NCBI RefSeq assembly: GCF_000384035.1
Contig: NZ_KB913024.1
Location: 945,655 to 1,009,654, forward strand
Source of the DNA: Actinopolyspora mortivallis DSM 44261
GTDB taxonomy: Bacteria > Actinomycetota > Actinomycetes > Mycobacteriales > Pseudonocardiaceae
Direction of reading: 5' to 3'
DNA length: 64,000 bases
The notes below the pieces were generated by a model. It saw only the letters and a list, made by a program, of their open reading frames with translations, was not told the DNA's origin and searched no databases. The stretch's first letter is position 1. Every line of letters starts with the position of its first letter. The translations under genes and the position numbers were made by a program. Below, piece by piece: positions 1-64,000 of the stretch.

Positions 1-383
1 AGTTGCAGAACGAGATCTCCCTGGAGGCCAACGAGGCCCTGGTGGGCAGTGAGGTCGAACTGCTCGTCGCCGAGGGGGCGGGTCGCAAGAACGCCCACAC
101 CGCACGCTGGTCGGGACGCGCCCGGGACGGACGTCTGGTGCACTTCACCCCGGACGAGGAACTCCGGGAACGGCTCCGACCGGGGGACGTGGTCCGCACC
201 CGGATCAGCCAGGCCGCTCCGCACCACCTGTTGGCCGACGGGGGGCTGCTGGACCACCGCCGCACGAAGGCGGGGGACCACTGGGAGGCGGGCCAGCGGC
301 CCAAGACCTCCGGGGTGACCCTCGGTCTTCCCTCCTTCGGGGCGCCGGCCGGCGAGCCCGTGGAACAGGGGTGTGGCTGTTGA
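1..383 (+). CDS. miaB: tRNA 2-methylthio-N6-isopentenyladenosine synthase MiaB, C-terminal part (5' truncated by window edge)
   Basis: Only the last ~126 codons are present; the first complete codon is at position 3. The visible part is a TRAM domain (roughly residues 10-75 of the fragment, with the EVELLVAEG and GRLVHF strands), the RNA-binding tail of radical-SAM methylthiotransferases, followed by a Gly/Pro-rich end finishing in CGC. The radical-SAM and Fe-S domains lie outside the window. MiaB adds the 2-methylthio group to i6A37 of tRNA, using the product of MiaA, which is encoded 3 kb downstream. The assignment rests on the TRAM domain plus the conserved miaB...miaA-dapF-hflX gene order; other TRAM proteins are the alternative. 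Confidence 0.85.
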
Positions 384-427
384 GGGAGGACGCGCGGACC
401 GAGGGGTTCCCGACGGAGGAGAACGAG

Positions 428-901
428 GTGGAGCAGTCCGAACGGCGAGAGTTCCGCACCGCGTCGCCGGGGGCCGAGCGTGCCGCCGGGCGCTGGATCG
501 ATCCCGGCGGACGAGCGCTGGTCATCGTCGGGGTGATGCTGGTTCTGGTGCTCACGGCGGTGCTGCCCTGGATCGGCGGGGCCAGCGGCTGGCAGGTGAT
601 CGCCGGACAGGCGGACCCGGTGTTGGAGATAGGGCTGCTGCCCCGGTTGTTCTCGATCAACGCCACCGTCGCCGGGGTGCTGCTGGGGGCGCTGACCCTG
701 GCCACCCGACGGTGGCCCGTCGCGTGGATCACGGCGATGGCGTGTTCGGTGGTCACCGTCGAGGGAGTCATCGCGATCTGGTCGAGGCAGACCGTGCCCC
801 CCGGACAGCCCGGTGGCCCCTCCTTCGGGTTGGTGCTCGCCGTGGTGGCGATGGCCGTGCTGGCGGTCCAGTGGCTGCGTATCGTCTGGTCCCGCCCGTG
901 A
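428..901 (+). CDS. Conserved membrane protein (Rv2732c-like)
   Basis: A 157-residue protein with an acidic/polar N-terminus of about 30 residues and four predicted membrane segments (roughly residues 30-50, 68-86, 92-110 and 127-148). Function is unknown. The start is the GTG at 428 because AGGAG lies 6 nt upstream (417-421); an upstream GTG at 371 would overlap miaB and lacks a Shine-Dalgarno. It sits just after miaB, where mycobacteria carry Rv2732c, a membrane protein of similar size, so the family call comes from context. The gene is probably cotranscribed with miaB. It converges on the DUF349 gene. Confidence 0.7.
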   Translation: MEQSERREFRTASPGAERAAGRWIDPGGRALVIVGVMLVLVLTAVLPWIGGASGWQVIAGQADPVLEIGLLPRLFSINATVAGVLLGALTLATRRWPVAWITAMACSVVTVEGVIAIWSRQTVPPGQPGGPSFGLVLAVVAMAVLAVQWLRIVWSRP

Positions 902-992
902 GCGGTGCCCACGGATCCGCCGTGGGGAACCGACCTGGACGCGGTCCGAAAGCGAAAATCCGTCGGGAACGTCCCGGCGTGACCGACCGTAC

Positions 993-1018
993 GGCCCGGG
1001 AAGCCCTCCTCCCGGGCC
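993..1018. terminator. Hairpin between convergent genes
   Basis: Perfect 9-bp inverted repeat GGCCCGGGA / TCCCGGGCC with an 8-nt loop, lying between the stop of the membrane-protein gene (901) and the stop of the DUF349 gene (1031). There is no U-tract, so it is a stem-only, probably bidirectional terminator. Confidence 0.5.
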
Positions 1019-1030
1019 ACGGTCCTTCGG

Positions 1031-2353
1031 TCACCGGTCGGTCAACGCGTTCTCCGCGGCGTTCAGCCACTCCCGCCACTGTCGGGCCTGCTGCTCGTAC
1101 TGCTCGGCCCGTTTGCGGTCCCCCGCCGAGCGGGCCTTCTGCGCCTGCTGCTCGTACTGCTCGACACGTTCCCGGAACTGCTCCACCCGAGCCTGGGCCT
1201 CCGGGTCCGTCCGACGCCACTCGGTGTTGGCGGCCTCGCGTACCCGCTCGTTCACCGCGCGGAGCCTGCCCTCCAACTCCTTGATCCGTTCCCGGGGGAC
1301 CTTGCCGATCTCGTTCCAGCGCTGCTGAACGCGTTGCAGCTGTGCCTGGGCGGCGTTCAGGTCGACGCTCGGGTCGATCCTTTCGGCCTCGGCGAGCAGT
1401 TCCTCCTTCAGCCTGGCGTTCTCGGCGAACTCGGCGTCGCGTTCGGCGAAGGCCTCGGCCCTGCGGCCGAAGAACCTGTCCTGGGCCGCCCGGAACCGTT
1501 TCCACAGCGCCTCGTCGCTGTCCTTGGGGGCGCGTCCCACGGACTTCCACTCGGCCATGAGCTGCTTGTACCGCTCCGCCGTGGGGCCCCAGTCGGTGGA
1601 CTCGGTCAGCGACTCCGCCTCGGCGACCAGCTCCTGCTTGCGTTCCTTCGCCGCGTTGCGCTGCCGGTCCAGTTCCGCGAAGTGGGAGCCGCGCCGCCGG
1701 TTGAACGCGTCCCTGGCCTTGGTGAACCGCTTCCACAGCGCGTCGTCGGTCTTGCGGTCCACCCCCTTGATGGTCTTCCACTCGTCCAGGATGGCCCGCA
1801 GCCTGTCGCCGGCGGCCTTCCAACTGGTGGACTCGGCACCGATCTGCTCGGCCTCGGCGACCAGCGCCTCCTTGCGGGCCACCGCGTCGGCGCGGGCCTT
1901 CTCCCGTTCCTGACGGGCCCGTTCCACCGCGTCCTCGGCCCGCGCGACCACGTGGTCCAGGCGCGCGGCCAACGCGTCCACGTCGCCGACGACCGAGGCC
2001 TCGGGCAGTCCGTCCCGCAGATGCCTGGCGTTGGACAGTGCCTGCTTGGGGTCTCCCGCCCCCGTCGAGATCCGGGTTTCGAGCAGTTCCACTTCGGTAC
2101 GCAGGTCGTCGAAACGTCGGGCGAAGTGGGCAAGCCCCTCCTGCGGTTCGCCGGCCTGCCAGGCCCCGACGAAACGGTCCCCGGCCGAGGTGTGTACGTA
2201 GACCTGGCCCTCGGAGTCGATCCGGCCCCAGCGCGCCGGATCGCTGGAGGCGATCGGTACCGCGGGCGCGGCGCCACGTCCCGAATCGCTCGTCGTCGAG
2301 TCCGTGGCCGCCGGTGCGTCGGCGGTGTTCGGCGTCGTGTCCTGGTCTGTCAT
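1031..2353 (-). CDS. DUF349 domain protein
   Basis: A 440-residue, very charged, helix-rich protein (Glu/Arg/Ala) containing tandem DUF349 repeats, recognisable as W-K..G.....D..LW.RF..A.D.F blocks near residues 145-215, 218-290 and 295-370. A Ser/Ala/Thr-rich N-terminal tail of ~30 residues precedes a small globular segment. The ATG at 2353 has GGAGGA about 8 nt upstream. DUF349 proteins are thought to be helical nucleic-acid or ribosome-associated factors, but the biochemical role is not settled. The same gene occupies this place in mycobacteria (Rv2731). Confidence 0.85.
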   Translation of the reverse strand: MTDQDTTPNTADAPAATDSTTSDSGRGAAPAVPIASSDPARWGRIDSEGQVYVHTSAGDRFVGAWQAGEPQEGLAHFARRFDDLRTEVELLETRISTGAGDPKQALSNARHLRDGLPEASVVGDVDALAARLDHVVARAEDAVERARQEREKARADAVARKEALVAEAEQIGAESTSWKAAGDRLRAILDEWKTIKGVDRKTDDALWKRFTKARDAFNRRRGSHFAELDRQRNAAKERKQELVAEAESLTESTDWGPTAERYKQLMAEWKSVGRAPKDSDEALWKRFRAAQDRFFGRRAEAFAERDAEFAENARLKEELLAEAERIDPSVDLNAAQAQLQRVQQRWNEIGKVPRERIKELEGRLRAVNERVREAANTEWRRTDPEAQARVEQFRERVEQYEQQAQKARSAGDRKRAEQYEQQARQWREWLNAAENALTDR

Positions 2354-2747
2354 GGCCGGCTTCCTCCTTCTGCCCGCTCAGGTGCTCGTGCCGGGCACGA
2401 GCGCCCCGCCTCGGCGGCGGGGCCGGCACGTGGCGGCACGTGTTCGGTGTGCCGCCGACGGCGTGTTCACACAGCCGGGCCGTGCGTCAACCAGTCCGCC
2501 ACGCCTGGGCAGCGCGCGGTCCCGGGGCCGGTGCGCGAACCGGATCTTCCTTTCGGGGAAACGGCCGGTCCGGCTGTGGCCGACGACGCCCGGTGACAGC
2601 TCTTCCGGGAGAGTGTGCTCCCACCACGATATTGGACGGTACCTCCGCTGTGGAGGCAGGAATCCGTTCCCGTGTTCTTCCGGCGGTTCCCACCCGTGGC
2701 CACCCGGGCCCCGTCCGTCCCTCCACGGGGCTCTACCGTTCGTCGGT
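2354..2747. other. Intergenic region between divergent genes
   Basis: About 390 bp with no convincing gene. It holds the DUF349 Shine-Dalgarno, a CCCCGCC/GGCGGGG hairpin (2404-2422), a short GGCACGTG direct repeat just after it, and the -10 hexamer of the next plus-strand gene. Open frames crossing it lack start signals and normal codon bias. Confidence 0.5.
2734..2739 (+). promoter_or_regulatory. -10 hexamer TACCGT, leaderless promoter
   Basis: TACCGT ends 8 bp before the GTG at 2748. This matches the -10 to start-codon spacing seen upstream of miaA, dapF, acuC and dut in this window, implying transcription starts at or next to the start codon. Confidence 0.45.
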
Positions 2748-3464
2748 GTGATGAGCCGTGTCGTCGTGGTCCCCCAACCGCCCCTGCTGGTTCCCAGGCT
2801 GACCGTGCGGGCCTCTCCCGAGGTGGCCGAGTTGCGCGACGCCTGCCGCCGTGCGGTCGCCCTGCTGGCCGAAGTGAGCGGGGAGTGGCTCGCCCTCGGT
2901 ACCGACAGCGAGATCACCGGGGAATTGCCGCCCACCACGAGGGGCACTTTCGCCGGCTTCGGTGTCGACGTGCCCGTGAGTTTCGGGCCGGCGGCGGCGT
3001 CCTGCCCCGAGGAGACTCTCCCGCTTCCCGCGCTGGTGGGCGGATGGTTGCGGGAACAGGCCGGGGCGAACGGGATGCGGATGTGGCTGTTGGACGAGGC
3101 CGGCACCGCCGAACGGGCCCGTGAGGTCGGCTCGGAACTGGCGGAGGCCGCGGACACGGACCGGACAGCGTTGCTGGTGCTCGCCGACGGCCCCCGCGAG
3201 TTCGGTGCCTACGGCAGGGAGGGCGATCCCGCCCGGGCCACCGCGCTGCTGCGCGCGGGACTGTCCGGTCCGGATCCGCACAGTCTGGAGCAGCTGGGGG
3301 AGCCGGTGGCGACCCGGTCCGGGGTGCGGGGCGGGGCGGCGCTGCGTGCGTTGGCCGGTCTGCTCGCCTCGGACGGGGGGCGCTGGGAGGCCGAACTGCT
3401 CTACTCGGCCGCGCCTTTCGGGGTGGGATACCACGTGGCGGTGTGGAGCCGGTCGGGGCGGTGA
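2748..3464 (+). CDS. Class III extradiol dioxygenase-like (LigB-fold) protein, Rv2728c-like
   Basis: A 238-residue Ala/Gly-rich protein. It opens with the VVVVPQPPLLVP strand typical of LigB/AmmeMemoRadiSam-B folds, has a central ALLVLADGPREFGAYG region and ends FGVGYHVAVW. I cannot point to a full set of iron ligands, so enzymatic activity is doubtful. Start is GTG 2748 or ATG 2751; the -10 at 2734 favours a leaderless GTG. It lies immediately upstream of miaA, as in mycobacteria, where the homologue is also uncharacterised. Confidence 0.7.
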   Translation: MMSRVVVVPQPPLLVPRLTVRASPEVAELRDACRRAVALLAEVSGEWLALGTDSEITGELPPTTRGTFAGFGVDVPVSFGPAAASCPEETLPLPALVGGWLREQAGANGMRMWLLDEAGTAERAREVGSELAEAADTDRTALLVLADGPREFGAYGREGDPARATALLRAGLSGPDPHSLEQLGEPVATRSGVRGGAALRALAGLLASDGGRWEAELLYSAAPFGVGYHVAVWSRSGR

Positions 3465-3543
3465 TGAGCTCGTCGGCCGGCGCCCGGTCGGAGGCGAGTG
3501 GAGTTCGGGACGCGGGGTTCGCCGTCCGTGTCCCGAGGCTGCC

Positions 3544-3549
3544 TAGGCT
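3544..3549 (+). promoter_or_regulatory. -10 hexamer TAGGCT of miaA, leaderless
   Basis: TAGGCT is 6 bp before the miaA GTG (3556). No Shine-Dalgarno is needed if the transcript starts at the GTG. No clear -35 is visible. Confidence 0.55.
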
Positions 3550-3555
3550 GGAGGG

Positions 3556-4530
3556 GTGCCCACGATGATGCCGTGTCCGCTCGCCGTCGTCGGCCCCACC
3601 GCGACCGGAAAGTCCGAGCTGGCCCTGCGCCTCGCCGAACGGTGCGGCGGGGAGATCGTCAACGCCGACGCCATGCAGCTCTACCGGGGCATGGACATCG
3701 GTACGGCCAAGACGCCGCCCGAGCTGCGCCGGGGCGTCGCGCACCATCAGCTGGACGTGCTCGACGTCACCGAGAACGCCTCGGTGGCCGCCTACCAGCG
3801 GCAGGCCCGGGCAACCGTGGAGCGGTTGTTACGGGAGGGCGTGCCGCCGATCGTCGTCGGCGGGTCCGGTCTGTACGTGCAGGCGCTGCTGGACGAGCTG
3901 GACTTTCCCGGGACCGATCCCGCCGTGCGGGCCCGGTGGGAGGAGCGGTTGCAGCTGCTCGGCAGCGCGCGGCTGCACCGGGAACTGGCCGAGCTGGATC
4001 CGCCCGCCGCCGAGTCCATCCCGAGTTCCAACGGGCGTCGGCTGGTGCGTGCCCTGGAGGTCATCGAGATCACCGGAAGACGGTTCTCCGCCAACCTGCC
4101 GGAGCCGGGGCCGCCCCGTTACGGGACGGTGCTGGTCGGGCTGGACCGTCCGGTGGCGGAACTGGACCGGCGGGTCAACAGGAGGGTCGCGGAGATGTTC
4201 GACGCCGGTCTGGTGACCGAGGTGCGCCGACTGGAGCGGGCCGGGTTGCGTCACGGGCGCACGGCCTCCAGGGCGTTGGGCTACCAGCAGGTGCTCGCCG
4301 AACTGGACTCCTCCGCCGACATGAGCGGGGCCGCTGCGGAAACCGCGCGGTTGACCAGGAAGTTCGTTCGCAGACAGCGCTCCTGGTTCCGGCGGGACAA
4401 GCGGATCCACTGGGTGGAGGCGGGCGCTTCGGACCTGGAGAACACGGTGCTGCGGCTGTGGGCGAGCGGCTGTTCGGGGGAACGGGCGCCGTCCCGTGAG
4501 CACGGCGGGACGGGACCGTCCGGGGGATAG
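3556..4530 (+). CDS. miaA: tRNA dimethylallyltransferase MiaA
   Basis: 324 residues, the usual MiaA length. It transfers a dimethylallyl group from DMAPP to N6 of A37 in tRNAs reading UNN codons; MiaB then methylthiolates the product. The P-loop GPTATGKS is at residues 13-20, followed by the [16 protein letters not shown] motif (residues ~38-53), [12 protein letters not shown], and the C-terminal RQRSWFRRD segment that contacts tRNA. GTG at 3556 is preferred because a TAGGCT -10 sits 6 bp upstream; an in-frame ATG at 3568 (fifth codon) is the alternative. The stop codon TAG forms part of the dapF -10 element. Confidence 0.97.
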
Positions 4531-4533
4531 ACT
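4528..4533 (+). promoter_or_regulatory. -10 hexamer TAGACT of dapF, overlapping the miaA stop codon
   Basis: TAGACT lies 6 bp before the dapF GTG (4540). Its first three bases are the miaA stop codon TAG, so one trinucleotide serves translation termination and transcription initiation. It predicts a leaderless dapF transcript independent of miaA read-through. Confidence 0.55.
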
Positions 4534-4539
4534 GGCCCG

Positions 4540-5418
4540 GTGCAGTCTTACACGGGACCGGAGTTCTTCAAGGGCCACGGCACCGAGAACGATTTCGTCG
4601 TGCTGCCCGATCCACGTGGTGAGCTGGAGCTGACCCCGGACAGGGTTCGGGCGTTGTGCGACCGCAGGCGTGGTCTGGGAGGCGACGGCGTGCTCCGGGT
4701 GGTGCCCACTGCTCTGCTGGGTGAGCCGGCACCCGGTGACGTTCCGTCCGGTGCGTGGTTCATGGACTACCGCAACGCCGACGGCTCGGTGGCCGAGATG
4801 TGCGGCAACGGTGTGCGGGTGTTCGCGCGGTACCTCTTCGAGGCGGGACTGGTTTCCGCCGGTGAGTTCGTGGTCGGCACCAGGGCGGGCGCGCGCACCG
4901 TGGGAGTGGGGCCGCCGGGACGGGTGACGGTGGACATGGGGGCCGCCGCCGTCCGCGGGCACTCCAGTGTGACCATCGACGGCTACGCCATGTCGGCGCT
5001 GTCGGTGGACCTGGGAAACCCGCATCTGGTGTGTCTGACCGGGGAGGTCTCCGAGCTCGACCTGTCGGTGCGGCCGGGCTACGACCCCGAACTCTTCCCC
5101 CAGGGGGTGAACATCGAGCTGGTCGAGCCGCTCGACGGGGAACGGATCAGGATGCGGGTCTACGAGCGTGGAGTGGGTGAGACCCGTTCCTGCGGCACCG
5201 GAACCGTGGCGGCCACGGCCGCCGTGGTGCGCGCCGCCGGGGAGGAGCGCGGCTCCCGGATCGTGCTGGTGCCCGGGGGCGCCGTGGAGGTCGAGGTCAC
5301 TCCCGAGACGAGCACGCTCACCGGGCCCGCCGAACTGGTGGCGCACGGACGGCTGGACGCCGCGTGGTGGAGTTGTCCCGAGGGGGCCCCGTTGACCGTT
5401 TCGGGGGTTGATCGCTGA
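4540..5418 (+). CDS. dapF: Diaminopimelate epimerase DapF
   Basis: 292 residues. It converts LL-DAP to meso-DAP for lysine and peptidoglycan synthesis in the cytosol. The two catalytic cysteines are both visible: Cys88 in AEMCGNGVR and Cys218 in RSCGTGTVA, and the N-terminal GTENDFVV motif is present. The fold is two pseudo-symmetric halves of about 130 residues. The start is GTG 4540, with no Shine-Dalgarno but a TAGACT hexamer 6 bp upstream. The gene follows miaA by 9 bp, and hflX follows on the same strand. Confidence 0.97.
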   Translation: MQSYTGPEFFKGHGTENDFVVLPDPRGELELTPDRVRALCDRRRGLGGDGVLRVVPTALLGEPAPGDVPSGAWFMDYRNADGSVAEMCGNGVRVFARYLFEAGLVSAGEFVVGTRAGARTVGVGPPGRVTVDMGAAAVRGHSSVTIDGYAMSALSVDLGNPHLVCLTGEVSELDLSVRPGYDPELFPQGVNIELVEPLDGERIRMRVYERGVGETRSCGTGTVAATAAVVRAAGEERGSRIVLVPGGAVEVEVTPETSTLTGPAELVAHGRLDAAWWSCPEGAPLTVSGVDR

Positions 5419-5440
5419 AAAGCGGTGGACGAACGTGCCA

Positions 5441-5446
5441 TAATAC
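5441..5446 (+). promoter_or_regulatory. Candidate -10 (TAATAC) upstream of hflX
   Basis: ATAATACAT is an unusually AT-rich patch in GC-rich sequence between dapF and hflX. If it is the -10, transcription starts near 5453 and the hflX start must lie downstream of that. The -35 is not obvious. Confidence 0.35.
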
Positions 5447-5538
5447 ATGGTGGTCGGGTCGTTTCCGACATCCCCGTGCGGGAGGGGAAACGGGCGGACC
5501 GTGTTCGAACGAGCCACGAGCAGCTGAGTAAGGATTAC

Positions 5539-7044
5539 TTGACAAACCGTTACTTCACCGAGGAGCGCTTCGGGGGTGCCCCGGAGCGGGGAATCGACAC
5601 GGACAACGTCGACGGGCACGTGAACGGCACGGCCGGGCACGTACCGGAGGGGGACGAACTCTCGGTCGGCGAGCTGGAACGGGCCGAACGTGCCTCGCTG
5701 CGGCGGGTCTCCGGGCTGTCCACCGAGCTTTCCGACATCACCGAGGTCGAGTACCGACGCCTGCGACTGGAACGGGTCGTGCTCGTCGGGGTGTGGACCG
5801 AAGGGACTTCGGAACAGGCCGAGGCCTCGCTGGGGGAGCTGGCCCGGCTGGCCGAAACCGCCGGCTCCGAGGTGCTGGACGGAGTGGTCCAGCGCAGGAA
5901 CCGCCCCGACCCCGCCACGTACGTGGGAGCGGGCAAGGTACGCGAACTTCGCGACATAGCCCTGGCGGCCGGTGCGGACACGGTGATCTGCGATGGTGAG
6001 TTGGCCCCGGGGCAGCTGAGACAACTGGAGGAGAAGCTCAAGCTCAAGGTCGTGGACCGCACGGCGCTGATCCTGGACATCTTCGCCCAGCACGCCAACT
6101 CCAAGGAGGGCAAGGCCCAGGTCGAGCTGGCCCAGTTGCAGTACTACCTGCCGCGACTGCGTGGCTGGGGTGACAAGATGTCCCGGCAGGCCGGTGGGCG
6201 TGCCGGCGGCGGTAACGGCGGTGTCGGTACCCGTGGTCCCGGTGAGACCAAGATGGAGACCGACCGCAGGCGGATCCACAAGCGGATCAGCAAGCTCCGC
6301 AAGGAACTCGCGGCGATGAGCACGATCCGCGAGACCAAGCGTTCCCGGCGCGTGGCGAACTCGGTGCCCTCGGTGGCCATCGCCGGCTACACCAACGCGG
6401 GCAAGTCGAGCCTGCTCAACGCCCTGACCGGTAACGGTCTGCTGGTGGAGGACTCGCTGTTCGCGACGTTGGATCCGGCCACCCGGCAGGCGCGGACCGT
6501 GGACGGCAGACCCTACACGCTCAGCGACACGGTCGGCTTCGTGCGTCACCTGCCCCACCAGCTCGTCGAGGCCTTCCGCTCCACCATCGAGGAGGTCACC
6601 AGGGCCGATCTGCTGCTGCACGTCGTGGACGGGGCGGACGCGGCCCCGCACGAGCAGGTGAGTGCCGTGCGGCAGGTCCTCTCCGAGATCGGTGCCGAAC
6701 AGGACTCGACGGGGCCTCCGGAGATCGTGGTGGTGAACAAGGCGGACTCCCTGGACGCCACCAAGTTCGCCCAGCTGCGAGGTCTGCTTCCCGAGGCGCT
6801 GTTCGTCTCGGCACGTTCCGGTGCCGGACTCGACGAGCTGCACGCCGCGATCGCGGAGTGGCTGCCCCGGCCGGAGGTGTACGTGGACGCCCTGGTGCCC
6901 TACACGCGAGGCGAACTCGTCTCCCGGGTGCACACCGAGGGGGAGCTGATGGAGCGGGAGCACACCGCCGAGGGCACCAGACTGCGTGCCAAGGTGCGCA
7001 CCGAGCTGGCCAACGCCCTCGAACCGTTCGCGACGACGGCGTGA
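5539..7044 (+). CDS. hflX: Ribosome-associated GTPase HflX
   Basis: A 501-residue GTPase that splits or rescues ribosomes. Domains: the N-terminal HflX domain (LERVVLVGVWTEG to VVDRTALILDIFAQHA), a glycine-rich linker (RAGGGNGGVGTRGPGE), and the G domain with G1 GYTNAGKSS, G3 DTVGF and G4 NKAD. The G5 region SARSG is also seen. The start is uncertain. The frame is open from GTG 5425, but the promoter-like patch at 5441 lies inside that extension. TTG 5539 has AAGGA 4 nt upstream, and GTG 5476 is a third option. The end is firm. Confidence 0.93.
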   Translation: MTNRYFTEERFGGAPERGIDTDNVDGHVNGTAGHVPEGDELSVGELERAERASLRRVSGLSTELSDITEVEYRRLRLERVVLVGVWTEGTSEQAEASLGELARLAETAGSEVLDGVVQRRNRPDPATYVGAGKVRELRDIALAAGADTVICDGELAPGQLRQLEEKLKLKVVDRTALILDIFAQHANSKEGKAQVELAQLQYYLPRLRGWGDKMSRQAGGRAGGGNGGVGTRGPGETKMETDRRRIHKRISKLRKELAAMSTIRETKRSRRVANSVPSVAIAGYTNAGKSSLLNALTGNGLLVEDSLFATLDPATRQARTVDGRPYTLSDTVGFVRHLPHQLVEAFRSTIEEVTRADLLLHVVDGADAAPHEQVSAVRQVLSEIGAEQDSTGPPEIVVVNKADSLDATKFAQLRGLLPEALFVSARSGAGLDELHAAIAEWLPRPEVYVDALVPYTRGELVSRVHTEGELMEREHTAEGTRLRAKVRTELANALEPFATTA

Positions 7045-7054
7045 GCGCGGCCTC

Positions 7055-8110
7055 GTGCGACGGGTCGCCCTCGTGCTCCTGGTGGCCGCTGCCTCGCTCG
7101 TCGCCGCAGGCGGGCGGGGAATCGCCCGTTCCGGGGACGTGCCGGTCGCCGAGGCCGCGGCTCCCACGGTGCACTGCACACCCCGGGACGAGCGGCTGAG
7201 TGAGTTGTCCGGCCTAGTCGCGGGTCCGGACGGCTGGTACGCCGTCCCTGACGGGGGCAGCCGGTTGCGGGTCTACGAGATGAGTCCTCGGGACTGCTCG
7301 GTCGTGGACTCGTACCACTGGAACGTGGATCCCTACGACGTGGAGGACCTGGCTCGTTCCCCGGACGGCAGGCTGTGGGTGGCCGACACGGGGGACAACA
7401 GCGGACGTCGGGACACGATCGCCGTGCACGTGGTTTCCCCGGACAGCGGTTCGGCTCGGCTCTACCGGATGCGCTACCCCGACGGCCCGCACGACGCGGA
7501 GGCGTTGCTGCTCGGGCGGGACGGTGTTCCCCACGTGGTGACCAAGAATCCTTTCGGCACGGCCGGGGTCTACAGGCCCGTGGGGGAACTCGACGAACGA
7601 CACCCGGTGGAGCTGGAACGTGTGACGACGCTGCGACTGGAGTCGACGGACACTCCGGGTGGCCCGGTGCCGAGTGCCTTCGGTTCGGTGGCGGTCACCG
7701 GGGCGGCGACGAGCGCCGAACACGAGGTCCTGGCGGTTCGCACCTACACGGAGGTGTACCTGTACCCGGTTTCCGGCAGTGTTCCGGAGACCCTCGCCCG
7801 TGATCCTCTGCGGATCCCACTTCCGGGGGAGCCCCAGGGGGAGGCGGTGGCGTTCACACCGCGGGGCGATCTGTTGTCGGCCTCGGAGCAGCTCGGTCCG
7901 GTGAACATCGTCCCGAACGCCCTGGAGCTCGCCGACGGGCGGACGCGGGATTCCGGGACGGAGGGATCACCGACCCCCGACGACTCCGACAGTTCCGCCG
8001 AAGGCGGTGGACGAGCGGGAGAGTTCCTCCCGGGCGGGGCCGCCCTGGCGGTGGGGGTGCTTCTCGTCGTGCTGGGTGTGCTCTCGGTGGCCGCGCGGCG
8101 TCGCCGCTGA
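7055..8110 (+). CDS. Secreted, membrane-anchored beta-propeller-like protein
   Basis: 351 residues. An N-terminal signal peptide (RRVALVLLVAAASLVAAGG) is followed by an extracellular region with repeated LSELSGLVAGPDG, DVEDLARSPDGRLWVADTGDN and GEAVAFTPRGDLLSASE segments, typical of propeller blades. Then come an acidic Ser/Asp linker and a C-terminal membrane segment (AALAVGVLLVVLGVLSV) ending in RRRR. This is a type-I orientation with the bulk outside. A FLPGG before the last helix is not an LPXTG sortase motif. GTG 7055, 10 nt after the hflX stop, places the signal peptide correctly. Function is unknown. It converges on lexA. Confidence 0.75.
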   Translation: MRRVALVLLVAAASLVAAGGRGIARSGDVPVAEAAAPTVHCTPRDERLSELSGLVAGPDGWYAVPDGGSRLRVYEMSPRDCSVVDSYHWNVDPYDVEDLARSPDGRLWVADTGDNSGRRDTIAVHVVSPDSGSARLYRMRYPDGPHDAEALLLGRDGVPHVVTKNPFGTAGVYRPVGELDERHPVELERVTTLRLESTDTPGGPVPSAFGSVAVTGAATSAEHEVLAVRTYTEVYLYPVSGSVPETLARDPLRIPLPGEPQGEAVAFTPRGDLLSASEQLGPVNIVPNALELADGRTRDSGTEGSPTPDDSDSSAEGGGRAGEFLPGGAALAVGVLLVVLGVLSVAARRRR

Positions 8111-8137
8111 GACCGCCGACTCCCGGTTCCGGTGTTC

Positions 8138-8845
8138 TCAGAGTCTGCGCAGCACCGCCACCACTTTGCCCAGGATGGTGGCCTCGTCGCCGAGGATGGG
8201 CTCGTAGCTGTCGTTGTGGGGCAGCAGCCAGACGTGCTCCTCGGTGCGTTTGAGGGTTTTGACCGTGGCTTCCCCCTCGATCATCGCGGCGACCACGTCC
8301 CCGTTCTCCGCGTCCGGTTGCTGGCGGACGGCGACCCAGTCGCCGTCGGTGATGGCCAGGCCGGTCATGGAGTCCCCGACCACGCTCAGCAGGAAGAGGG
8401 ACCCCTCGCCCACGAGTTCCCGGGGAAGGGGGAGGACGTTCTCCACGGACTGTTCCGCGAGGACCGGTCCGCCCGCCGCGATGCGTCCGAGGAGGGGGAC
8501 ACGGGCGGGCTCCTTCGGGGAGGGAGGTTCCGGCGTCGCCGGGGAGCCTGCCTCGTCCGAGGTGGTCAGGACACCGACCGTGCGCGGGCGGTGTGGGTCG
8601 CGGCGCAGGTATCCCCGGCGTTCGAGGGCACGCAGCTGGTAGGCCACCGAGGAGGTGGAGGTCAGCCCCACGGCCTCGCCGATCTCCCGCACGCTCGGCG
8701 GGTATCCGTGCTCGTGCATCCAGTCGCGCACCGTGTCGAGCACGCGGCGTTGACGTGGGGTGAGTTCGGTTCCGTCGGAGGGGTCCGTTCCGGAGTGCTC
8801 CACTTCGGAAGTGCCGGACGCGGAGGGATCGGGCGCGTGGTTCAC
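8138..8845 (-). CDS. lexA: SOS repressor LexA
   Basis: 235 residues. The N-terminal winged helix (residues ~28-92, [28 protein letters not shown]) binds SOS boxes. The C-terminal S24 autopeptidase carries the Ala124-Gly125 cleavage site, nucleophile Ser159 in VVGDSMTG and general-base Lys196. The acidic linker between them is longer than in E. coli, as in other actinobacteria. GTG 8845 has GGAGG about 8 nt upstream; longer frames extending to 9433 lack start signals. An SOS box in its own promoter (8919-8934) indicates autoregulation. Confidence 0.97.
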
Positions 8846-8893
8846 CGTCGGAACCTCCTGTCCACCACTGTGCGCGAGCGCTGACTGGTTTCC

Positions 8894-8934
8894 ACGGTAG
8901 ACGGCCCGTGCGAGGAGATCAAACACCAGTTCGA
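8894..8934 (-). promoter_or_regulatory. lexA promoter with SOS box
   Basis: On the minus strand TCGAACTGGTGTTTGA (8934-8919) matches the actinobacterial SOS box TCGAAC-N4-GTTCGA with one mismatch. A TTTGAT -35 (8923-8918) overlapping its right half and a TACCGT -10 (8899-8894), with an 18-bp spacer, form the lexA promoter. LexA bound here would block RNA polymerase. Confidence 0.8.
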
Positions 8935-9411
8935 CGCCGTCCGCCTCGGAGCGTGCCGGAGATCTCCACGTTGTCCCGCGGCCGGTCCCGCGGAGTGCGG
9001 GACCTCTCGCTCGTCCCGACGGGTGCTCCCCGACACGGGCATGGGGCGGTGCCACCGTGAACGGCCACTGCTCGTGGCGCCGACCTGGGGTTTTCCGTGT
9101 TCTTCGCGGCGGGGGACACCTCGCCGCCGGCAGCGGTGGGCGCGGTATTTTTCGGGGGTCTCCAGCGTGCTCCGATCCCTCTCCCGTGTGTTCCGCCGGG
9201 TGGGTGGCGGGAGCCGCCGGAGGGACTCCCGTGTGATCTCGGGTCGTCCCTCTCACCTGTTCCGTGTGTGTCGGACAACCGGTGTCCCGTGTGTGTCGGG
9301 TGGTCGTCGCGTCGTTGTCGGCGGGCTGGTCCGTCGTGTGCCGGTTGTTCGGCGAGTCGTCGGAACGCCGGACCCCGATTTGCTTAGGATAGGGCCGGGG
9401 GATACAGTCGA
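8935..9411. other. Non-coding gap upstream of nrdR with CCGTGTG repeats
   Basis: About 480 bp without a supported gene. CCGTGTG occurs at 9184, 9229, 9262 and 9287, and the last two belong to a perfect 13-bp direct repeat (9262-9274 and 9287-9299). A TTGCTT...TAGGAT pair near 9381-9390 could be a distal nrdR promoter. No gene-like codon pattern is seen on either strand. Confidence 0.5.
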
Positions 9412-9427
9412 CCACAACATCTAGTAG
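9412..9427 (+). promoter_or_regulatory. NrdR box 1
   Basis: The core CAACATCTAG (9415-9424) matches the NrdR-box core CWATATATWG at 8 of 10 positions. It is upstream of a TATACT -10 and paired with a second box exactly 32 bp downstream, about three helical turns, the usual spacing of tandem NrdR boxes. Confidence 0.75.
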
Positions 9428-9443
9428 TTTCATTGATGTAATT

Positions 9444-9464
9444 AATCAACGACTTGGGTATACT
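9444..9464 (+). promoter_or_regulatory. NrdR box 2 and nrdR-nrdJ -10 element
   Basis: CAACGACTTG (9447-9456) keeps the conserved CAA....TTG half-sites of the NrdR box, though its centre diverges. It abuts the -10 hexamer TATACT (9459-9464), so NrdR bound here would occlude the promoter. The predicted transcription start is near 9471, giving a ~100-nt leader to nrdR. Confidence 0.7.
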
Positions 9465-9572
9465 GCCGACAGGGTGGTTATTCGGGTCACATCGTGCCGA
9501 CTGTCCGGCCGGCATCAGTGTTGCGTGATACGCATCGGTGGTTGACCGATTGTGTCGAGAGGATGACTCGCG

Positions 9573-10115
9573 TTGCGATGTCCGTTCTGCCGGGGTGACG
9601 ACTCCCGTGTCGTCGACTCGCGCGAGGTGGAGGAGGGGCAGTCCATTCGTCGCAGGCGTTCCTGTGCGGCGTGCGGTCGCAGATTCACCACGGTGGAGGA
9701 GCTGGTACTCACCGTGGTGAAGCGTTCGGGGGTGACCGAACCCTTCAGCCGCGACAAGGTCGTACGGGGGGTGCGTCGTGCCTGCCAGGGACGTCCGGTC
9801 CAGGAGGACGCCCTGCAACAGCTCGCGCACCGGGTGGAGGAGACGATCCGCTCCCTGGGAATGCCCGAAGTGCCGAGTCACGAGGTGGGGTTGGCGATCC
9901 TGGGGCCTCTCCGGGATCTCGACGAGGTCGCCTATCTGCGCTTCGCGAGCGTGTACCGCTCGTTCACCTCCGTGGAGGACTTCGAGCGGGAGATCGCCGA
10001 CCTGCGCGGCGGCAGCCCGGAGGAGGCCACGTCCACCACCGGCAACGCAGGGACGGAACGGGTCGATACGGGGGAGACCTCCGGCGCGGAGAGCGAAGCG
10101 AGCACGAATGCCTAA
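9573..10115 (+). CDS. nrdR: Transcriptional repressor NrdR
   Basis: 180 residues. The zinc ribbon at the N-terminus has Cys3, Cys6, Cys31 and Cys34 ([14 protein letters not shown]), followed by an ATP-cone (residues ~49-139) that senses ATP/dATP. It represses ribonucleotide reductase genes through NrdR boxes, two of which precede this gene. The start is a TTG, decided by the invariant RCPFC N-terminus and by GAGAGGA 9 nt upstream. The C-terminal ~35 residues are a Ser/Thr/Glu-rich tail outside the conserved domain. It is cotranscribed with nrdJ, 160 bp downstream. Confidence 0.96.
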
Positions 10116-10275
10116 ACCGGGACGGGGTGCGGCACGCCGTCGGACCAGGGCGGCGAAACGCAAGAGGGCGGTCCACCACGGGACCGGGCCCGAACAGCGG
10201 AAGACGCGACCGAGCCGGACGGGGAGCCCGGACGGTGGCACCACGAGAGCGAGCGACGAGGGAGAGAGTCACGCC

Positions 10276-13101
10276 ATGACAGAGACCGTCGGTAGTCCGG
10301 CCTCCGCTGGGGAGTCGGAGGCAGGAGCCCGTACGGAGGGGATCCGGGTCGAGCGTGTTTACACGACCGAGGGAGTGCACCCCTACGACGAGGTGAACTG
10401 GGAGCGTCGTGACGTCGTGATGACCAACTGGCGTGACGGCTCGGTGAACTTCGAGCAGCGTGACGTCGAGTTCCCGGACTTCTGGTCGGTGAACGCGGTC
10501 AACATCGTCACCAGCAAGTACTTCCGGGGCGCGCTCGGAACCCCCGAGCGCGAGAACAGCCTGCGGCAACTCATCGACCGGGTGGTCAAGACCTACGTCC
10601 GCTCCGGGAGCGAACACGGCTACTTCGCCTCCGAGACGGACGCGGAGATCTTCGAGCACGAGCTGACCTACATGCTGCTGCACCAGGTGTTCAGCTTCAA
10701 CTCGCCGGTGTGGTTCAACGTGGGCACCAGCTCCAAACAGCAGGTGTCGGCCTGCTTCATCCTCTCGGTCGACGACACCATGGAGTCGATCCTCGACTGG
10801 TACAAGGAAGAGGGGCTGATCTTCAAGGGCGGCTCCGGGGCGGGCCTGAACCTCTCCCGCATCCGCTCCTCCAAGGAACTGCTGTCCTCCGGCGGAACCG
10901 CTTCGGGACCGGTCTCGTTCATGCGCGGGGCCGACGCCTCGGCCGGCACCATCAAGTCCGGAGGGGCCACCCGCCGGGCGGCCAAGATGGTCGTGCTCGA
11001 CGTCGACCACCCCGACGTCGAGGAGTTCATCGAGACCAAGGCCCGGGAGGAACACAAGATCCGTGCGCTGCGCGACGCCGGGTTCGACGTGGACCTCGGT
11101 GGCTCCGACATGGTCTCGGTGCAGTACCAGAACGCGAACAACTCGGTACGTGTCAGCGACGAGTTCATGCGCGCGGTGGAGAGCGACGGGCAGTTCTCCC
11201 TGCGGGCACGGACCGACGGCTCGGTCACCGACACCGTCCGGGCCAGGGACGTGTTCAACAGGATGGCCAGGGCGGCCTGGGAGTGCGCCGACCCGGGCAT
11301 CCAGTACGACGACACCATCAACGACTGGCACACCAGCCCGGAGTCCGGCAGGATCACCGCCTCGAACCCGTGCTCGGAGTACCTGCACCTGGACAACTCC
11401 AGCTGCAACCTCGCCTCGCTGAACCTGATGAAGTTCCTGCGCGAGGACCTGACCTTCGACGCGGACCTGTTCCGGCGCGCCGTCGAGATCGTGATCACCG
11501 CGATGGACATCTCGATCTGCTTCGCCGACTTCCCGACCGAGGCGATCGGACGTACCACGCGGGACTTCCGCCAGCTCGGAATCGGCTACGCCAATCTCGG
11601 TGCGCTGCTGATGGCCACCGGCCACGCCTACGACTCCGACGGTGGACGCGCACTGGCCGCCTCGATCACCTCGCTGATGACCGGAGCCGCCTACAGGCGT
11701 TCGGCCGAGTTGGCCGGGGCCGTGGGCCCCTACGCGGGCTACGCGCGCAACGCCGAGTCCCACCAGCGCGTGATGCGCAAGCACGCGGCCGCCAACGACC
11801 TGGTGCGTACCTACCACCGCAACGACACCGACATCCACGACCTGGCCACCCAGGTGTGGCAGGAGGGACTGGAGATCGGTGCGCGGCACGGCTGGCGCAA
11901 CGCCCAGGCCTCGGTGCTGGCCCCCACCGGAACCATCGGCCTGATGATGGACTGCGACACCACCGGTGTGGAACCGGACCTGGCACTGGTCAAGTTCAAG
12001 AAACTGGTCGGTGGTGGCTCGATGCAGATCGTCAACCGCACGGTGCCGCGCGCGCTGCGGGCGCTGGGGTATCCGGACGAGCAGGCCGAGGCCATCATCG
12101 AGTACATCTCCGAGCACGGTCACGTGGTGGACGCCCCCGGCCTGCGACCGGAGCACTACGAGGTGTTCGACTGTGCCATGGGCGAACGCTCGATCGCCCC
12201 GATGGGGCACGTCCGCATGATGGCCGCCGTGCAGCCCTTCCTGTCCGGGTCGATCTCCAAGACCGTGAACATGCCCGAGCACGCCACGGTCGAGGACGTC
12301 CAGGAGATCTACTTCGAGGGATGGCGCCTCGGCCTCAAGGCACTGGCCATCTACCGGGACAACTGCAAGGTCGGCCAGCCGCTGTCGGCGGGCAACGGCG
12401 ACAAGGAACGGGGCGAGCAGCAGGCCGGCAAGGAGATCGAGTACCGCCCGGTCCGCAAGCGGCTGCCCAAGAAGCGTCCGAGCCAGACGATCTCGTTCAC
12501 CGTCGGTGGCGCCGAGGGGTACCTGCACGCCGGCTCCTACCCGGACGACGGGCTCGGCGAGATCTTCATCAAGCTCGGCAAGCAGGGCTCCACACTGGCC
12601 GGTGTGATGGACGCCTTCTCCATGTCCATCTCGGTCGGTCTGCAGTACGGCATTCCGTTGGAGTTCTACGTCTCCAAGTTCCAGAACGTGCGCTTCGAGC
12701 CCGCCGGTATGACCGACGACCCCGACGTGCGCATGGCCAGCAGCGTGCTGGACTATCTGTTCCGTAGGCTCGCGTTGGACCACCTGCCCTACGAGAAGCG
12801 GGCCCAGTTGGGGATCTTCACCGCCGCCGAACGCACCGAGCAGGTCAACGGTGCCGACGTGAGTCCGGAGCAGAACGAGCTGGACTCGATGCGTGAGTCG
12901 GTCGAGCACTCCGCGCGGCCCAGGCCCCTGGTGCAGCATCCCGGCGACGACACCGAGGCGGGAAGTTCCACCGAGCTGCTGGAGCTGAAGCTGGGCAAGG
13001 CGGCCGACGCGCCGCTGTGCATGACCTGCGGCACCAAGATGCGTCCCTCCGGTTCGTGCTACCTCTGCGAGGGCTGCGGAGCGACCTCGGGCTGCAGCTG
13101 A
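10276..13101 (+). CDS. nrdJ: Vitamin B12-dependent (class II) ribonucleoside-diphosphate reductase
   Basis: 941 residues. It reduces ribonucleotides to deoxyribonucleotides using adenosylcobalamin and needs no oxygen. The N-terminal region PYDEVNWERRDVVMTNW leads into the catalytic barrel with SACFILSVDD, NPCSEYLHLDNSSCNLASLNL (the thiyl-radical region) and APTGTIGLMMDCDTTGVEPD. The C-terminal tail CMTCGTK...CYLCEGCG carries redox/zinc cysteine pairs. ATG 10276 begins MTETVGSPAS, as in related NrdJ proteins, and has GGAGAG upstream. An in-frame ATG at 10108, overlapping the nrdR stop, would add 56 very basic residues. It is under NrdR control and ends at a strong terminator. Confidence 0.95.
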   Translation: MTETVGSPASAGESEAGARTEGIRVERVYTTEGVHPYDEVNWERRDVVMTNWRDGSVNFEQRDVEFPDFWSVNAVNIVTSKYFRGALGTPERENSLRQLIDRVVKTYVRSGSEHGYFASETDAEIFEHELTYMLLHQVFSFNSPVWFNVGTSSKQQVSACFILSVDDTMESILDWYKEEGLIFKGGSGAGLNLSRIRSSKELLSSGGTASGPVSFMRGADASAGTIKSGGATRRAAKMVVLDVDHPDVEEFIETKAREEHKIRALRDAGFDVDLGGSDMVSVQYQNANNSVRVSDEFMRAVESDGQFSLRARTDGSVTDTVRARDVFNRMARAAWECADPGIQYDDTINDWHTSPESGRITASNPCSEYLHLDNSSCNLASLNLMKFLREDLTFDADLFRRAVEIVITAMDISICFADFPTEAIGRTTRDFRQLGIGYANLGALLMATGHAYDSDGGRALAASITSLMTGAAYRRSAELAGAVGPYAGYARNAESHQRVMRKHAAANDLVRTYHRNDTDIHDLATQVWQEGLEIGARHGWRNAQASVLAPTGTIGLMMDCDTTGVEPDLALVKFKKLVGGGSMQIVNRTVPRALRALGYPDEQAEAIIEYISEHGHVVDAPGLRPEHYEVFDCAMGERSIAPMGHVRMMAAVQPFLSGSISKTVNMPEHATVEDVQEIYFEGWRLGLKALAIYRDNCKVGQPLSAGNGDKERGEQQAGKEIEYRPVRKRLPKKRPSQTISFTVGGAEGYLHAGSYPDDGLGEIFIKLGKQGSTLAGVMDAFSMSISVGLQYGIPLEFYVSKFQNVRFEPAGMTDDPDVRMASSVLDYLFRRLALDHLPYEKRAQLGIFTAAERTEQVNGADVSPEQNELDSMRESVEHSARPRPLVQHPGDDTEAGSSTELLELKLGKAADAPLCMTCGTKMRPSGSCYLCEGCGATSGCS

Positions 13102-13151
13102 GCGACTTCGGTGCCGCGCGCGGCGCGGAGCCGAGCACGGGGCCCGGAGAA

Positions 13152-13182
13152 ACGGGGGTCGGCACGGCCGGCCCCCGTTTTT
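13152..13182 (+). terminator. Intrinsic terminator of nrdR-nrdJ
   Basis: An 11-bp stem (ACGGGGGTCGG pairing with CCGGCCCCCGT, one G-U pair), a 5-nt loop, then TTTTT at 13178-13182. It lies 50 bp after the nrdJ stop: a textbook Rho-independent terminator. Confidence 0.9.
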
Positions 13183-13333
13183 CGGTCTCTCCCCGTCGCC
13201 GCTTCCGGGCCTTGACCGTCTCCGGGGCGCTTTCGAACACGCCGTGTCCGAAAGCCGCCGCGCTGCGTCGTTGACACGGGTGTGCCGACTGGCAGGCTGC
13301 TGATCGTCCGTCAACATCCGATCAGGAGTTTTC

Positions 13334-15124
13334 ATGTGGCGAGCGCGAACCGCTCTTCTCTCCGCCGTGATCACCCTGCCGCTGCTCGGTGTTCCGCCGG
13401 CCGGTGCCGAACCGGAACCGCCCGCGCCCGTGATCGAGGACGGGGTCGCCCAGCCGGTGTTCGACCCGTCCGAAGCGGTACGTGAGGACCTGTTCGTGAC
13501 GGCCAACGTGGACAGCGACCACGACGGCCGTGACGACAGGGTGCACGTCCAGGTGGTTCGTCCCCGGGAGACGGAACGGGGGATGCGTGTTCCCGTCGTC
13601 TATCGGGCCAGCCCCTACTTTGCCGGCGGCAACCCGGTCACCAACCACGACGTGGACCGGGAGCTGTACGTGCCCGACGGGATCGACGCCCGTGTCCGGC
13701 GCAGCGGGCAGAGCTCCCCGCGGTCCTCGGACGCCGAGATCGACTGGGCGTACCAGCGTTTCCTGCTGGCGAGGGGATACGCCGTCGTCTACGCCGAGTC
13801 ACTGGGCAGTGGATCCTCGGAGGGGTGCCCCACCTCGGGTGGGCGCAACGAGACCCTCGGAGCCAAGTCCGTGGTCGACTGGCTGAACGGTCGGGCCCCG
13901 GGACACGGCACGGACGGCGAACCGGCCCGTGCGGACTGGTCCACGGGCAGGGTCGCGATGATGGGGGTCTCCTACAACGGCACGCTGCCGAACGCCGTGG
14001 CCACCACGGGCGTGGAGGGCCTGGAGACGATCGTGCCCATCGGCGCCATCTCCAGCTGGTACGACTACTACCGGGCGGACGGTGCCGTGGTCGCACCGGG
14101 GGGCTACCAGGGAGAGGACACCGACGTCCTGGCGGAGTACGTGCACACCAACGACCGGAACTGCGAACGGGTGCTGGAGCGCCTCCGGCAGGGACAGGAC
14201 CGGCTGACCGGAGACTACAACGCGTTCTGGGAGGAACGCGACTACCTCCACGACGTGGACGGTGTCCGGGCCTCGGTGCTGTCGGTGCACGGGCTCGACG
14301 ACTGGAACGTCAGGACGAAGCAGGCGGCGCAGTGGTACCGCGCCCTGCGGGAGCAGGGAGTACGGCACCGGATCTGGTGGCACCAGCAGGGGCACCGCGA
14401 TCCGATCGACATCCGCGGGCGGCAGTGGCTGCGGACGTTGAACCGGTGGTTCACCCACTATCTGCACGGGGTGCCCAACGGGGTCACCACCGAGCCGCCG
14501 GTGACGATCCAGCGCGCCGACGGCAGCTGGCACCGGGAACGGCAGTGGCCGGCTCCCGGAGCCAGGAAGACACTCCTGACTCCCACACCGGGCGGCCGGG
14601 CGCGGGGCGGGCTGACTCCCACCGGGCCGGTCCCCCGGGGAGTGGTGGAGACCCTGCGTGACGACCCGAGTAGGAAAGCCGAGGAGCTGGCGCGTGCGCG
14701 GCGTTCCCCGCACCGACTGTCCTACTTCACCGACGGGGTCCCCCGGCCGGTGCGGATCAGCGGAACGGTACGGGCCCGGCTGGCCCTGTCCTTCGACAGT
14801 CCGGCGGCCAACGTGACCGCGATGCTGGTCGACCGTGCCCCCGACGGTTCGGTCGAACCGATCACCCGTGGGTGGACCGATCCGCAGAACCGCAGGTCCC
14901 GGCAGCGGACGGTCCCGGTCGAACCGGGCGAGCGCTACCGGATCACCGTGGAGATGATGCCGGATGACTACGTGCTTCCGAGGGGGCACGAGCTCGGGCT
15001 GGTCGTGCTCTCCAGCGATCACGACCACACCCTGCGCCCCAGCGCGGGCACCGAGCTGAACCTCGACCTGGCGCGGAGCCGGGTGGTGGTTCCCGCCGTG
15101 GCCGGACGAGGGGTGTTCCGGTAG
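13334..15124 (+). CDS. Secreted CocE/NonD-family hydrolase (Xaa-Pro dipeptidyl-peptidase type)
   Basis: 596 residues. A signal peptide (residues 1-25, ending PAGAEP) directs export. The alpha/beta-hydrolase domain carries nucleophile Ser213 in GVSYNG, an acid in HGLDDWN (Asp322/323) and His354 in QQGHRD. A cap region and a C-terminal jelly-roll (PepX_C, residues ~440-590) follow. This layout fits S15 X-Pro dipeptidyl peptidases and CocE-type esterases; the natural substrate is not determined by sequence. ATG 13334 has CAGGAG 6-7 nt upstream. It is a single-gene unit between two terminators. Confidence 0.88.
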   Translation: MWRARTALLSAVITLPLLGVPPAGAEPEPPAPVIEDGVAQPVFDPSEAVREDLFVTANVDSDHDGRDDRVHVQVVRPRETERGMRVPVVYRASPYFAGGNPVTNHDVDRELYVPDGIDARVRRSGQSSPRSSDAEIDWAYQRFLLARGYAVVYAESLGSGSSEGCPTSGGRNETLGAKSVVDWLNGRAPGHGTDGEPARADWSTGRVAMMGVSYNGTLPNAVATTGVEGLETIVPIGAISSWYDYYRADGAVVAPGGYQGEDTDVLAEYVHTNDRNCERVLERLRQGQDRLTGDYNAFWEERDYLHDVDGVRASVLSVHGLDDWNVRTKQAAQWYRALREQGVRHRIWWHQQGHRDPIDIRGRQWLRTLNRWFTHYLHGVPNGVTTEPPVTIQRADGSWHRERQWPAPGARKTLLTPTPGGRARGGLTPTGPVPRGVVETLRDDPSRKAEELARARRSPHRLSYFTDGVPRPVRISGTVRARLALSFDSPAANVTAMLVDRAPDGSVEPITRGWTDPQNRRSRQRTVPVEPGERYRITVEMMPDDYVLPRGHELGLVVLSSDHDHTLRPSAGTELNLDLARSRVVVPAVAGRGVFR

Positions 15125-15129
15125 GAAAC

Positions 15130-15182
15130 CGCCTGCCCGTGCCCGGCGGGTCCCACTCGGGAATCCCGGGCACGGGCGGGCG
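15130..15182 (+). terminator. Hairpin terminator after the CocE-type hydrolase
   Basis: Arms 15130-15146 and 15166-15182 pair over 17 bp with one G-U pair; the loop is 19 nt. It begins 5 bp after the stop codon. There is no U-tract. Confidence 0.6.
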
Positions 15183-15273
15183 AGCCCGCCGAGTTCTCCA
15201 CGTGGGCCCGAGCTGTCCACCACCCCCTCGATCGCCGATGTCCGCGGCGGAGCACCGCACCGATACGGCGAGT

Positions 15274-16359
15274 ATGAGTTCTTCCGCGAGACAACACACG
15301 GTCCGACTGTCCGACCCGGCCGAGTTCGTGGCCGCGATCCCCCACCTGATCGGCTTCTACCCCTCCGAGTCCGTGGTGGTGACCACCCTGCACGACACGG
15401 AGGAGACCACTCGGGTGGGAATGACCGCCCGGATCGACCTGCCCTCGACGCGGCGAAGCTCCGAGGTGGCCACCGCGCTGGTGCGGGGGCCGGTGGTGCG
15501 GGACGCGCCCACCGCGGCGGTGGTGACCGTCGTGGGAGGAGCTTCCCCACAGGAGCACATCCCCCCGGTCCCGACGAGTCCGGAAGGCGGGGACGGCCGG
15601 GGTCTTCCCCGACGGGAGCTGGTCGAGGCCTTCGGCGCTGCGTTGGAGGAGGAGGGGATCCGACTCGTCCAGGCCCTGTGGACACCGGAGGTGCGCGCCG
15701 GTGGGGTGTGGTACCGCTACACGGACGGACGCGGCGGAACCGTCCCGGATCCGGGGAGCTCGCCGGTGGCGGCGCTGTTGGCCGTCTCCGGCGCGGTGAC
15801 CTTCCCGAACCGGGAGGAACTCGCCGCCTCGATAGCCCCCGAGTCCCAGGAGACCCTGGCCCGCTGGTCGGCGCGACTGAACCTGCTCCAGGACGAGGCC
15901 GACCCCCACCGTGGCCTCGCCGACATGTGTGTGGCCGACGTGGAGGCGGTGTTCGCCGCGATCCGACGCACGGAACACGGGGAACCGCTCACCGAGGAGG
16001 ACCTGCTGCGGGTGCTGGTGGCGCTGTCCGACTACCGTGTCCGGGACCTGGCGATGGGAACGGCCCTGACCTCCAGGGCGCGGGCGGCCGAGCAGCTCTG
16101 GTTCACCCTGGTGCGCAAGGCTCCCGAACCCGAGGTCGCCGACGTGGCGGTGCTGCTGGCCTTCTCCGCCTATCTGCGAGGGGACGGGGCCCTGGCCAAC
16201 GTCGCACTGGAACGGGCCGAGCGCACCCGCCCGGCCCATCGGCTCGGTGAACTGCTGCGGCGGGCCCTCGACGCCGGGGTGGGGCCGGACACGCTGTCGG
16301 AGATCGTCCGGGACACGGCGGCCGACGCACGGATGATGATCGACCACGAGGAGTGCTGA
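15274..16359 (+). CDS. DUF4192 domain protein
   Basis: 361 residues. It begins near VRLSDPAEFVAAIPHLIGFYPSESVVVTTL, the DUF4192 signature, and continues with the WYRYTD and AEQLWFTL segments and a helical C-terminal half (DVAVLLAFSAYLRGDGALANVALERA). It is cytosolic with no recognised catalytic motif, and the family has no assigned function. ATG 15274 is preferred because the conserved domain starts 9 residues later; an in-frame ATG at 15238 is possible. It is convergent with galE, 32 bp away. Confidence 0.85.
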   Translation: MSSSARQHTVRLSDPAEFVAAIPHLIGFYPSESVVVTTLHDTEETTRVGMTARIDLPSTRRSSEVATALVRGPVVRDAPTAAVVTVVGGASPQEHIPPVPTSPEGGDGRGLPRRELVEAFGAALEEEGIRLVQALWTPEVRAGGVWYRYTDGRGGTVPDPGSSPVAALLAVSGAVTFPNREELAASIAPESQETLARWSARLNLLQDEADPHRGLADMCVADVEAVFAAIRRTEHGEPLTEEDLLRVLVALSDYRVRDLAMGTALTSRARAAEQLWFTLVRKAPEPEVADVAVLLAFSAYLRGDGALANVALERAERTRPAHRLGELLRRALDAGVGPDTLSEIVRDTAADARMMIDHEEC

Positions 16360-16391
16360 TCACGACCGGTGGCCCCGTCGCCGGTGGCGGA

Positions 16392-17360
16392 TCAGCTCCC
16401 TTGCTCGCCGCGGCCGCGCACGAAGTCCCAGGCGTCGCGCACGATCTCCTCGATCTCGCACCGCCGCGGACGCCATCCGAGCTCCTCGTGGGCGCGCTCG
16501 CTGGAAGCCACCAGCGTGGCCGGGTCCCCGGGCCTGCGTTCGGCCGTCTCCGCGGGGATCGGCTCACCCGTGACGGACCGGCAGGCCTCGATCACCTGAC
16601 GGACGGAGAAACCGGTTCCGTTGCCCAGGTTGTAGATACGGTGCTCCCCCGGAACGGAGTTCTCCAGGGCCAGCAGGTGCGCCTCCGCGAGATCGCGCAC
16701 GTGGATGTAGTCCCGCACGCAGGTGCCGTCGTGGGTGGGCCAGTCGTCCCCCGCGATGTGCACGCGCTCCCGCAGGCCGCGGGCGACGTCGAGCACGATC
16801 GGAATGAGATGGGTCTCCACGGTGTGGCGCTCCCCGAGGCCGCCGTGGGCCCCGGCCACGTTGAAGTAGCGCAGGCTCGTCGCGGCCATCCCGTAGGCGC
16901 AGGCGTAGGACCCGATGGCCTGGTCGATGGCCAGTTTGGTGGCTCCGTAGGTGTTGGTCGGGCGGGTGGGGGCGTCCTCGGTGATCGGAACCGAGTCGGG
17001 TTGCCCGTACACGGCCGCGGTGGAGGAGAACACGATCCGGCGAACACCGTGTTCCCGCATCGCGTCGAGCAGACGCAACGTGGTCACCACGTTGCCCCCC
17101 CAGTACAGCGCCGGTTCCCGCATCGACTCGGCCACCAGGGACTTGGCGGCGAAGTGCAGCACCCCGTCGAACCCCTCGGCCAGCACCTCCCCGGCCCGCT
17201 CGGCCACGTCCCCGGTTATCAGGCGGCAGCCCTCCGGGACCGCGTCGGCGTGGCCGGTGGACAGGTCGTCCAGCACCACGACCTCGTGACCGGCCTCGTG
17301 GAGCCGGGCGGCGCAGACACTTCCCACGTACCCAGCTCCTCCGGTAACCAGCAGCTTCAC
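16392..17360 (-). CDS. galE: UDP-glucose 4-epimerase GalE
   Basis: 322 residues, an extended short-chain dehydrogenase. The Rossmann motif is GGAGYVGS at residues 7-14; the catalytic Ser/Tyr/Lys set is in FSSTAAVYG and [13 protein letters not shown] and [12 protein letters not shown] are typical of GalE. It interconverts UDP-glucose and UDP-galactose with bound NAD. GTG 17360 has GGAGAGGAGAA upstream. It lies 142 bp downstream of galK on the same strand, completing the galactose branch; galT is not in the window. Confidence 0.95.
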
Positions 17361-17502
17361 CGTGTTCTCCTCTCCGGGGTCTCTTCACTCGTCCCGGCGA
17401 CGTCCGACCCGTTGAGGTGCCGAGCCGGACGTGCCGAACGGTCCCCGCCAAACCTATCGACCTCGGTGGGGTCCCCCGAGACCGCCGGAGAGGCCCGGAG
17501 AG

Positions 17503-18687
17503 TTACGGGTGTTCCCGGCCGGCCCCCGCCGAGGGAACGGCGGAGAGCAGACGCGGCACGGTCCGTCCCCGCCGCTCGAACTCCTCGAACAGGGCCCGCT
17601 CGATCCGGGGGCGTTCCGCGACGGGAACCAGTGCTATGGCCGAACCGCCGAAACCGCCCCCGGTCATGCGGGCCCCCAGCGCGCCCTCCCGGAGAGCGAC
17701 GTCGACAGCGAGGTCGAGTTCCGGGCAGGAAACCCGGTAGTCGTCCCGGAGGCTGCGGTGCGAGGCGGTCAGCAGGGCGCCGACCTCCACCCACGCGCCG
17801 TGAAGCAGACGGTCCAGGGTCGCCCACACCCTGTCGTTCTCGGTGACCACATGGCGCACCAACGGACGCAGCGGCTCGGGAATTCTTCCCAGGGCATCGT
17901 CCAGATCGTCGGTGCCCACCTCACGCAACGCGGACACACCGAGCAGCTCGGCCGCCCGCTCGCATCCCCGCCTGCGGTCCCCGTAACCGGACTCGCTGTG
18001 CGAGTGCCGCACCCGGGTGTCGACGACCAGGACCTCCAGCCCGGCGGCACTCGTGTCGAAGGGAACCTGCCGGCTCCGCCCGGATCGGACGTCGTAGAAC
18101 AGGGCGTGGGCCGCTTCGCAGCGCAGCGAGGCGGTCTGGTCGAGTAGGCCGGTGGGGGCACCCACGAACTCGTTCTCGGCACGACAGGTCCAGCGCGCCA
18201 CCTCCTCCAACGGTGGCGCTGAGGTTCCGTCCACGGGACGGTCCACGGTGTCCAGCAGCGCCAGTGCCGTCGCGCACTCCAACGCGGCGGAGGAGGAGAG
18301 CCCGGCCCCGCTCGGCACGTCCCCGGACACGACCAGGTCCGCCCCGGGCGGTTCGAATCCCTCCTGCCGGAGCACCCAGGCGACCCCGGCCGGATAACCG
18401 GCCCATCCGGACGGTTCTCCGGGAACGAGCTCGGAGATCGGGAAGCTCCCCGCCCGGTGGGGTGTTCCGTCCGAACCCCGGCTGGTCACCGAGAGCAGCC
18501 CGTCACTCCTGCGTCGTCCCGCCACGGCGGTGCGGTGCGGCAGGGCGAACGGGAAGACGCAGCCCGCGTTGTAGTCGGTGTGTTCACCGATCAGGTTGAC
18601 CCGGCCGGGAGCCGACCACACACCCTCGGGAGGCCCCCCGTGCTCCGCCGCGAACAACGCCGCGGCGTTCTCCCCCGGCGAGCTCAC
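17503..18687 (-). CDS. galK: Galactokinase GalK
   Basis: 394 residues, GHMP kinase family. The N-terminal signature SAPGRVNLIGEHTDYN, the ATP motif PSGAGLSSSAALE and the C-terminal GARMTGGGFGGS are all intact. It phosphorylates galactose to galactose-1-phosphate. The start GTG 18687 overlaps the ideR stop by 4 bp (GTGA), indicating translational coupling to ideR. GC-rich frame extending far upstream of this codon is an ideR shadow. Confidence 0.95.
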   Translation of the reverse strand: MSSPGENAAALFAAEHGGPPEGVWSAPGRVNLIGEHTDYNAGCVFPFALPHRTAVAGRRRSDGLLSVTSRGSDGTPHRAGSFPISELVPGEPSGWAGYPAGVAWVLRQEGFEPPGADLVVSGDVPSGAGLSSSAALECATALALLDTVDRPVDGTSAPPLEEVARWTCRAENEFVGAPTGLLDQTASLRCEAAHALFYDVRSGRSRQVPFDTSAAGLEVLVVDTRVRHSHSESGYGDRRRGCERAAELLGVSALREVGTDDLDDALGRIPEPLRPLVRHVVTENDRVWATLDRLLHGAWVEVGALLTASHRSLRDDYRVSCPELDLAVDVALREGALGARMTGGGFGGSAIALVPVAERPRIERALFEEFERRGRTVPRLLSAVPSAGAGREHP

Positions 18688-19379
18688 CGCGGGCGTACCA
18701 GTACCGCGTGTGCGGTGGCCGGGGGAAGTTGCGTGGTCCCGCCCGCGCCGCGGACGTCGATGGGCTTGTTGCTGCCCACCACGGAGAGGATCTCCACGTC
18801 CTTGCCGGGGACGACCTCCACCGACTTCAACGCGTTCATCAGTTCCGGATCCAGCTGCACGTGCTCGGCGATCCGGCACACGAGAACGCGTCCCCCACCG
18901 TTGCGGGCGATCTCGTCCACACGTTGCAGTTCGGTGTCCACCAGCGGCGCGGACTCTCCGACCCCGAGGTCGTCGAGTCCGGGGATGGGATTCCCGTAGG
19001 GCGAGGTGCTCGGGCTGCCGAGCAGGTTGATGAGCTTGTGCTCCACCGCCTCGCTCATCACGTGCTCCCAGCGACACGCCTCGCTGTGCACGTGTTCCCA
19101 TTCGAGGCCGATGACGTCGACGAGCAGTCGCTCGGCCAGCCGGTGCTTGCGCATGACCCCGATGGCACGGGCCCGTCCCGCCTTGGTCAGTTCCAGGTGT
19201 CGGTCCTCGGCGACCGACAACAGCCCGTCCCGTTCCATGCGCGCCACCGTCTGGCTGACGGTCGGTCCGCTCTGTTCCAGCCGCTCCGCGATGCGGGCCC
19301 GGAGCGGCACGAGTCCTTCTTCCTCAAGCTCGTAGATGGTCTTGAGGTACATCTCGGTGGTATCGATGAGATCGTTCAC
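18684..19379 (-). CDS. ideR: Iron-dependent regulator IdeR (DtxR family)
   Basis: 231 residues. Winged helix (1-70), dimerisation domain (71-140) and a C-terminal SH3-like FeoA domain (150-230). All metal ligands fall at the M. tuberculosis IdeR positions: Met10, Cys102, Glu105 and His106 (site 1), and His79, Glu83 and His98 (site 2), so it should be a functional Fe(II)-activated repressor. GTG 19379 has GGGGAG upstream; a TAACAT hexamer (19412-19407) is a possible -10. I see no full IdeR box nearby. It is the first gene of ideR-galK-galE. Confidence 0.96.
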   Translation of the reverse strand: MNDLIDTTEMYLKTIYELEEEGLVPLRARIAERLEQSGPTVSQTVARMERDGLLSVAEDRHLELTKAGRARAIGVMRKHRLAERLLVDVIGLEWEHVHSEACRWEHVMSEAVEHKLINLLGSPSTSPYGNPIPGLDDLGVGESAPLVDTELQRVDEIARNGGGRVLVCRIAEHVQLDPELMNALKSVEVVPGKDVEILSVVGSNKPIDVRGAGGTTQLPPATAHAVLVRPR

Positions 19380-19554
19380 GCCAGCTCCCCATTCGGTCCA
19401 CCATCAATGTTAGCCGGAACAGACGACAGTGACGGCTGCCCGGTCGGGGCTCGCACGCCCCGCCGTGTGGTCGTCCCGGTCGGCAACGGGAGGCGGGGGA
19501 ACGCGCATTCCGCTGCCCGGCTGTGAGATCCGTCCCGCACGATCGGAGAGGACG

Positions 19555-20406
19555 ATGACCCCACTGATCACGACGTCCGAGCTGGCCGAGTTCCTCGTGG
19601 AGGAGCCACGGCCCACGCTGCTGGACGTGCGCTGGAACCTGTTGGGCCCCCCGGGCAGGGAGGAGTACGAACGGGGCCACCTTCCCGGGGCGGTGTTCGT
19701 GGATCTGGACTCCGAGCTGGCTTCGGCTCCGGACGAACGGGGTCGGCACCCGCTTCCCGATCCAGCCGGACTCCAGGAGGTCCTGCGGGCGGCCGGGGTG
19801 GACTCCGACCGCGGCGTGGTGGTCTACGACGCCGGCGACGGCTCGGTGGCGGCGCGTGCCTGGTGGTTGCTGCGGTGGTCCGGACACCGGGAGGTGTTCC
19901 TGCTGGACGGCGGGTTCGCCGCCTGGACGGAGGAGGGACGTCCCACCACGACGCGGACTCCGCGTCCCGCCGAGGGGAACATCGTGGTCCGCCCCGGGAG
20001 GATGCCCACCCTCGACGCGGACCGGGCCCAGCGCCTGGCCCGTGAGGGGGTGTTGCTGGACGCCCGGGCCGGGCAGCGGTACCGCGGCGAGAGCGAACCG
20101 GTGGACCCCAGGGCGGGCCATGTTCCGGGAGCCCTCAACGCCCCGGCCGCCGAGCACGTCGCCACCGACGGCAGGTGGCTCCGCCCGGAGGAGCTGGCGA
20201 CGCGCTTCACGCGACTGGGTGTTTCCGAAGCGCGGTCCGTGGGTGCCTACTGCGGCTCCGGCGTCAACGCCTGCTCCGTGGTGCTGGCGCTCGAACACGC
20301 CGGTCTGACCTCCCCCCAGGCCCCGGCCGCGCTGTACCCGGGTTCCTGGTCGGAGTGGTCGAACGACCCGGACCGACCCGCGGCGACCGGAGCCGATCCC
20401 GGCTGA
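19555..20406 (+). CDS. Thiosulfate/3-mercaptopyruvate sulfurtransferase
   Basis: 283 residues with two rhodanese domains. The N-terminal domain is inactive (DAGDGS at the loop position). The C-terminal domain has Cys233 in CGSGVNA, closest to the 3-mercaptopyruvate sulfurtransferase loop CGSGVTA. It moves sulfane sulfur to cyanide or thiols in the cytosol. ATG 19555 has GGAGAGGA upstream; longer frames lack a ribosome site. It is divergent from ideR and 51 bp before acuC. Confidence 0.9.
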   Translation: MTPLITTSELAEFLVEEPRPTLLDVRWNLLGPPGREEYERGHLPGAVFVDLDSELASAPDERGRHPLPDPAGLQEVLRAAGVDSDRGVVVYDAGDGSVAARAWWLLRWSGHREVFLLDGGFAAWTEEGRPTTTRTPRPAEGNIVVRPGRMPTLDADRAQRLAREGVLLDARAGQRYRGESEPVDPRAGHVPGALNAPAAEHVATDGRWLRPEELATRFTRLGVSEARSVGAYCGSGVNACSVVLALEHAGLTSPQAPAALYPGSWSEWSNDPDRPAATGADPG

Positions 20407-20443
20407 GCCCCCGGAAACACTGTGTCGAGCGGGGCCGGCCGGG

Positions 20444-20449
20444 TAGCGT
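20444..20449 (+). promoter_or_regulatory. -10 hexamer TAGCGT of acuC, leaderless
   Basis: TAGCGT is 8 bp before the acuC ATG (20458), and no Shine-Dalgarno is present in the gap. This predicts a leaderless transcript, separate from the sulfurtransferase gene. Confidence 0.55.
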
Positions 20450-20457
20450 GCCCAACC

Positions 20458-21636
20458 ATGAGCAACGAGTGCGCCGTTATCTGGGACGACTCACTGCTGT
20501 CCTACGACCTGGGCGGCAACCATCCGCTGCATCCGGTCCGGCTGGACCTGACCATGCGGTTGGCGCGCTCGCTGGGGGTGCTGGACGGGATCGAACTCCG
20601 CGAGCCCGAGAAAGCCGCCGACGGGGACCTCGAACGGGTGCACACCCGCGACTACATCGCCGCGGTGCGGGCCGCTCCCCACACGGACCCGGCGGAGGTG
20701 CGTCACGGACTCGGCAGCGCGGACAATCCGGTCTTCGACCGGATGCACGAGTCCTCCGCGTTGGTGGCCGGTGGTTCGATCGCGGCGGCCGAACGGATCG
20801 TGTCCGGGAGGGCGAAGCGGGCCGTCAACCTCGCGGGAGGGCTGCACCACGCGATGGCCGACCACGCGGCCGGTTTCTGCGTGTACAACGACTGCGCGGT
20901 GGCCATCTCCTGGATGCTGGCCAACGGGGTGGAGCGGATCGCCTATCTGGACATCGACGTGCACCACGGGGACGGGGTCCAGGCCGCCTTCTACGACGAC
21001 CCCCGGGTGACGACGATCTCGCTGCACCAGCACCCGGTCACCCTCTGGCCCGGCACCGGCTTCCCCACCGAGGTCGGGGCGGGCCCCGCCGAGGGAAGCG
21101 CGGTGAACGTGGCTCTTCCTCCCGGCACGGACGACGCCGGGTGGCTGCGTGCCTTCCGGGCCGTGGTTCCCTCGATACTGGAGTCGTGCGCCCCCCAGGT
21201 GCTGGTCACCCAGTGCGGTGCCGACACCCACCGGGAGGACCCGCTGGCCGAGCTGTCGCTGTCGGTGGACGGGCAGCGCGTCGTCTACGGGATGCTGAGG
21301 GACCTGGCCGAGCGGTACGCGGGGGGCAGGTGGCTGGTGCTCGGTGGAGGCGGGTACGCCCTGTACCGGGTGGTCCCCAGGTCCTGGACACACCTGCTGG
21401 CCCTCGCCCTGGACCGGGATCTCGCGCCGTCGTGCAACATCCCCGCCGAGTGGACCGCCCACACCAGCGAGGTGGCCGGCAACAGGGCGCTGCCGAGCAC
21501 GCTGACCGACGGGATGGATCCGGCGTTCACCCCGTGGGACGGGGTGAACGAACACCGGGTCGACACGGCCGTACGCGACACCCGTCACTCCGTTTTCCCG
21601 TTGCACGGGTTGGATCCCGCCGACGGCAGGGACTGA
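20458..21636 (+). CDS. acuC: AcuC-type class I deacetylase
   Basis: 392 residues, histone-deacetylase fold. The zinc/charge-relay motifs are complete: GLHHAMADHAAGFCVYND (tandem His), YLDIDVHHGDGVQ (zinc Asp/His), an Asp in TQCGADTHREDP and the GGGGY loop. AcuC removes acetyl groups from lysines, classically reactivating acetyl-CoA synthetase. The next gene, 133 bp downstream on the same strand, encodes a GNAT acetyltransferase fused to an acyl-CoA-synthetase-like module, so the pair likely forms a reversible acetylation switch. Confidence 0.93.
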   Translation: MSNECAVIWDDSLLSYDLGGNHPLHPVRLDLTMRLARSLGVLDGIELREPEKAADGDLERVHTRDYIAAVRAAPHTDPAEVRHGLGSADNPVFDRMHESSALVAGGSIAAAERIVSGRAKRAVNLAGGLHHAMADHAAGFCVYNDCAVAISWMLANGVERIAYLDIDVHHGDGVQAAFYDDPRVTTISLHQHPVTLWPGTGFPTEVGAGPAEGSAVNVALPPGTDDAGWLRAFRAVVPSILESCAPQVLVTQCGADTHREDPLAELSLSVDGQRVVYGMLRDLAERYAGGRWLVLGGGGYALYRVVPRSWTHLLALALDRDLAPSCNIPAEWTAHTSEVAGNRALPSTLTDGMDPAFTPWDGVNEHRVDTAVRDTRHSVFPLHGLDPADGRD

Positions 21637-21769
21637 AACGACCTTCCGCGGCGAGCCGCCGGGCAGCCTCGGGCGGTGAGCCGTGGGCGGGAGCTTTTCG
21701 TCGGCACGTCCGGCCCACGTGGCCCGACGTGAACGGGTGCGGTGAACACAGGAGGCTGGGAGGTCCGCC

Positions 21770-24463
21770 ATGGGAGACGTTCCGGGAGGACGACGGGAGG
21801 ACGACACGGAGGGCGCTGGCGCCTACCCGCGGCACTGGGAGGCCGATGTGGTCCTCTCCGACGGGGGGACGGTGCGTCTGCGGCCGATCGTCCCGGAGGA
21901 CGCCGAGCAGCTCGTCGCCTTCCACGGCAGACTCAGTGACCGGACGCGGTACTACCGCTACTTCTCTCCCTACCCTCGTATGCCGCAGCGCGACGTCGAG
22001 CGCTTCAGCCGGGTGGACTACGTCAACAGGGTCGCCCTGGTCGCGTTGCTGGGGGAGGACATCGTGGCCGTGGGCCGTTTCGACCGGCTCGCCGAGCGGG
22101 ACTCCGCGGAGGTGGCGTTCGTGGTGCAGGACGGCCACCAGGGTCGGGGACTCGGTTCCATCCTGCTCGAACACCTCGCCGCCGCGGCCCGGGAGTGTGG
22201 GCTGAGCAGGTTCGTGGCCGAGGTGCTCGCCGAGAACTCCCAGATGGTGCGTGTGTTCCGCGACGCGGGATACCGGGTCAAACGGGAGATGGAGGAGGGG
22301 CTGGTCCACCTGGAGTTCCCGCTCGATCCCACCGAGGAGTCCCTGGCCGTGGCCAGAGCCCGCGAGCAGGCGGCTGAGGCGCGCAGCGTGCACAACCTCC
22401 TGCACCCCAGGGCGGTGGCGGTCATCGGCGCCTCCACCGATCCGGAGAAGATCGGGCACACGGTGCTGGCCAACCTGCTCGGCGCCGACTCCGCCGTGCC
22501 GGTGCACCCGGTCAACCCGGAGCACCGGGCCGTGCGTGGGGTGCGTTCCCACGCCTCGGTGCTGGACATTCCCGACGACATCGACCTCGCGGTGGTGGCC
22601 ATCCCGGCCGGCGGTGTGGAGGAGGTGCTGGACGCCTGCCTGGCCAAGGGGGTCAAGGCGCTGCTGATCGTCAGCTCCGGTTTCAGCGAGGTGGGACCGA
22701 GCGGGCGGGAGGCGGAACGACGCATGGTGCGCGCGGCCAGGGTGTACGGGATGCGCGTGGTGGGACCGAACGCCCTGGGGGTGGTCAACACCGATCCGGG
22801 CCAGCGGCTGAACGCCAGCCTGGCTCCCCGCCTGCCGGGGAGGGGACGTACCGGGTTCTTCTGCCAGTCCGGCGCGCTGGGCGTGGCGATCCTGGCCGCG
22901 GCGACCGAGCGGGGACTGGGGCTTTCCACCTTCGTCTCGGCGGGCAACAGGGCCGACGTGTCCGGCAACGACCTCCTGCAGTACTGGCAGACGGATCCCA
23001 CCACCGACGTGGTGCTGCTGTATCTGGAGTCCTTCGGCAACCCCCGCAAGTTCGCCCGTCTCGCTCGCAGGCTGGGCCGCAGCAAACCGATCGTGGTCGT
23101 CAAGTCGGGGCGCAACGCGGTGCGGGCCGGACTGGCCGCGACCTCGGTGCGCATCGACGAGACGAGTGTGCAGGCGCTGTTCGACCAGGCCGGGGTGATC
23201 CGGGTCGACTCCGTGGCGCAGATGTTCGACGTGGCGCTGCTGCTGGCCCACCAACCGCTGCCCCGGGGAGACCGTGTGGCGATAGTGGGGAATTCGAGCG
23301 CCCTCGGGATGCTGGCCACCGACGCGGCGTTGGAGCAGGGACTGCGTCCGGTGACCGACCCGGTGGACGTCGGGGCCTCGGCCGGCCCCGAGGAGTTCGC
23401 CGCCGCCGTGCGTTCCGCGGCGGAGAACGAGGAGGTGGACGCGTTGGTGACGGTGTTCGCCCCGCCGGTCGCCGTCCCCGGGGCCACCTACGCCCGCCAG
23501 CTCCGGGAGGCGTTGCACGAGGCCGACACCGTGGGCAGCAAGCCGGTGGTGAGCACGTTCCTCGCCGCGGAGGGAGTTCCGGACGAGCTTGCGGTGCCCG
23601 GTGGGGACGGGACCCCGGGACCCGGTTCGATTCCCTCCTATCCCACCCCGGAGCGGGCCGTGCTGGCGCTCGGCCGCGCCGTGCGGTACGCGAACTGGCG
23701 TGCCGCGCCGCAGGGGGAGTTCGTCCGCCCGGAGGGAGTGGAACCCGAGCGGGCGCGGGAACTGGTGGAACAGTGGGTCGACCGCGAGACGACCCGGAGG
23801 CTGTCCGATTCCGAGACGGTGCGCCTGTTGGAGTGCTACGGGATCACCGTCTCCCCGTTCCGGCTCGTCTCGGACGTGGATTCCGCCGTGGCCGCCGCGG
23901 AGCAGGTCGGCTTCCCGGTGGTGCTGAAGTCCGCCAGTCGACAGCTGCGGCACCGCACGGACCTGGCCGGGGTGCGGCTCGACCTGGGCACGGCCGAGGT
24001 GGTACGCACCGCCTACACGGACCTGTGCGAGCTGGCCGGAAGCGGCGAGGTCTACGTGCAGCGGATGGCCCCGAAGGGGACCTCGTGCGTCATCAGGCTC
24101 ATGGAGGATCCCTCCTTCGGGACGCTCGTGTCCTTCGGACTCGCCGGGCTGGCCAACGACCTTCTCGGTGACCGGGCCTATCGGGCAGTGCCGCTGACCG
24201 ACACCGACGTGGCGGACCTGGTCCGTGCTCCCAAGGCCGCGCCGATGCTCGACGGCTACCGCGGGGCTGTCCCGGCCGACATGACCGCGATGGAGGATCT
24301 CGTGCTGCGTGTGGCGACCCTGGGCGAGGATCTCCCGGAGGTGCGGGAACTGGTGCTGGAGCCGGTGCTGGCGGCTTCGTCGGGGGCGTATGTGGCCGGC
24401 GCGGCGATGACCCTGGGACGCAGCTCCGAGTCGCCGGACTCGGGGCCGCGCCGGTTGCGTTGA
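21770..24463 (+). CDS. GNAT acetyltransferase fused to NDP-forming acyl-CoA synthetase-like module (Pat-like)
   Basis: 897 residues. The N-terminal GNAT domain (~20-180) has the acetyl-CoA loop QGRGLGS. It is followed by a CoA-binding domain (~205-335, AVIGASTDPEKIG), a succinyl-CoA-ligase-like domain (~345-500) and an ATP-grasp region (~670-890). At residues ~448-462, where ADP-forming synthetases carry the phosphorylated His (SHTG), the sequence reads GLAATSVRIDETSV with no His. The ligase half is therefore probably a sensor rather than an enzyme, as argued for Salmonella Pat. Domain order is reversed relative to Salmonella Pat. ATG 21770 has GGGAGG upstream. Its likely role is acetylating lysines, with acuC as the opposing deacetylase. 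Confidence 0.9.
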   Translation: MGDVPGGRREDDTEGAGAYPRHWEADVVLSDGGTVRLRPIVPEDAEQLVAFHGRLSDRTRYYRYFSPYPRMPQRDVERFSRVDYVNRVALVALLGEDIVAVGRFDRLAERDSAEVAFVVQDGHQGRGLGSILLEHLAAAARECGLSRFVAEVLAENSQMVRVFRDAGYRVKREMEEGLVHLEFPLDPTEESLAVARAREQAAEARSVHNLLHPRAVAVIGASTDPEKIGHTVLANLLGADSAVPVHPVNPEHRAVRGVRSHASVLDIPDDIDLAVVAIPAGGVEEVLDACLAKGVKALLIVSSGFSEVGPSGREAERRMVRAARVYGMRVVGPNALGVVNTDPGQRLNASLAPRLPGRGRTGFFCQSGALGVAILAAATERGLGLSTFVSAGNRADVSGNDLLQYWQTDPTTDVVLLYLESFGNPRKFARLARRLGRSKPIVVVKSGRNAVRAGLAATSVRIDETSVQALFDQAGVIRVDSVAQMFDVALLLAHQPLPRGDRVAIVGNSSALGMLATDAALEQGLRPVTDPVDVGASAGPEEFAAAVRSAAENEEVDALVTVFAPPVAVPGATYARQLREALHEADTVGSKPVVSTFLAAEGVPDELAVPGGDGTPGPGSIPSYPTPERAVLALGRAVRYANWRAAPQGEFVRPEGVEPERARELVEQWVDRETTRRLSDSETVRLLECYGITVSPFRLVSDVDSAVAAAEQVGFPVVLKSASRQLRHRTDLAGVRLDLGTAEVVRTAYTDLCELAGSGEVYVQRMAPKGTSCVIRLMEDPSFGTLVSFGLAGLANDLLGDRAYRAVPLTDTDVADLVRAPKAAPMLDGYRGAVPADMTAMEDLVLRVATLGEDLPEVRELVLEPVLAASSGAYVAGAAMTLGRSSESPDSGPRRLR

Positions 24464-24576
24464 GCCTCTCCGACCTCGGCGGGCGGACAAGGGGGCGCAC
24501 CGACTTCCGCTGTCGTGAACCCGCCAGCGGGTGGAGGACACGCAACCCTCGTTCGTCGGGGTTCCGTCCTTCGGGC

Positions 24577-25056
24577 ATGAGACGGTTACGAATCCTGGTG
24601 GGGGCGGCCGCGGTGCTGTTCGCTCTCACCGCCTGCGGTGAACAGCAGTCCGACGTCGGTTTCGGCGGACAGCCCCCTCCGCCGGCCACGCAGGAGTCCT
24701 CGCGCGGTGACGAGCCGCCCAAGCCCGTGCCGGAGAAGGAACGTACCGAGGTTCCCACCGCGCGGGTGGACGGTTCGGCGTTGCCGGAGGGATATCCCCG
24801 GGAGGTGTGGACCCAGAACGGGGGGTCCGTGCTCGTGGTCACCGGCCAGGAGGGCGGATGCGGCGAGGTCCGTGCCAGGGTGACCGAGCAGACGGAACGG
24901 CGGGTCGGGGTCGAGTTGGTGGAGGAGACCCCGCGGGACGCGGGTCCGTGCACGATGGACCTGCGTTACCCGCCGGTGACCGCTCCGCTGGACAGCCCGC
25001 TCGGGGAGCGGGAGGTGGTGCTCACCCAGCGGGAGACCACCGTTGCCGGCGAGTAG
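24577..25056 (+). CDS. Putative lipoprotein
   Basis: 159 residues. A signal peptide with a lipobox (ALTAC, Cys20) predicts lipid anchoring on the outer face of the membrane. Then come a Pro/Glu-rich linker and a C-terminal domain of ~90 residues with two cysteines (GGCGEV, GPCTMD) that could form a disulfide. ATG 24577 places the signal peptide correctly; upstream in-frame codons do not. No family is recognised. A CCCCGGG/CCCGGGG hairpin follows at 25094-25118. Confidence 0.7.
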   Translation: MRRLRILVGAAAVLFALTACGEQQSDVGFGGQPPPPATQESSRGDEPPKPVPEKERTEVPTARVDGSALPEGYPREVWTQNGGSVLVVTGQEGGCGEVRARVTEQTERRVGVELVEETPRDAGPCTMDLRYPPVTAPLDSPLGEREVVLTQRETTVAGE

Positions 25057-25232
25057 GCCGGTTCCGCCGCGCCGGCAACGTTCGGGGCCTACCCCCCGGG
25101 AACCACATCTCCCCGGGGACGGCCCCGGCGCGGAACGGAGCCCGCTCCCGGCTGAGGGGCCGCTCTCTTCAGGCCCGTGCTCGGAACTGCGATCCTGTGC
25201 GGGGACAGCCGACGGCGAAGGGGCGCATGCAC

Positions 25233-25964
25233 ATGACCGAGCACAGCGACAGTGGTCCGGACTGCCTGGTCAACTTCCGTGATCTGGGCGGGTTGCCCGC
25301 CGAGGACGGTGTGACCACGCGGTCCGGGGTGCTCTACCGGGGTGACGCCCCGTACGACGGGGACCGTCCCCCGGAGGGGGCGACCTCCTGGCCGCCCACG
25401 GCGGTGGTCGACCTGCGGGACACCGAGGAGGAGAAGTCCGGTCCCCACCCGCTCGAACGGGTCAGCACGGTACACCACGTGCCGGTTCTGGAGGGCTTGC
25501 GCGACGAGTCGGGGGCGGATCCCTGGGACACGCTGGCCGAGTTGTACGGCTGCATGGTGGAGCGGGCCCCGAAGAGGCTGCTCGAGGTGTTCCGGATCGT
25601 GTTGGAGTCCCCGGGGCCGGTGCTGGTGCACTGTGCCGCGGGCAAGGACCGCACCGGGGTGGTCTGCGCGTTGCTGCTGAGTGCGGCCGGGGTGCGTCGT
25701 GACGCGATCGTCGCCGACTACGTGCACACCGACCGCAACATGTACCAGGTGTTGCGCAGACTACGCATCGCTCCCGAGATGCCCACCGGAGTGGACGAGT
25801 CCGCCGTGCGGGAGCTCGTCTCGGCTCCGGCCGAGGCGATCGAGCATCTCCTGCGGACGGTGGACACCGAGGAGGGGGGCGCCGCGGGATGGCTGATCCG
25901 GCACGGTGCGAGTGACGCCGAGATCGACCGGTGGAGGGACAAGCTGCTCGGCTCCGCGGTCTGA
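25233..25964 (+). CDS. Tyrosine-protein phosphatase (PtpB-like)
   Basis: 243 residues. The catalytic P-loop HCAAGKDRTG (CX5R) follows NFRDLGGL and GVLYRGDAP, the start of the family of phosphatases that includes M. tuberculosis PtpB. VDLRDTEEE fits the same family. It should hydrolyse phosphotyrosine, possibly phosphoinositides; it has no signal peptide, so it is cytosolic unless exported by a non-classical route. ATG 25233 has GAAGGGG 9 nt upstream; ATG 25227 is the alternative. It is convergent with sigB. Confidence 0.88.
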   Translation: MTEHSDSGPDCLVNFRDLGGLPAEDGVTTRSGVLYRGDAPYDGDRPPEGATSWPPTAVVDLRDTEEEKSGPHPLERVSTVHHVPVLEGLRDESGADPWDTLAELYGCMVERAPKRLLEVFRIVLESPGPVLVHCAAGKDRTGVVCALLLSAAGVRRDAIVADYVHTDRNMYQVLRRLRIAPEMPTGVDESAVRELVSAPAEAIEHLLRTVDTEEGGAAGWLIRHGASDAEIDRWRDKLLGSAV

Positions 25965-26016
25965 GTCGGTCCGTGCGGACGGCGTCCCCTCGTCGTGACG
26001 GGTGAGGGCGCCACCG

Positions 26017-26053
26017 GTGGGCGCGCCTGGAGTTTTCCTCCGGACGCGCCCAC
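26017..26053. terminator. Hairpin between convergent phosphatase and sigB genes
   Basis: GTGGGCGCG (26017-26025) pairs perfectly with CGCGCCCAC (26045-26053); GGAG/CTCC inside the loop can extend it. It lies between the stops of the two convergent genes. No U-tract, so it is a stem-only terminator candidate. Confidence 0.5.
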
Positions 26054-26056
26054 TGC

Positions 26057-27028
<972 letters not shown>

Positions 27029-27354
27029 AGAGCTACCTCCCTGACGGGCTGGTTGTCGGAAGCCGGTGCACCGACGTGACACCGCGGGGCGCGGAGGACG
27101 GGTACGCTCGGGAGAGAGGGAAGAGGTCGTACCGCGTCGGTCACGGCGGTGGCCGGTGGTGTCGTTGCTCGTGTCGGCGTGGTTCGTCCTGGCGGGCGGG
27201 GTGGTTGTCCGGTCTGGGTCTGTCGAGACGTTCGTTCCGTGACGTGTCGCATGTCCGTTGTCGTTCGTCCGCCGTCGACTCCCGGACGGGCGCACCGACG
27301 GGGTGCGGTCTCGGGTGCCGAGTACCGGCGCTTGGTGAGGTTGGCTGTACGGAA

Positions 27355-27381
27355 AACGCTTCTGGGGCCGGATTAGTTCCC
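27355..27381 (-). promoter_or_regulatory. ECF-sigma-type promoter upstream of sigB
   Basis: On the minus strand GGGAAC (27381-27376), a 17-bp spacer and CGTT (27358-27355) match the SigE/SigH-group consensus GGAAC-N16-18-CGTT. Transcription would start near 27347, leaving a ~320-nt leader. Mycobacterial sigB is known to be under SigE/SigH control. Confidence 0.55.
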
Positions 27382-27682
27382 GCGTTCTCCGCGCGAAAGG
27401 AGTCAGCGTCGTCACACTCGTGGCGTGTTGGCTGAGAATTCGCTGAGAAACACGTCATTCTTCGACAGATCCCTTCTCCCGGGTTCCGAGAACCTTCGGA
27501 GACCGGGGCCGGCCAGCTGGGCCTACGTCGGCCGCGGAGAAGATGTGAGGGTTTTTCGCGGAGAGGGTTCCCCGGTCGGACCGGTGACGCACCCCGTCCC
27601 GGTCGTCGGGCGGGAGGTCTTTTTCCGAGATCTCGCCGCGGGGAGGGTTTTCCCCCGGAACGAATCCCGAAGTCTCGGCACG
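27382..27682. other. Non-coding gap between dtd and sigB
   Basis: Together with the sigB leader this makes ~730 bp without a supported gene. GCTGAGAA is directly repeated at 27431 and 27442, in a relatively AT-rich stretch (27425-27480). The open frames here have no ribosome sites and no codon bias. Confidence 0.45.
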
Positions 27683-27722
27683 CCCGGAAAAGGGGCCGTT
27701 CCGAAACGACCCCTTTTCCGGG
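27683..27722 (-). terminator. Terminator of the methyltransferase-dtd unit
   Basis: Perfect 13-bp stem CCCGGAAAAGGGG / CCCCTTTTCCGGG with a 14-nt loop that can itself form a CGTT/AACG stem. It starts 42 bp past the dtd stop. Confidence 0.7.
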
Positions 27723-27764
27723 TGGAAGCGATCCGAATCGCGTCCCGGGTTTCCGGATGCCGGA

Positions 27765-28190
27765 CTATGTTTCGACCAAGAGGGTGAACGGCCCGTCGTT
27801 GGTGCTGTCCACCTCCATGTGCGCACCGAAGCTTCCCGTGGCCACCCGCGCTCCGCGTTCCCACAGCCGCTCGATCACCGACTCCACCAGCGGTTCGGCC
27901 TGTTCCGGGGGTGCCGCGGCGCTCCAGGAGGGCCTTCGTCCCTTCCGCGTGCTGCCGTAGAGGGTGAACTGGCTGACCACCAGCAGTGGCGCGTCCGCCG
28001 TGGCGCAGGACCGCTCCTCCCGCAGCGCGCGCAGCTCGTGCACCTTGCGGGCCAACGTGCCCGCCTGCTCCTCGGTGTCGGAGTGGGTCACACCCACCAG
28101 GACCAGCAGCCCGGGCTCGTCGATGCCGCCCACCGTCCTGCCGTCCACGCGCACGGCGGCGCGCAGCACCCGGGTCACCACGGCCCTCAC
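27765..28190 (-). CDS. dtd: D-aminoacyl-tRNA deacylase Dtd
   Basis: 141 residues. It hydrolyses D-aminoacyl-tRNA (and glycyl-tRNA-Ala), preventing D-residues from entering proteins. The N-terminus RAVVTRVLRAAVRVDG, the active-site SQFTLYGSTRKGRRPSW and the C-terminal GSFGAHMEV...NDGPFT (the GlyPro-type loop reads Gly-Pro-Phe) are all present. GTG 28190 overlaps the upstream methyltransferase stop by 4 bp (GTGA) and has GGAGGA 6 nt upstream, so the two are translationally coupled. Confidence 0.94.
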   Translation of the reverse strand: MRAVVTRVLRAAVRVDGRTVGGIDEPGLLVLVGVTHSDTEEQAGTLARKVHELRALREERSCATADAPLLVVSQFTLYGSTRKGRRPSWSAAAPPEQAEPLVESVIERLWERGARVATGSFGAHMEVDSTNDGPFTLLVET

Positions 28191-29704
28191 CGTTCGTCCT
28201 CCTGCCACTCCGCGGGAAGCAACATGCCGTGCTGGACAAGCTCGCGCAGAACCGGTTCCGCGGATCGGGTGAGTTCGGCGGAATCCGCCCCGTAGGCGGC
28301 GGCCAGCAGCTCCAGCAACTCGTCAGCGGGCAACGCGCCCTGGCATCCCGCGACGAGCCGGGCACCGAGCTCGTCGGTCTCGTGTTGCCAACCCGGCCCG
28401 TCGGTGCGGTGCAGGCGGTGGACGAACTCCCGCCATCCCTCCTCGGCGAGGGAGCTGACTCGTTCCAGCACCAGGCTCGGCGCGGCGACCAGTCGACTGC
28501 CGAGCAGCTCCTCCGCCGAGGGGCGGTCCCGCAGCCAGTCGAGGCGGCGCAACCACGCGTCGGCCTCCGCACCGAGCGGGTCGTCGAAGGCGTGGCGCAG
28601 GTCCTCGCAGACCGTTCGACCGTTCCCGCCGTGGGTGCGGCGCAGTGTGACGAAGCCGAAACCGACCCCGGTCACCCCGTTGTCGGCGAACCAGTCCAGC
28701 CACTCCCGCGAGCGGCGTCTGCCGGGTTCCGAACGGGGATCCACTCCCGCGTCCCGCAGCCAGGTGCCCACGTACAACTCGGGATCGGCCACGTCGCGCT
28801 GGACGAACCAGGCGTCCACGTCCGGTTCCCGCAGCCAGTCCGACACGCGGGTGCGCCAGTCCTCGCCCTCCCGGTGCAGCCAGGAGGCGAGCAGGTGACC
28901 GGTGCCGCCCTCGTTGAGCACCCCGGGCAGCTCACTCACCACCCGGGCGCTCGCCCTGTCCCCGGCCAGTCCCGAGTCCCGGTAGACGAAATCGGTTCTG
29001 GCCGGGCCCACCACGAACGGCGGGTTGCACACCACCTGGTCGAACCCGCGCCCGGCAACCGGGTCGAACCACTCGCCGTCGAGCACCTCGACCTCCACCC
29101 GGTTCAGGCGGAAGGTCGCCTCGGCCAGTTTCCGTGCCCGTTCCGAGACTTCGGTGGCCGTCACCCGCTCGGCCCGGGCCGAGGCGTGCAGCGCCTGCAC
29201 TCCGCATCCGGTGCCGACGTCCAGCACGGAGCCGACGGGGCGCTGCGGGGTGGCGCGCACCAGGCTCAGCGAGGCCCGTCCGACCCCGAGCACGTGATCG
29301 CTGGTGACGGGAACACCCGGAGGGCGGGTCTCGGCGTCCAGGTCCGAGATGACCCACCACGAGTTGTCCATCGCGGCGTGCGGTCGGATGTCCAGCCCCG
29401 CGCGCACCGAGTCCCCGGCGGCCACCAGGATGCCGGCGGCCACGGCCTCGGCCAGGGGCAACGGATCCAGGGCACGTTCGGCCGCCGCCGACTCGATCGG
29501 TTCTCCGAGCAGGAACACGCGTACCAGGCTGCTGAGCGGACCGGGTTCGGCCGTGGCCCGCAGGGCGGGTTCCGGTTCCCCTCTTCCCAGGGCCGCGTGT
29601 GCCCGAGTACCCAGCAGTTCCACCACGCCGTCCGCGGTGTAGTCCGCCGCGAGCAGGGCCTCGCGCAGCCGGTCGAGGCGGTCGTGTGTGAGTTCGACAG
29701 TCAC
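28187..29704 (-). CDS. Class I SAM-dependent methyltransferase (DUF7059/DUF7782 type)
   Basis: 505 residues. An N-terminal helical domain (~1-130), then a methyltransferase core with SAM motif I DVGTGCGVQALHAS (~residues 160-175), acidic TATEVSERA and catalytic motif IV NPPF. The NPPF motif is the hallmark of N-methyltransferases acting on glutamine side chains or nucleic-acid bases. A C-terminal extension (~350-505) is specific to actinobacteria. The substrate is unknown. GTG 29704 has GAGGA upstream; longer frames run into a promoter region. Confidence 0.85.
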   Translation of the reverse strand: MTVELTHDRLDRLREALLAADYTADGVVELLGTRAHAALGRGEPEPALRATAEPGPLSSLVRVFLLGEPIESAAAERALDPLPLAEAVAAGILVAAGDSVRAGLDIRPHAAMDNSWWVISDLDAETRPPGVPVTSDHVLGVGRASLSLVRATPQRPVGSVLDVGTGCGVQALHASARAERVTATEVSERARKLAEATFRLNRVEVEVLDGEWFDPVAGRGFDQVVCNPPFVVGPARTDFVYRDSGLAGDRASARVVSELPGVLNEGGTGHLLASWLHREGEDWRTRVSDWLREPDVDAWFVQRDVADPELYVGTWLRDAGVDPRSEPGRRRSREWLDWFADNGVTGVGFGFVTLRRTHGGNGRTVCEDLRHAFDDPLGAEADAWLRRLDWLRDRPSAEELLGSRLVAAPSLVLERVSSLAEEGWREFVHRLHRTDGPGWQHETDELGARLVAGCQGALPADELLELLAAAYGADSAELTRSAEPVLRELVQHGMLLPAEWQEDER

Positions 29705-29869
29705 GCGGCGATCCTCACACGGCCGCCGGGAACACCGTCCGCACCCGTGCCTTGCCGTGGTCCCGTGCACTCCGGTGGGTGATCGTGCGGCGGGGCGGCC
29801 CGGAAAAACCCGTGGGGCGGTCTGCGCGAACCGGGGTGTGAGTGGGACGATGAAAGTGGAGGTGGTGTC

Positions 29870-30196
29870 GTGAGTGGCTTCCAGCGTGGTGACGACACCC
29901 CGGTGCTCATCACCGAGGCCGAGCCGTCCTACGACGATCAGCAAGCGGCGCGACGCAAGAAGTACGCGTTGATGATGTCGCTGCGTATTCCCTGTCTGAT
30001 CGCCGCCGTCATGGTCTATCCGATCTGGTGGCTTTCACTGATCATCATCGCGGTCTCCATCCCGCTGCCCTGGATGGCTGTGCTCGTCGCGAACGATCGG
30101 CCGCCACGCAAGAGCGAGAACGTCCGTCGGTTCCGGGGAGGCGGGAGCAGCCGCGAACTGGACGACCCGGCACACTGGGTCGTCGACAGCCGGTGA
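29870..30196 (+). CDS. DUF3099 membrane protein
   Basis: 108 residues. A short cytosolic N-terminus (VLITEAEPSYDDQQAARRKKYALMM split by the signature YDDQ..RRKKY), two closely spaced membrane segments (residues ~35-56 and 57-75) and a basic C-terminal tail. The family is DUF3099, of unknown function. GTG 29870 has GGAGGT 6 nt upstream. It sits between the methyltransferase and DUF3039 genes, as in related actinobacteria. Confidence 0.82.
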   Translation: MSGFQRGDDTPVLITEAEPSYDDQQAARRKKYALMMSLRIPCLIAAVMVYPIWWLSLIIIAVSIPLPWMAVLVANDRPPRKSENVRRFRGGGSSRELDDPAHWVVDSR

Positions 30197-30254
30197 ACCA
30201 CCGCGTGCCGTGCCCTGGAGGACACCGGGGCTTTCGGTGCGGCATCATGGTGTC

Positions 30255-30509
30255 ATGACGACGACCGTTCTTCCGGAAGAAGACACCAGACCGCAGAACA
30301 CCGAACAGACCAGTGACGACAGTCCCGAGGTCTTCCACTACGTGCAGAAGGACAAGATCGCCGAGAGCGCGGTCATGGGCAGTCACGTGGTGGCGCTGTG
30401 CGGGGCGGTTTTCCCCGTGACGAAGTCCGCGAAACCGGGCTCACCGGTCTGCCCCGAGTGCAAGGAGATCTTCGAGGGGCTTCCTCCGGGTGGTGGCGAC
30501 GACGAGTGA
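30255..30509 (+). CDS. DUF3039 protein
   Basis: 84 residues. Polar N-terminal tail, then the DUF3039 core FHYVQKDKIAESAVMGSHVVALCG and SPVCPECKEIF. The cysteines of ALCG and CPEC could bind zinc. ATG 30255 begins the typical MTTT N-terminus. A CATCAT hexamer 6 bp upstream (30243-30248) is a weak leaderless -10 candidate. Function unknown. Confidence 0.82.
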   Translation: MTTTVLPEEDTRPQNTEQTSDDSPEVFHYVQKDKIAESAVMGSHVVALCGAVFPVTKSAKPGSPVCPECKEIFEGLPPGGGDDE

Positions 30510-30530
30510 GTCCGCCCGGCCGGGATCCGC

Positions 30531-31589
30531 TCAGGCGGTCCCGGAGTCGGGGGGCTGCTGCCCACCTCGTGTCGTTTCGGTCCCCCACGCCTGGTATCCC
30601 CGCTCGGTTCGCAGGCGTTGGGCGGCGCGCCGCATCTCCAGGCGACGCCAACGCCTGCGTTCCCGTCTGGTCATACCGGCGGGCCATGTCTGCTCGATCG
30701 CGTTGTTGAACTGGGCGCCGGAGACGATCGCGAAGCCGATGAAGAAGGCGAACAGCAGGAAGGCGATCGGAGTGGCCAGCGCTCCGTAGGTGTACCCGGT
30801 TGAGGTCACCCAGGTGATGTAGAGCCGGAGTCCGACGCTGGAGCACAGGAACACCAGCATCGCCAGCAGCGCCCCGGGAAGCCCCCGGTGCCACGGCAGC
30901 TTGCGGGGCAGCGCGAGTTTGTAGAGCGTCGCCAGAGCGATCACCAGCACCAGGCCCGTCACCGGGAAGTAGAACAGCCTGATCAGAGTGGCCACGTCCG
31001 CGCGTAGCCAGGTGGGCAGCACCGTGAGCAGCCATCTGGGCCCCAACGCGGTCAGTGGCAGCACGAGCACCGCCATGACCAGGCTGGCCAGGTAGAGCAG
31101 CAGGGCGAGCACACGCTGCCAGAGCGCGTTGCGCACCATGTACTGGTCGTAGGCCAGGGTGATCGAGTCGATGAGCGAGGCCAGGGCCGAGGAACCCGCC
31201 CACAGCGACAGCAGGAAGGCCACCGAGGCCACTCGGGTGCGACCGCTGGTCAGGATGTCGCCGAGGGTGGGGCTGATGATCTGTTCGACCACGCTGGCAC
31301 TGAAGATCGTTCCGGCGAACCCGACGATGCGGTGCTGAACCGTGGCCACGACCTCCTTGCCCAGCCAGTCCCCCAGAAAGCCGATGCTGCTCAGTAGTCC
31401 GAGCAGCAGCGGGGGCAGGGACAGCGTCTGCCAGAAGGCCGCCGCGGCCGACTCGGAGAGGATGTCGTCGTCCCACGACTTCCGCAGGGTGCGGGTCACC
31501 ACACGCAGCGATCCGCGCCGCACGGAAGGTCTCGTGCCCTCTGCTGGGGCAACCGAACGGCGTCGGCTGTTCGGACTCGCTGCATCCAT
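30531..31589 (-). CDS. YihY/BrkB-family inner membrane protein
   Basis: 352 residues with about six membrane helices (e.g. SLPPLLLGLLSSIGFLG, VASVAFLLSLWAGSSALASLI, LLLYLASLVMAVLVLPL, PIAFLLFAFFIGFAIVSGA). The family motif SALASLIDSITLAYD and the central ALPRKLPWHRGLPGALLA are present. A basic N-terminus and a very basic C-terminal tail (RRERRRWRR) flank the helices. The family was once mis-called ribonuclease BN; its role is unknown and a transport function is only suspected. Start ATG 31589 has only a weak GGGA upstream. Confidence 0.85.
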   Translation of the reverse strand: MDAASPNSRRRSVAPAEGTRPSVRRGSLRVVTRTLRKSWDDDILSESAAAAFWQTLSLPPLLLGLLSSIGFLGDWLGKEVVATVQHRIVGFAGTIFSASVVEQIISPTLGDILTSGRTRVASVAFLLSLWAGSSALASLIDSITLAYDQYMVRNALWQRVLALLLYLASLVMAVLVLPLTALGPRWLLTVLPTWLRADVATLIRLFYFPVTGLVLVIALATLYKLALPRKLPWHRGLPGALLAMLVFLCSSVGLRLYITWVTSTGYTYGALATPIAFLLFAFFIGFAIVSGAQFNNAIEQTWPAGMTRRERRRWRRLEMRRAAQRLRTERGYQAWGTETTRGGQQPPDSGTA

Positions 31590-32113
31590 GCTGATCCCAA
31601 GGTTGACACGGTTGTGATCCGTTCGGGGTGTGGCGGGAACTTCATTTTCCTGCCGGCCCCACCCGGACGGCGCGTTGGCGGCGACGAAAGCGGTAGGCTC
31701 CCCTCTCGGCGACGGCGACACACGGTGCCCCACCGGCAGGTGTGCCTCGGGAGTGCCTCCCACCGCTGGCCGGGAAGTCGGATTTCCGGCTTTTCGCACG
31801 GTAACGAACGGTTCGTGGTTCGTGTCCGCGGAGGACTCGCCAGGTCGTGCTCCTCGTACGCGCGACCGTCGTGTCCGGACGCGTCTCCGTCCGTTCCGCG
31901 GAAGGGGCGCTTTCGGACGAGTGCCGGTGCCGTCGGGGTCTCCGCCCGGCGTGATCCGTTCGTGTCCATCCGTGCCCGGCGGCGGGGTTTTCCGCTCCGT
32001 CGTGGGTGCGGGTCCGAAAGTTCGACAAGCGGGTGATGTCACTCGTGGTGCGGTGGACCGAGCGCCGCTTTGCCTGTCGAACGGTGTTGATCGGAAGGGA
32101 GCGGCAGACGGGC
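31590..32113. other. Intergenic region between divergent genes
   Basis: About 520 bp with no supported gene. Frames running through it lack start signals. A TTGCCT (32070-32075) upstream of the helicase may be a -35. Nothing else is recognised. Confidence 0.4.
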
Positions 32114-33895
32114 GTGTCCGAAACGCAGGTTGACCAGTCCGTTCGTTCGGTACTCAGTGATCCGTCCCGGGCCCACGACAGGCCGCTGCGTGACTGGCAG
32201 CGCAGGGCGCTGACGAAGTACCTGGCGACTAAGCCCCGGGACTTCATGGCCGTGGCCACACCGGGAGCGGGCAAGACCACGTTCGCGCTGCGGGTGGCTG
32301 CGGAGCTGATCGCCGACCGCACCGTCGAGGCGGTCACGGTGGTCACCCCCACCGACCATCTCAAGCACCAGTGGGCGCTGGCCTCCGGCGGAGCGGGGAT
32401 CCCGCTGGACTCCGAGTTCAGCAACTCCGACGGAACCACCTCGGCCGACTACCGCGGTGTCGTGCTCACCTACGCCCAGGTGGCCACCCACCCGAATCTG
32501 CACAGAGTGCGCACCGAACGACGCAAGACCCTGGTGATTCTGGACGAGATCCACCACGCCGGGGACGCCAAGTCGTGGGGTGACGCGATCCGCGAGGCCT
32601 TCACCCCCGCGGCCCGCAGGCTCACCCTCACCGGGACTCCGTTCCGCTCCGACGACAACCCGATCCCCTTCGTCACCTACGAACCGGACGCGGACGGAGC
32701 GCAGCGCAGCCGGGCCGATCACTCCTACGGGTACGCCGAGGCGCTGCGGGACGGGGTGGTCCGCCCGGTGATCTTCCTGGCCTATTCCGGCGAGGCCCGT
32801 TGGAGGACCAGCGCGGGCGACGAGTTCGCGGCCCGGCTAGGGGAGCCGTTGACCGCCGAGCAGACCGCACGGGCCTGGCGCACCGCCCTGGACCCCGGTG
32901 GGGAGTGGATCCCCTCCGTGCTCCAGGCCGCCGACACCCGGTTGACCCAGTTGCGTCGTGGCGGGATGCCCGACGCCGGAGGGTTGGTGATCGCCTCGGA
33001 CCAGAAGAGCGCACGGGCCTATGCCAAGACGCTGCACCGGGTGAGCGGAACCGAGCCCACGGTGGTGCTGTCCGACGACCCGCAGGCCTCGGACCGGATC
33101 GCCCGGTTCTCCGAGTCCGACGAGCGGTGGATGGTGGCCGTGCGCATGGTCAGCGAAGGGGTCGACGTCCCCCGGCTGGCCGTGGGGGTCTACGCGACCA
33201 GTGCCTCCACCCCGCTGTTCTTCGCCCAGGTGATCGGCAGGTTCGTGCGGGCCCGCAAGTCCGGTGAGACGGCGAGCATCTTCCTTCCGAGCGTCCCGGT
33301 GCTGCTGGACCTCGCGAGCCAGCTGGAAGCCGACCGGGACCACGTGTTGGGCAAGCCCCAGCGGGAGAAGGAGGGCTGGAACGACCGGGAGCTGGTCGAG
33401 GCCAACCGGCAGCGGGACGAGCCGGACAACGAACAGCCGTACACGGCCCTGAGCGCCGACGCGGAACTGGACCAGGTCATCTACGACGGCTCCTCCTTCG
33501 GTACGGCCGCCTTCGCCACCACAGAGGAAGAACAGGACTACCTGGGACTGCCGGGGCTGCTCGAACCCGAGCAGGTGCGCGCCCTGTTGCAGCAGCGCCA
33601 GCAGCAGCAGATCCAGCAGGTGCATCGGCGCGAACAGCGCCACAAGGAGGACGCGGCCGCCAAGGCGGCACAGGAGCGGGAGAAGGCGGCCGAGCAACGG
33701 CCACAGAGCGTTCAGGAGCGTCTCAAGGCCCTGCGCAAGGAACTCAACACGTTGGTTTCGCTGTACCACCAGCGCACGGGCAAGCCCTACGGGGTGATAC
33801 ACGGTGCGCTGCGACGCACCTGCGGGGGTCCCCCCACGGCCTCGGCGAGCGTCGAGCAGTTGGAGGAGCGGATCGCCACCCTCCGGTCCTGGTGA
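32114..33895 (+). CDS. DEAD/DEAH-box helicase (superfamily 2)
   Basis: 593 residues. Motif Q/I region LRDWQRRALTKYL...ATPGAGKTT (Walker A, ~residues 53-59), motif II DEIHH (a DEXH variant), motif III TLTGTPFRSDDNP, and the C-terminal helicase domain with MVSEGVDVPRLAVGVY and QVIGRFVR (motif VI). From ~490 a Gln-rich, highly charged coiled coil (QQRQQQQIQQ) leads to a C-terminal domain. This resembles type III restriction/ComF-like SF2 helicases found beside sigA in actinobacteria; nuclease domains are absent. GTG 32114 has AAGGGAG about 13 nt upstream; ATG 32036 is an alternative. Confidence 0.88.
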   Translation: MSETQVDQSVRSVLSDPSRAHDRPLRDWQRRALTKYLATKPRDFMAVATPGAGKTTFALRVAAELIADRTVEAVTVVTPTDHLKHQWALASGGAGIPLDSEFSNSDGTTSADYRGVVLTYAQVATHPNLHRVRTERRKTLVILDEIHHAGDAKSWGDAIREAFTPAARRLTLTGTPFRSDDNPIPFVTYEPDADGAQRSRADHSYGYAEALRDGVVRPVIFLAYSGEARWRTSAGDEFAARLGEPLTAEQTARAWRTALDPGGEWIPSVLQAADTRLTQLRRGGMPDAGGLVIASDQKSARAYAKTLHRVSGTEPTVVLSDDPQASDRIARFSESDERWMVAVRMVSEGVDVPRLAVGVYATSASTPLFFAQVIGRFVRARKSGETASIFLPSVPVLLDLASQLEADRDHVLGKPQREKEGWNDRELVEANRQRDEPDNEQPYTALSADAELDQVIYDGSSFGTAAFATTEEEQDYLGLPGLLEPEQVRALLQQRQQQQIQQVHRREQRHKEDAAAKAAQEREKAAEQRPQSVQERLKALRKELNTLVSLYHQRTGKPYGVIHGALRRTCGGPPTASASVEQLEERIATLRSW

Positions 33896-33938
33896 GTCAC
33901 GGTCCCGTGGTGCTCTCCCCGGAGCCCCGACACGAAAA

Positions 33939-33976
33939 GCAACGCCCGGCCGAAACCGTCTTCGGCCGGGCGTTGC
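33939..33976. terminator. Bidirectional terminator between helicase and DUF7455 gene
   Basis: Perfect 16-bp stem GCAACGCCCGGCCGAA / TTCGGCCGGGCGTTGC with a 6-nt loop. AAAA on its left is a U-tract on the minus strand, so it is a canonical terminator for the DUF7455 gene and a stem-only one for the helicase. Confidence 0.85.
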
Positions 33977-33991
33977 CTCGTCCTACCTGAG

Positions 33992-34186
33992 TCAGAGCTC
34001 GATCTGCTCGTCTTCCTGCAGGTCCGCGTCAACCTCACTGAGACCGGCCTTGAATTCCCGGGCGTGGTGTCCGCAGAACAGCAGCTCTCCGCCGGACTGG
34101 AGAACTGCCCTGAGCTTTGCGGCGGCCCCGCAGCGGTCACAGCGGTCGGCGGCGGTCAACTCGGGGCGGGTGAGCGTCTCGGGCAT
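33992..34186 (-). CDS. DUF7455 small zinc-ribbon protein
   Basis: 64 residues. CDRCGAAAK and FCGHHAREF give a CxxC...CxxH set likely to bind one zinc, followed by an acidic tail (DADLQEDEQIEL). It is conserved beside sigA in actinobacteria with no known function. ATG 34186 has GGAGGGAG upstream. The transcript ends at the 16-bp hairpin. Confidence 0.85.
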   Translation of the reverse strand: MPETLTRPELTAADRCDRCGAAAKLRAVLQSGGELLFCGHHAREFKAGLSEVDADLQEDEQIEL

Positions 34187-34658
34187 GGGAATCTCCCTCC
34201 GTCCCGGCGCCGGGGGTACCCGACGCCTCGATCCTGCTGCAACCACCGGTAGCCCGCTGGCGACGGGGCCGGTGTCGCACGTTCCACTCTTACAGACACA
34301 TGGCCTCGCGTCACTGTTCCAGAGACGATCAGCGATGTGCGTCACCGGAAAATGCCCGGATGGCCCAGTGATCGGGAACACAGCGTAGTCGATCACTGAA
34401 GTACCCTTGTGACCTGCGAAAATAGCTTTCGTTTTTGGGGTGTTCGGCGGTTGTTCGCCCCTCGACCACGCCCTCCGGATGCTTTTTCGGGGCGGTATTT
34501 CGCTTTTTTCTGGATGTTTTTCCGCTGTGGGCGAACGGGATTTCGGTGGGATCTTTCCGGGTGGTGGAGCGAAAAGTGTCGTAGGTCACCCCGTGGCTGT
34601 CCCGTCCCTCCCGGCTGGAGGGAGTGGTCCCGGCGTCCCCGCCCGGGGGAGGGGAACG
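34187..34658. other. Gene-free region with a 9-bp inverted repeat
   Basis: About 470 bp, lower in GC than its surroundings at 34400-34560, with no supported gene. CAGTGATCG (34366-34374) and CGATCACTG (34390-34398) form a perfect inverted repeat around TACGCT on the minus strand (34387-34382), a possible -10 for the DUF7455 gene. A weak CGAAA/TTTCG stem plus TTTTT is at 34417-34436. Confidence 0.45.
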
Positions 34659-34708
34659 AAAAAGCGCCCCGCACTCGACCGGGCTGGGGAACCGGGAGTG
34701 CGGGGCGC
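34659..34708 (-). terminator. sigA terminator
   Basis: Perfect 13-bp stem GCGCCCCGCACTC / GAGTGCGGGGCGC (34664-34676, 34696-34708) with a 19-nt loop. On the minus strand it is followed by TTTTT (34663-34659). Confidence 0.85.
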
Positions 34709-34741
34709 GGGCACGGCGGCCCGAGGCCGCCGGCCGACCAT

Positions 34742-36169
34742 TCAGTCCAGGTAGTCGCGCAGCACCTGCGAACGCGAGGGGTGCCGCAACTTCGACATGG
34801 TCTTGGACTCGATCTGTCGAATGCGTTCCCGGGTGACGCCGTAGACCTGTCCGATCTCGTCCAGGGTGCGCGGCTGTCCGTCGGTGAGACCGAAACGCAG
34901 TCGGACCACGCCCGCCTCGCGTTCGGAGAGCGTCTGCAGCACCGACTGCAGCTGGTCCTGCAGCAACGTGAACGACACCGCGTCCACCGCGACGACGGCC
35001 TCGGAGTCCTCGATGAAGTCACCGAGCTGACTGTCGCCCTCATCGCCGATGGTCTGGTCGAGCGAGATGGGCTCCCGGGCGTACTGCTGGATTTCCAGCA
35101 CCTTCTCCGGGGAGATGTCCATCTCCTTGGCCAGTTCCTCGGGGGTGGGCTCCCGGCCGAGGTCCTGCAGCAGCTCACGCTGGATCCGGCCGAGTTTGTT
35201 GATGACCTCCACCATGTGGACCGGGATCCGGATGGTGCGGGCCTGGTCGGCCATGGCCCTGGTGATGGCCTGCCGGATCCACCAGGTGGCGTAGGTGGAG
35301 AACTTGTAGCCCTTGGTGTAGTCGAACTTCTCCACCGCGCGGATCAGTCCGAGGTTGCCCTCCTGGATGAGGTCGAGGAAGGCCATGCCCCGGCCGGTGT
35401 AGCGCTTGGCCAGGCTGACCACCAGACGCAGGTTGGCTTCGAGCAGGTGGCTCTTGGCACGCTCACCGTCCCGCACGATCCAGCGCAGGTCCCTGCGGAG
35501 CTGGAGCGGCGGCATCTCGCCGGCCTCCTCGGCCTGGCGCAACCGCTCGGCCGCGTAGAGGCCCGCCTCGATACGTTTGGCGAGCTCCACCTCCTCCTCG
35601 GCGTTGAGCAGGGCGACCTTGCCGATCTGCTTCAGGTAGGCGCGCACCGAGTCGGCCGAGGCGGTCAGCTCGGCGTCCTTGCGTGCCTGCCGGAGCGCCT
35701 CCGACTCCTCCTCGTCCCAGACGAAGTCGGGGTCGGTCTTGCCCTCCTCGTCCTCGACGACCTCGGGTTCCTCGGGGATGTCCACCTCGATGTCGTCGAG
35801 GTCCCCGATGTTCGGAGAGGTGAGGTCCGTCTCGATGGGTTCGTCGATCCCCAGGGTCTCGGCGCCGGCCTGGTCCGCGGACGAACCGGACTTCGAGGTG
35901 GAGGCGCTCTTGCTCGAAGACGACTTCGTGCCCTTCTTGGCCGTCGACTTCGAGGTGCTCTTGCGGCTGGTCGACTTGGTTCCGCTCGACTTGGTCCCAG
36001 TGGAGCCCTTGGACGTCTTCCTTCCCGACGAGGACTTCTTCGGTTCGTCGGCCTCGGTTCCGGAAGTGGCTTCCGTGGTGGAAGTCGTCTTCTTGCTGGG
36101 CTCGGACCGGACCCCGCCTGATGCTGCAGCGGAGCCGGAGCGTCGGGTTGCGGTTTCTGCGGCTGCCAC
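34742..36169 (-). CDS. sigA: Principal sigma factor SigA (RpoD/HrdB)
   Basis: 475 residues. The N-terminal ~110 residues are a Ser/Thr/Lys low-complexity tail, then an acidic stretch ([18 protein letters not shown]). The conserved sigma-70 core follows: [32 protein letters not shown] split over region 1.2, 2.1-2.4 ([23 protein letters not shown] to [13 protein letters not shown]), 3 and 4.2 ([20 protein letters not shown]), ending [13 protein letters not shown]. The core is nearly identical to M. tuberculosis SigA. GTG 36169 has AAAGGG 6 nt upstream. Confidence 0.97.
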
Positions 36170-36302
36170 GTACGCCCTTTCGCGACGGTCTGCCAGGGCT
36201 GGCCGGGGGCGCGAAACCTCGGCCGCCAGGGGTCGGGGACAACCCACCGTTCGAGCCCTACGAGACGTGCCGGAAGGCCGTGAATTCGGTGGGACGTGTT
36301 CC

Positions 36303-36308
36303 ATTGTA
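36303..36308 (-). promoter_or_regulatory. sigA -10 element TACAAT
   Basis: TACAAT on the minus strand is a near-consensus housekeeping -10. Transcription would start near 36296, giving a ~127-nt leader to the GTG at 36169. The -35 is poor. Confidence 0.5.
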
Positions 36309-36422
36309 ACTGTGTCAGGTGAGCGCGGTTCCGCTGTGAGGATGATCGGCGCCCGATGTCACGTGTTCGTGCACCCACCCCGTGTCGGTACCGCCCTCAT
36401 CCGAGCAGTGCCACAGCCGATG

Positions 36423-37178
36423 TTACGCGTGTTGTGCAGCGGCTGAGGCCGCTCCGACTATACCCGCGTCGTTCTTCAGCTTCGCTGGCACGATCGGGGT
36501 ACGAGTCTGCAGCAGCGGCAGCCACTTGTGCGCCTTCTTGCTCACTCCGCCCCCGGCGATGATCAGGTCCGGCCACAGGAACCGCTCCAGCGTGCGGACG
36601 TACCTGCTCACACGGGGGGCCCACTCCTCGTAGGTGAGTTCCAGGTTGTCCTTCACCGAGGCGGCCGCCTCCTCCTCGGCGTCGCGGCCGTCCACCTCGA
36701 TGTGGCCGAACTCGGTGTTGGGGACGAGCTGCCCGTTCAGGAACGTGGAACTGCCTATGCCGGTCCCGAAGGTGAGCACCACCACGAGGCCCTGCCGCTC
36801 GGCTCCCGCTCCGAAGCGCATCTCGGCCAGCCCCGCGGCGTCGGCGTCGTTGACCATTACGATCTCTTCGCGGACTCGACCGAGCCGCTTGGCGAACAGC
36901 TCCTGCGCGTCTGTATCGATCCAGTCCTCGTCGACGTTGGCGGCCGTCAACGCGGTCCCGTTCTTGATCACACACGGCAGGGTGATGCCGACCGGCCCCT
37001 CCCAGCCGAACTTGGCGACGATCTCGGCGACCGTGTCCGCCACCGCGTCGGGAGTCGAGGGCTGCGGGGTCGAGATCCGCAGTCGTTCCTCGGCCAGAAC
37101 GCCACCTTCGACATCGACGGGGCACCCCTTGATGCCGGAACCTCCGATGTCCACGCCGAAACCACGGGCAGTGCCCAT
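36423..37178 (-). CDS. ppgK: Polyphosphate glucokinase PpgK
   Basis: 251 residues, ROK-family kinase. It phosphorylates glucose using polyphosphate or [16 protein letters not shown] (residues ~6-18) is the phosphate-binding loop, [14 protein letters not shown] supplies the catalytic Asp, and TFGTGIGSS and [11 protein letters not shown] are the sugar-binding motifs. A ROK zinc-cysteine cluster is absent, as expected for PpgK. ATG 37178 has GGAAGGA upstream. It is divergent from the inositol monophosphatase gene. Confidence 0.94.
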
Positions 37179-37242
37179 GCCTGATCCTTCCTATTCGATT
37201 CAGGACGATGGTGTGCAGACTTTAACCGCACTGTGTTGCGAT

Positions 37243-38073
37243 GTGAACGTGGGTTTGACACACGAGTATGACGTCCAGAGTCTGCGCGACATCTCCGTGC
37301 GTGTCGCGCGCGAGGCCGCCGAGCTGGCCGAGAACATGCGGCACGGGGTGGTCACCGAGGGAACGGTGGACACCAAGAGCACCGAGACGGACGTGGTGAC
37401 GGCGGCGGACCGGACGGTCGAACGGCTGATCAGGCAACGCCTGGAGGAGTTACGACCCGGGGATCCCGTGCTCGGGGAGGAGGAGGGAGGAACCCACGAG
37501 CAGGAGGGACTGCGGTGGGTGGTCGATCCGATCGACGGAACTGTGAATTATCTCTACGGCCACCCCAACTACGCCGTCTCCGTGGCCGTCCAGCGAAACG
37601 GAACCTCCCTGGCCGGAGCGGTGGTCGAACCCCGTACCGGGCGGGTGTGGAGCGCGGCGAGCGGACACGGTGCCGAACTCGACGGGCACCGCCTCGCCGT
37701 CTCCGCGGAACGGCGTCTCGACCTCTCGCTGCTGGGCACCGGATTCAGCTACCACCAGCAACGTCGGAGCCGGCAGGCCGCGCTGCTCGCAGGGATGATC
37801 AGTGAGATTCGCGACATCCGCCGAGGAGGGGCGGCCTCACTGGACCTGTGCGCCGTGGCGGCGGGATGGTTGGACGGTTACTACGAACACGGGCTGTCCC
37901 GCTGGGACTGGGCCGCGGGAGCTCTGATCGCCTCCGAGGCCGGTGCCCGGCTGCGCCTGCCTCACCCGAACTCCACGGACGGTCTCGGTGACGAGGCGAT
38001 CCTCTGTGCCTGCCCGGGTATCGCCGAGGCGCTCACCGCCACGCTGCTCGACAAGAAGGTCTCGACGATCTGA
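37243..38073 (+). CDS. suhB: Inositol monophosphatase family protein (SuhB-like)
   Basis: 276 residues. The Mg-binding motifs are complete: GEEEGG, DPIDGTVNY and WDWAAGALIASEAG. It hydrolyses inositol-1-phosphate or a related sugar phosphate; in actinobacteria inositol feeds mycothiol and phosphatidylinositol. The start is unclear: GTG 37243, GTG 37249 and TTG 37255 are all in frame, within 15 bp, none with a Shine-Dalgarno. It sits opposite ppgK in a 64-bp divergent promoter region. Confidence 0.9.
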   Translation: MNVGLTHEYDVQSLRDISVRVAREAAELAENMRHGVVTEGTVDTKSTETDVVTAADRTVERLIRQRLEELRPGDPVLGEEEGGTHEQEGLRWVVDPIDGTVNYLYGHPNYAVSVAVQRNGTSLAGAVVEPRTGRVWSAASGHGAELDGHRLAVSAERRLDLSLLGTGFSYHQQRRSRQAALLAGMISEIRDIRRGGAASLDLCAVAAGWLDGYYEHGLSRWDWAAGALIASEAGARLRLPHPNSTDGLGDEAILCACPGIAEALTATLLDKKVSTI

Positions 38074-38148
38074 AACCGTCACGGGCCCTCCGGCGAGCGT
38101 CCCGGAACGCTCGTGACGCGCTCGCCAGTCGGCGCCCGGTAAGGTCCT

Positions 38149-38185
38149 CGTCACGGGCGCTCGGAGTCACCACACGCCCGTGACG
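38149..38185. terminator. Hairpin between convergent suhB and cei
   Basis: Perfect 11-bp stem CGTCACGGGCG / CGCCCGTGACG with a 15-nt loop, between the two stop codons. No U-tract. Confidence 0.55.
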
Positions 38186-38202
38186 GCGAAGCTCCGGGAG
38201 TC

Positions 38203-38916
38203 TCAGCAGTGTACGTCGCGTGCCTGTTCGAGCAGTTCCTGGTCCACCCGGGGTGGTGCCGCTCCGGGCTGGTCCCCGGTTCGCCCCCGGTTCTCCCTCG
38301 CCCAGTTCTTCAGCTGCTGCAACGCCTGTTTCCCCTGCTGGGTGGCCCTGACGTCGTCGAACTCCGACCCGAGGGCCAGATCCACCTCGGCACCGGGGCG
38401 TTCGTCGCGCACCAGCTGCGCGCACGGGACGATCAGACTCAGGGTGCGGGCCGCCTGCGCCCCGTTCTCGCCGTAACGGATCTGGGCGTGGCAGTCCATG
38501 TCGAGGTCGGTGTAGACGGGGTCGTTGGCGGGATCACCCGCCTTGGCGAAACCGAGGTTGGTGAGTTCCTCGGAGACCAGACTGGCCTGGTTCACCTCTC
38601 CGTTGGCGTTGAACACTTGTACCGAGACGTCCTGGGGAGGGGAGGGCCGGGTGTCGTCCAGGGCTTTCCTGGACAGCATGGTGCCGGCGGCCGTTCGTGT
38701 CGGCGGCTCCCCCGGTTGGGCCTGCTGACTGCCGGGTTCGGTTCCCGGTATGTTGCAGCGCGTCGCCGCCTCGACCGATTCGGTGGACTCGAAAACCCTC
38801 GTCCAGACGAATCCGGACAACACGACGAGCACGGCCAGCAGGATCAGCGCGGGCAGTGGGCGCCGGCGCCGGTACCGCGGCCGCCGAGGCCCCTGTGCTG
38901 TGCTCCCGGTGGACAC
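38203..38916 (-). CDS. cei: Envelope integrity protein Cei
   Basis: 237 residues. A basic N-terminus, one membrane helix (PALILLAVLVVLSGFVWTRVF split at residues ~22-40) and an extracytoplasmic domain with a LytR_C-like fold (VSVQVFNANGEVNQASLVSEELTNLGF split). Four cysteines (RCNIPG, DCHAQI, PCAQLV, DVHC) could form two disulfides. In M. tuberculosis the homologue Rv2700 is needed for envelope integrity. GTG 38916 has GGGGAGG upstream. A TAAGCT (39002-38997) is a possible -10. Confidence 0.88.
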   Translation of the reverse strand: MSTGSTAQGPRRPRYRRRRPLPALILLAVLVVLSGFVWTRVFESTESVEAATRCNIPGTEPGSQQAQPGEPPTRTAAGTMLSRKALDDTRPSPPQDVSVQVFNANGEVNQASLVSEELTNLGFAKAGDPANDPVYTDLDMDCHAQIRYGENGAQAARTLSLIVPCAQLVRDERPGAEVDLALGSEFDDVRATQQGKQALQQLKNWARENRGRTGDQPGAAPPRVDQELLEQARDVHC

Positions 38917-39442
38917 GTCCGCCAGCCTCCCCTGATCGAGTCGTCTTCTTCGCGGCGCGGGGGGTGGGTCGACTTCGCCACCCCCTGCCTCCTCTCAGCT
39001 TAGGCGCTGTCACGTTCCGGTGCGGCCTCGCGCGGACAGTCGTGTCGAAGTCGTTGTTCCTCGGGAACCGGATCACCACCGAACTCCGTCTCGAAAGTGC
39101 GATCACGTACTCCCGGTGGTGTCGTCCGGGTGGGTGGGTTCGGCCGTTTCCCAGGATGCCATGTCCGCACCGGGCTCACCCGGTGTCCGGGTGGTGCTCC
39201 GGCAGCGGAGTGCAGCGCATACCACACCTGTGGGTGACCCGGTGCGTATTCCGCCCGCTGATGAGCTACCCTTCCGGCGCTCGACGCTGTGCCGGCGGAG
39301 GCGGTCGCTCGTTTCGGGGGAACTTGGAGCGCGGACAGGACGAGACCTCCGCCACTGTCGGGTGCGGGCACAAATCGAGGCCCTGGAACGTTGACCAGCG
39401 GCACACCATTGCACATCTCCACAGAAGCAGGGGTGAGACGAC
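38917..39442. other. Divergent promoter region of cei and the DUF4193 gene
   Basis: About 525 bp with no supported gene. It holds the cei Shine-Dalgarno and TAAGCT hexamer, a TACCCT hexamer (39267-39272) and TTGACC (39393) facing the DUF4193 gene. Nothing else is recognised. Confidence 0.4.
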
Positions 39443-39745
39443 ATGGCGACCGACTACGACGCCCCACGTCGCGGTGAAGCCGAGGACCTGCCCGAGGATT
39501 CGTTGGAGGAGCTCAAGGCCAAGCGCAACGACGCGCAGTCCGGATCGGTCGACACCGACGAGGGGGAGATCGCCGACAACTTCGAGCTTCCGGGGGCCGA
39601 TCTTTCCGGAGAGGAAATGACGGTCAAGGTGTTGCCGAAGCAGGCCGACGAGTTCACCTGCTCGAGCTGCTTCCTGGTGCACCACCGCAACCGGTTGGCC
39701 GAGGAACGCAACGGCAAGTACGTGTGCCGCGACTGCGCGGCATGA
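39443..39745 (+). CDS. DUF4193 protein
   Basis: 100 residues. MATDYDAPR N-terminus, an acidic middle (EELKAKRNDAQSGSVDTDE split, SGEEMTVKVLPKQ) and a C-terminal zinc ribbon FTCSSCFLVHHRNRLAEE...YVCRDCA with two CxxC pairs. It is strongly conserved in actinobacteria next to cei and dut and has been linked by others to transcription, but I cannot confirm that here. ATG 39443 has AGGGGTGAG upstream. Confidence 0.9.
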   Translation: MATDYDAPRRGEAEDLPEDSLEELKAKRNDAQSGSVDTDEGEIADNFELPGADLSGEEMTVKVLPKQADEFTCSSCFLVHHRNRLAEERNGKYVCRDCAA

Positions 39746-39768
39746 TCCGCATGTGTGCGGCGGTGTGA

Positions 39769-39815
39769 GGCGGACTGGATATGGCCGGTGTCGACAACCG
39801 CGTATCCAGTCCGCC
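39769..39815. terminator. Hairpin between convergent DUF4193 and DUF3093 genes
   Basis: Perfect 13-bp inverted repeat GGCGGACTGGATA / TATCCAGTCCGCC with a 21-nt loop, in the 117-bp gap between stops. Confidence 0.65.
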
Positions 39816-39862
39816 GTTCAGCCCACTCGGAGGGGCTCGACCGTGCTCGCGAGGCCGGAAGA

Positions 39863-40369
39863 CTACTCGGAGGTCAGTGCCCTGGCCAGTTGTTCGGGAC
39901 GACGTGTGCTGACCACCCAGTAGGGAGTCGGGTCCTCGGGGTCGTCCAGCCAGATACGCACCATCGTGGGAGCCCACGGGCGGTGCACCAGGAAGGCCGC
40001 CGGGTCCAGTTCGGGCCCGAGCGCCCGTTGCTTGCGCTCGCGCGGAATCACCTCGACGTCGGCGATCACCCGGAGCGGCAGACGTGCCGAGCCGACCACG
40101 AACTCCTCGTCGGTGACGAGGATGCGCAACCGGCTCATCCACAGCACGAGCCCCACGGCCAGGGGAACCAGCACCACGTAGGGCAGCCAGGCGCGGATCC
40201 CCGGATAACCCATGTGCACCTCGGCGGCGAGCAGCACCGCCGCGACCAGCGGTAACGGCCAGCTCCACCAGGCGGCGCGCACACGTTCCCGATACCGAGG
40301 ACGCCCCGGCTCTCCCCGAGGGGCGGGGGAGGTGTCTCCGACCAGCCCCGCTTCCGAACTCTCCGACAC
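39863..40369 (-). CDS. DUF3093 membrane protein
   Basis: 168 residues. Two membrane segments (residues ~35-52 and 62-80) are followed by a cytosolic beta-rich domain ([43 protein letters not shown]). DUF3093, function unknown. GTG 40369 is chosen because TACCCT on the minus strand (40381-40376) is 6 bp upstream, predicting a leaderless transcript. Its promoter overlaps that of dut. Confidence 0.87.
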
Positions 40370-40375
40370 GTCTCC

Positions 40376-40385
40376 AGGGTAGTCT
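40376..40385. promoter_or_regulatory. Overlapping divergent -10 hexamers (DUF3093 gene and dut)
   Basis: AGGGTAGTCT contains TACCCT on the minus strand (40381-40376, 6 bp before GTG 40369) and TAGTCT on the plus strand (40380-40385, 8 bp before GTG 40394). The two -10 elements share the central TA, so a single melted bubble could serve only one direction at a time. Confidence 0.6.
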
Positions 40386-40393
40386 TGCGCCCC

Positions 40394-40900
40394 GTGTCGA
40401 GTGTGAAGGTGCTGCTGACCCGTACCGATCCCGAGATTCCGCTGCCCGCCTACGCCCGTGCGGGTGATGCGGGCGCCGATCTCGTCACCACCGAGGACCT
40501 CGAACTGGGCCCCGGAGAACGTGCGGTGGTGGGAACCGGTGTCGCGATAGCCCTGCCCGCGGGATACGCCGGGTTCGTCCACCCCCGTTCGGGATTGGCC
40601 GCCCGGCTGGGTCTCGGCGTGGTGAACGCTCCGGGAACCGTGGACGCGGGCTATCGTGGTGAGATCAAGGTGTGCCTGATCAACCACGATCCGGAGCGGA
40701 CGCTGCGCCTGTGCCGGGGGGACCGAATAGCCCAGTTGGTGATACAGCGTGTCGAGCAGGCTGTTTTCCAGGAAGTCACCCAACTGCCAGAGTCCGTGCG
40801 TGGCACCGACGGATATGGTTCGACCGGAGGTCACGGAGCGCTGAACGGCCCGGACGGAAGCCGGGTCGCAGGGAGTACGACCGGCGATACGGAGGTCTGA
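40394..40900 (+). CDS. dut: dUTP diphosphatase Dut
   Basis: 168 residues. All five trimeric dUTPase motifs are present: [48 protein letters not shown] and the C-terminal GSTGGHG arm. It hydrolyses dUTP to dUMP, supplying dTMP synthesis and keeping uracil out of DNA. GTG 40394 has a TAGTCT -10 8 bp upstream, a leaderless arrangement; an in-frame TTG at 40385 would overlap the -10. The DUF3710 gene follows 4 bp after the stop. Confidence 0.96.
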
Positions 40901-40904
40901 GGGG

Positions 40905-41546
40905 ATGTTCGGATGGCGCCGCCGCGGGCGGGAGAACGCCAGGGCGGAGGAGTACGCCGTCGACGAGGACTTCCACGAGCAGGAGGAAGCCGCGGTCGAC
41001 GGTGGTCCGTACGACCGTGAGGAGGCCCCGGACGACGAGATCGAGCGACTGGACCTCGGTTCGGTGCGGCTGCCCGTGCCGGAGAACAGCCAGTTGCAGG
41101 TCGAGATAGACCCGGAGGGACCGGTGCGGGCCGTTCACCTGCTCACTCCTTCGGGGAGGCTGACCGTGAGCGCCTTCGCCGCCCCACGCACGGGGGAACT
41201 CTGGCAGGAGGTGCGCCAGGAGCTGGCGAACCAGCTCCGGTCCGACGGGGCCACGGTGCGCTTCGAGGACGGGGCCTGGGACACCGAGATCGTCGCCGAC
41301 ACGCCGAAGAGTTCACTGCGCTTCGTCGGTGTGGACGGCCCGCGCTGGTTGCTGCGGGGGGTGGCGGCGAGTCCGGCCGCCGACCTGGACTCCTGCACGA
41401 AACTGCTCCACGCGGTGATGGAGGAGACGATCGTGGACCGCGGTTCGGACCCGATGCCGGTACGCACCCCGCTTCCGATCGAGTTGCCCCAGGAGATCGC
41501 CCAACACATCCAGCACCAGCAGGAACAGGCACAGGCGCAGGCGTGA
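40905..41546 (+). CDS. DUF3710 protein
   Basis: 213 residues. Basic MFGWRRRGRE start, an acidic linker (residues ~15-50), then the DUF3710 domain RLDLGSVRLPVPENSQLQVE split, with LLTPSGRLTVSAFAAPRTGELW and RWLLRGVAA. It ends in a Gln-rich tail. Function unknown. It is cotranscribed with dut (4-bp gap, GAGGGG ribosome site within the dut end), as in mycobacteria (Rv2696c). Confidence 0.9.
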   Translation: MFGWRRRGRENARAEEYAVDEDFHEQEEAAVDGGPYDREEAPDDEIERLDLGSVRLPVPENSQLQVEIDPEGPVRAVHLLTPSGRLTVSAFAAPRTGELWQEVRQELANQLRSDGATVRFEDGAWDTEIVADTPKSSLRFVGVDGPRWLLRGVAASPAADLDSCTKLLHAVMEETIVDRGSDPMPVRTPLPIELPQEIAQHIQHQQEQAQAQA

Positions 41547-41688
41547 GCGTGTGCTCGCTGTCGGCGAACGGAGTCGTGCGGGCGGGTTGCCGCCAGGACG
41601 GGGACGTGGGCATTCCGCGTGACTAGGCTGTCATCACACGGGTGTAGTCTGCACTGCCCGTGAGGTCCACTGCGCACGGGAGCGCGAG

Positions 41689-42066
41689 ATGAACAACAAC
41701 GGAGGCGGCTACCTGCGCCGTCTCGTACGTCGTCTCACCAGGGACGTCGCCGAGCTGGACGCCGACGACCTCTCCGAGAGGTCCCGGGCCAGCGGCGCGC
41801 GGCGCGCGTGTGACTGCAAGTGTGGCGAGCAGGCCGAGGTACTCGGACGGGTTCGCTGCGTGGGTATGGTTCCCAAGGCCTCCGTACCTACCCTGGAGGC
41901 GGAACTCTACGACGGAACCGAAGGGGTCACGCTCGTCTGGTTCGGCAGGAGGCGCATCACCGGAATAGACCCCGGTCGGACCATCAAGGCGCGCGGCCGG
42001 ATTGCCGATCGTGACGGACACAAGGTGCTATACAACCCCTACTACGAGTTGCAGAACACCGCATGA
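41689..42066 (+). CDS. OB-fold nucleic acid-binding protein
   Basis: 125 residues. A basic helical N-terminus (YLRRLVRRLTRD) leads to a Cys-containing loop (RACDCKCGEQAEV) and an OB-fold (VLGRVRCVGMVP...VTLVWFGRRRITGIDPGRTIKA split) similar to tRNA-binding or RecG-type OB domains. Likely binds nucleic acid; partner unknown. TAGTCT (41645-41650) is a candidate -10. ATG 41689 has GGGAG upstream. It overlaps the DUF3159 start by 4 bp (ATGA). Confidence 0.87.
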   Translation: MNNNGGGYLRRLVRRLTRDVAELDADDLSERSRASGARRACDCKCGEQAEVLGRVRCVGMVPKASVPTLEAELYDGTEGVTLVWFGRRRITGIDPGRTIKARGRIADRDGHKVLYNPYYELQNTA

Positions 42067-42875
42067 CCGAATCCAGTTCCTCCACTCCCGGGCCACAGGA
42101 GCCGTTCGGGAGTCCCCCCGAGGCGGTGGACGACTCCGCCGGTTCCGAGTCGTCCGCGGGCGCCAAAGCCCCGTTCGGGTTAGGTGTTCCCACGGGCGAG
42201 AACGGAGCCGAGCAGACGCTGCTGCAACAGATGGGCGGGGTCAGCGGCCTCGCCTACTCCGCTGTTCCCGTCGTCGTGTTCGTGGTGGTCAACTCCCTGT
42301 TCGGCATGGTTCCGGCCATCTGGATCGCCATCGCGAGCTCCCTGGCGATAGCGGTGGCCCGGGTCATCCGCAGGGAGCCGTTGCAACCCGCCGTCTCCGG
42401 AGTGCTCGGGGTGGCGGTCTGCTCGTTCATCGCCTACCGAACCGGGGACGCCAAGGGGTTCTTCCTGCTGGGCATCTGGACCAGTCTGCTCTACGGCGGG
42501 GGTTTCCTGGTCTCGATCGCGGTGCGCTGGCCGTTGGTCGGGGTCGTCTGGTCGGTGCTCAACGGGCACGGTTTCGCCTGGAGGCACCACCGGAGGGCGC
42601 TGACCGGCTACGACCTGGCTACCCTGTCCTGGACGGTGGTGTTCCTCGCCAAGTTCGTGGTCCAGCAGTGGCTGTACGCGGCCGACCAGACGGGGTGGCT
42701 GGCCGTGGCCCGCATCGCCATGGGCTATCCCCTCACGGCGGTGGCCCTGTTGGTCACCGTCTGGGCGATCCGCCGCGCGAGCAGGACCGTCCAACAGTCC
42801 TCCGGCGCGGACGGGGGCTCCTCCACCGGGCCGGGGGCGGGACGTGTCGCTCCGGAGAGCCCCGCCACGGGCTGA
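42063..42875 (+). CDS. DUF3159 membrane protein
   Basis: 270 residues. A disordered acidic N-terminus (~1-45) and about six membrane helices (AVPVVVFVVVNSLFGMVPAIW region, SGVLGVAVCSFIAY, GFFLLGIWTSLLYGGGFLVSI, LATLSWTVVFLAKFVVQQW, PLTAVALLVTVWAI). DUF3159, of unknown function; the topology suggests a transporter or channel-like protein. Translational coupling to the OB-fold gene through ATGA. It converges on the ceoC-like gene. Confidence 0.87.
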   Translation: MTESSSSTPGPQEPFGSPPEAVDDSAGSESSAGAKAPFGLGVPTGENGAEQTLLQQMGGVSGLAYSAVPVVVFVVVNSLFGMVPAIWIAIASSLAIAVARVIRREPLQPAVSGVLGVAVCSFIAYRTGDAKGFFLLGIWTSLLYGGGFLVSIAVRWPLVGVVWSVLNGHGFAWRHHRRALTGYDLATLSWTVVFLAKFVVQQWLYAADQTGWLAVARIAMGYPLTAVALLVTVWAIRRASRTVQQSSGADGGSSTGPGAGRVAPESPATG

Positions 42876-42944
42876 GGAGAGCTCCCGGGCGGAACCCGGG
42901 GACGGCACCCGTCCAACCATGAAGGGGCCCCGCCGGGCACGGGC

Positions 42945-43616
42945 TCAGTCGAGGTCCGGGGGGTCGTGTATCAACGCGCTGATGCGGTGTTCCTCCTCCT
43001 CGGAGGTGATGAACAGCATCTCGTCCCCGATCTCCAGCGGGTCGTCGGACTGCGGGACGATGACCCTGCCCTTGCGGAGGATCGCGACCAGCGCGGTGTC
43101 CCGGGGCAGGGTCAGGTCCCGGACCCGGTGTCCCGCCAACGGGGTTCCCTCGGGCAGGGTCATCTCCACCAGGTTGGCCTGACCCTGCCGCAGGGTCATG
43201 AGGCGGACGATGTCGCCGATGCTGACCGCCTCCTCCACCATGGCCGCGAGCATCCGCGGGGTGGACACGGCCACGTCCACGCCCCAGGCCTCGGTGAACA
43301 GCCACTCGTTCTGGGGATCGTTCACCCGGGCGGCCACGCGCCGCACCGCGAACTCCGTCTTGGTCAGCAGGGACACCACCAGGTTGACCTTGTCGTCCCC
43401 GGTGGCCGCGATCACGACGTCGCAGGTCTCTATTCCGGTCTCCTCCAGCGAGGACAGCTCGCAGGCGTCGGCGTGCACCCACTGGGCGCCGGGAATGCTT
43501 CCGGGGCGGAAGTTCTCGGTGGAGCGTTCGAGGAGCATCACCTCGTGCCCGCCCTCCAGCAGTTCCCTGGCGATGGACTGTCCGACGGCACCGGCTCCGG
43601 CGATGGCGACGCGCAT
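42945..43616 (-). CDS. ceoC: TrkA-family potassium uptake regulatory protein (CeoC-like)
   Basis: 223 residues. Rossmann RCK_N domain with GAGAVGQSIAREL at residues 6-18, acidic LLERS at the end of strand 2, then a TrkA_C domain (~135-220). Such proteins bind NAD(H)/nucleotide and gate K+ channels or transporters. ATG 43616 overlaps the stop of the upstream TrkA gene by one base (TAATG), so the pair is translationally coupled and probably works as a hetero-complex. No Trk/Ktr membrane subunit is present, but a KimA-like permease lies just upstream. Confidence 0.93.
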   Translation of the reverse strand: MRVAIAGAGAVGQSIARELLEGGHEVMLLERSTENFRPGSIPGAQWVHADACELSSLEETGIETCDVVIAATGDDKVNLVVSLLTKTEFAVRRVAARVNDPQNEWLFTEAWGVDVAVSTPRMLAAMVEEAVSIGDIVRLMTLRQGQANLVEMTLPEGTPLAGHRVRDLTLPRDTALVAILRKGRVIVPQSDDPLEIGDEMLFITSEEEEHRISALIHDPPDLD

Positions 43617-44281
43617 TACTCGCTCTCCTCGGGTGGGCGCTGTGCGGTGGCCGTCACGTCGGTGACCGTGCCGGACAGGGCCGCCACGTACACCGTGTCG
43701 TCGGCCTGGATCACGGTGTGGGGCCGGGCGAGAACTCCGTTGCCGAAACGCATCACGAAGGCCACTCGACAGTCGAGCGCGGTCTCCAGGTCCAGAACCC
43801 GTTTTCCGACCCATCCCTCGTGCAGTGGCAGACGCAGCACGGCGACCGAGCCGGAGGGGTCCCGCCAGTCCGTGGCCACTCCCTCGGGCAGGAGCATCCG
43901 CAGGAAGCGGTCCGTCGTCCACGGCACGGTGGCCACCGTGGGGATGCCGAGGCGCTGGTAGACCTCGGCCCGTTTCGGGTCGTAGATGCGGGCGACGACG
44001 TGGTCGACACCGAAGGTCTCCCGTGCGACCCGGGCCGAGACGATGTTGGAGTTGTCCCCGTTGGAGACGGCCGCGAACGCTCCGGCCCGCTCGATGCCCG
44101 CTTCCACGAGCACCTGTCTGTCGAATCCGTTGCCCGTGACGTGGCTTCCGTGGAAGTGTCTGCTCAGTCGGTGGAAGGACTCGGGGTCCTTGTCCACCAC
44201 CGCCACGGTGTGATCGAGCCGTTGCAGCGCCGCGGCCAGGGACGCTCCGACTCGGCCGCAACCCATGATCACAACATGCAC
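43616..44281 (-). CDS. ceoB: TrkA-family potassium uptake regulatory protein (CeoB-like)
   Basis: 221 residues. RCK_N domain starting HVVIMGCGRVGASLAAAL, acidic VVDKDPESF, with a TrkA_C domain at ~140-215. Paralogue of the downstream protein. GTG 44281 has GAGGAAA 8 nt upstream and starts exactly at the Rossmann strand. The gene is divergent from the KimA-like permease across a 357-bp gap, which supports a shared role in potassium homeostasis. Confidence 0.93.
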   Translation of the reverse strand: MHVVIMGCGRVGASLAAALQRLDHTVAVVDKDPESFHRLSRHFHGSHVTGNGFDRQVLVEAGIERAGAFAAVSNGDNSNIVSARVARETFGVDHVVARIYDPKRAEVYQRLGIPTVATVPWTTDRFLRMLLPEGVATDWRDPSGSVAVLRLPLHEGWVGKRVLDLETALDCRVAFVMRFGNGVLARPHTVIQADDTVYVAALSGTVTDVTATAQRPPEESE

Positions 44282-44638
44282 GACCGGTTTCCTCGCTCTC
44301 GGCTGCTTGCCGGATCGACCGTGGGGGCGGATTCGGGAACTCGTCCCCACGGCTCTGACAGTACCTCTCGGTGCCCGGCGGCACCCCGGTTGACCGGGGT
44401 GCGTCTCGGAACCGCCGGCACGTTCGTCTCCGGCGGGCCCGTGCCACCTCGGGCCGGTGCACCGTATCGAGTGAACGAACTCCGCGGCGGAGCAGGGGGC
44501 TGTTGTCATGCTGTGCTGGTGGAACGGCCGCTCCGGGGATCTCCCGCGAGGTCTCCGCGGGGCGGGGGCGTTTCACGTGGACCCTGAACGGCGGACAGCT
44601 ACCGTCCCCCGCGCAAGCGGCCCTTACGCTCTGGGGCC
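44282..44638. other. Divergent region between ceoB and the permease
   Basis: 357 bp without a supported gene. It holds the ceoB Shine-Dalgarno and TACGCT (44625-44630), the permease -10. I looked for a c-di-AMP (ydaO) riboswitch and saw none; a leaderless permease transcript would not carry one. Confidence 0.45.
44625..44630 (+). promoter_or_regulatory. -10 hexamer TACGCT of the permease gene, leaderless
   Basis: TACGCT is 8 bp before GTG 44639, with no Shine-Dalgarno between. Confidence 0.5.
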
Positions 44639-46645
44639 GTGTCCAAGCTCGCGACGGTGGCCAAGCGTCTGTTGGTGGGACGTCCCTTCCGCAGTGACCG
44701 GCTGTCCCACACCTTGCTGCCCAAGCGCATCGCGTTGCCCGTGTTCGCCTCGGACCCGATGTCCAGCGTGGCCTACGCGCCGGAGGAGATCCTGCTCACG
44801 CTGTCCCTGGCCGGTGCCTCGGCCTACACGATCAGTCCGTGGGTGGGGCTGGTGGTGGCCGTGGTGATGCTGGTCGTGGTGGCTTCCTACCGGCAGAACG
44901 TGCGGGCCTACACCTCGGGCGGTGGCGACTACGAGGTGGCCGCGGTCAACCACGGGCCCAGGTGGGGAGTGGCGGTGGCCAGCGCCCTGATGGTCGACTA
45001 CGTGCTCACCGTGGCGGTGTCGATCTCCTCGGCGGCGGCGAACATAGGCTCCTTGGTGCCCGTGGTCGCCGAGCACAAGGTCGCCTTCGCGGTGGGTGCG
45101 ATCGCCCTGCTGACGGCGATGAACCTGCGCGGTGTCCGGGAGTCGGGAACGGTCTCGGCGGTGCCGACCTACGCCTTCGTACTGGGGATCCTCGGGATGA
45201 TCGGGGTGGGGCTCTACCGTATCTACGTCCGGGGGGAGGAGCTGCGCGCGGAGAGCGCCGGTTTCGAGCTGGTCCAGGAACCCTCCCACGTGGCGGGGCT
45301 CGGTTTCGCCTTCCTGGTGTTGCGTGCCTTCTCCTCGGGCAGCGCCGCGTTGACCGGGGTGGAGGCGATCAGCAACGGGGTGCCCGCGTTCCGCAAGCCC
45401 AAGTCGCGCAACGCGGCGAGCACGCTGCTGATGATGGGGTTGATCGCGATCACCATGTTCATGGGGTTGTTGTTGCTGGCCCGTGGCACCGGAGTGGTGA
45501 TCGCGCAGGACCCCCAACAGCAGCTGCTCGGTGTGCCCCCGGACTACGAGCAGAAGACGCTGATCGCCCAGTTGGCGGACACCGTGTTCGCGGGGTTCCC
45601 GCCCGCCGTGTACTACCTGATCTTCTTCACCGGACTGATCCTGGTGCTGGCCGCCAACACGGCCTTCAACGGTTTCCCGCTGTTGGGTTCGGTGCTGGCC
45701 CAGGACAGGTATCTGCCCCGGCAGCTGCACACCAGAGGAGACCGGTTGGCCTTCTCCAACGGGATCCTGTTCCTGGCGGGGTTCGCCACGGTGTTGGTGC
45801 TCGTTTTCGACGCGCGGGTGACCAAGCTCATCCAGCTCTACATCGTGGGGGTCTTCGTCTCCTTCGTGTTCAGCCAGAGCGGGATGCTTCGGCACTGGAA
45901 CCGGCAGCTGCGCGAGGTCAGCGATCCGGAGGCGCGCAAACGGATCGAGCGGGCGCGGTTGATCAACGGTGTCGGGTTGGCCACGACCGCGACGGTGCTG
46001 GTCATCGTTCTGGTCACCAAGTTCCTGCACGGCGCCTGGATCGCGATCGTGGCCATGATGGCCAGTTATCTGCTGATGGTGGGGATCCGCAGGCACTACG
46101 TGCGGGTCGCCGAGGAGTTGCGGCGGGCGGACGGGCCCGCCGTGCTGCCCTCGCGCAACTACGGGCTGGTGTTGGTTTCCCAACTGCATCTGCCGAGCAT
46201 GCGTGCCCTGGCCTACGCCCGGGCCACCCGTCCCGACGAGCTGGAGGCCATCACCGTGAACGTGGACGACGGGGAGACGAGGCAGCTCGTGGCGGCCTGG
46301 GAGGAGCGCGGGGTCTCGGTGCCGTTGAAGGTGCTGGAGTCCCCGTATCGGGAGATCACGCGTCCGATCGTCGATTACGTGAAAAGAATTCGCAAAGATA
46401 GTCCGCGGGACGTCGTCACGGTGTTCATCCCCGAGTACGTGGTGGGACGTTGGTGGGAGCAACTGCTGCACAACCAGAGCGCGCTGCGGCTCAAGAGCAG
46501 GCTGCTGTTCGAACCCGGGGTGATGGTCACGAGCGTTCCCTGGCAGCTCGAATCCTCCAACAGGGTCGATCTGCGGGCCCCCGCCCCGCGTCGTTCGGTG
46601 CGCTGGGGAGCCGGACAGGACGAGAAGGGGAAGGACCGACAGTGA
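44639..46645 (+). CDS. APC-superfamily permease, KimA-like potassium transporter
   Basis: 668 residues. About 12 membrane helices fill residues ~40-480; FASDPMSSVAYAPEEIL and YTSGGGDYEVA are the first conserved APC loops. The cytosolic C-terminal domain (~490-640, YGLVLVSQLHLPSMRALAYA split, ITVNVDDGE) resembles the universal-stress-like tail of KimA, a K+/H+ symporter. The divergent pair of RCK proteins supports potassium over amino acids, but amino-acid transport is not excluded by sequence. Start is GTG 44639 with a -10 8 bp upstream. Stop overlaps the next start by 4 bp (GTGA). Confidence 0.87.
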   Translation: MSKLATVAKRLLVGRPFRSDRLSHTLLPKRIALPVFASDPMSSVAYAPEEILLTLSLAGASAYTISPWVGLVVAVVMLVVVASYRQNVRAYTSGGGDYEVAAVNHGPRWGVAVASALMVDYVLTVAVSISSAAANIGSLVPVVAEHKVAFAVGAIALLTAMNLRGVRESGTVSAVPTYAFVLGILGMIGVGLYRIYVRGEELRAESAGFELVQEPSHVAGLGFAFLVLRAFSSGSAALTGVEAISNGVPAFRKPKSRNAASTLLMMGLIAITMFMGLLLLARGTGVVIAQDPQQQLLGVPPDYEQKTLIAQLADTVFAGFPPAVYYLIFFTGLILVLAANTAFNGFPLLGSVLAQDRYLPRQLHTRGDRLAFSNGILFLAGFATVLVLVFDARVTKLIQLYIVGVFVSFVFSQSGMLRHWNRQLREVSDPEARKRIERARLINGVGLATTATVLVIVLVTKFLHGAWIAIVAMMASYLLMVGIRRHYVRVAEELRRADGPAVLPSRNYGLVLVSQLHLPSMRALAYARATRPDELEAITVNVDDGETRQLVAAWEERGVSVPLKVLESPYREITRPIVDYVKRIRKDSPRDVVTVFIPEYVVGRWWEQLLHNQSALRLKSRLLFEPGVMVTSVPWQLESSNRVDLRAPAPRRSVRWGAGQDEKGKDRQ

Positions 46646-47904
46646 ACGCCAAACCGGACTGGACCGGGCGCAGGCTGCTGCTCGACGTCGACTCGGTGGC
46701 CCACGGGGGGCACTGCGTGGCCCGCCACGAGGGCAGGGTCGTCTTCGTGCGGCACACGTTGCCCGGGGAGAAGGTGGAGGCCGAAGTGACCGAGGACCGC
46801 GGCGGGGGCTTCTGCCGGGCCGACGCCGTGCGTGTCCTCGAGCCCGTCGAGGGACGGGTGCGCCCACCGTGCCCCCTGGCGGACATGGCCCTGGGAAGGA
46901 ACCGCTGTGGTGGATGCGACTGGCAGCACGCCGATCACGCCACCCAGCGGGACCTGAAGGCGGCGGTGGTGGCGGAACAGCTGTGGAGACTGGCCGGGAT
47001 CGAGACCTCCGTGACGGTACGCCCGCTTCCCGGCGGGCCGCTGCGTTGGCGCACCCGGGTGCGGTTGGCCGTGGACGAGCGGGGACACGTCGGGTTCCGT
47101 GCCCACCGCAGCCACCGGGTGGTGCCCCTGGCGGACTGCCCGATCACGGTCGAGGGAGCGCTGGAGGAGGTCACCGCCCGCACCTGGACTCCCGGGGGAG
47201 AGGTCGCGGTGACCGCGGACGGCCGTGGGCAGCTGCACGTCGCCGAGTACCCGTCCCGGCCTCCCTCCGGAAGGGGGTCACGCGCCCGGCGTGAGCGCGG
47301 CCGGCGGGACGAGGTGCTCGGCACCGGCTTCGCCCACGAGAGTGCCGTGGGGCGGGAGTGGGGCATGGACGCGCACGGTTTCTGGCAGGTGCATCGTGCC
47401 GCCGCCGAGTGTTTCGCCGGGGTGGTCGAGGAGATGGCGGCGGCCCCCGAGGGTGGATGCGCCTGGGACCTCTACGGGGGTGTGGGGTTGTTCGCCGCCG
47501 TGCTCGGGCGTCAGGTCGGCCCCTCCGGGGAGGTGGTGCTCGTCGAGTCCAGTGCCGCCGGTGTCCGGGACGCGGCCGCCAACCTGGCCGACATGCCGCA
47601 GGTGCGCACGCGGGCCGGACGGGTGGAGACCGTGGTCGCCGAGGAGCGGACTCCCTCTCCCGACGTCGTGGTGCTGGATCCTCCCAGGAAGGGCGCCGGC
47701 CGGGAGGTGGTCCGCGCGGTGGCGGGAGCCCGGCCGGCCAGGGTGGTCCACGTCGCCTGTGATCCGGCGGCGTTGGCGCGGGATCTCGATCTTTTCCGTG
47801 GTCACGGGTATCGACTCACCCGGTTGGAGGCCTTTGACGCGTTTCCGATGACTCACCATGTGGAATGCATCGCTCTGTTGGAGGATGGTGAACCGACCTT
47901 GTGA
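46642..47904 (+). CDS. 23S rRNA (uracil-5)-methyltransferase family protein (RlmD/TrmA type)
   Basis: 420 residues. N-terminal TRAM domain (~5-65, RLLLDVDSVAHGGHCVARHEG split), an Fe-S cysteine set CPLADMALGRNRCGGC plus LADCPI, then the methyltransferase core with DLYGGVGLFAAVLG (SAM motif I), VVLDPPRKG and the catalytic CDPAALARD. It makes m5U in RNA; the exact target (rRNA or tRNA) is not fixed by sequence. GTG 46642 overlaps the permease stop (GTGA) and follows GAAGGGGAAGGA. Confidence 0.9.
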   Translation: MNAKPDWTGRRLLLDVDSVAHGGHCVARHEGRVVFVRHTLPGEKVEAEVTEDRGGGFCRADAVRVLEPVEGRVRPPCPLADMALGRNRCGGCDWQHADHATQRDLKAAVVAEQLWRLAGIETSVTVRPLPGGPLRWRTRVRLAVDERGHVGFRAHRSHRVVPLADCPITVEGALEEVTARTWTPGGEVAVTADGRGQLHVAEYPSRPPSGRGSRARRERGRRDEVLGTGFAHESAVGREWGMDAHGFWQVHRAAAECFAGVVEEMAAAPEGGCAWDLYGGVGLFAAVLGRQVGPSGEVVLVESSAAGVRDAAANLADMPQVRTRAGRVETVVAEERTPSPDVVVLDPPRKGAGREVVRAVAGARPARVVHVACDPAALARDLDLFRGHGYRLTRLEAFDAFPMTHHVECIALLEDGEPTL

Positions 47905-47951
47905 GTGACCATGCCGGGAAGCCGTGTGACCTGAACCCGGGTGCGGCTCAG

Positions 47952-47957
47952 TAGACT
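47952..47957 (+). promoter_or_regulatory. -10 hexamer TAGACT of dxs
   Basis: TAGACT predicts transcription from about 47964, giving dxs a ~160-nt leader, unlike the leaderless genes around it. A 43-codon frame begins within that leader. Confidence 0.5.
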
Positions 47958-47968
47958 GGGAGGGTCGC

Positions 47969-48100
47969 GTGAGATCCCTCGAAAGGAGTTCGCGACGGGA
48001 GGCACGAGAGCCCGAACGTGTGCTTCCGGCGGCCCGAGACCCGGGTGGCCACGCCAGTGACCGGTCGTTGAGCGGGGCCGGTCCACGATTCGACCTGTAG
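47969..48100 (+). other. Possible 43-codon upstream ORF in the dxs leader
   Basis: GTG 47969 opens a frame of 43 codons ending TAG 48098-48100, 26 bp before dxs. It begins about 5 nt after the predicted transcription start, so it could be translated nearly leaderless. Codon use (AGA, AGG, several A/T-ending codons) is poorer than in the real genes, so it may be chance. Confidence 0.25.
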
Positions 48101-48126
48101 TCGGGCACGACGAGCGAGGTGGAGCG

Positions 48127-50076
48127 GTGACGCTGCTGGAGTCCGTGCACAGTCCGGCCGATGTACAGCGCCTGGAGCACGGTGAGTTGGTCGAGCTCGC
48201 CGCCGAGATCAGATCATTCCTGGTCGACAAGGTTTCGCGCACGGGTGGTCATCTGGGACCGAACCTGGGCGCTGTGGAGTTGACCCTGGCTGTGCATCGC
48301 ACGTTCGAGTCACCGCACGACGCGATCGTGTTCGACACCGGCCACCAAGCCTATGTGCACAAGATCATCACCGGTCGCCAGGAAGGCTTCGACAGGCTGC
48401 GCAAACGCGGCGGGCTGTCCGGCTATCCCTCCCGGGAGGAGAGCGAGCACGACCTGGTGGAGAACAGCCACGCCTCCACCTCACTGTCCTACGCCGACGG
48501 GCTGGCACGGGCGTTCCAGCTCGGCGGAACCGATCGCCACGTCGTGGCCGTGGTGGGCGACGGGGCGCTGACCGGCGGCATGTGCTGGGAGGCGTTGAAC
48601 AACATCGCCGCGGACCAGGAGCGTCCGCTCGTCATCGTCGTCAACGACAACGGACGTTCCTACGCGCCCACCATCGGGGGGCTGGCCGAGCACCTGGCCT
48701 CGTTGCGGCTGCGCCCCGGCTACGAGCGCGCTCTGGAGAACGGCCGCCGCACCGTGCGCAACCTTCCGGTGGTGGGCAGGCCGCTCTACACCGGTCTGCA
48801 CGCGGCCAAGCGCGGGATCAAGGACGCGCTGAGCCCGCAGGTGATGTTCTCCGACCTGGGCATCAAGTACCTGGGGCCGGTCGACGGGCACGACTTCAAG
48901 GCCCTGGAGTACGCCCTGGGGATGGCGAAGACCTTCGGAGGACCGGTCATCGTCCATGCTGTCACCCAGAAGGGGAACGGGTTCGCTCCGGCGGAGAACC
49001 ACGAGGCGGACCAGATGCACCAGGTGAAGGTCATGGATCCGACCACGGGAACCCCGACCGGGCCGAGCACGACCAGCTGGACCAGCGTGTTCTCCGACGA
49101 ACTGGTCCGCCTCGGTGGCGAGCGGCAGGACCTCGTGGCCATCACCGGGGCGATGCTCGGCCCCACCGGTCTGGACAAGTTCGCCAAGCACTACCCCGAG
49201 CGGTGCGTGGACGTGGGCATCGCCGAACAGCACGCCATGACCTCGGCGGCCGGTATGGCCATGGGCGGGTTGCACCCCGTCTTCGCCGTGTACTCCACCT
49301 TCCTGAACCGGGCTTTCGACCAGCTGCTCATGGACGTGGCACTGCACCGACAACCGGTGACCGTCACCCTGGACCGCTCCGGTGTGACCGGTGACGACGG
49401 CCCCAGCCACAACGGGATGTGGGACCTGTCCGTGCTCGGAGTCGTCCCCGGACTGCGGGCGGCCGCCCCCCGGGACGCGGAGACCCTGCGGGAGGAACTG
49501 CGGGAGGCCGTCGCCGTCGACGACGGCCCGACGGTGGTCCGCTTTCCCAAGGGCTCCGTGGTGGAGCGGGTTCCCGCCCTGGAGCGGGTGCGCGGAGTGG
49601 ACATCCTGCGTCGCCCCGCCGAACACGAGAACCGCGACGTGCTGCTGGGGGCCGTGGGGATCTTCGCCGAACTCGCGGTGGCCGCCGCCGAACGGCTCTC
49701 GGACCAGGGAATCGGCGTCACCGTGGTCGACCCGCGCTGGGTGGTCCCGGTCCCCGGGGCGATGGTCGACCTCGCGGGCCAGCACCGTCTCGTGGTCACC
49801 CTGGAGGACTGCGGCAGGCACGGCGGGTTCGGCTGGTCGTTGGCCGCGGCCCTGCGGGACGCGGAAACGGACGTTCCACTGCGGGACCTCGCCATTCCCC
49901 AGCGGTTCCTGGAACACGCCTCTCGGGGCGAGGTACTGGCGGAACTGGGACTGACCGAGCAGGACGTGGCCAGGCGGATCACCGAGTGGGTGGCCGACCG
50001 GCTGGAGGGTGGTCTGGACGAGACGGCCCAGGACATCACGGCCGATCTGGACACCTCGGGGCAGGAGGGCAGCTGA
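48127..50076 (+). CDS. dxs: 1-deoxy-D-xylulose-5-phosphate synthase Dxs
   Basis: 649 residues. It condenses pyruvate and glyceraldehyde-3-phosphate, the first step of the MEP isoprenoid pathway. GHLGP (His42), the thiamine-diphosphate motif GDGALTGGM starting Gly144 and ending Asn173/175, the catalytic [13 protein letters not shown] and [15 protein letters not shown] are intact. GTG 48127 has a GAGGTGGAG ribosome site. The DMAPP made downstream feeds MiaA among others. It ends at a strong hairpin. Confidence 0.97.
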
Positions 50077-50124
50077 GCCTCCCCGTGTCCTCGGCCGCCG
50101 CGCCGGGACACCCCCGAGACGTGA

Positions 50125-50156
50125 AAAGCCGGGGCGGTACGCACCGCCCCGGCTTT
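50125..50156. terminator. Bidirectional terminator between dxs and fadB
   Basis: Perfect 14-bp stem AAAGCCGGGGCGGT / ACCGCCCCGGCTTT with a 4-nt loop; the A/T ends give short U-tracts in both directions. Confidence 0.85.
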
Positions 50157-50175
50157 CCGCACGGCGTTGCCGGTG

Positions 50176-52284
50176 TCAGCCGGTGGCCACGCTCGCCACG
50201 CCCGGCTCCAGGAAACGCCTGCCGTTGACCAGCTCGGAGTAGCCCGAACGGTCCAGGTACGGCGTGATGCCGCCCAGCCAGAAGGGCCAACCGGCACCGA
50301 GGATCATGCACAGGTCGAGGTCGGCGGCCTCCAGCACCACGTTCTCGTCCAGCATGATCCTGGCTTCCTCCGCCAGGGCGCGCAGGGCCCGATCGCGGAC
50401 CTGCTCCTCGGACAGCGGGGCGTCACCCTGCTTCCAGAGTTCGGCCACCTCGGGGTCGACGATCTGGTTGCCCGCCTCGTCGGTGGTCCACACCGCGGTC
50501 TTGCCCGCCTCGACGAACCGCTGGAGGTTCTCGCTGATCCCGAAGCGGTCCGGGTAGGCCGCGTGCATGGTCTCGTTGACGTGCTGGGCGATCGCGGGAC
50601 CGACCAGCTGCAACAGCACCATCGGGCTCATCGGCAGCCCGAGCGGGTCCAGTGCCCGGTCGGCGACCTCGAAGGGGGTCCCCTCGTCGACCGAGGCGAT
50701 GACCTCGCCGAGGAAACGGGTCAGCAGCCGGTTGACCACGAAGGCCGGTGCGTCGGCGACGAGTACGCAGGACTTCTTGAGCTTCTTGCCGACCGCGAAG
50801 GCGGTGGCCAGCGTCGCGTCGTCGGTCCCCTTGCCACGCACGATCTCCAGCAGCGGCAGCACCGCGACCGGGTTGAAGAAGTGGAAGCCCACGACCCGCT
50901 CCGGGTGGGAGAGCGTCGAGGCCATCTCGCTGATCGACAGGGAGGAGGTGTTGGTCGCCAGCACGGTCTCGGGGGAGACGTGCTGTTCGAGTTCGCCGAA
51001 GACCTGCTGTTTGACCGACATCTCCTCGAACACGGCCTCGATGACGAAGTCGGCGTCGGCGAAGGTGGCCTTGTCGAGCGAGCCGGTGACCAGGCCCTTG
51101 AGCCGGTTCACCCCGTCCTGGGAGAGGCGGCCCTTCTCGGCGAGCTTGTCGATCTCGCCGTGTACGTAGGCCACGCCCTTGTCGATGCGCTCCTGGTCGA
51201 TGTCGGTCAGCACGACCGGGACTTCCAGCCTCCGGGCGAACAGCAGGGCCAGTTGGCCCGCCATGAGGCCCGCACCGACGACACCGACCTTGTTGACGTC
51301 CCTGGCCAGGGACTTGTCCGGGGCTCCCGCAGGTTTCTTCGCCCGCTTCTGGGTGAGGTCGAAGGCGTAGAGGCCCGCGCGGAGCTCGTCGGACATGAGG
51401 GCGTCGGCCAGCGCCTCGGTCTCGGCCGCGTACCCCTCGTCGAGGTCGTTGTTCCGGGCGAGCTCGATCAGTTCGACGGCCTTGTCCACGGCGGGGGAGG
51501 CCCCGTGGGTCTTGGAGGCGACGAGCTGCCTGGCACGGTGGATCGCCTCGTCCCAGGCCCGGCCCCGGTCGATCTCGGGCCGCCGCACGCTCTGTTGCCC
51601 GTTGACCACGCGGGTGGCCCAGCGTACCGACTCCTCCAGGAAGTCCGGGGACTCCAGCTCGACGTCGAAGATGCCCATCTCGGTGGCCTTGCCGGACTTG
51701 AGCATCTTGTTCTGGTTGAGCGCGTTCTCCAGGATGACGGTGACCGCCTGGTCCGCCCCGATCAGGTTCGGCAGCAGTTGGGTCCCGCCCCAGCCGGGGA
51801 ACAGCCCGAGGAAGCACTCCGGGAAGGCGATCGCGCCGACGTTGTCGGACACGGTGCGGTAGTGGCAGGACAGGGCCAGTTCCAGCCCGCCGCCGAGCGC
51901 GGCGCCGTTGACGAAGGCGAAGGTCGGGATCGAGGACTCGGTCAGCCTGCGGAACACGTCGTGGCCGGTTTGGGCGATGCGGTGGGCGTGTTCACGTTTC
52001 GTGAGGTGCCCGATTCCGGAGAGGTCGGCACCGACGGCGAACACGAACGGTTTGCCGGTGACCGCGATGGCCGCGGGTTCCGCCGCGAAGGCCTCGTCCA
52101 GCGCCCGGTCGAGTGCCACGAGCCCTCCGGGGCCGAAGGTGGAGGGCTTGGTGTGGTCGTGCCCGTTGTCGATGGTGACCAGCGCGAGTTTGCCCCCGAG
52201 ACCGGGTGCGTCCACCAGCCGGGTGTGGGCGTTGGTGACGACCTCGTCGGGGAACAGGGCGGTGAAGTCGGTGTCGGTGCTCAC
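50176..52284 (-). CDS. fadB: Fatty-acid oxidation complex alpha subunit (enoyl-CoA hydratase/3-hydroxyacyl-CoA dehydrogenase)
   Basis: 702 residues. Crotonase domain (~15-210) with FVNGAALGGGLELALSC and FPECFLGLFPGWGG; NAD-binding 3-hydroxyacyl-CoA dehydrogenase domain (~325-500) with VGVVGAGLMAGQLA and GFHFFNPV; C-terminal 3HCDH domains (PAFVVNRLLTRFLGE). It catalyses steps 2 and 3 of beta-oxidation. GTG 52284 overlaps the fadA stop by 4 bp (GTGA): fadA-fadB is one translationally coupled operon. Confidence 0.95.
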   Translation of the reverse strand: MSTDTDFTALFPDEVVTNAHTRLVDAPGLGGKLALVTIDNGHDHTKPSTFGPGGLVALDRALDEAFAAEPAAIAVTGKPFVFAVGADLSGIGHLTKREHAHRIAQTGHDVFRRLTESSIPTFAFVNGAALGGGLELALSCHYRTVSDNVGAIAFPECFLGLFPGWGGTQLLPNLIGADQAVTVILENALNQNKMLKSGKATEMGIFDVELESPDFLEESVRWATRVVNGQQSVRRPEIDRGRAWDEAIHRARQLVASKTHGASPAVDKAVELIELARNNDLDEGYAAETEALADALMSDELRAGLYAFDLTQKRAKKPAGAPDKSLARDVNKVGVVGAGLMAGQLALLFARRLEVPVVLTDIDQERIDKGVAYVHGEIDKLAEKGRLSQDGVNRLKGLVTGSLDKATFADADFVIEAVFEEMSVKQQVFGELEQHVSPETVLATNTSSLSISEMASTLSHPERVVGFHFFNPVAVLPLLEIVRGKGTDDATLATAFAVGKKLKKSCVLVADAPAFVVNRLLTRFLGEVIASVDEGTPFEVADRALDPLGLPMSPMVLLQLVGPAIAQHVNETMHAAYPDRFGISENLQRFVEAGKTAVWTTDEAGNQIVDPEVAELWKQGDAPLSEEQVRDRALRALAEEARIMLDENVVLEAADLDLCMILGAGWPFWLGGITPYLDRSGYSELVNGRRFLEPGVASVATG

Positions 52285-53552
52285 TTGGCGCCCCCAGCGG
52301 TCTCGTCGTGGTGCGGGTTTTCCCAGATGACGGTGCCGCCCATGCCGAAGCCGATACACATCGTCGTGATGCCGTAGCGGACATCGGGGCGTTCGGCGAA
52401 GTGCCTGGACAACTGGGTCATCAGGCGGACACCGGAGGAGGCCAGCGGGTGGCCGCAGGCGATGGCGCCACCCCACGGGTTGACCCGCTCGTCGTCCTCG
52501 GCGATGCCGAAGTGGTCCAGGAAGGCCAGGACCTGGACGGCGAACGCCTCGTTGATCTCGAAGAGTCCGATGTCGTCGATGCTCAGTCCGGCACGCTTGA
52601 GGGCCTTCTCGGTGGCCGGAACCGGTCCGACACCCATGACCTCGGGTTCCACCCCCGCGAAGGCGTAGCCGACCATGCGCATCCCGACGGGGAGCCCGAG
52701 CTCGCGGGCGCTGTTCTCGTCGGCGATCAGGCAGCCGGTGGCGCCGTCGTTGAGTCCCGCCGAGTTCCCGGGAGTCACCCGTCCGTGGGGGCGGAAGGGA
52801 GTCTTCAGTCCTTCGAGGGACTCCGCCGTGGTGCCGGGACGCGGGGGCTCGTCACCGGTGGCCAGTCCCCAGCCGGCCTCACCGGAGCGGGTGGCGACCG
52901 GAACCAGGTCGGCGGCGATCTTGCCGGCCTCGGCCGCGGCCTGGTAGCGCTGCTGGCTGAGCGCGGCGTAGGCGTCGGTGCGCTGCTTGGTCAGCTTCGG
53001 GTACCTGTCGTGCAGGTTCTCCGCCGTGGAACCCATCACCAGCGCGGAGGAGTCCACGAGGTTGTCGGAGACGAACCGGGGGTTGGGGTCGACCCCTTCC
53101 CCCATCGGGTGGCTGCCCATGTGCTCGACCCCGCCGGCGACGGCGATGTCGTAGCCGCCGAAGCCGATGCCGCTGGCCGTGGTGGTCACGGCCGTCATGG
53201 CTCCGGCACACATCCGGTCGATGGCGAAGCCGGGCACCGACTTCGGCAGTCCGGCGAGCAGCGCCGCGTTCCTGCCGATCGTCAGTCCCTGGTCGCCGAT
53301 CTGGGTGGTGGCCGCGATGGCGACTTCGTCGATCCGCTCGGGGGGAAGCTGCGGCTGCCTGCGCAGCAGTTCACGGATGACTTTGACGACCATGTCGTCC
53401 GCGCGGGTCTCGGCGTACATGCCCTTCGGACCGGCCTTGCCGAACGGCGTGCGGACGCCGTCGACGAAGACCACGTTCCTGGGGGCACGCGGCGCTCCCG
53501 CCGATGCGGGGCCGCTGCTCGTGTCGGCTGTTGCCGACGCAGGTGCTGCCAC
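52281..53552 (-). CDS. fadA: Acetyl-CoA acyltransferase (3-ketoacyl-CoA thiolase) FadA
   Basis: 423 residues. An Ala/Ser-rich N-terminal tail (~25 residues) precedes the thiolase fold. Nucleophile Cys115 in DRMCAGAMTAV, GHEAM-type EINEAFAVQ, CGHPLASSG and the C-terminal CIGFGMGG are intact. It cleaves 3-ketoacyl-CoA, the last step of beta-oxidation. GTG 53552 has AAGGAG 7 nt upstream. Its promoter (-10 TAGAGT at 53648-53643) is bracketed by two matching operators. Confidence 0.95.
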   Translation of the reverse strand: MAAPASATADTSSGPASAGAPRAPRNVVFVDGVRTPFGKAGPKGMYAETRADDMVVKVIRELLRRQPQLPPERIDEVAIAATTQIGDQGLTIGRNAALLAGLPKSVPGFAIDRMCAGAMTAVTTTASGIGFGGYDIAVAGGVEHMGSHPMGEGVDPNPRFVSDNLVDSSALVMGSTAENLHDRYPKLTKQRTDAYAALSQQRYQAAAEAGKIAADLVPVATRSGEAGWGLATGDEPPRPGTTAESLEGLKTPFRPHGRVTPGNSAGLNDGATGCLIADENSARELGLPVGMRMVGYAFAGVEPEVMGVGPVPATEKALKRAGLSIDDIGLFEINEAFAVQVLAFLDHFGIAEDDERVNPWGGAIACGHPLASSGVRLMTQLSRHFAERPDVRYGITTMCIGFGMGGTVIWENPHHDETAGGAK

Positions 53553-53624
53553 GGCGTGCTCCTTCTCGATGTGGGTACGCGCCAGGCCGGTCGGTGACTT
53601 CACAGCTCGCGGGAGTCACGGCGC

Positions 53625-53636
53625 TACCGGCCGGTA
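53625..53636. promoter_or_regulatory. Palindromic operator, proximal copy
   Basis: TACCGGCCGGTA, a perfect 12-bp palindrome just downstream of the fadA -10. The same TACCG-N2-CGGTA pattern recurs 32 bp upstream of fadA's start region at 53657-53668. Confidence 0.6.
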
Positions 53637-53655
53637 ACGTGCACTCTAGCGCTTA

Positions 53656-53669
53656 TTACCGAACGGTAA
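53656..53669. promoter_or_regulatory. Palindromic operator, distal copy
   Basis: TTACCGAACGGTAA: arms TTACCG/CGGTAA around AA. It overlaps the expected -35 of fadA (the -10 TAGAGT is at 53648-53643). Centre-to-centre distance to the proximal copy is 32 bp. Arm size fits a TetR-type fatty-acid regulator; the regulator is not in the window. Confidence 0.6.
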
Positions 53670-53748
53670 CCACCGGGATCGTTGTCTGTTGAACCACATC
53701 GGAGTCCGCTCCTGCCGGATTCCCGGCGGGAAGCGGCCGACGGAGGTC

Positions 53749-54990
53749 TCAGGAGGCCTCCCGCAGGGCGGCCGTGATCCCGGAGGCGGTCAGCTCGATC
53801 TGCCACTGCCGGGCGCCGGACTCCCGGAGGAACCGCACGACCTCCGTCTCCTCCACCACCGCCGGTGGCTGCCAGCACAGTCTACGGACCACCTCGGGCA
53901 GCAGCAGATTCTCCACCGGAACGGTGTTCGCCTCGGCGATTCCGTTCAGCACCTCGCGTACCGCGCTCAGCCTGGCGGCCGCCGCCGGATCCCGTTCGGA
54001 CCACCTGTTGGTCGCGGGCGGTCCGTCGTGGGCCGGGGAGACCTCGGGGAGTCGGTCGTCGGGCAGAGCCTGGGCCTCCTCCAGGGCCTCGAACCACTGG
54101 GAGGCCCGCCTGCGTTGTTGTTTGCCCCCGAACACCGGCAGCGCGACCAGTTCCTCACGAGTACGCGGGTTCTGCTGGGCGGCCTGGATGATCGCCTTGT
54201 CGGGCAGCACCCGCCCCGGAGCAAGGTCCCGACGTCGGGCCACCTCGTCCCGCGCCAGCCACAGCGCACGCACCCGAGCGAGCTGACGCGGGTCGCGCAG
54301 TCGGTGTATCCCCGAGGTGCGCCGCCACGGTTCGGGACGCGGAGCCGGGGGAGGGGCCGTCCGCACGGCTTCGAACTCCTGCAACGCCCAGTCGAGCTTG
54401 CCCTGCCTGTCCAGTTCCTCCCACAGGGCGGCACGCAGCTCCACGAGCAGCTCCACGTCGAGGGCGGCGTAGGCCAGCAGGTTGCGCGGTAACGGTCGAC
54501 GGGACCAGTCCGCGGCCCCGTGGCCCTTCTCCAACCGGTAGGACAGCAGCCGCTCGGCGAGAGCCCCGAGGGAGACACGTTCGTAACCGGCCAGCCGCGC
54601 CGCCAGTTCCGTGTCGAAGAGCTTCTTCGGGTACATGCCCAGCTCTGCCAGGCACGGCAAGTCCTGGGAAGCCGCGTGCAGTATCCATTCGGTCTCGTCC
54701 AGCGCTGTGACGAGCGGCCCCAGTTCCCCGGACAACGCGACCGGATCGATCAGCATCGTCCCCGTACCGTTCCGGCGCAGCTGCAGCAGGTATGCCCGCT
54801 GCGAGTACCGGTAGCCCGAGGCGCGTTCGGTGTCGATCGCGATCGGCCCGCTGCCCGCGGCTATCGCCGCCGCGGCGAGTCGCAGGGAACGGGGTTGCTC
54901 GACGACGGGCGGCACCCCGCCCGAGGGACGTGTCAGCAGGACCGGTTCGGTTCGGTCCGGGTCGACGGAATCGGAGTGAACAGCATCCAC
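53749..54990 (-). CDS. RNase D-like 3'-5' exonuclease with HRDC domain
   Basis: 413 residues. DnaQ-fold exonuclease with DTERASGYRYSQRAYLLQL split (Exo I, DTE rather than DxE), LHAASQDLPCL (Exo II) and YAALDVELLVEL (Exo III); HRDC domain (~215-295, ALWLARDEVARRRDL). It trims 3' ends of RNA. GTG 54990 is preferred: GGGAG precedes it and TATCGT (55005-55000) is a possible -10. ATG 55074, 4 nt past the regulator stop, is the alternative. Confidence 0.9.
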   Translation of the reverse strand: MDAVHSDSVDPDRTEPVLLTRPSGGVPPVVEQPRSLRLAAAAIAAGSGPIAIDTERASGYRYSQRAYLLQLRRNGTGTMLIDPVALSGELGPLVTALDETEWILHAASQDLPCLAELGMYPKKLFDTELAARLAGYERVSLGALAERLLSYRLEKGHGAADWSRRPLPRNLLAYAALDVELLVELRAALWEELDRQGKLDWALQEFEAVRTAPPPAPRPEPWRRTSGIHRLRDPRQLARVRALWLARDEVARRRDLAPGRVLPDKAIIQAAQQNPRTREELVALPVFGGKQQRRRASQWFEALEEAQALPDDRLPEVSPAHDGPPATNRWSERDPAAAARLSAVREVLNGIAEANTVPVENLLLPEVVRRLCWQPPAVVEETEVVRFLRESGARQWQIELTASGITAALREAS

Positions 54991-55078
54991 GGCTCCCAGA
55001 CGATACGTCCCTCTATCGACTGAGGGGACCAAACGGTCCGATTTTCGTCGGTCCCGGACCGAACCGGTGTTCATTCGG

Positions 55079-55795
55079 TCATCGAATCACCCCGGCACGC
55101 ATCGCCAAGGCGACCATCTGCGCGCGATCACCGGTACCCAACTTGCGCCCGATCCGCGACAGGTGACTCTTCACCGTGAGCGCGGACAAATTGAGGGTTT
55201 CGCCGATCTCTTTGTTGGATCGGCCGTCGGCCACCAGTTGCAGTACTTCGATCTCCCGAGCGGACAGCTCACGAGGTGTGTTGTCGGTACCGGGAACCCT
55301 GGTACCGGCGGCCAGCACCGGAGCCACGTTCGGGTCGGCGTAGACCCCGCCGTCGAGTACGCGGCGCACCCCGTCCGTCACGACCGTCGGTGAGGCCGAT
55401 TTCAGCAGGTAGGCCTGTGCCCCTGCCTGGAAAGCGGCCCTGACCGCGTACGGGTCGTCGGAGGAGGCGAGCACCACTATTCGCGGCCAACCCTGGCTAC
55501 GTAATTCCGTAACCAGGTCTACGCCTGTCCCGTCCGGCAGCCCCAAATCGAGCACTGCTAGATCGCACGGGCCCGTGGCCAAGGCGCGTGCCTTGGCCTC
55601 GGCCATTGATGCGGCTTCGTGCACCGTGCCGGCTCCCATCTGCAGCAGCCGGGAGGAGATGGCCTCCCGGAGCAGCGGATGGTCGTCCACCACGAGCACC
55701 GTGAACAGCTCTTCCCGCGGATGCGGAACCATGTTCGCCGGCAGTGTGCCGGCTGGCGTGGTACGAGCGGCCTGACCTAAGCCGACGGCAGCCAC
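55079..55795 (-). CDS. NarL/LuxR-family response regulator
   Basis: 238 residues. An extra ~25-residue N-terminus, then the receiver domain (LFTVLVVDDHPLLREA, phospho-acceptor Asp in AVLDLGLPDGTG, Lys in YLLKSASPT) and a LuxR-type HTH (LSAREIEVLQLVADGRSNKEI split). No histidine kinase is adjacent, so it is an orphan regulator. GTG 55795 has GGGAGG 8 nt upstream. RNase D-like gene follows on the same strand. Confidence 0.92.
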   Translation of the reverse strand: MAAVGLGQAARTTPAGTLPANMVPHPREELFTVLVVDDHPLLREAISSRLLQMGAGTVHEAASMAEAKARALATGPCDLAVLDLGLPDGTGVDLVTELRSQGWPRIVVLASSDDPYAVRAAFQAGAQAYLLKSASPTVVTDGVRRVLDGGVYADPNVAPVLAAGTRVPGTDNTPRELSAREIEVLQLVADGRSNKEIGETLNLSALTVKSHLSRIGRKLGTGDRAQMVALAMRAGVIR

Positions 55796-56311
55796 GTCAC
55801 TACCTCCCTGGAGTCGGTCGTGCCCCCCGACCGGCACCGGGACTCTCGGCCAATCAGCCGCGCCACTGATCGACCGAAAGTGGTGTCGTTCAAGTTGTAG
55901 CGTAACCGTCTGAGCGGATTATGGGGACGATCAAACGGGTATGTATCCCGATCGAGTTGCCTTCGCTGTGACGCTTACTACTTCTTTTGGGTGGAATTTG
56001 GAAACAGTGTTAACGCCGCTGCGTGTTCAATCGATACAGGATTTTTCGGAGCCGTCCCGGACGGTCCTTCGCCCGGGGCTCGGCCGGAGGATCGGGATCT
56101 GGGCTCCGTCGCGGCGGGGTGGAGTGAGATGTCCGGCCACTGTTGCCGATTTTCCCGTTCGGGAGCCGGTTTCCCGGATCCCGGGAAATATGCGGCGATG
56201 ACTGTTTCCTCGAGTGATGTTGTAGACGCAACTGTCATACCGCGAGAGAAGAGGGGGTGGGCCCCTCCTGGGAGAGGCCCCGGCCCGGCTCCGGGGGCCG
56301 GCGCGCGGACC
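55796..56311. other. Gene-free, relatively AT-rich region
   Basis: About 515 bp upstream of the regulator. GC drops at 55920-56060 and 56180-56240. A hairpin (GGGCC...GGCCC, 56262-56285) and CCGGCCC/GGGCCGG (near 56280-56303) follow the DUF3000 stop and may be its terminators. An 86-codon minus-strand frame (56238-55978) has no ribosome site or codon bias and is not called. Confidence 0.45.
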
Positions 56312-56875
56312 TCAGCTCGGAGGACGGTGTCCCGGCATGCGTACCCCCACCGGAGGCAGGCCCGCCGCGGAGGAGACCAGCTCGTGGAAAGCCCGCGCGT
56401 GGGCGGACAGCTCCTCGTCCGGTGGGGTCCAGGAGGCCCGCAGTTCCAGCTCGTGCTCCGGCTCCGGGGTAGCCAGCCGGCCGAATCCGGTGGAGGAGGA
56501 CAGTGTGACCGTCCCCCCGAGCGCCGTGTACGGGGCGTGACAGGAGCGCAACGCCCCCGTCAGCCAGGACCACCCGAGTTCGGAGGTCGCCCCGTCGTGG
56601 GCCAGGTCCCGGGGCAGGTCGGCACGCAGGTACACCACGAGGCGCAGCACCCCCTCCCACTCGGGCTGTCCGCTCGGATCGTGCAGCAGCACCAGCCGCG
56701 CGGTGGCCTCCGTGCCCCCCGGGCCACACGTCTCGGCTCCGAGCGCGTAGGTCCACGGGGCGAGGCGTTTCGGGGGACGGAGTTCGTCGAGTTCGATCTC
56801 CCCACGCGGCGAGGGGGACGTCAACGCGGCAACCGCGTCCCGAAAAACCAGGGGAATCGCCGACATATCGGTCAC
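56312..56875 (-). CDS. DUF3000 protein
   Basis: 187 residues. IPLVFRDAVAALTSP start, ELDELRPPKRLAPWTYALG, a WSWLTGALRSCHAPYTALGGTV split segment, and a PEHELELRASWTP strand. DUF3000, unknown function, conserved next to hemE and the RNase D-like gene in actinobacteria (Rv2680). GTG 56875 is chosen because TACAGT (56889-56884) sits 8 bp upstream, a leaderless layout; ATG 56938 would place the promoter inside the gene. Confidence 0.85.
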   Translation of the reverse strand: MTDMSAIPLVFRDAVAALTSPSPRGEIELDELRPPKRLAPWTYALGAETCGPGGTEATARLVLLHDPSGQPEWEGVLRLVVYLRADLPRDLAHDGATSELGWSWLTGALRSCHAPYTALGGTVTLSSSTGFGRLATPEPEHELELRASWTPPDEELSAHARAFHELVSSAAGLPPVGVRMPGHRPPS

Positions 56876-57229
56876 GGCACGTAACTGTAAGCCCACCTCG
56901 CCTCCGGTCGTCCGCGCCACGCCGTGGATCATCCACAAGTTCCTTCGAACGAAGTCGGATCCTCACGCAACGGTGCGGTATGTGTCCCGAGTGTGACCGG
57001 CCACCACAGGACCGGCCGACTCTCCCGGGTGCGCGGCGTGCGAACATGACCTCGGAACCGTCGTCACGGATCCGCGCCGCCGGTGGCGGAGTGGTTCGTT
57101 CCGGTCCGCTCGCCGTCCGCTCCGGCGCGACCGGTCGGGCTGCCACACCGCCCGCCACGGACGTGCGGCCCCGCACACCATCCGGGCGTGATCCCACGCC
57201 CGCCAGTCCCTCCGACCCGGGGAGTTTTC
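56876..57229. promoter_or_regulatory. Divergent promoter region of the DUF3000 gene and hemE
   Basis: 354 bp with no gene. TACAGT (56889-56884, minus) is the DUF3000 -10. CTTCGAACGAAG (56944-56955) is a short inverted repeat. The hemE promoter is not clear; its ribosome site GGGGAG is at 57219-57224. Confidence 0.4.
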
Positions 57230-58330
57230 ATGAGCCTTCCCGCGAACGCGTCGAACCGCCGTCGGCTCGACGACGCGCCGTTGCTCGTGGCCGCACGTGG
57301 GGGCACACCGGCGCAGACCCCGGTGTGGTTCATGCGTCAGGCGGGGCGCTCGTTGCCCGAGTACCGCAGAGCCAGGGAAGGGGTGCCGATGCTGCGCGCC
57401 TGCCTCACCCCGGAGCTGGTCTGTGAGATAACACTACAGCCCGTGCGCAGGCACGGCGTGGACGCGGCGATCCTGTTCAGCGACATCGTGCTCCCGCTGT
57501 ACGCCTCCGGGGTGGAGCTGGACATCGTCGCGGGGACCGGTCCGGTGGTCAACCACCCGGTGCGCGGGGCGGCCGACGTGGCCGCGCTGCCGGGCCTGCG
57601 CGCCGAGCAGGTGCACGGGGTGGGCGAGGCGGTGCGACTGCTGGTCCACGAGCTGGGCGAGACCCCGTTGATCGGTTTCGCCGGCGCCCCGTTCACGCTG
57701 GCCTCCTATCTGGTCGAGGGAGGTCCCAGCCGCAACCACGAGCGGACCAAGGCCCTGATGCGCTCCGAGCCGGAAACCTGGCACGCGTTGCTCGGCAAGC
57801 TCGCCGAGAACACCCTCGAGTTCCTGAGGGTGCAGCTCGACGCGGGCGTGGACGCGGTCCAGCTGTTCGACTCCTGGGCCGGAGCGCTCTCCCCACACGA
57901 CTACGCCACCTACGTGCGCCCGCACACCGACAGGATCCTGCGGGGAGTGGCCGAGTACACCGACGACCGGGTTCCCCGCATCCACTTCGGGGTCGGCACG
58001 GGAGAACTGCTCGGTTCCATGTGGGAGTGCGGGGCCAGCGTGCTCGGGGTGGACTGGCGCGTGCCGCTGGACCGCGCGGTGCGGCGGCTCACCCCGATGG
58101 GAGGCGAGCCGCCCGTCGTGCAGGGCAACCTCGATCCGGCCGTGCTGTTCGCCGACTGGGAGTCCGTGCGGAGTGAGGTGGACCGCATCCTCGCCGAGGG
58201 GCGTTCCGCCGGTGGGCACGTGTTCAACCTCGGACACGGGGTGCTGCCCGACACCGACCCGGACGTGCTCACCGGCATCGTCGAGTACGTGCACTCCGTG
58301 AGTCGCACGGCCCGGCTGGACCACGCATGA
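57230..58330 (+). CDS. hemE: Uroporphyrinogen decarboxylase HemE
   Basis: 366 residues. It decarboxylates the four acetate chains of uroporphyrinogen III to coproporphyrinogen [19 protein letters not shown], the [10 protein letters not shown] substrate loop (its Asp being catalytic), [23 protein letters not shown] and [10 protein letters not shown] are all present. ATG 57230 has GGGGAG upstream. It overlaps hemG by 4 bp (ATGA). Confidence 0.97.
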
Positions 58331-59736
58331 GTCGTGTGGCCGTGGTGGGGGGTGGAGTCTCCGGTCTGACCGCCGCCCACCGTCTGCGCACCCTGCTGGG
58401 CCCCGAGGCGGAGATCGTCGTCGTCGACCGGGCGAACCGGCTCGGAGGAAAACTGTACACGCACCGGATCGCGGGTAGCGGCTACGACCTCGGGGCGGAG
58501 GCCTTCCTGGCCCGGCGGCCCGAGGTGCTCCGACTGGCCGAGGAGCTGGGACTCGACTCGGAGCTGGTGTACCCGAGCGGCGCCTCGGCGCGGATCCGGG
58601 CGGGTGGACACACCCTTCCGCTGCCGAGCGGGATGTTCATGGGGGTGCCCACCTCGGCCGAGGCGGTGCGTTCCGTGCTGTCCCCCGAGGGGTGTCGGCA
58701 CGTCGAACGTGAGACCGAACTCCCCCCACCGAGGTGGGAGGGCACCGACGTCTCCGTGGGCGAGCTGCTGCGCTCCAGGTTCGGTGCCGAGGTGGTGGAA
58801 CGCCTGGTGGAACCCCTGCTCGGTGGGGTCTACGGCGGATCCGCCGACGACCTGGGACTGCGCGCGACGATGCCCGCCCTGGCCGAGGCGCTGGACGCGG
58901 GGGCGCCTTCGCTGACCGAAGCGGCCGGCAGGGCCGCACCCGCCCCGTCCTCCGCGACCGGGCAGCGCCCCCCGGTGTTCGGCGCTTTCACGCACGGTTA
59001 CGACACCCTGGTGCGCGGACTGGCGGAACGGGCGCGGGCCACGGTCGAACTGGGACTTCCCGTGCGGGAACTGCACCGCTCCGGCGGGAGCTGGGAGCTG
59101 GTCGTGGGCGGCGCCCACCGGCCCCGGACGTTGACGACCGACGCGGTGGTGCTGGCCGTGCCCCCACCGGCGGCCCGGGACCTGCTCTCCGAGGTGGCTC
59201 CGGAGGCCTCCGTCGGTTTCGGACGGATCAGACAGGCCTCCATGGCCGTGGTCGGCATGGCGCTGCCCGCCGGGGTGGAACCGCCGAGCGCCTCCGGAAC
59301 GTTGGTGGCCCGTGGGGAACGGCACTCCGACGGCACGCCCTTCACGGCGAAGGCCTTCACCTTCTCCAGCACCAAGTGGCCGCACCTGCGCGGCAGTGGC
59401 GGCCAGCCGCTCGTGCGGGCCTCGGTGGGCCGAGGGGATCCGGCCGAGCTGCGCGGAAGCGACGCCGAACTGCTGCGGCTGGTGCGCGCCGATCTGGCCG
59501 AGCTGACCGGGATCACGGCGGAACCGGTCGAGACGGTCGTGACGCGCTGGGGAGGAGGAATTCCCCAGTACGGCGTCGGTCACACGGAGACGGTCGCCGC
59601 CGTGGAGGAGGCCGTGAACCGGCTACCCGGCCTCGCCGTCGCGGGGGCGGCGTTGCACGGGGTGGGGGTTCCGGCGTGTGTGGGAACCGGCGAGGCGGCC
59701 GCGCGGCGGATCGCCGGGCAGCTGTCCCGTGACTGA
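58327..59736 (+). CDS. hemG: Coproporphyrinogen III oxidase / protoporphyrinogen oxidase, HemG/HemY (CgoX) type
   Basis: 469 residues. FAD-binding [13 protein letters not shown] (residues 8-20), the acidic end of strand 2 in [11 protein letters not shown], a substrate domain with [16 protein letters not shown], and the C-terminal FAD segment [22 protein letters not shown] split. In actinobacteria this enzyme oxidises coproporphyrinogen III to coproporphyrin III. Coupled to hemE (ATGA). Confidence 0.95.
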
Positions 59737-59778
59737 CCTCTCCACGGCGGGCGTTCCGCGCGGTGGCAGACTGAGGGC

Positions 59779-60477
59779 ATGGCCCGCCTGAACTACGCCG
59801 AGCTGAACGAGACGATCCGCTACGCCATGTGGTCGGTGTTCCGGGTGCGCCCCGGGGAACTGCCCGAGGACAGGGAGAAGGCGGCGTCCGCGACCAAGGA
59901 GTTCCTGGAGGGGCTGGAGGACTCCTCCGGCGTCGTGGTGCGCGGTGTCTACGACGTGTCCGGACTGCGGGCGGACGCGGACTTCATGATCTGGTGGCAC
60001 GCTCCGCGCGTGGAGGATGTGCAGGCGGCCTACACGGCCTTCCGGCGGGAGACCCCGCTGGGGCGCGCGAGCGATCCGGTGTGGAGCAATGTGGCGGTGC
60101 ACCGGCCCGCCGAGTTCAACAAGAGTCACGTCCCGGCCTTCATCGCGGGGGAGGAGCCCCGGGCCTACGTGTGCGTCTACCCCTTCGTCCGTTCCTACGA
60201 GTGGTACCTGCTGCCGGACGACGAGCGCAGGGACATGCTCGTGGAGCACGGCAAGGAAGCGCGGGACTACCCGGACGTGCGCGCCAACACCGTCCCGGCC
60301 TTCGCGCTGGGCGACTACGAGTGGATCCTCTCCTTCGAGGCGGACGAGCTGTACCGCCTGGTCGACCTGATGCGTCACCTGCGGGGGACCCAGGCCCGGC
60401 TGCACGTCCGTGAGGAGACCCCTTTCTACACCGGTCCCCGGGTGGACGTGGAACAGCTGCTCACCCGGTTGCCCTGA
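59779..60477 (+). CDS. hemQ: Coproheme decarboxylase HemQ (ChdC)
   Basis: 232 residues, chlorite-dismutase fold. It decarboxylates coproheme to heme b, the last step of the coproporphyrin-dependent pathway. [42 protein letters not shown] (the catalytic Tyr region) and [12 protein letters not shown] (the axial His) are present. ATG 59779; CAGACT (59767-59772) 6 bp upstream is a weak leaderless -10. Ferrochelatase (hemH) is not in the window. Confidence 0.95.
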
Positions 60478-60518
60478 ACCCCGAGGTCTCCCCGTGCCGG
60501 CCTCGTCGGACGGGTGCG

Positions 60519-60812
60519 GGACGTTTCGACCTGGTCGTCTTCGACCCCCCGTTCCGCTGGTTCCCCGCCAGGGACCTGGCGGAAAGGGCCACCACCGACC
60601 CCGGATACCGGGCGTTGACCGCGTTCTTCGACCGGGGCCGGGACCATCTCACCCGGCGGGGCCGGATGCTGGTCCTCTTCGGCCCCTCCGGGGATCTCGA
60701 CTTCCTCCGGGAGCTCGCCGCCCGGCGGGACTTCACGGTCGAGACGGTGGCCGGGGTCACCGTCCTCGGGCGGGAGGAGTCGGTTTCCTACTACACCTTC
60801 CGGATGAGCTGA
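60519..60812 (+). pseudogene. C-terminal remnant of a class I SAM-dependent methyltransferase
   Basis: The frame reads RFDLVVFDPPFRWFPARDL, then GYRALTAFFDRGRDHLTRRGRMLVLFG split, and ends ESVSYYTFRMS. DPPF is catalytic motif IV of methyltransferases and the rest matches the C-terminal half of that fold. No in-frame ATG/GTG/TTG precedes TTG 60615, and the SAM-binding half (motif I) is absent: hemQ ends at 60477. It looks like a gene cut down by deletion. Codon bias remains high, so the loss may be recent or the fragment may still be expressed from a non-standard start. Confidence 0.55.
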
Positions 60813-60828
60813 GAGCGGACACCCCGGG

Positions 60829-61260
60829 TCATGTCCCGGAGTCGCTGTCCACCAGGCGCAACGCGACCGAGTTGATGCAGTAGCGCTGGTCGGTGGGCGT
60901 GGGATAGCCCTCGCCCTCGAAGACGTGGCCCAAGTGGCTGTGGCAGGAGGCGCAGAGCACCTCGACCCGGATCATGCCGTGCGAGCGGTCCTCGCGCAGC
61001 AGCACCGCGTCCGAGTCGGCCGGATCCCAGAACGAGGGCCATCCACAGTGCGAGTCGAACTTGGTGGAGCTGCGGAAGAGCTCGGCCCCACAGGCCCGGC
61101 ACTCGTAGACACCCTCGCTCTTCTCGTGGACGTACTCCCCGCTGTAGGGGCGTTCGGTCGCGCCTTCGCGCAGTACCGCGTACTCCTCGGGAGCCAGCTG
61201 CTCCCGCCACTGTTGTTCGGACTTGGCGACGCTGGGAGTGGTTCCCGTTACCGGATCCAT
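60829..61260 (-). CDS. msrB: Peptide-methionine (R)-S-oxide reductase MsrB
   Basis: 143 residues. It reduces methionine-R-sulfoxide. Two zinc-binding CxxC pairs (YECRACG, CASCH), HCGWPSFW and the catalytic RYCINSVAL cysteine are intact. ATG 61260 is preferred; TATCGT (61272-61267) 6 bp upstream makes it probably leaderless. Longer frames start inside that promoter. Confidence 0.96.
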   Translation of the reverse strand: MDPVTGTTPSVAKSEQQWREQLAPEEYAVLREGATERPYSGEYVHEKSEGVYECRACGAELFRSSTKFDSHCGWPSFWDPADSDAVLLREDRSHGMIRVEVLCASCHSHLGHVFEGEGYPTPTDQRYCINSVALRLVDSDSGT

Positions 61261-61266
61261 ACCCCC

Positions 61267-61272
61267 ACGATA
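61267..61272 (-). promoter_or_regulatory. -10 hexamer TATCGT of msrB, leaderless
   Basis: TATCGT on the minus strand ends 6 bp before ATG 61260. Confidence 0.5.
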
Positions 61273-61341
61273 ATCCTTCCGGGTGGCTCGCCGGTGCCGT
61301 GAGGTCACGGGAGGGAACCGGTGCGCCGTCGTCGCCCGGGG

Positions 61342-61641
61342 TCAGCTGGCGAACACGTACACCAGCACGTTCCACACGGTGAACCCCACCCCGAACAGGA
61401 TCAGGGCTACCACCAGGACCGCCAGCAGCCTGCGCTGTCCGCGCAGCCGGTTCGCGCTGTGCGCGAACTCCCCGACGCCACGCAGCATCCCCTCCACGGT
61501 CGCCCTGGAGTCGCAACGCTCCATGCGGTCGAGATGCGCGGCGAACTCCCTGGTCTCGGGGTCATGCGGGTCCAGTCCGACCAGGTCCTCGGCGAAACGG
61601 CCGGCCGGCTCGTCCGGTTCACCGTGCTCGGCACGTGGCAT
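61342..61641 (-). CDS. Small conserved membrane protein
   Basis: 99 residues. A soluble, charged N-terminal two-thirds (DPETREFAAHLDRMERCDS split, VEGMLRGVGEFAHSANRLRGQ) and one C-terminal helix (LLAVLVVALILFGVGFTVW), so tail-anchored with the bulk in the cytosol. No function is recognised. ATG 61641 has TACCGT (61653-61648) 6 bp upstream, implying a leaderless transcript. It is divergent from the Cys-rich peptide gene. Confidence 0.75.
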   Translation of the reverse strand: MPRAEHGEPDEPAGRFAEDLVGLDPHDPETREFAAHLDRMERCDSRATVEGMLRGVGEFAHSANRLRGQRRLLAVLVVALILFGVGFTVWNVLVYVFAS

Positions 61642-61647
61642 GGCAAC

Positions 61648-61653
61648 ACGGTA
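61648..61653 (-). promoter_or_regulatory. -10 hexamer TACCGT of the small membrane protein gene, leaderless
   Basis: TACCGT on the minus strand is 6 bp before ATG 61641, the same layout as msrB. Confidence 0.5.
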
Positions 61654-61723
61654 ACCCGCCGTGCCAGTCCGTGCGTGACTTTCACCCGGGAGTCGTCACG
61701 GGGTCCTGGTGGCGAAAGAGCGG

Positions 61724-61729
61724 TATCCT
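61724..61729 (+). promoter_or_regulatory. Candidate -10 (TATCCT) of the Cys-rich peptide gene
   Basis: TATCCT predicts transcription from about 61736, with a ~69-nt leader to ATG 61805. The -35 is not clear. Confidence 0.4.
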
Positions 61730-61804
61730 CCTTCCGGCGGTATTCCCGGCTGTCCGTCGGGGGCAGGATCCCTCGGTGGAAGTTCCTGCGATCGGGAGGC
61801 CGTC

Positions 61805-61909
61805 ATGGAACAGACAGCAGTGCACTCCACCATCGAGACACACTTCGGCGGTTGCGGTTGCTGCAGCAGCTGCAGCGGACCGTCCTGCGGGTGTTGCAGC
61901 AGCTGCTGA
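61805..61909 (+). CDS. 34-residue cysteine-rich peptide with Gly-Gly and two CGCCSSC blocks
   Basis: The N-terminal 16 residues (MEQTAVHSTIETHFGG) have no cysteine and end in Gly-Gly; the last 18 residues are CGCCSSC-SGPS-CGCCSSC, eight Cys and six Ser. ATG 61805 has GGGAGG 5 nt upstream (61794-61799). A candidate promoter lies upstream and a 15-bp hairpin directly downstream, so this is a free-standing gene. The layout resembles a RiPP precursor (leader, double glycine, Ser/Cys core as in thiazole/oxazole peptides). A metal-binding peptide is equally possible: eight thiols in CxCC and CxxC spacing. No cyclodehydratase, lanthipeptide or radical-SAM enzyme is in the window. I do not recognise the family. 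Confidence 0.6.
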   Translation: MEQTAVHSTIETHFGGCGCCSSCSGPSCGCCSSC

Positions 61910-61918
61910 CCGACACCC

Positions 61919-61954
61919 CTGTTCCGGGTCGGTGTCACCACCGGCCCGGAACAG
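61919..61954. terminator. Long hairpin after the Cys-rich peptide gene
   Basis: CTGTTCCGGG (61919-61928) pairs perfectly with CCCGGAACAG (61945-61954); inside, CGGTG/CACCG closes on a TCAC loop, with a T-G pair joining the two stems, for about 16 bp. It lies between the peptide stop (61909) and the convergent hydrolase stop (61970). No U-tract. Confidence 0.65.
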
Positions 61955-61969
61955 TCGTCTCGGGACCGC

Positions 61970-63523
61970 TCAGGCCGGGCAGGTCGTTTCCGGGGCGGGG
62001 AGGCTGCCCTCGCCGAAGAACCGTTCGACGATCCCGGTCACGCAGTCGGACCGCCCGAGCGCTCCGTGGCCGCTTCCCAGCCAGTTCACCGTGATCCCCT
62101 GGGTGAGGCTGTTGGCGAGCTTCTCACCGCCCTGGGCGGGCAGGAACGGATCGTGTTCGGTGGTGATCACCGGCACGGGGGGAAGGTCCCCGTTCCCGGG
62201 GGAGGGAAGCGCCTCCTGCGGACGTGGCCACGGTGAGCACTGAACGAGTTCCTGGGCGAAGACCCCACCGAACAGGGGGAGTTCGTTCACCCACTGCCGC
62301 ATGACGTCGGTGGCCCGTTCCGGGGGAAGTCGCACCATGGTGTCGTTGCACCTGGTGATCATGCGGGCGTCCAGTTCGGTCGGTGCCGGCACCGGGTCGC
62401 GGACGAACGAGGCCAGTTCGGTGGCGTCTCCGTCGTCCGCCGCGGCGAGAGCCTCACCCAGACGGGGCCACGAATTCCGCTCGGCCAGCCCGCCCAGCAC
62501 TGCGCGGATCACTTCACCGGGACGCAGGGCCTCGGCCGTCGTGGACAACCCGGACTCGCGTGCCTTCCGCAGCAGTCGCTGTACCAGTTCCCGTGGGGTC
62601 TCATCCAAGGCGCAGTCCTGGCCCCGTCGGCACCACTGGGCGAACCTGTCGAAGGTTCTCTCGGCACTGCGGGCCTGGTTCTTGGCGCGGGCGAGTGGGT
62701 CGAGCACGGGATCGGGGACACCGTCCAGCACCATCCTCCCGACAGAGTCGGGATACCTCCGGGCGTAGGTCGTCAGCACCCGTGAGCCCTCGCCCCGCCC
62801 GATGACGTGCAACCTGGGCACTCCCAGTTCGACGCGCAGCTCCTCCAGATCCTCGGCCGTGTGCCGGGTGTCGTAGGTCTGGGCGCGGCGCTCCAGATCG
62901 AGCAGGCACTCGTTGCTGGCCGAACGCGCGGAGTCCAACAGTTCGTCCAGCTCGGAGCCGCTCTCCGCCCGCGGGTCGAACCCCGTGAGGGTGGCGCGGT
63001 CCGCCGGGGGGACGCAGTCGAGTGGATCGGACTCGCCGCTTCCCCTGCGGTCCACTCCGATGAGGGTGAACTCGCGCAGCATCTCCTCGGGAAGCTGGGT
63101 GGCCAGCCGCGCCGCGAAGGTGGTGCCCGGCTCCCCGCGAATGTCGTTGACCACCACCAGCGGGATCCCTCCCGTGCCCACCCGCAGCAGGGCGATGCGC
63201 ATGGTTCCGCCGTACCGCATCCGGTCGGAGCCGACAGCGGTGGTCATGCGGGCGCAGGAGAAACGCGTGTCCTCGGCGGGCTCGGCTCCGTCCAGCTCGT
63301 TGCTGGTGCTCGCGGTGCAGTCGTGCCAGTCGAGTGCCTGCCGCCCCTGCGGCCCCAACGGCGGGAGGGGGCGTGGCCCGGGTGAGCCCCGGTCCGGGGG
63401 AACCTGCTGCTGCTCACCCCGCTGGGCCACCGCCGGACGGTCCGAGGGGCCGGCCGAACAGGCTGGGACCGCCAGCAGTAACAGCACGGCACAGATCCGT
63501 CCGACGAGGCGCGTGGGGGGCAC
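61970..63523 (-). CDS. Lipoprotein of the alpha/beta-hydrolase (TAP-like) family, nucleophile replaced
   Basis: 517 residues. Signal peptide with lipobox (LAVPAC, Cys22), then an alpha/beta-hydrolase of the secreted tripeptidyl-aminopeptidase type, with GVDRRGSGES and a C-terminal TAP-like domain (VITTEHDPFLPAQGG split, GSGHGALGRSDC). At the nucleophile elbow, where the family has GxSxG, the sequence is GRGEG (242-246): Gly244 replaces Ser. The acid (TEHD) and His (GHG) remain. It is probably inactive or altered. GTG 63523 has AAGGAG 6 nt upstream. Confidence 0.85.
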   Translation of the reverse strand: MPPTRLVGRICAVLLLLAVPACSAGPSDRPAVAQRGEQQQVPPDRGSPGPRPLPPLGPQGRQALDWHDCTASTSNELDGAEPAEDTRFSCARMTTAVGSDRMRYGGTMRIALLRVGTGGIPLVVVNDIRGEPGTTFAARLATQLPEEMLREFTLIGVDRRGSGESDPLDCVPPADRATLTGFDPRAESGSELDELLDSARSASNECLLDLERRAQTYDTRHTAEDLEELRVELGVPRLHVIGRGEGSRVLTTYARRYPDSVGRMVLDGVPDPVLDPLARAKNQARSAERTFDRFAQWCRRGQDCALDETPRELVQRLLRKARESGLSTTAEALRPGEVIRAVLGGLAERNSWPRLGEALAAADDGDATELASFVRDPVPAPTELDARMITRCNDTMVRLPPERATDVMRQWVNELPLFGGVFAQELVQCSPWPRPQEALPSPGNGDLPPVPVITTEHDPFLPAQGGEKLANSLTQGITVNWLGSGHGALGRSDCVTGIVERFFGEGSLPAPETTCPA

Positions 63524-63760
63524 GGGAACTCCTTTGCGACGCTGTCCGGTGGCGGGAGTCTCGCGCGGACTCGTTTCCGCGGGTGGTTCCGGGCCGAAGC
63601 ATCGCACGGGCGCCGTGATCATCGGGCGAGCGGGTTCACCCGGGACGGCGTCCGTGTCGTTCGGCTCGCATATTCTCCGGTCGGTGCTCCGGGGCCGCGG
63701 CCCGGTGGTTGCCGGAGCCGTCGCTGGTGACGCCCGGGAGGAAGGGAGTGCGAGGTCGAC

Positions 63761-64000
63761 GTGGAGCGCGCGAAGGAGGCCCCGACCGGCCGTGGAGTCG
63801 TCGCGGAGCTCGGCAGGTTGTCCGGCAGGGCGTTCGCAGCCGCCCCGCCACCGTTGTTCGTGGTGACCGGGATGATCAGTCTCCAGGTCGGTGCGGCCTT
63901 CGCCAAACGCCTGTTCGAGCTCGCCGGGCCGTTCGGGATCAGCGCTATCCGCCTCACCGTCGCCGCGACGGTGCTGCTGCTGGTGTGGCGGCCCTCACTC
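63761..64000 (+). CDS. EamA/DMT-family transporter, N-terminal part (cut by window edge)
   Basis: 80 codons to the window end, no stop. After a charged ~25-residue N-terminus come PPPLFVVTGMISLQVGAAFA split and KRLFELAGPFGISAIRLT, then TVAATVLLLVW: the first two helices of an EamA (RhtA-type) exporter. GTG 63761 has GAGG 6 nt upstream. Such proteins export amino acids or other metabolites; the substrate cannot be told from this fragment. Confidence 0.65.
   Translation, partial: MERAKEAPTGRGVVAELGRLSGRAFAAAPPPLFVVTGMISLQVGAAFAKRLFELAGPFGISAIRLTVAATVLLLVWRPSL

Follow-up and report, generated by a model that had tools for sequence, protein, structure and literature searches.

The locus considered here raises the question of whether a very short, cysteine-rich open reading frame (ORF) in Actinopolyspora mortivallis DSM 44261 is a gene and, if so, what its product does. 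The ORF lies on the forward (+) strand of a 64,000-nucleotide stretch of DNA (hereafter the window) and runs from an ATG at 61805-61807 to a TGA at 61907-61909; its 34 codons plus stop (61805-61909) specify a microprotein of 34 residues whose eight cysteines all fall within the last 18 positions. The Shine-Dalgarno sequence GGGAGG (61794-61799, +) is positioned five bases 5' of the ATG, and a Shine-Dalgarno sequence with its start codon is the strongest motif found 5' of 58 homologues. The product is divided into a variable N-terminal extension (residues 1-14; 61805-61846, +), which is absent or short in many family members, and a core, CGCCSSC-SGPS-CGCCSSC (61853-61906, +), whose conservation emerges from comparison of homologues. 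The two CGCCSSC blocks are encoded by 21-mers at 61853-61873 and 61886-61906 that differ at two synonymous sites. The core coding pattern occurs a single time in the window and in none of 100 shuffles, and an Rfam scan of the window gave no matches. A preliminary description of the locus had reported the same ORF, Shine-Dalgarno sequence, peptide sequence and 21-nt repeats, all of which are confirmed, and had called the gene free-standing; both flanking genes in the window are indeed on the other strand.

A DNA search of the genus recovered the 34-codon frame in all ten genomes, with the Shine-Dalgarno region nearly unchanged. Across the eight distinct orthologous sequences in the genus, residues 15-34 have a pN/pS of 0.078, compared with 0.38 in residues 2-14. 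The 34-residue ORF is a genuine conserved coding gene under purifying selection, and apparently one that annotation has overlooked. Selection at the protein level had been proposed in the preliminary description and is borne out by a pN/pS of about 0.08 in the core. Neither a lack of homologues with a conserved frame nor a dN/dS near 1, which that description had named as evidence against the gene, was found.

Beyond the genus, a profile built from 29 representatives and applied with a cut-off of E up to 0.01 matched 203 of 297 genomes and 44 of 46 genera of the Pseudonocardiaceae, counts that include some false weak matches and miss some members. On reading, the weak matches L161 (G652), L164 (G597), L165 (G046) and L166 (G053) proved false (the match in G652 is the sole one listed for genus g42), while L155, L157, L158, L160, L162 and L163 are divergent true members. 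Two further loci, L167 (G012) and L168 (G024), both with an E of 0.09, lie above the cut-off yet read like divergent members. Every listed genome of genus g8 has two or three peptide matches, and different cores are found there at two unrelated places (e.g., L057 and L062, both in G059). A scan of named genomes returned at least 11 loci; among the matches listed, all belong to Longimycelium, Lentzea, Saccharomonospora and Saccharopolyspora. Outside the family no convincing copy was found, and the partial, weak matches in 8 of 396 genomes sampled from the phylum and 3 of 150 sampled from the order (best E 0.0015) were taken as a group to be chance because of their low scores and partial coverage.

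Databases of known families and structures contain little that resembles the peptide. None of the 29 members matched a Pfam or NCBIfam family at E up to 1, although matches weaker than about 0.1 are mostly removed by the filters of HMMER. Plasmid, blastn and tblastn searches gave no match, although a low-complexity filter may hide a query of this kind. Among solved structures none is meaningfully related (the best, at E 0.21, is a prestin STAS domain), and no paper on this peptide was found in a literature search whose coverage leaves out most subscription journals.

The eight-cysteine core was present in all 40 regions fetched for good matches (33 by a strict and seven by a looser pattern) and has the general form CxCCxxC-[ST]GPx-CGCCxxC. 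In a 29-row alignment the eight cysteines, the G of the GP turn and the G of CGCC are all invariant, the cysteines in a partly circular sense, because the rows were chosen with the cysteine pattern. Among 89 distinct copies, collected with a pattern that fixes the cysteines, almost every spacer residue is S, G, T, N, A or K, only one position is a near-constant S/T, and the stop codon directly follows the last cysteine (64 copies) or comes one residue later (25 copies). Mean cysteine content is 29.5%, and F, Y and W are missing from 65 of 70 ORFs, the window copy being among the exceptions. In divergent members CxCC becomes CxCxC, or the first cysteine is lost. The blocks had been described as identical with silent differences in their DNA; the two synonymous differences stand, but exact block identity is specific to the window species, in which block 1 reads CGCC; it is CSCC in the nine remaining genomes of the genus. 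A recent duplication of the CGCC block is not indicated, because this identity occurs in the window species alone, and it was rejected, the two-block form being family-wide. AlphaFold2 gave no confident fold for the metal-free peptide (mean pLDDT 60.3, pTM 0.19), and this low-confidence model is compatible with an apo-metallothionein and not specific to one.

Gibbs sampling of 58 upstream regions yielded the motif TCnCcCGngCgGCGGT, with 14.7 bits over 16 nt as compared with 5.8-6.8 bits in shuffled sets (best of 15 runs for the real set, best of 4 for each of four mononucleotide-shuffled sets). In the window this promoter-proximal element occupies 61726-61741 (+) and reads TCCTCCTTCCGGCGGT, against a consensus of TCnCcCGnnCgGCGGT. 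Counted over 70 non-redundant copies, at least 9, 10 or 11 of 13 bases are matched in 69, 53 and 33 copies, as against 33, 8 and 1 for the reversed motif; since 33 of 70 copies match 9 of 13 bases even with this control, weight attaches to the stricter cut-offs and the spacing alone. The hexamer CAGGAT (61764-61769, +), a weaker form of a -10-like element (YAnnnT), begins 22 nt after the GCGGT of the window copy. At offsets of 22-23 nt after the element, TAnnnT is found in 40 of 69 copies and YAnnnT in 51 of 69, versus at most 7 for other neighbouring offset pairs. The motif bits overstate independence, because related species remain in the set, and the fixed spacing between the element and TAnnnT is the stronger result. 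In about 10 copies the distance between the motif and the chosen start exceeds 100 nt, which probably reflects an incorrect start or a motif match by chance. The candidate promoter of the preliminary description is strengthened by an element and a spacing conserved among homologues; a generic sigma-70 scan of 61600-62050 returned no promoter, and recognition of this one depends on the homologue comparison. From its location we infer that the element could be bound by an activator in contact with the -35 position. A stricter motif gave 13 matches in nine of the ten genus genomes, eight at the peptide gene and five elsewhere, and its reversed control also gave five; neither the window copy of the gene nor that of G008 is matched by this stricter pattern. 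Matches away from the peptide gene are therefore no more frequent in the genus than expected by chance, which leaves no metal regulon to be named. In several genera a second conserved stretch, CATAGCGA...GCATGTGTCAC, was seen by eye directly 5' of the promoter element (L074, L079, L080 and L031).

Downstream of the stop codon, the hairpin of about 16 bp noted earlier was found again at 61919-61954 (+), with a folding energy of -40.1 kcal/mol and a z of -6.1 against 200 shuffles. This 16-bp hairpin has no T-tail, and a scan of 61600-62050 for T-tail terminators found no match. Over the 75 nt that follow the stop codon, z falls below -2 in 62 of 89 distinct copies (a set that is not redundancy-reduced) compared with 3 of 89 in an upstream control, whereas stem counts alone do not discriminate (86 versus 82 of 89). 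The window hairpin is a probable transcription end.

The genes around the peptide vary. In the window, the gene to the left encodes a 99-aa protein without a Pfam match and the gene to the right a TAP-like hydrolase; further to the left come a gene for methionine sulfoxide reductase (SelR) and a set of heme genes. The heme run (57083-60477) includes a uroporphyrinogen decarboxylase, an amine-oxidase-type flavoprotein and a chlorite-dismutase-like protein. The nine window neighbours were scanned against Pfam, while genes at other loci were called with a crude script and judged by reading. By these means the next called gene downstream at 33 loci is on the other strand in 19 (a convergent TAP-like hydrolase in 12) and co-oriented in 14. 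Of 20 further regions, 17 contained the module and three did not, and the neighbours differed again; no gene is common to all of the peptide loci compared. A recognised RiPP enzyme is absent from the nine window neighbours, in keeping with the earlier remark that no modifying enzyme is nearby, and none was noticed by eye at other loci; nor was a metal transporter or chaperone noticed by eye among the neighbours of the other loci. At L177 a gene that by eye encodes a MerR-like regulator is found two genes downstream of the peptide, an arrangement not seen at other loci.

The module is also found in viruses. A viral-contig search together with an exact pattern scan detected it in at least four IMG/VR contigs, always inside larger proteins, with the pattern GCxCCxxC[ST]GPxCGCCxxC (L189/L193, L190/L191, L192 and L194). 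The embedded eight-cysteine modules lie at 5001-5057 of L189, 5001-5060 of L190, 1880-1933 of L192 and 5068-5121 (-) of L194. One of the proteins containing it has 1513 aa and a portal domain (PF04860). Three other frames, of 365-442 aa, are similar to one another by eye; in the one that was scanned, a region outside the module weakly matches a head-maturation protease (PHROGs, E 6e-6). The L190 protein also has a CxxCxGxG pair. Since the viral copies lie inside larger proteins, the 20-residue module can be an internal part of a protein.

Taken from sequence, the peptide is rather likely to be a free-standing, family-wide metallothionein-like microprotein. The product ends in two four-cysteine blocks with an [ST]-G-P turn between them and small residues between the cysteines, and it shows the sequence characteristics of the metallothionein class: it is small and cysteine-rich, has CxC, CC and CxxC motifs, and contains few or no aromatic residues. 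No signal peptide is visible by eye. The shifts from CxCC to CxCxC and the losses of the first cysteine argue for a thiolate cluster, which would be more tolerant of such changes than a fixed disulfide or azole pattern. The embedded viral copies, one of them with its CxxCxGxG pair, likewise suit a metal-binding module. In the proposed mechanism, the peptide would be cytosolic, and its eight thiolates would wrap around several clustered soft metal ions, either Cu(I) or Zn(II)/Cd(II), and so buffer or sequester them. The promoter element would be an activator site that turns the gene on when metal (or thiol stress) rises, and the N-terminal extension, where present, would be an accessory tail rather than a cleaved leader. 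The preliminary description had offered metal binding as its alternative, and this fits the composition and the conserved thiols with their partial freedom of spacing, as well as the apparent absence of a leader and the disorder of the model predicted without metal.

Its first choice was a RiPP precursor with a leader-GG-core layout, matured in trans, in which the cysteines (and S/T) would become thiazoles, thioethers or similar structures and the GG would be the cleavage site. A core rich in Cys, Ser and Gly that closes the ORF would suit such a precursor, as would an N-terminal part less conserved than the core (pN/pS 0.38 versus 0.08) and the occurrence of GG in 42 of 70 copies. With starts chosen by the best Shine-Dalgarno sequence, which is a judgement, the ORF has 25-36 aa in 37 of 70 non-redundant copies and 21-23 aa in the other 33, so that in 33 of 70 the leader is missing. 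Longer upstream starts are possible from the sequence in 22 of the 33 short forms, a point in favour of a precursor; 11 have no ATG or GTG within 40 codons that would give more than seven residues before the first cysteine (TTG left out), and five have no other ATG or GTG at all within that distance. The share of A/T-ending codons before the first cysteine is 0.75 in forms that start there (28 copies) versus 0.35 in long forms (34 copies), which fits a true start in the short forms. A leader is therefore not found family-wide, although the window copy itself has an N-terminal part of 14-16 residues. The GG junction is likewise not a conserved feature: the pair before the first cysteine is GG in 42 of 70 copies, and in the 28 others it is SG (11), GT (6), DG (5), GS (2), AG (2), SN (1) or RG (1), so no conserved GG (or GA/GS) cleavage motif was found. 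The core offers a single near-constant S/T, the neighbours include no recognised RiPP enzyme, the viral copies are internal, and there is no NCBIfam or Pfam family match. The N-terminal part does not behave like a leader as far as these comparisons go, and the RiPP reading is not supported and seems unlikely.

Three other explanations were weighed. Ribosome behaviour at the cysteine codons could control a downstream gene, the ORF then being a cysteine-responsive leader or regulatory short ORF. A cysteine-rich short ORF followed by a hairpin speaks for this, as does the occurrence of polycysteine regulatory short ORFs in mycobacteria, which belong to the same taxonomic order (PMC9094748). The next downstream gene in the window is on the other strand, however, so no co-oriented regulated gene follows; elsewhere 19 of 33 loci have it on the other strand and 14 have it co-oriented, with no gene common to these loci. 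The conserved G and P and the length of the core are features of a protein, and this kind of regulation is very improbable. A thiol-redox or cysteine-reserve peptide that binds no metal, taking part in disulfide exchange linked to mycothiol, serving as a sink for it, or working as a small redox switch, would explain the CC and CxxC pairs and the frequent proximity of a SelR gene. Once, at L080, the convergent downstream gene encodes a protein that by eye reads like a cysteine dioxygenase. Such neighbours belong to separate transcripts and differ from genus to genus, and eight cysteines in CxCC and CGCC exceed the needs of a redox pair; a redox role is doubtful, though the least so of the alternatives. 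The two four-cysteine blocks would also match two zinc sites, and the peptide could be a free-standing, protein-binding structural module that docks to a partner as the viral version presumably does within its larger proteins. No partner is known, AlphaFold2 gives no confident fold, and we regard a docking zinc module as distinctly unlikely.

A strongly selected gene that is present in most genera of the Pseudonocardiaceae, a family of antibiotic producers, has no Pfam or NCBIfam model, and a product of 21-36 aa is easily missed by annotation. If the peptide does bind metal, as the metallothionein-like reading supposes, few bacterial metallothioneins would be shorter; thiolate clusters could then be studied in a minimal model of 20 residues, and the defined promoter would offer a way to find the activator of the gene. 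With copies also embedded in viral proteins, one may further ask if the module serves generally as a building block for metal binding. The fullest version of this picture is tentative, with somewhat less than an even chance: a metallothionein of as few as 21 residues (eight cysteines), among the smallest bacterial metal-handling proteins, occurring in most Pseudonocardiaceae genera, with an activator of its own that acts through a possible single-gene element, and with its module also in head proteins of viruses of high-GC bacteria. For the preliminary description as a whole, the free-standing, selected gene with its flanking promoter and hairpin is upheld, the metal-binding alternative fits, and the leader-GG-core RiPP is not supported.

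Several known systems resemble the peptide in part. Polycysteine regulatory short ORFs of mycobacteria were reportedly described by Canestrari et al. in 2020; they are likewise short and cysteine-rich and occur in the same taxonomic order of bacteria, but the peptide gene differs from them in its Shine-Dalgarno sequence, its own promoter and hairpin, its lack of a common downstream operon and its conserved non-cysteine residues. The viral eight-cysteine modules share the pattern of the peptide and differ in being internal, and common ancestry is undecidable for a module of 20 residues. Fungal mini-metallothioneins of the Neurospora crassa type have about 25 residues and seven cysteines, with G or S between them; they are unlike the peptide in their fungal origin and in their cysteine spacing. 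The bacterial metallothioneins (SmtA, the Pseudomonas type and MymT) are likewise small and very cysteine-rich, with CxC, CC and CxxC motifs and few aromatics, and MymT of Mycobacterium tuberculosis was also a small ORF that had not been annotated (PMC7558416). Compared with the descriptions of SmtA and MymT, the peptide is distinguished by its length of 21-36 aa, its two-block eight-cysteine core with a GP turn, and the absence of a Pfam or NCBIfam match.
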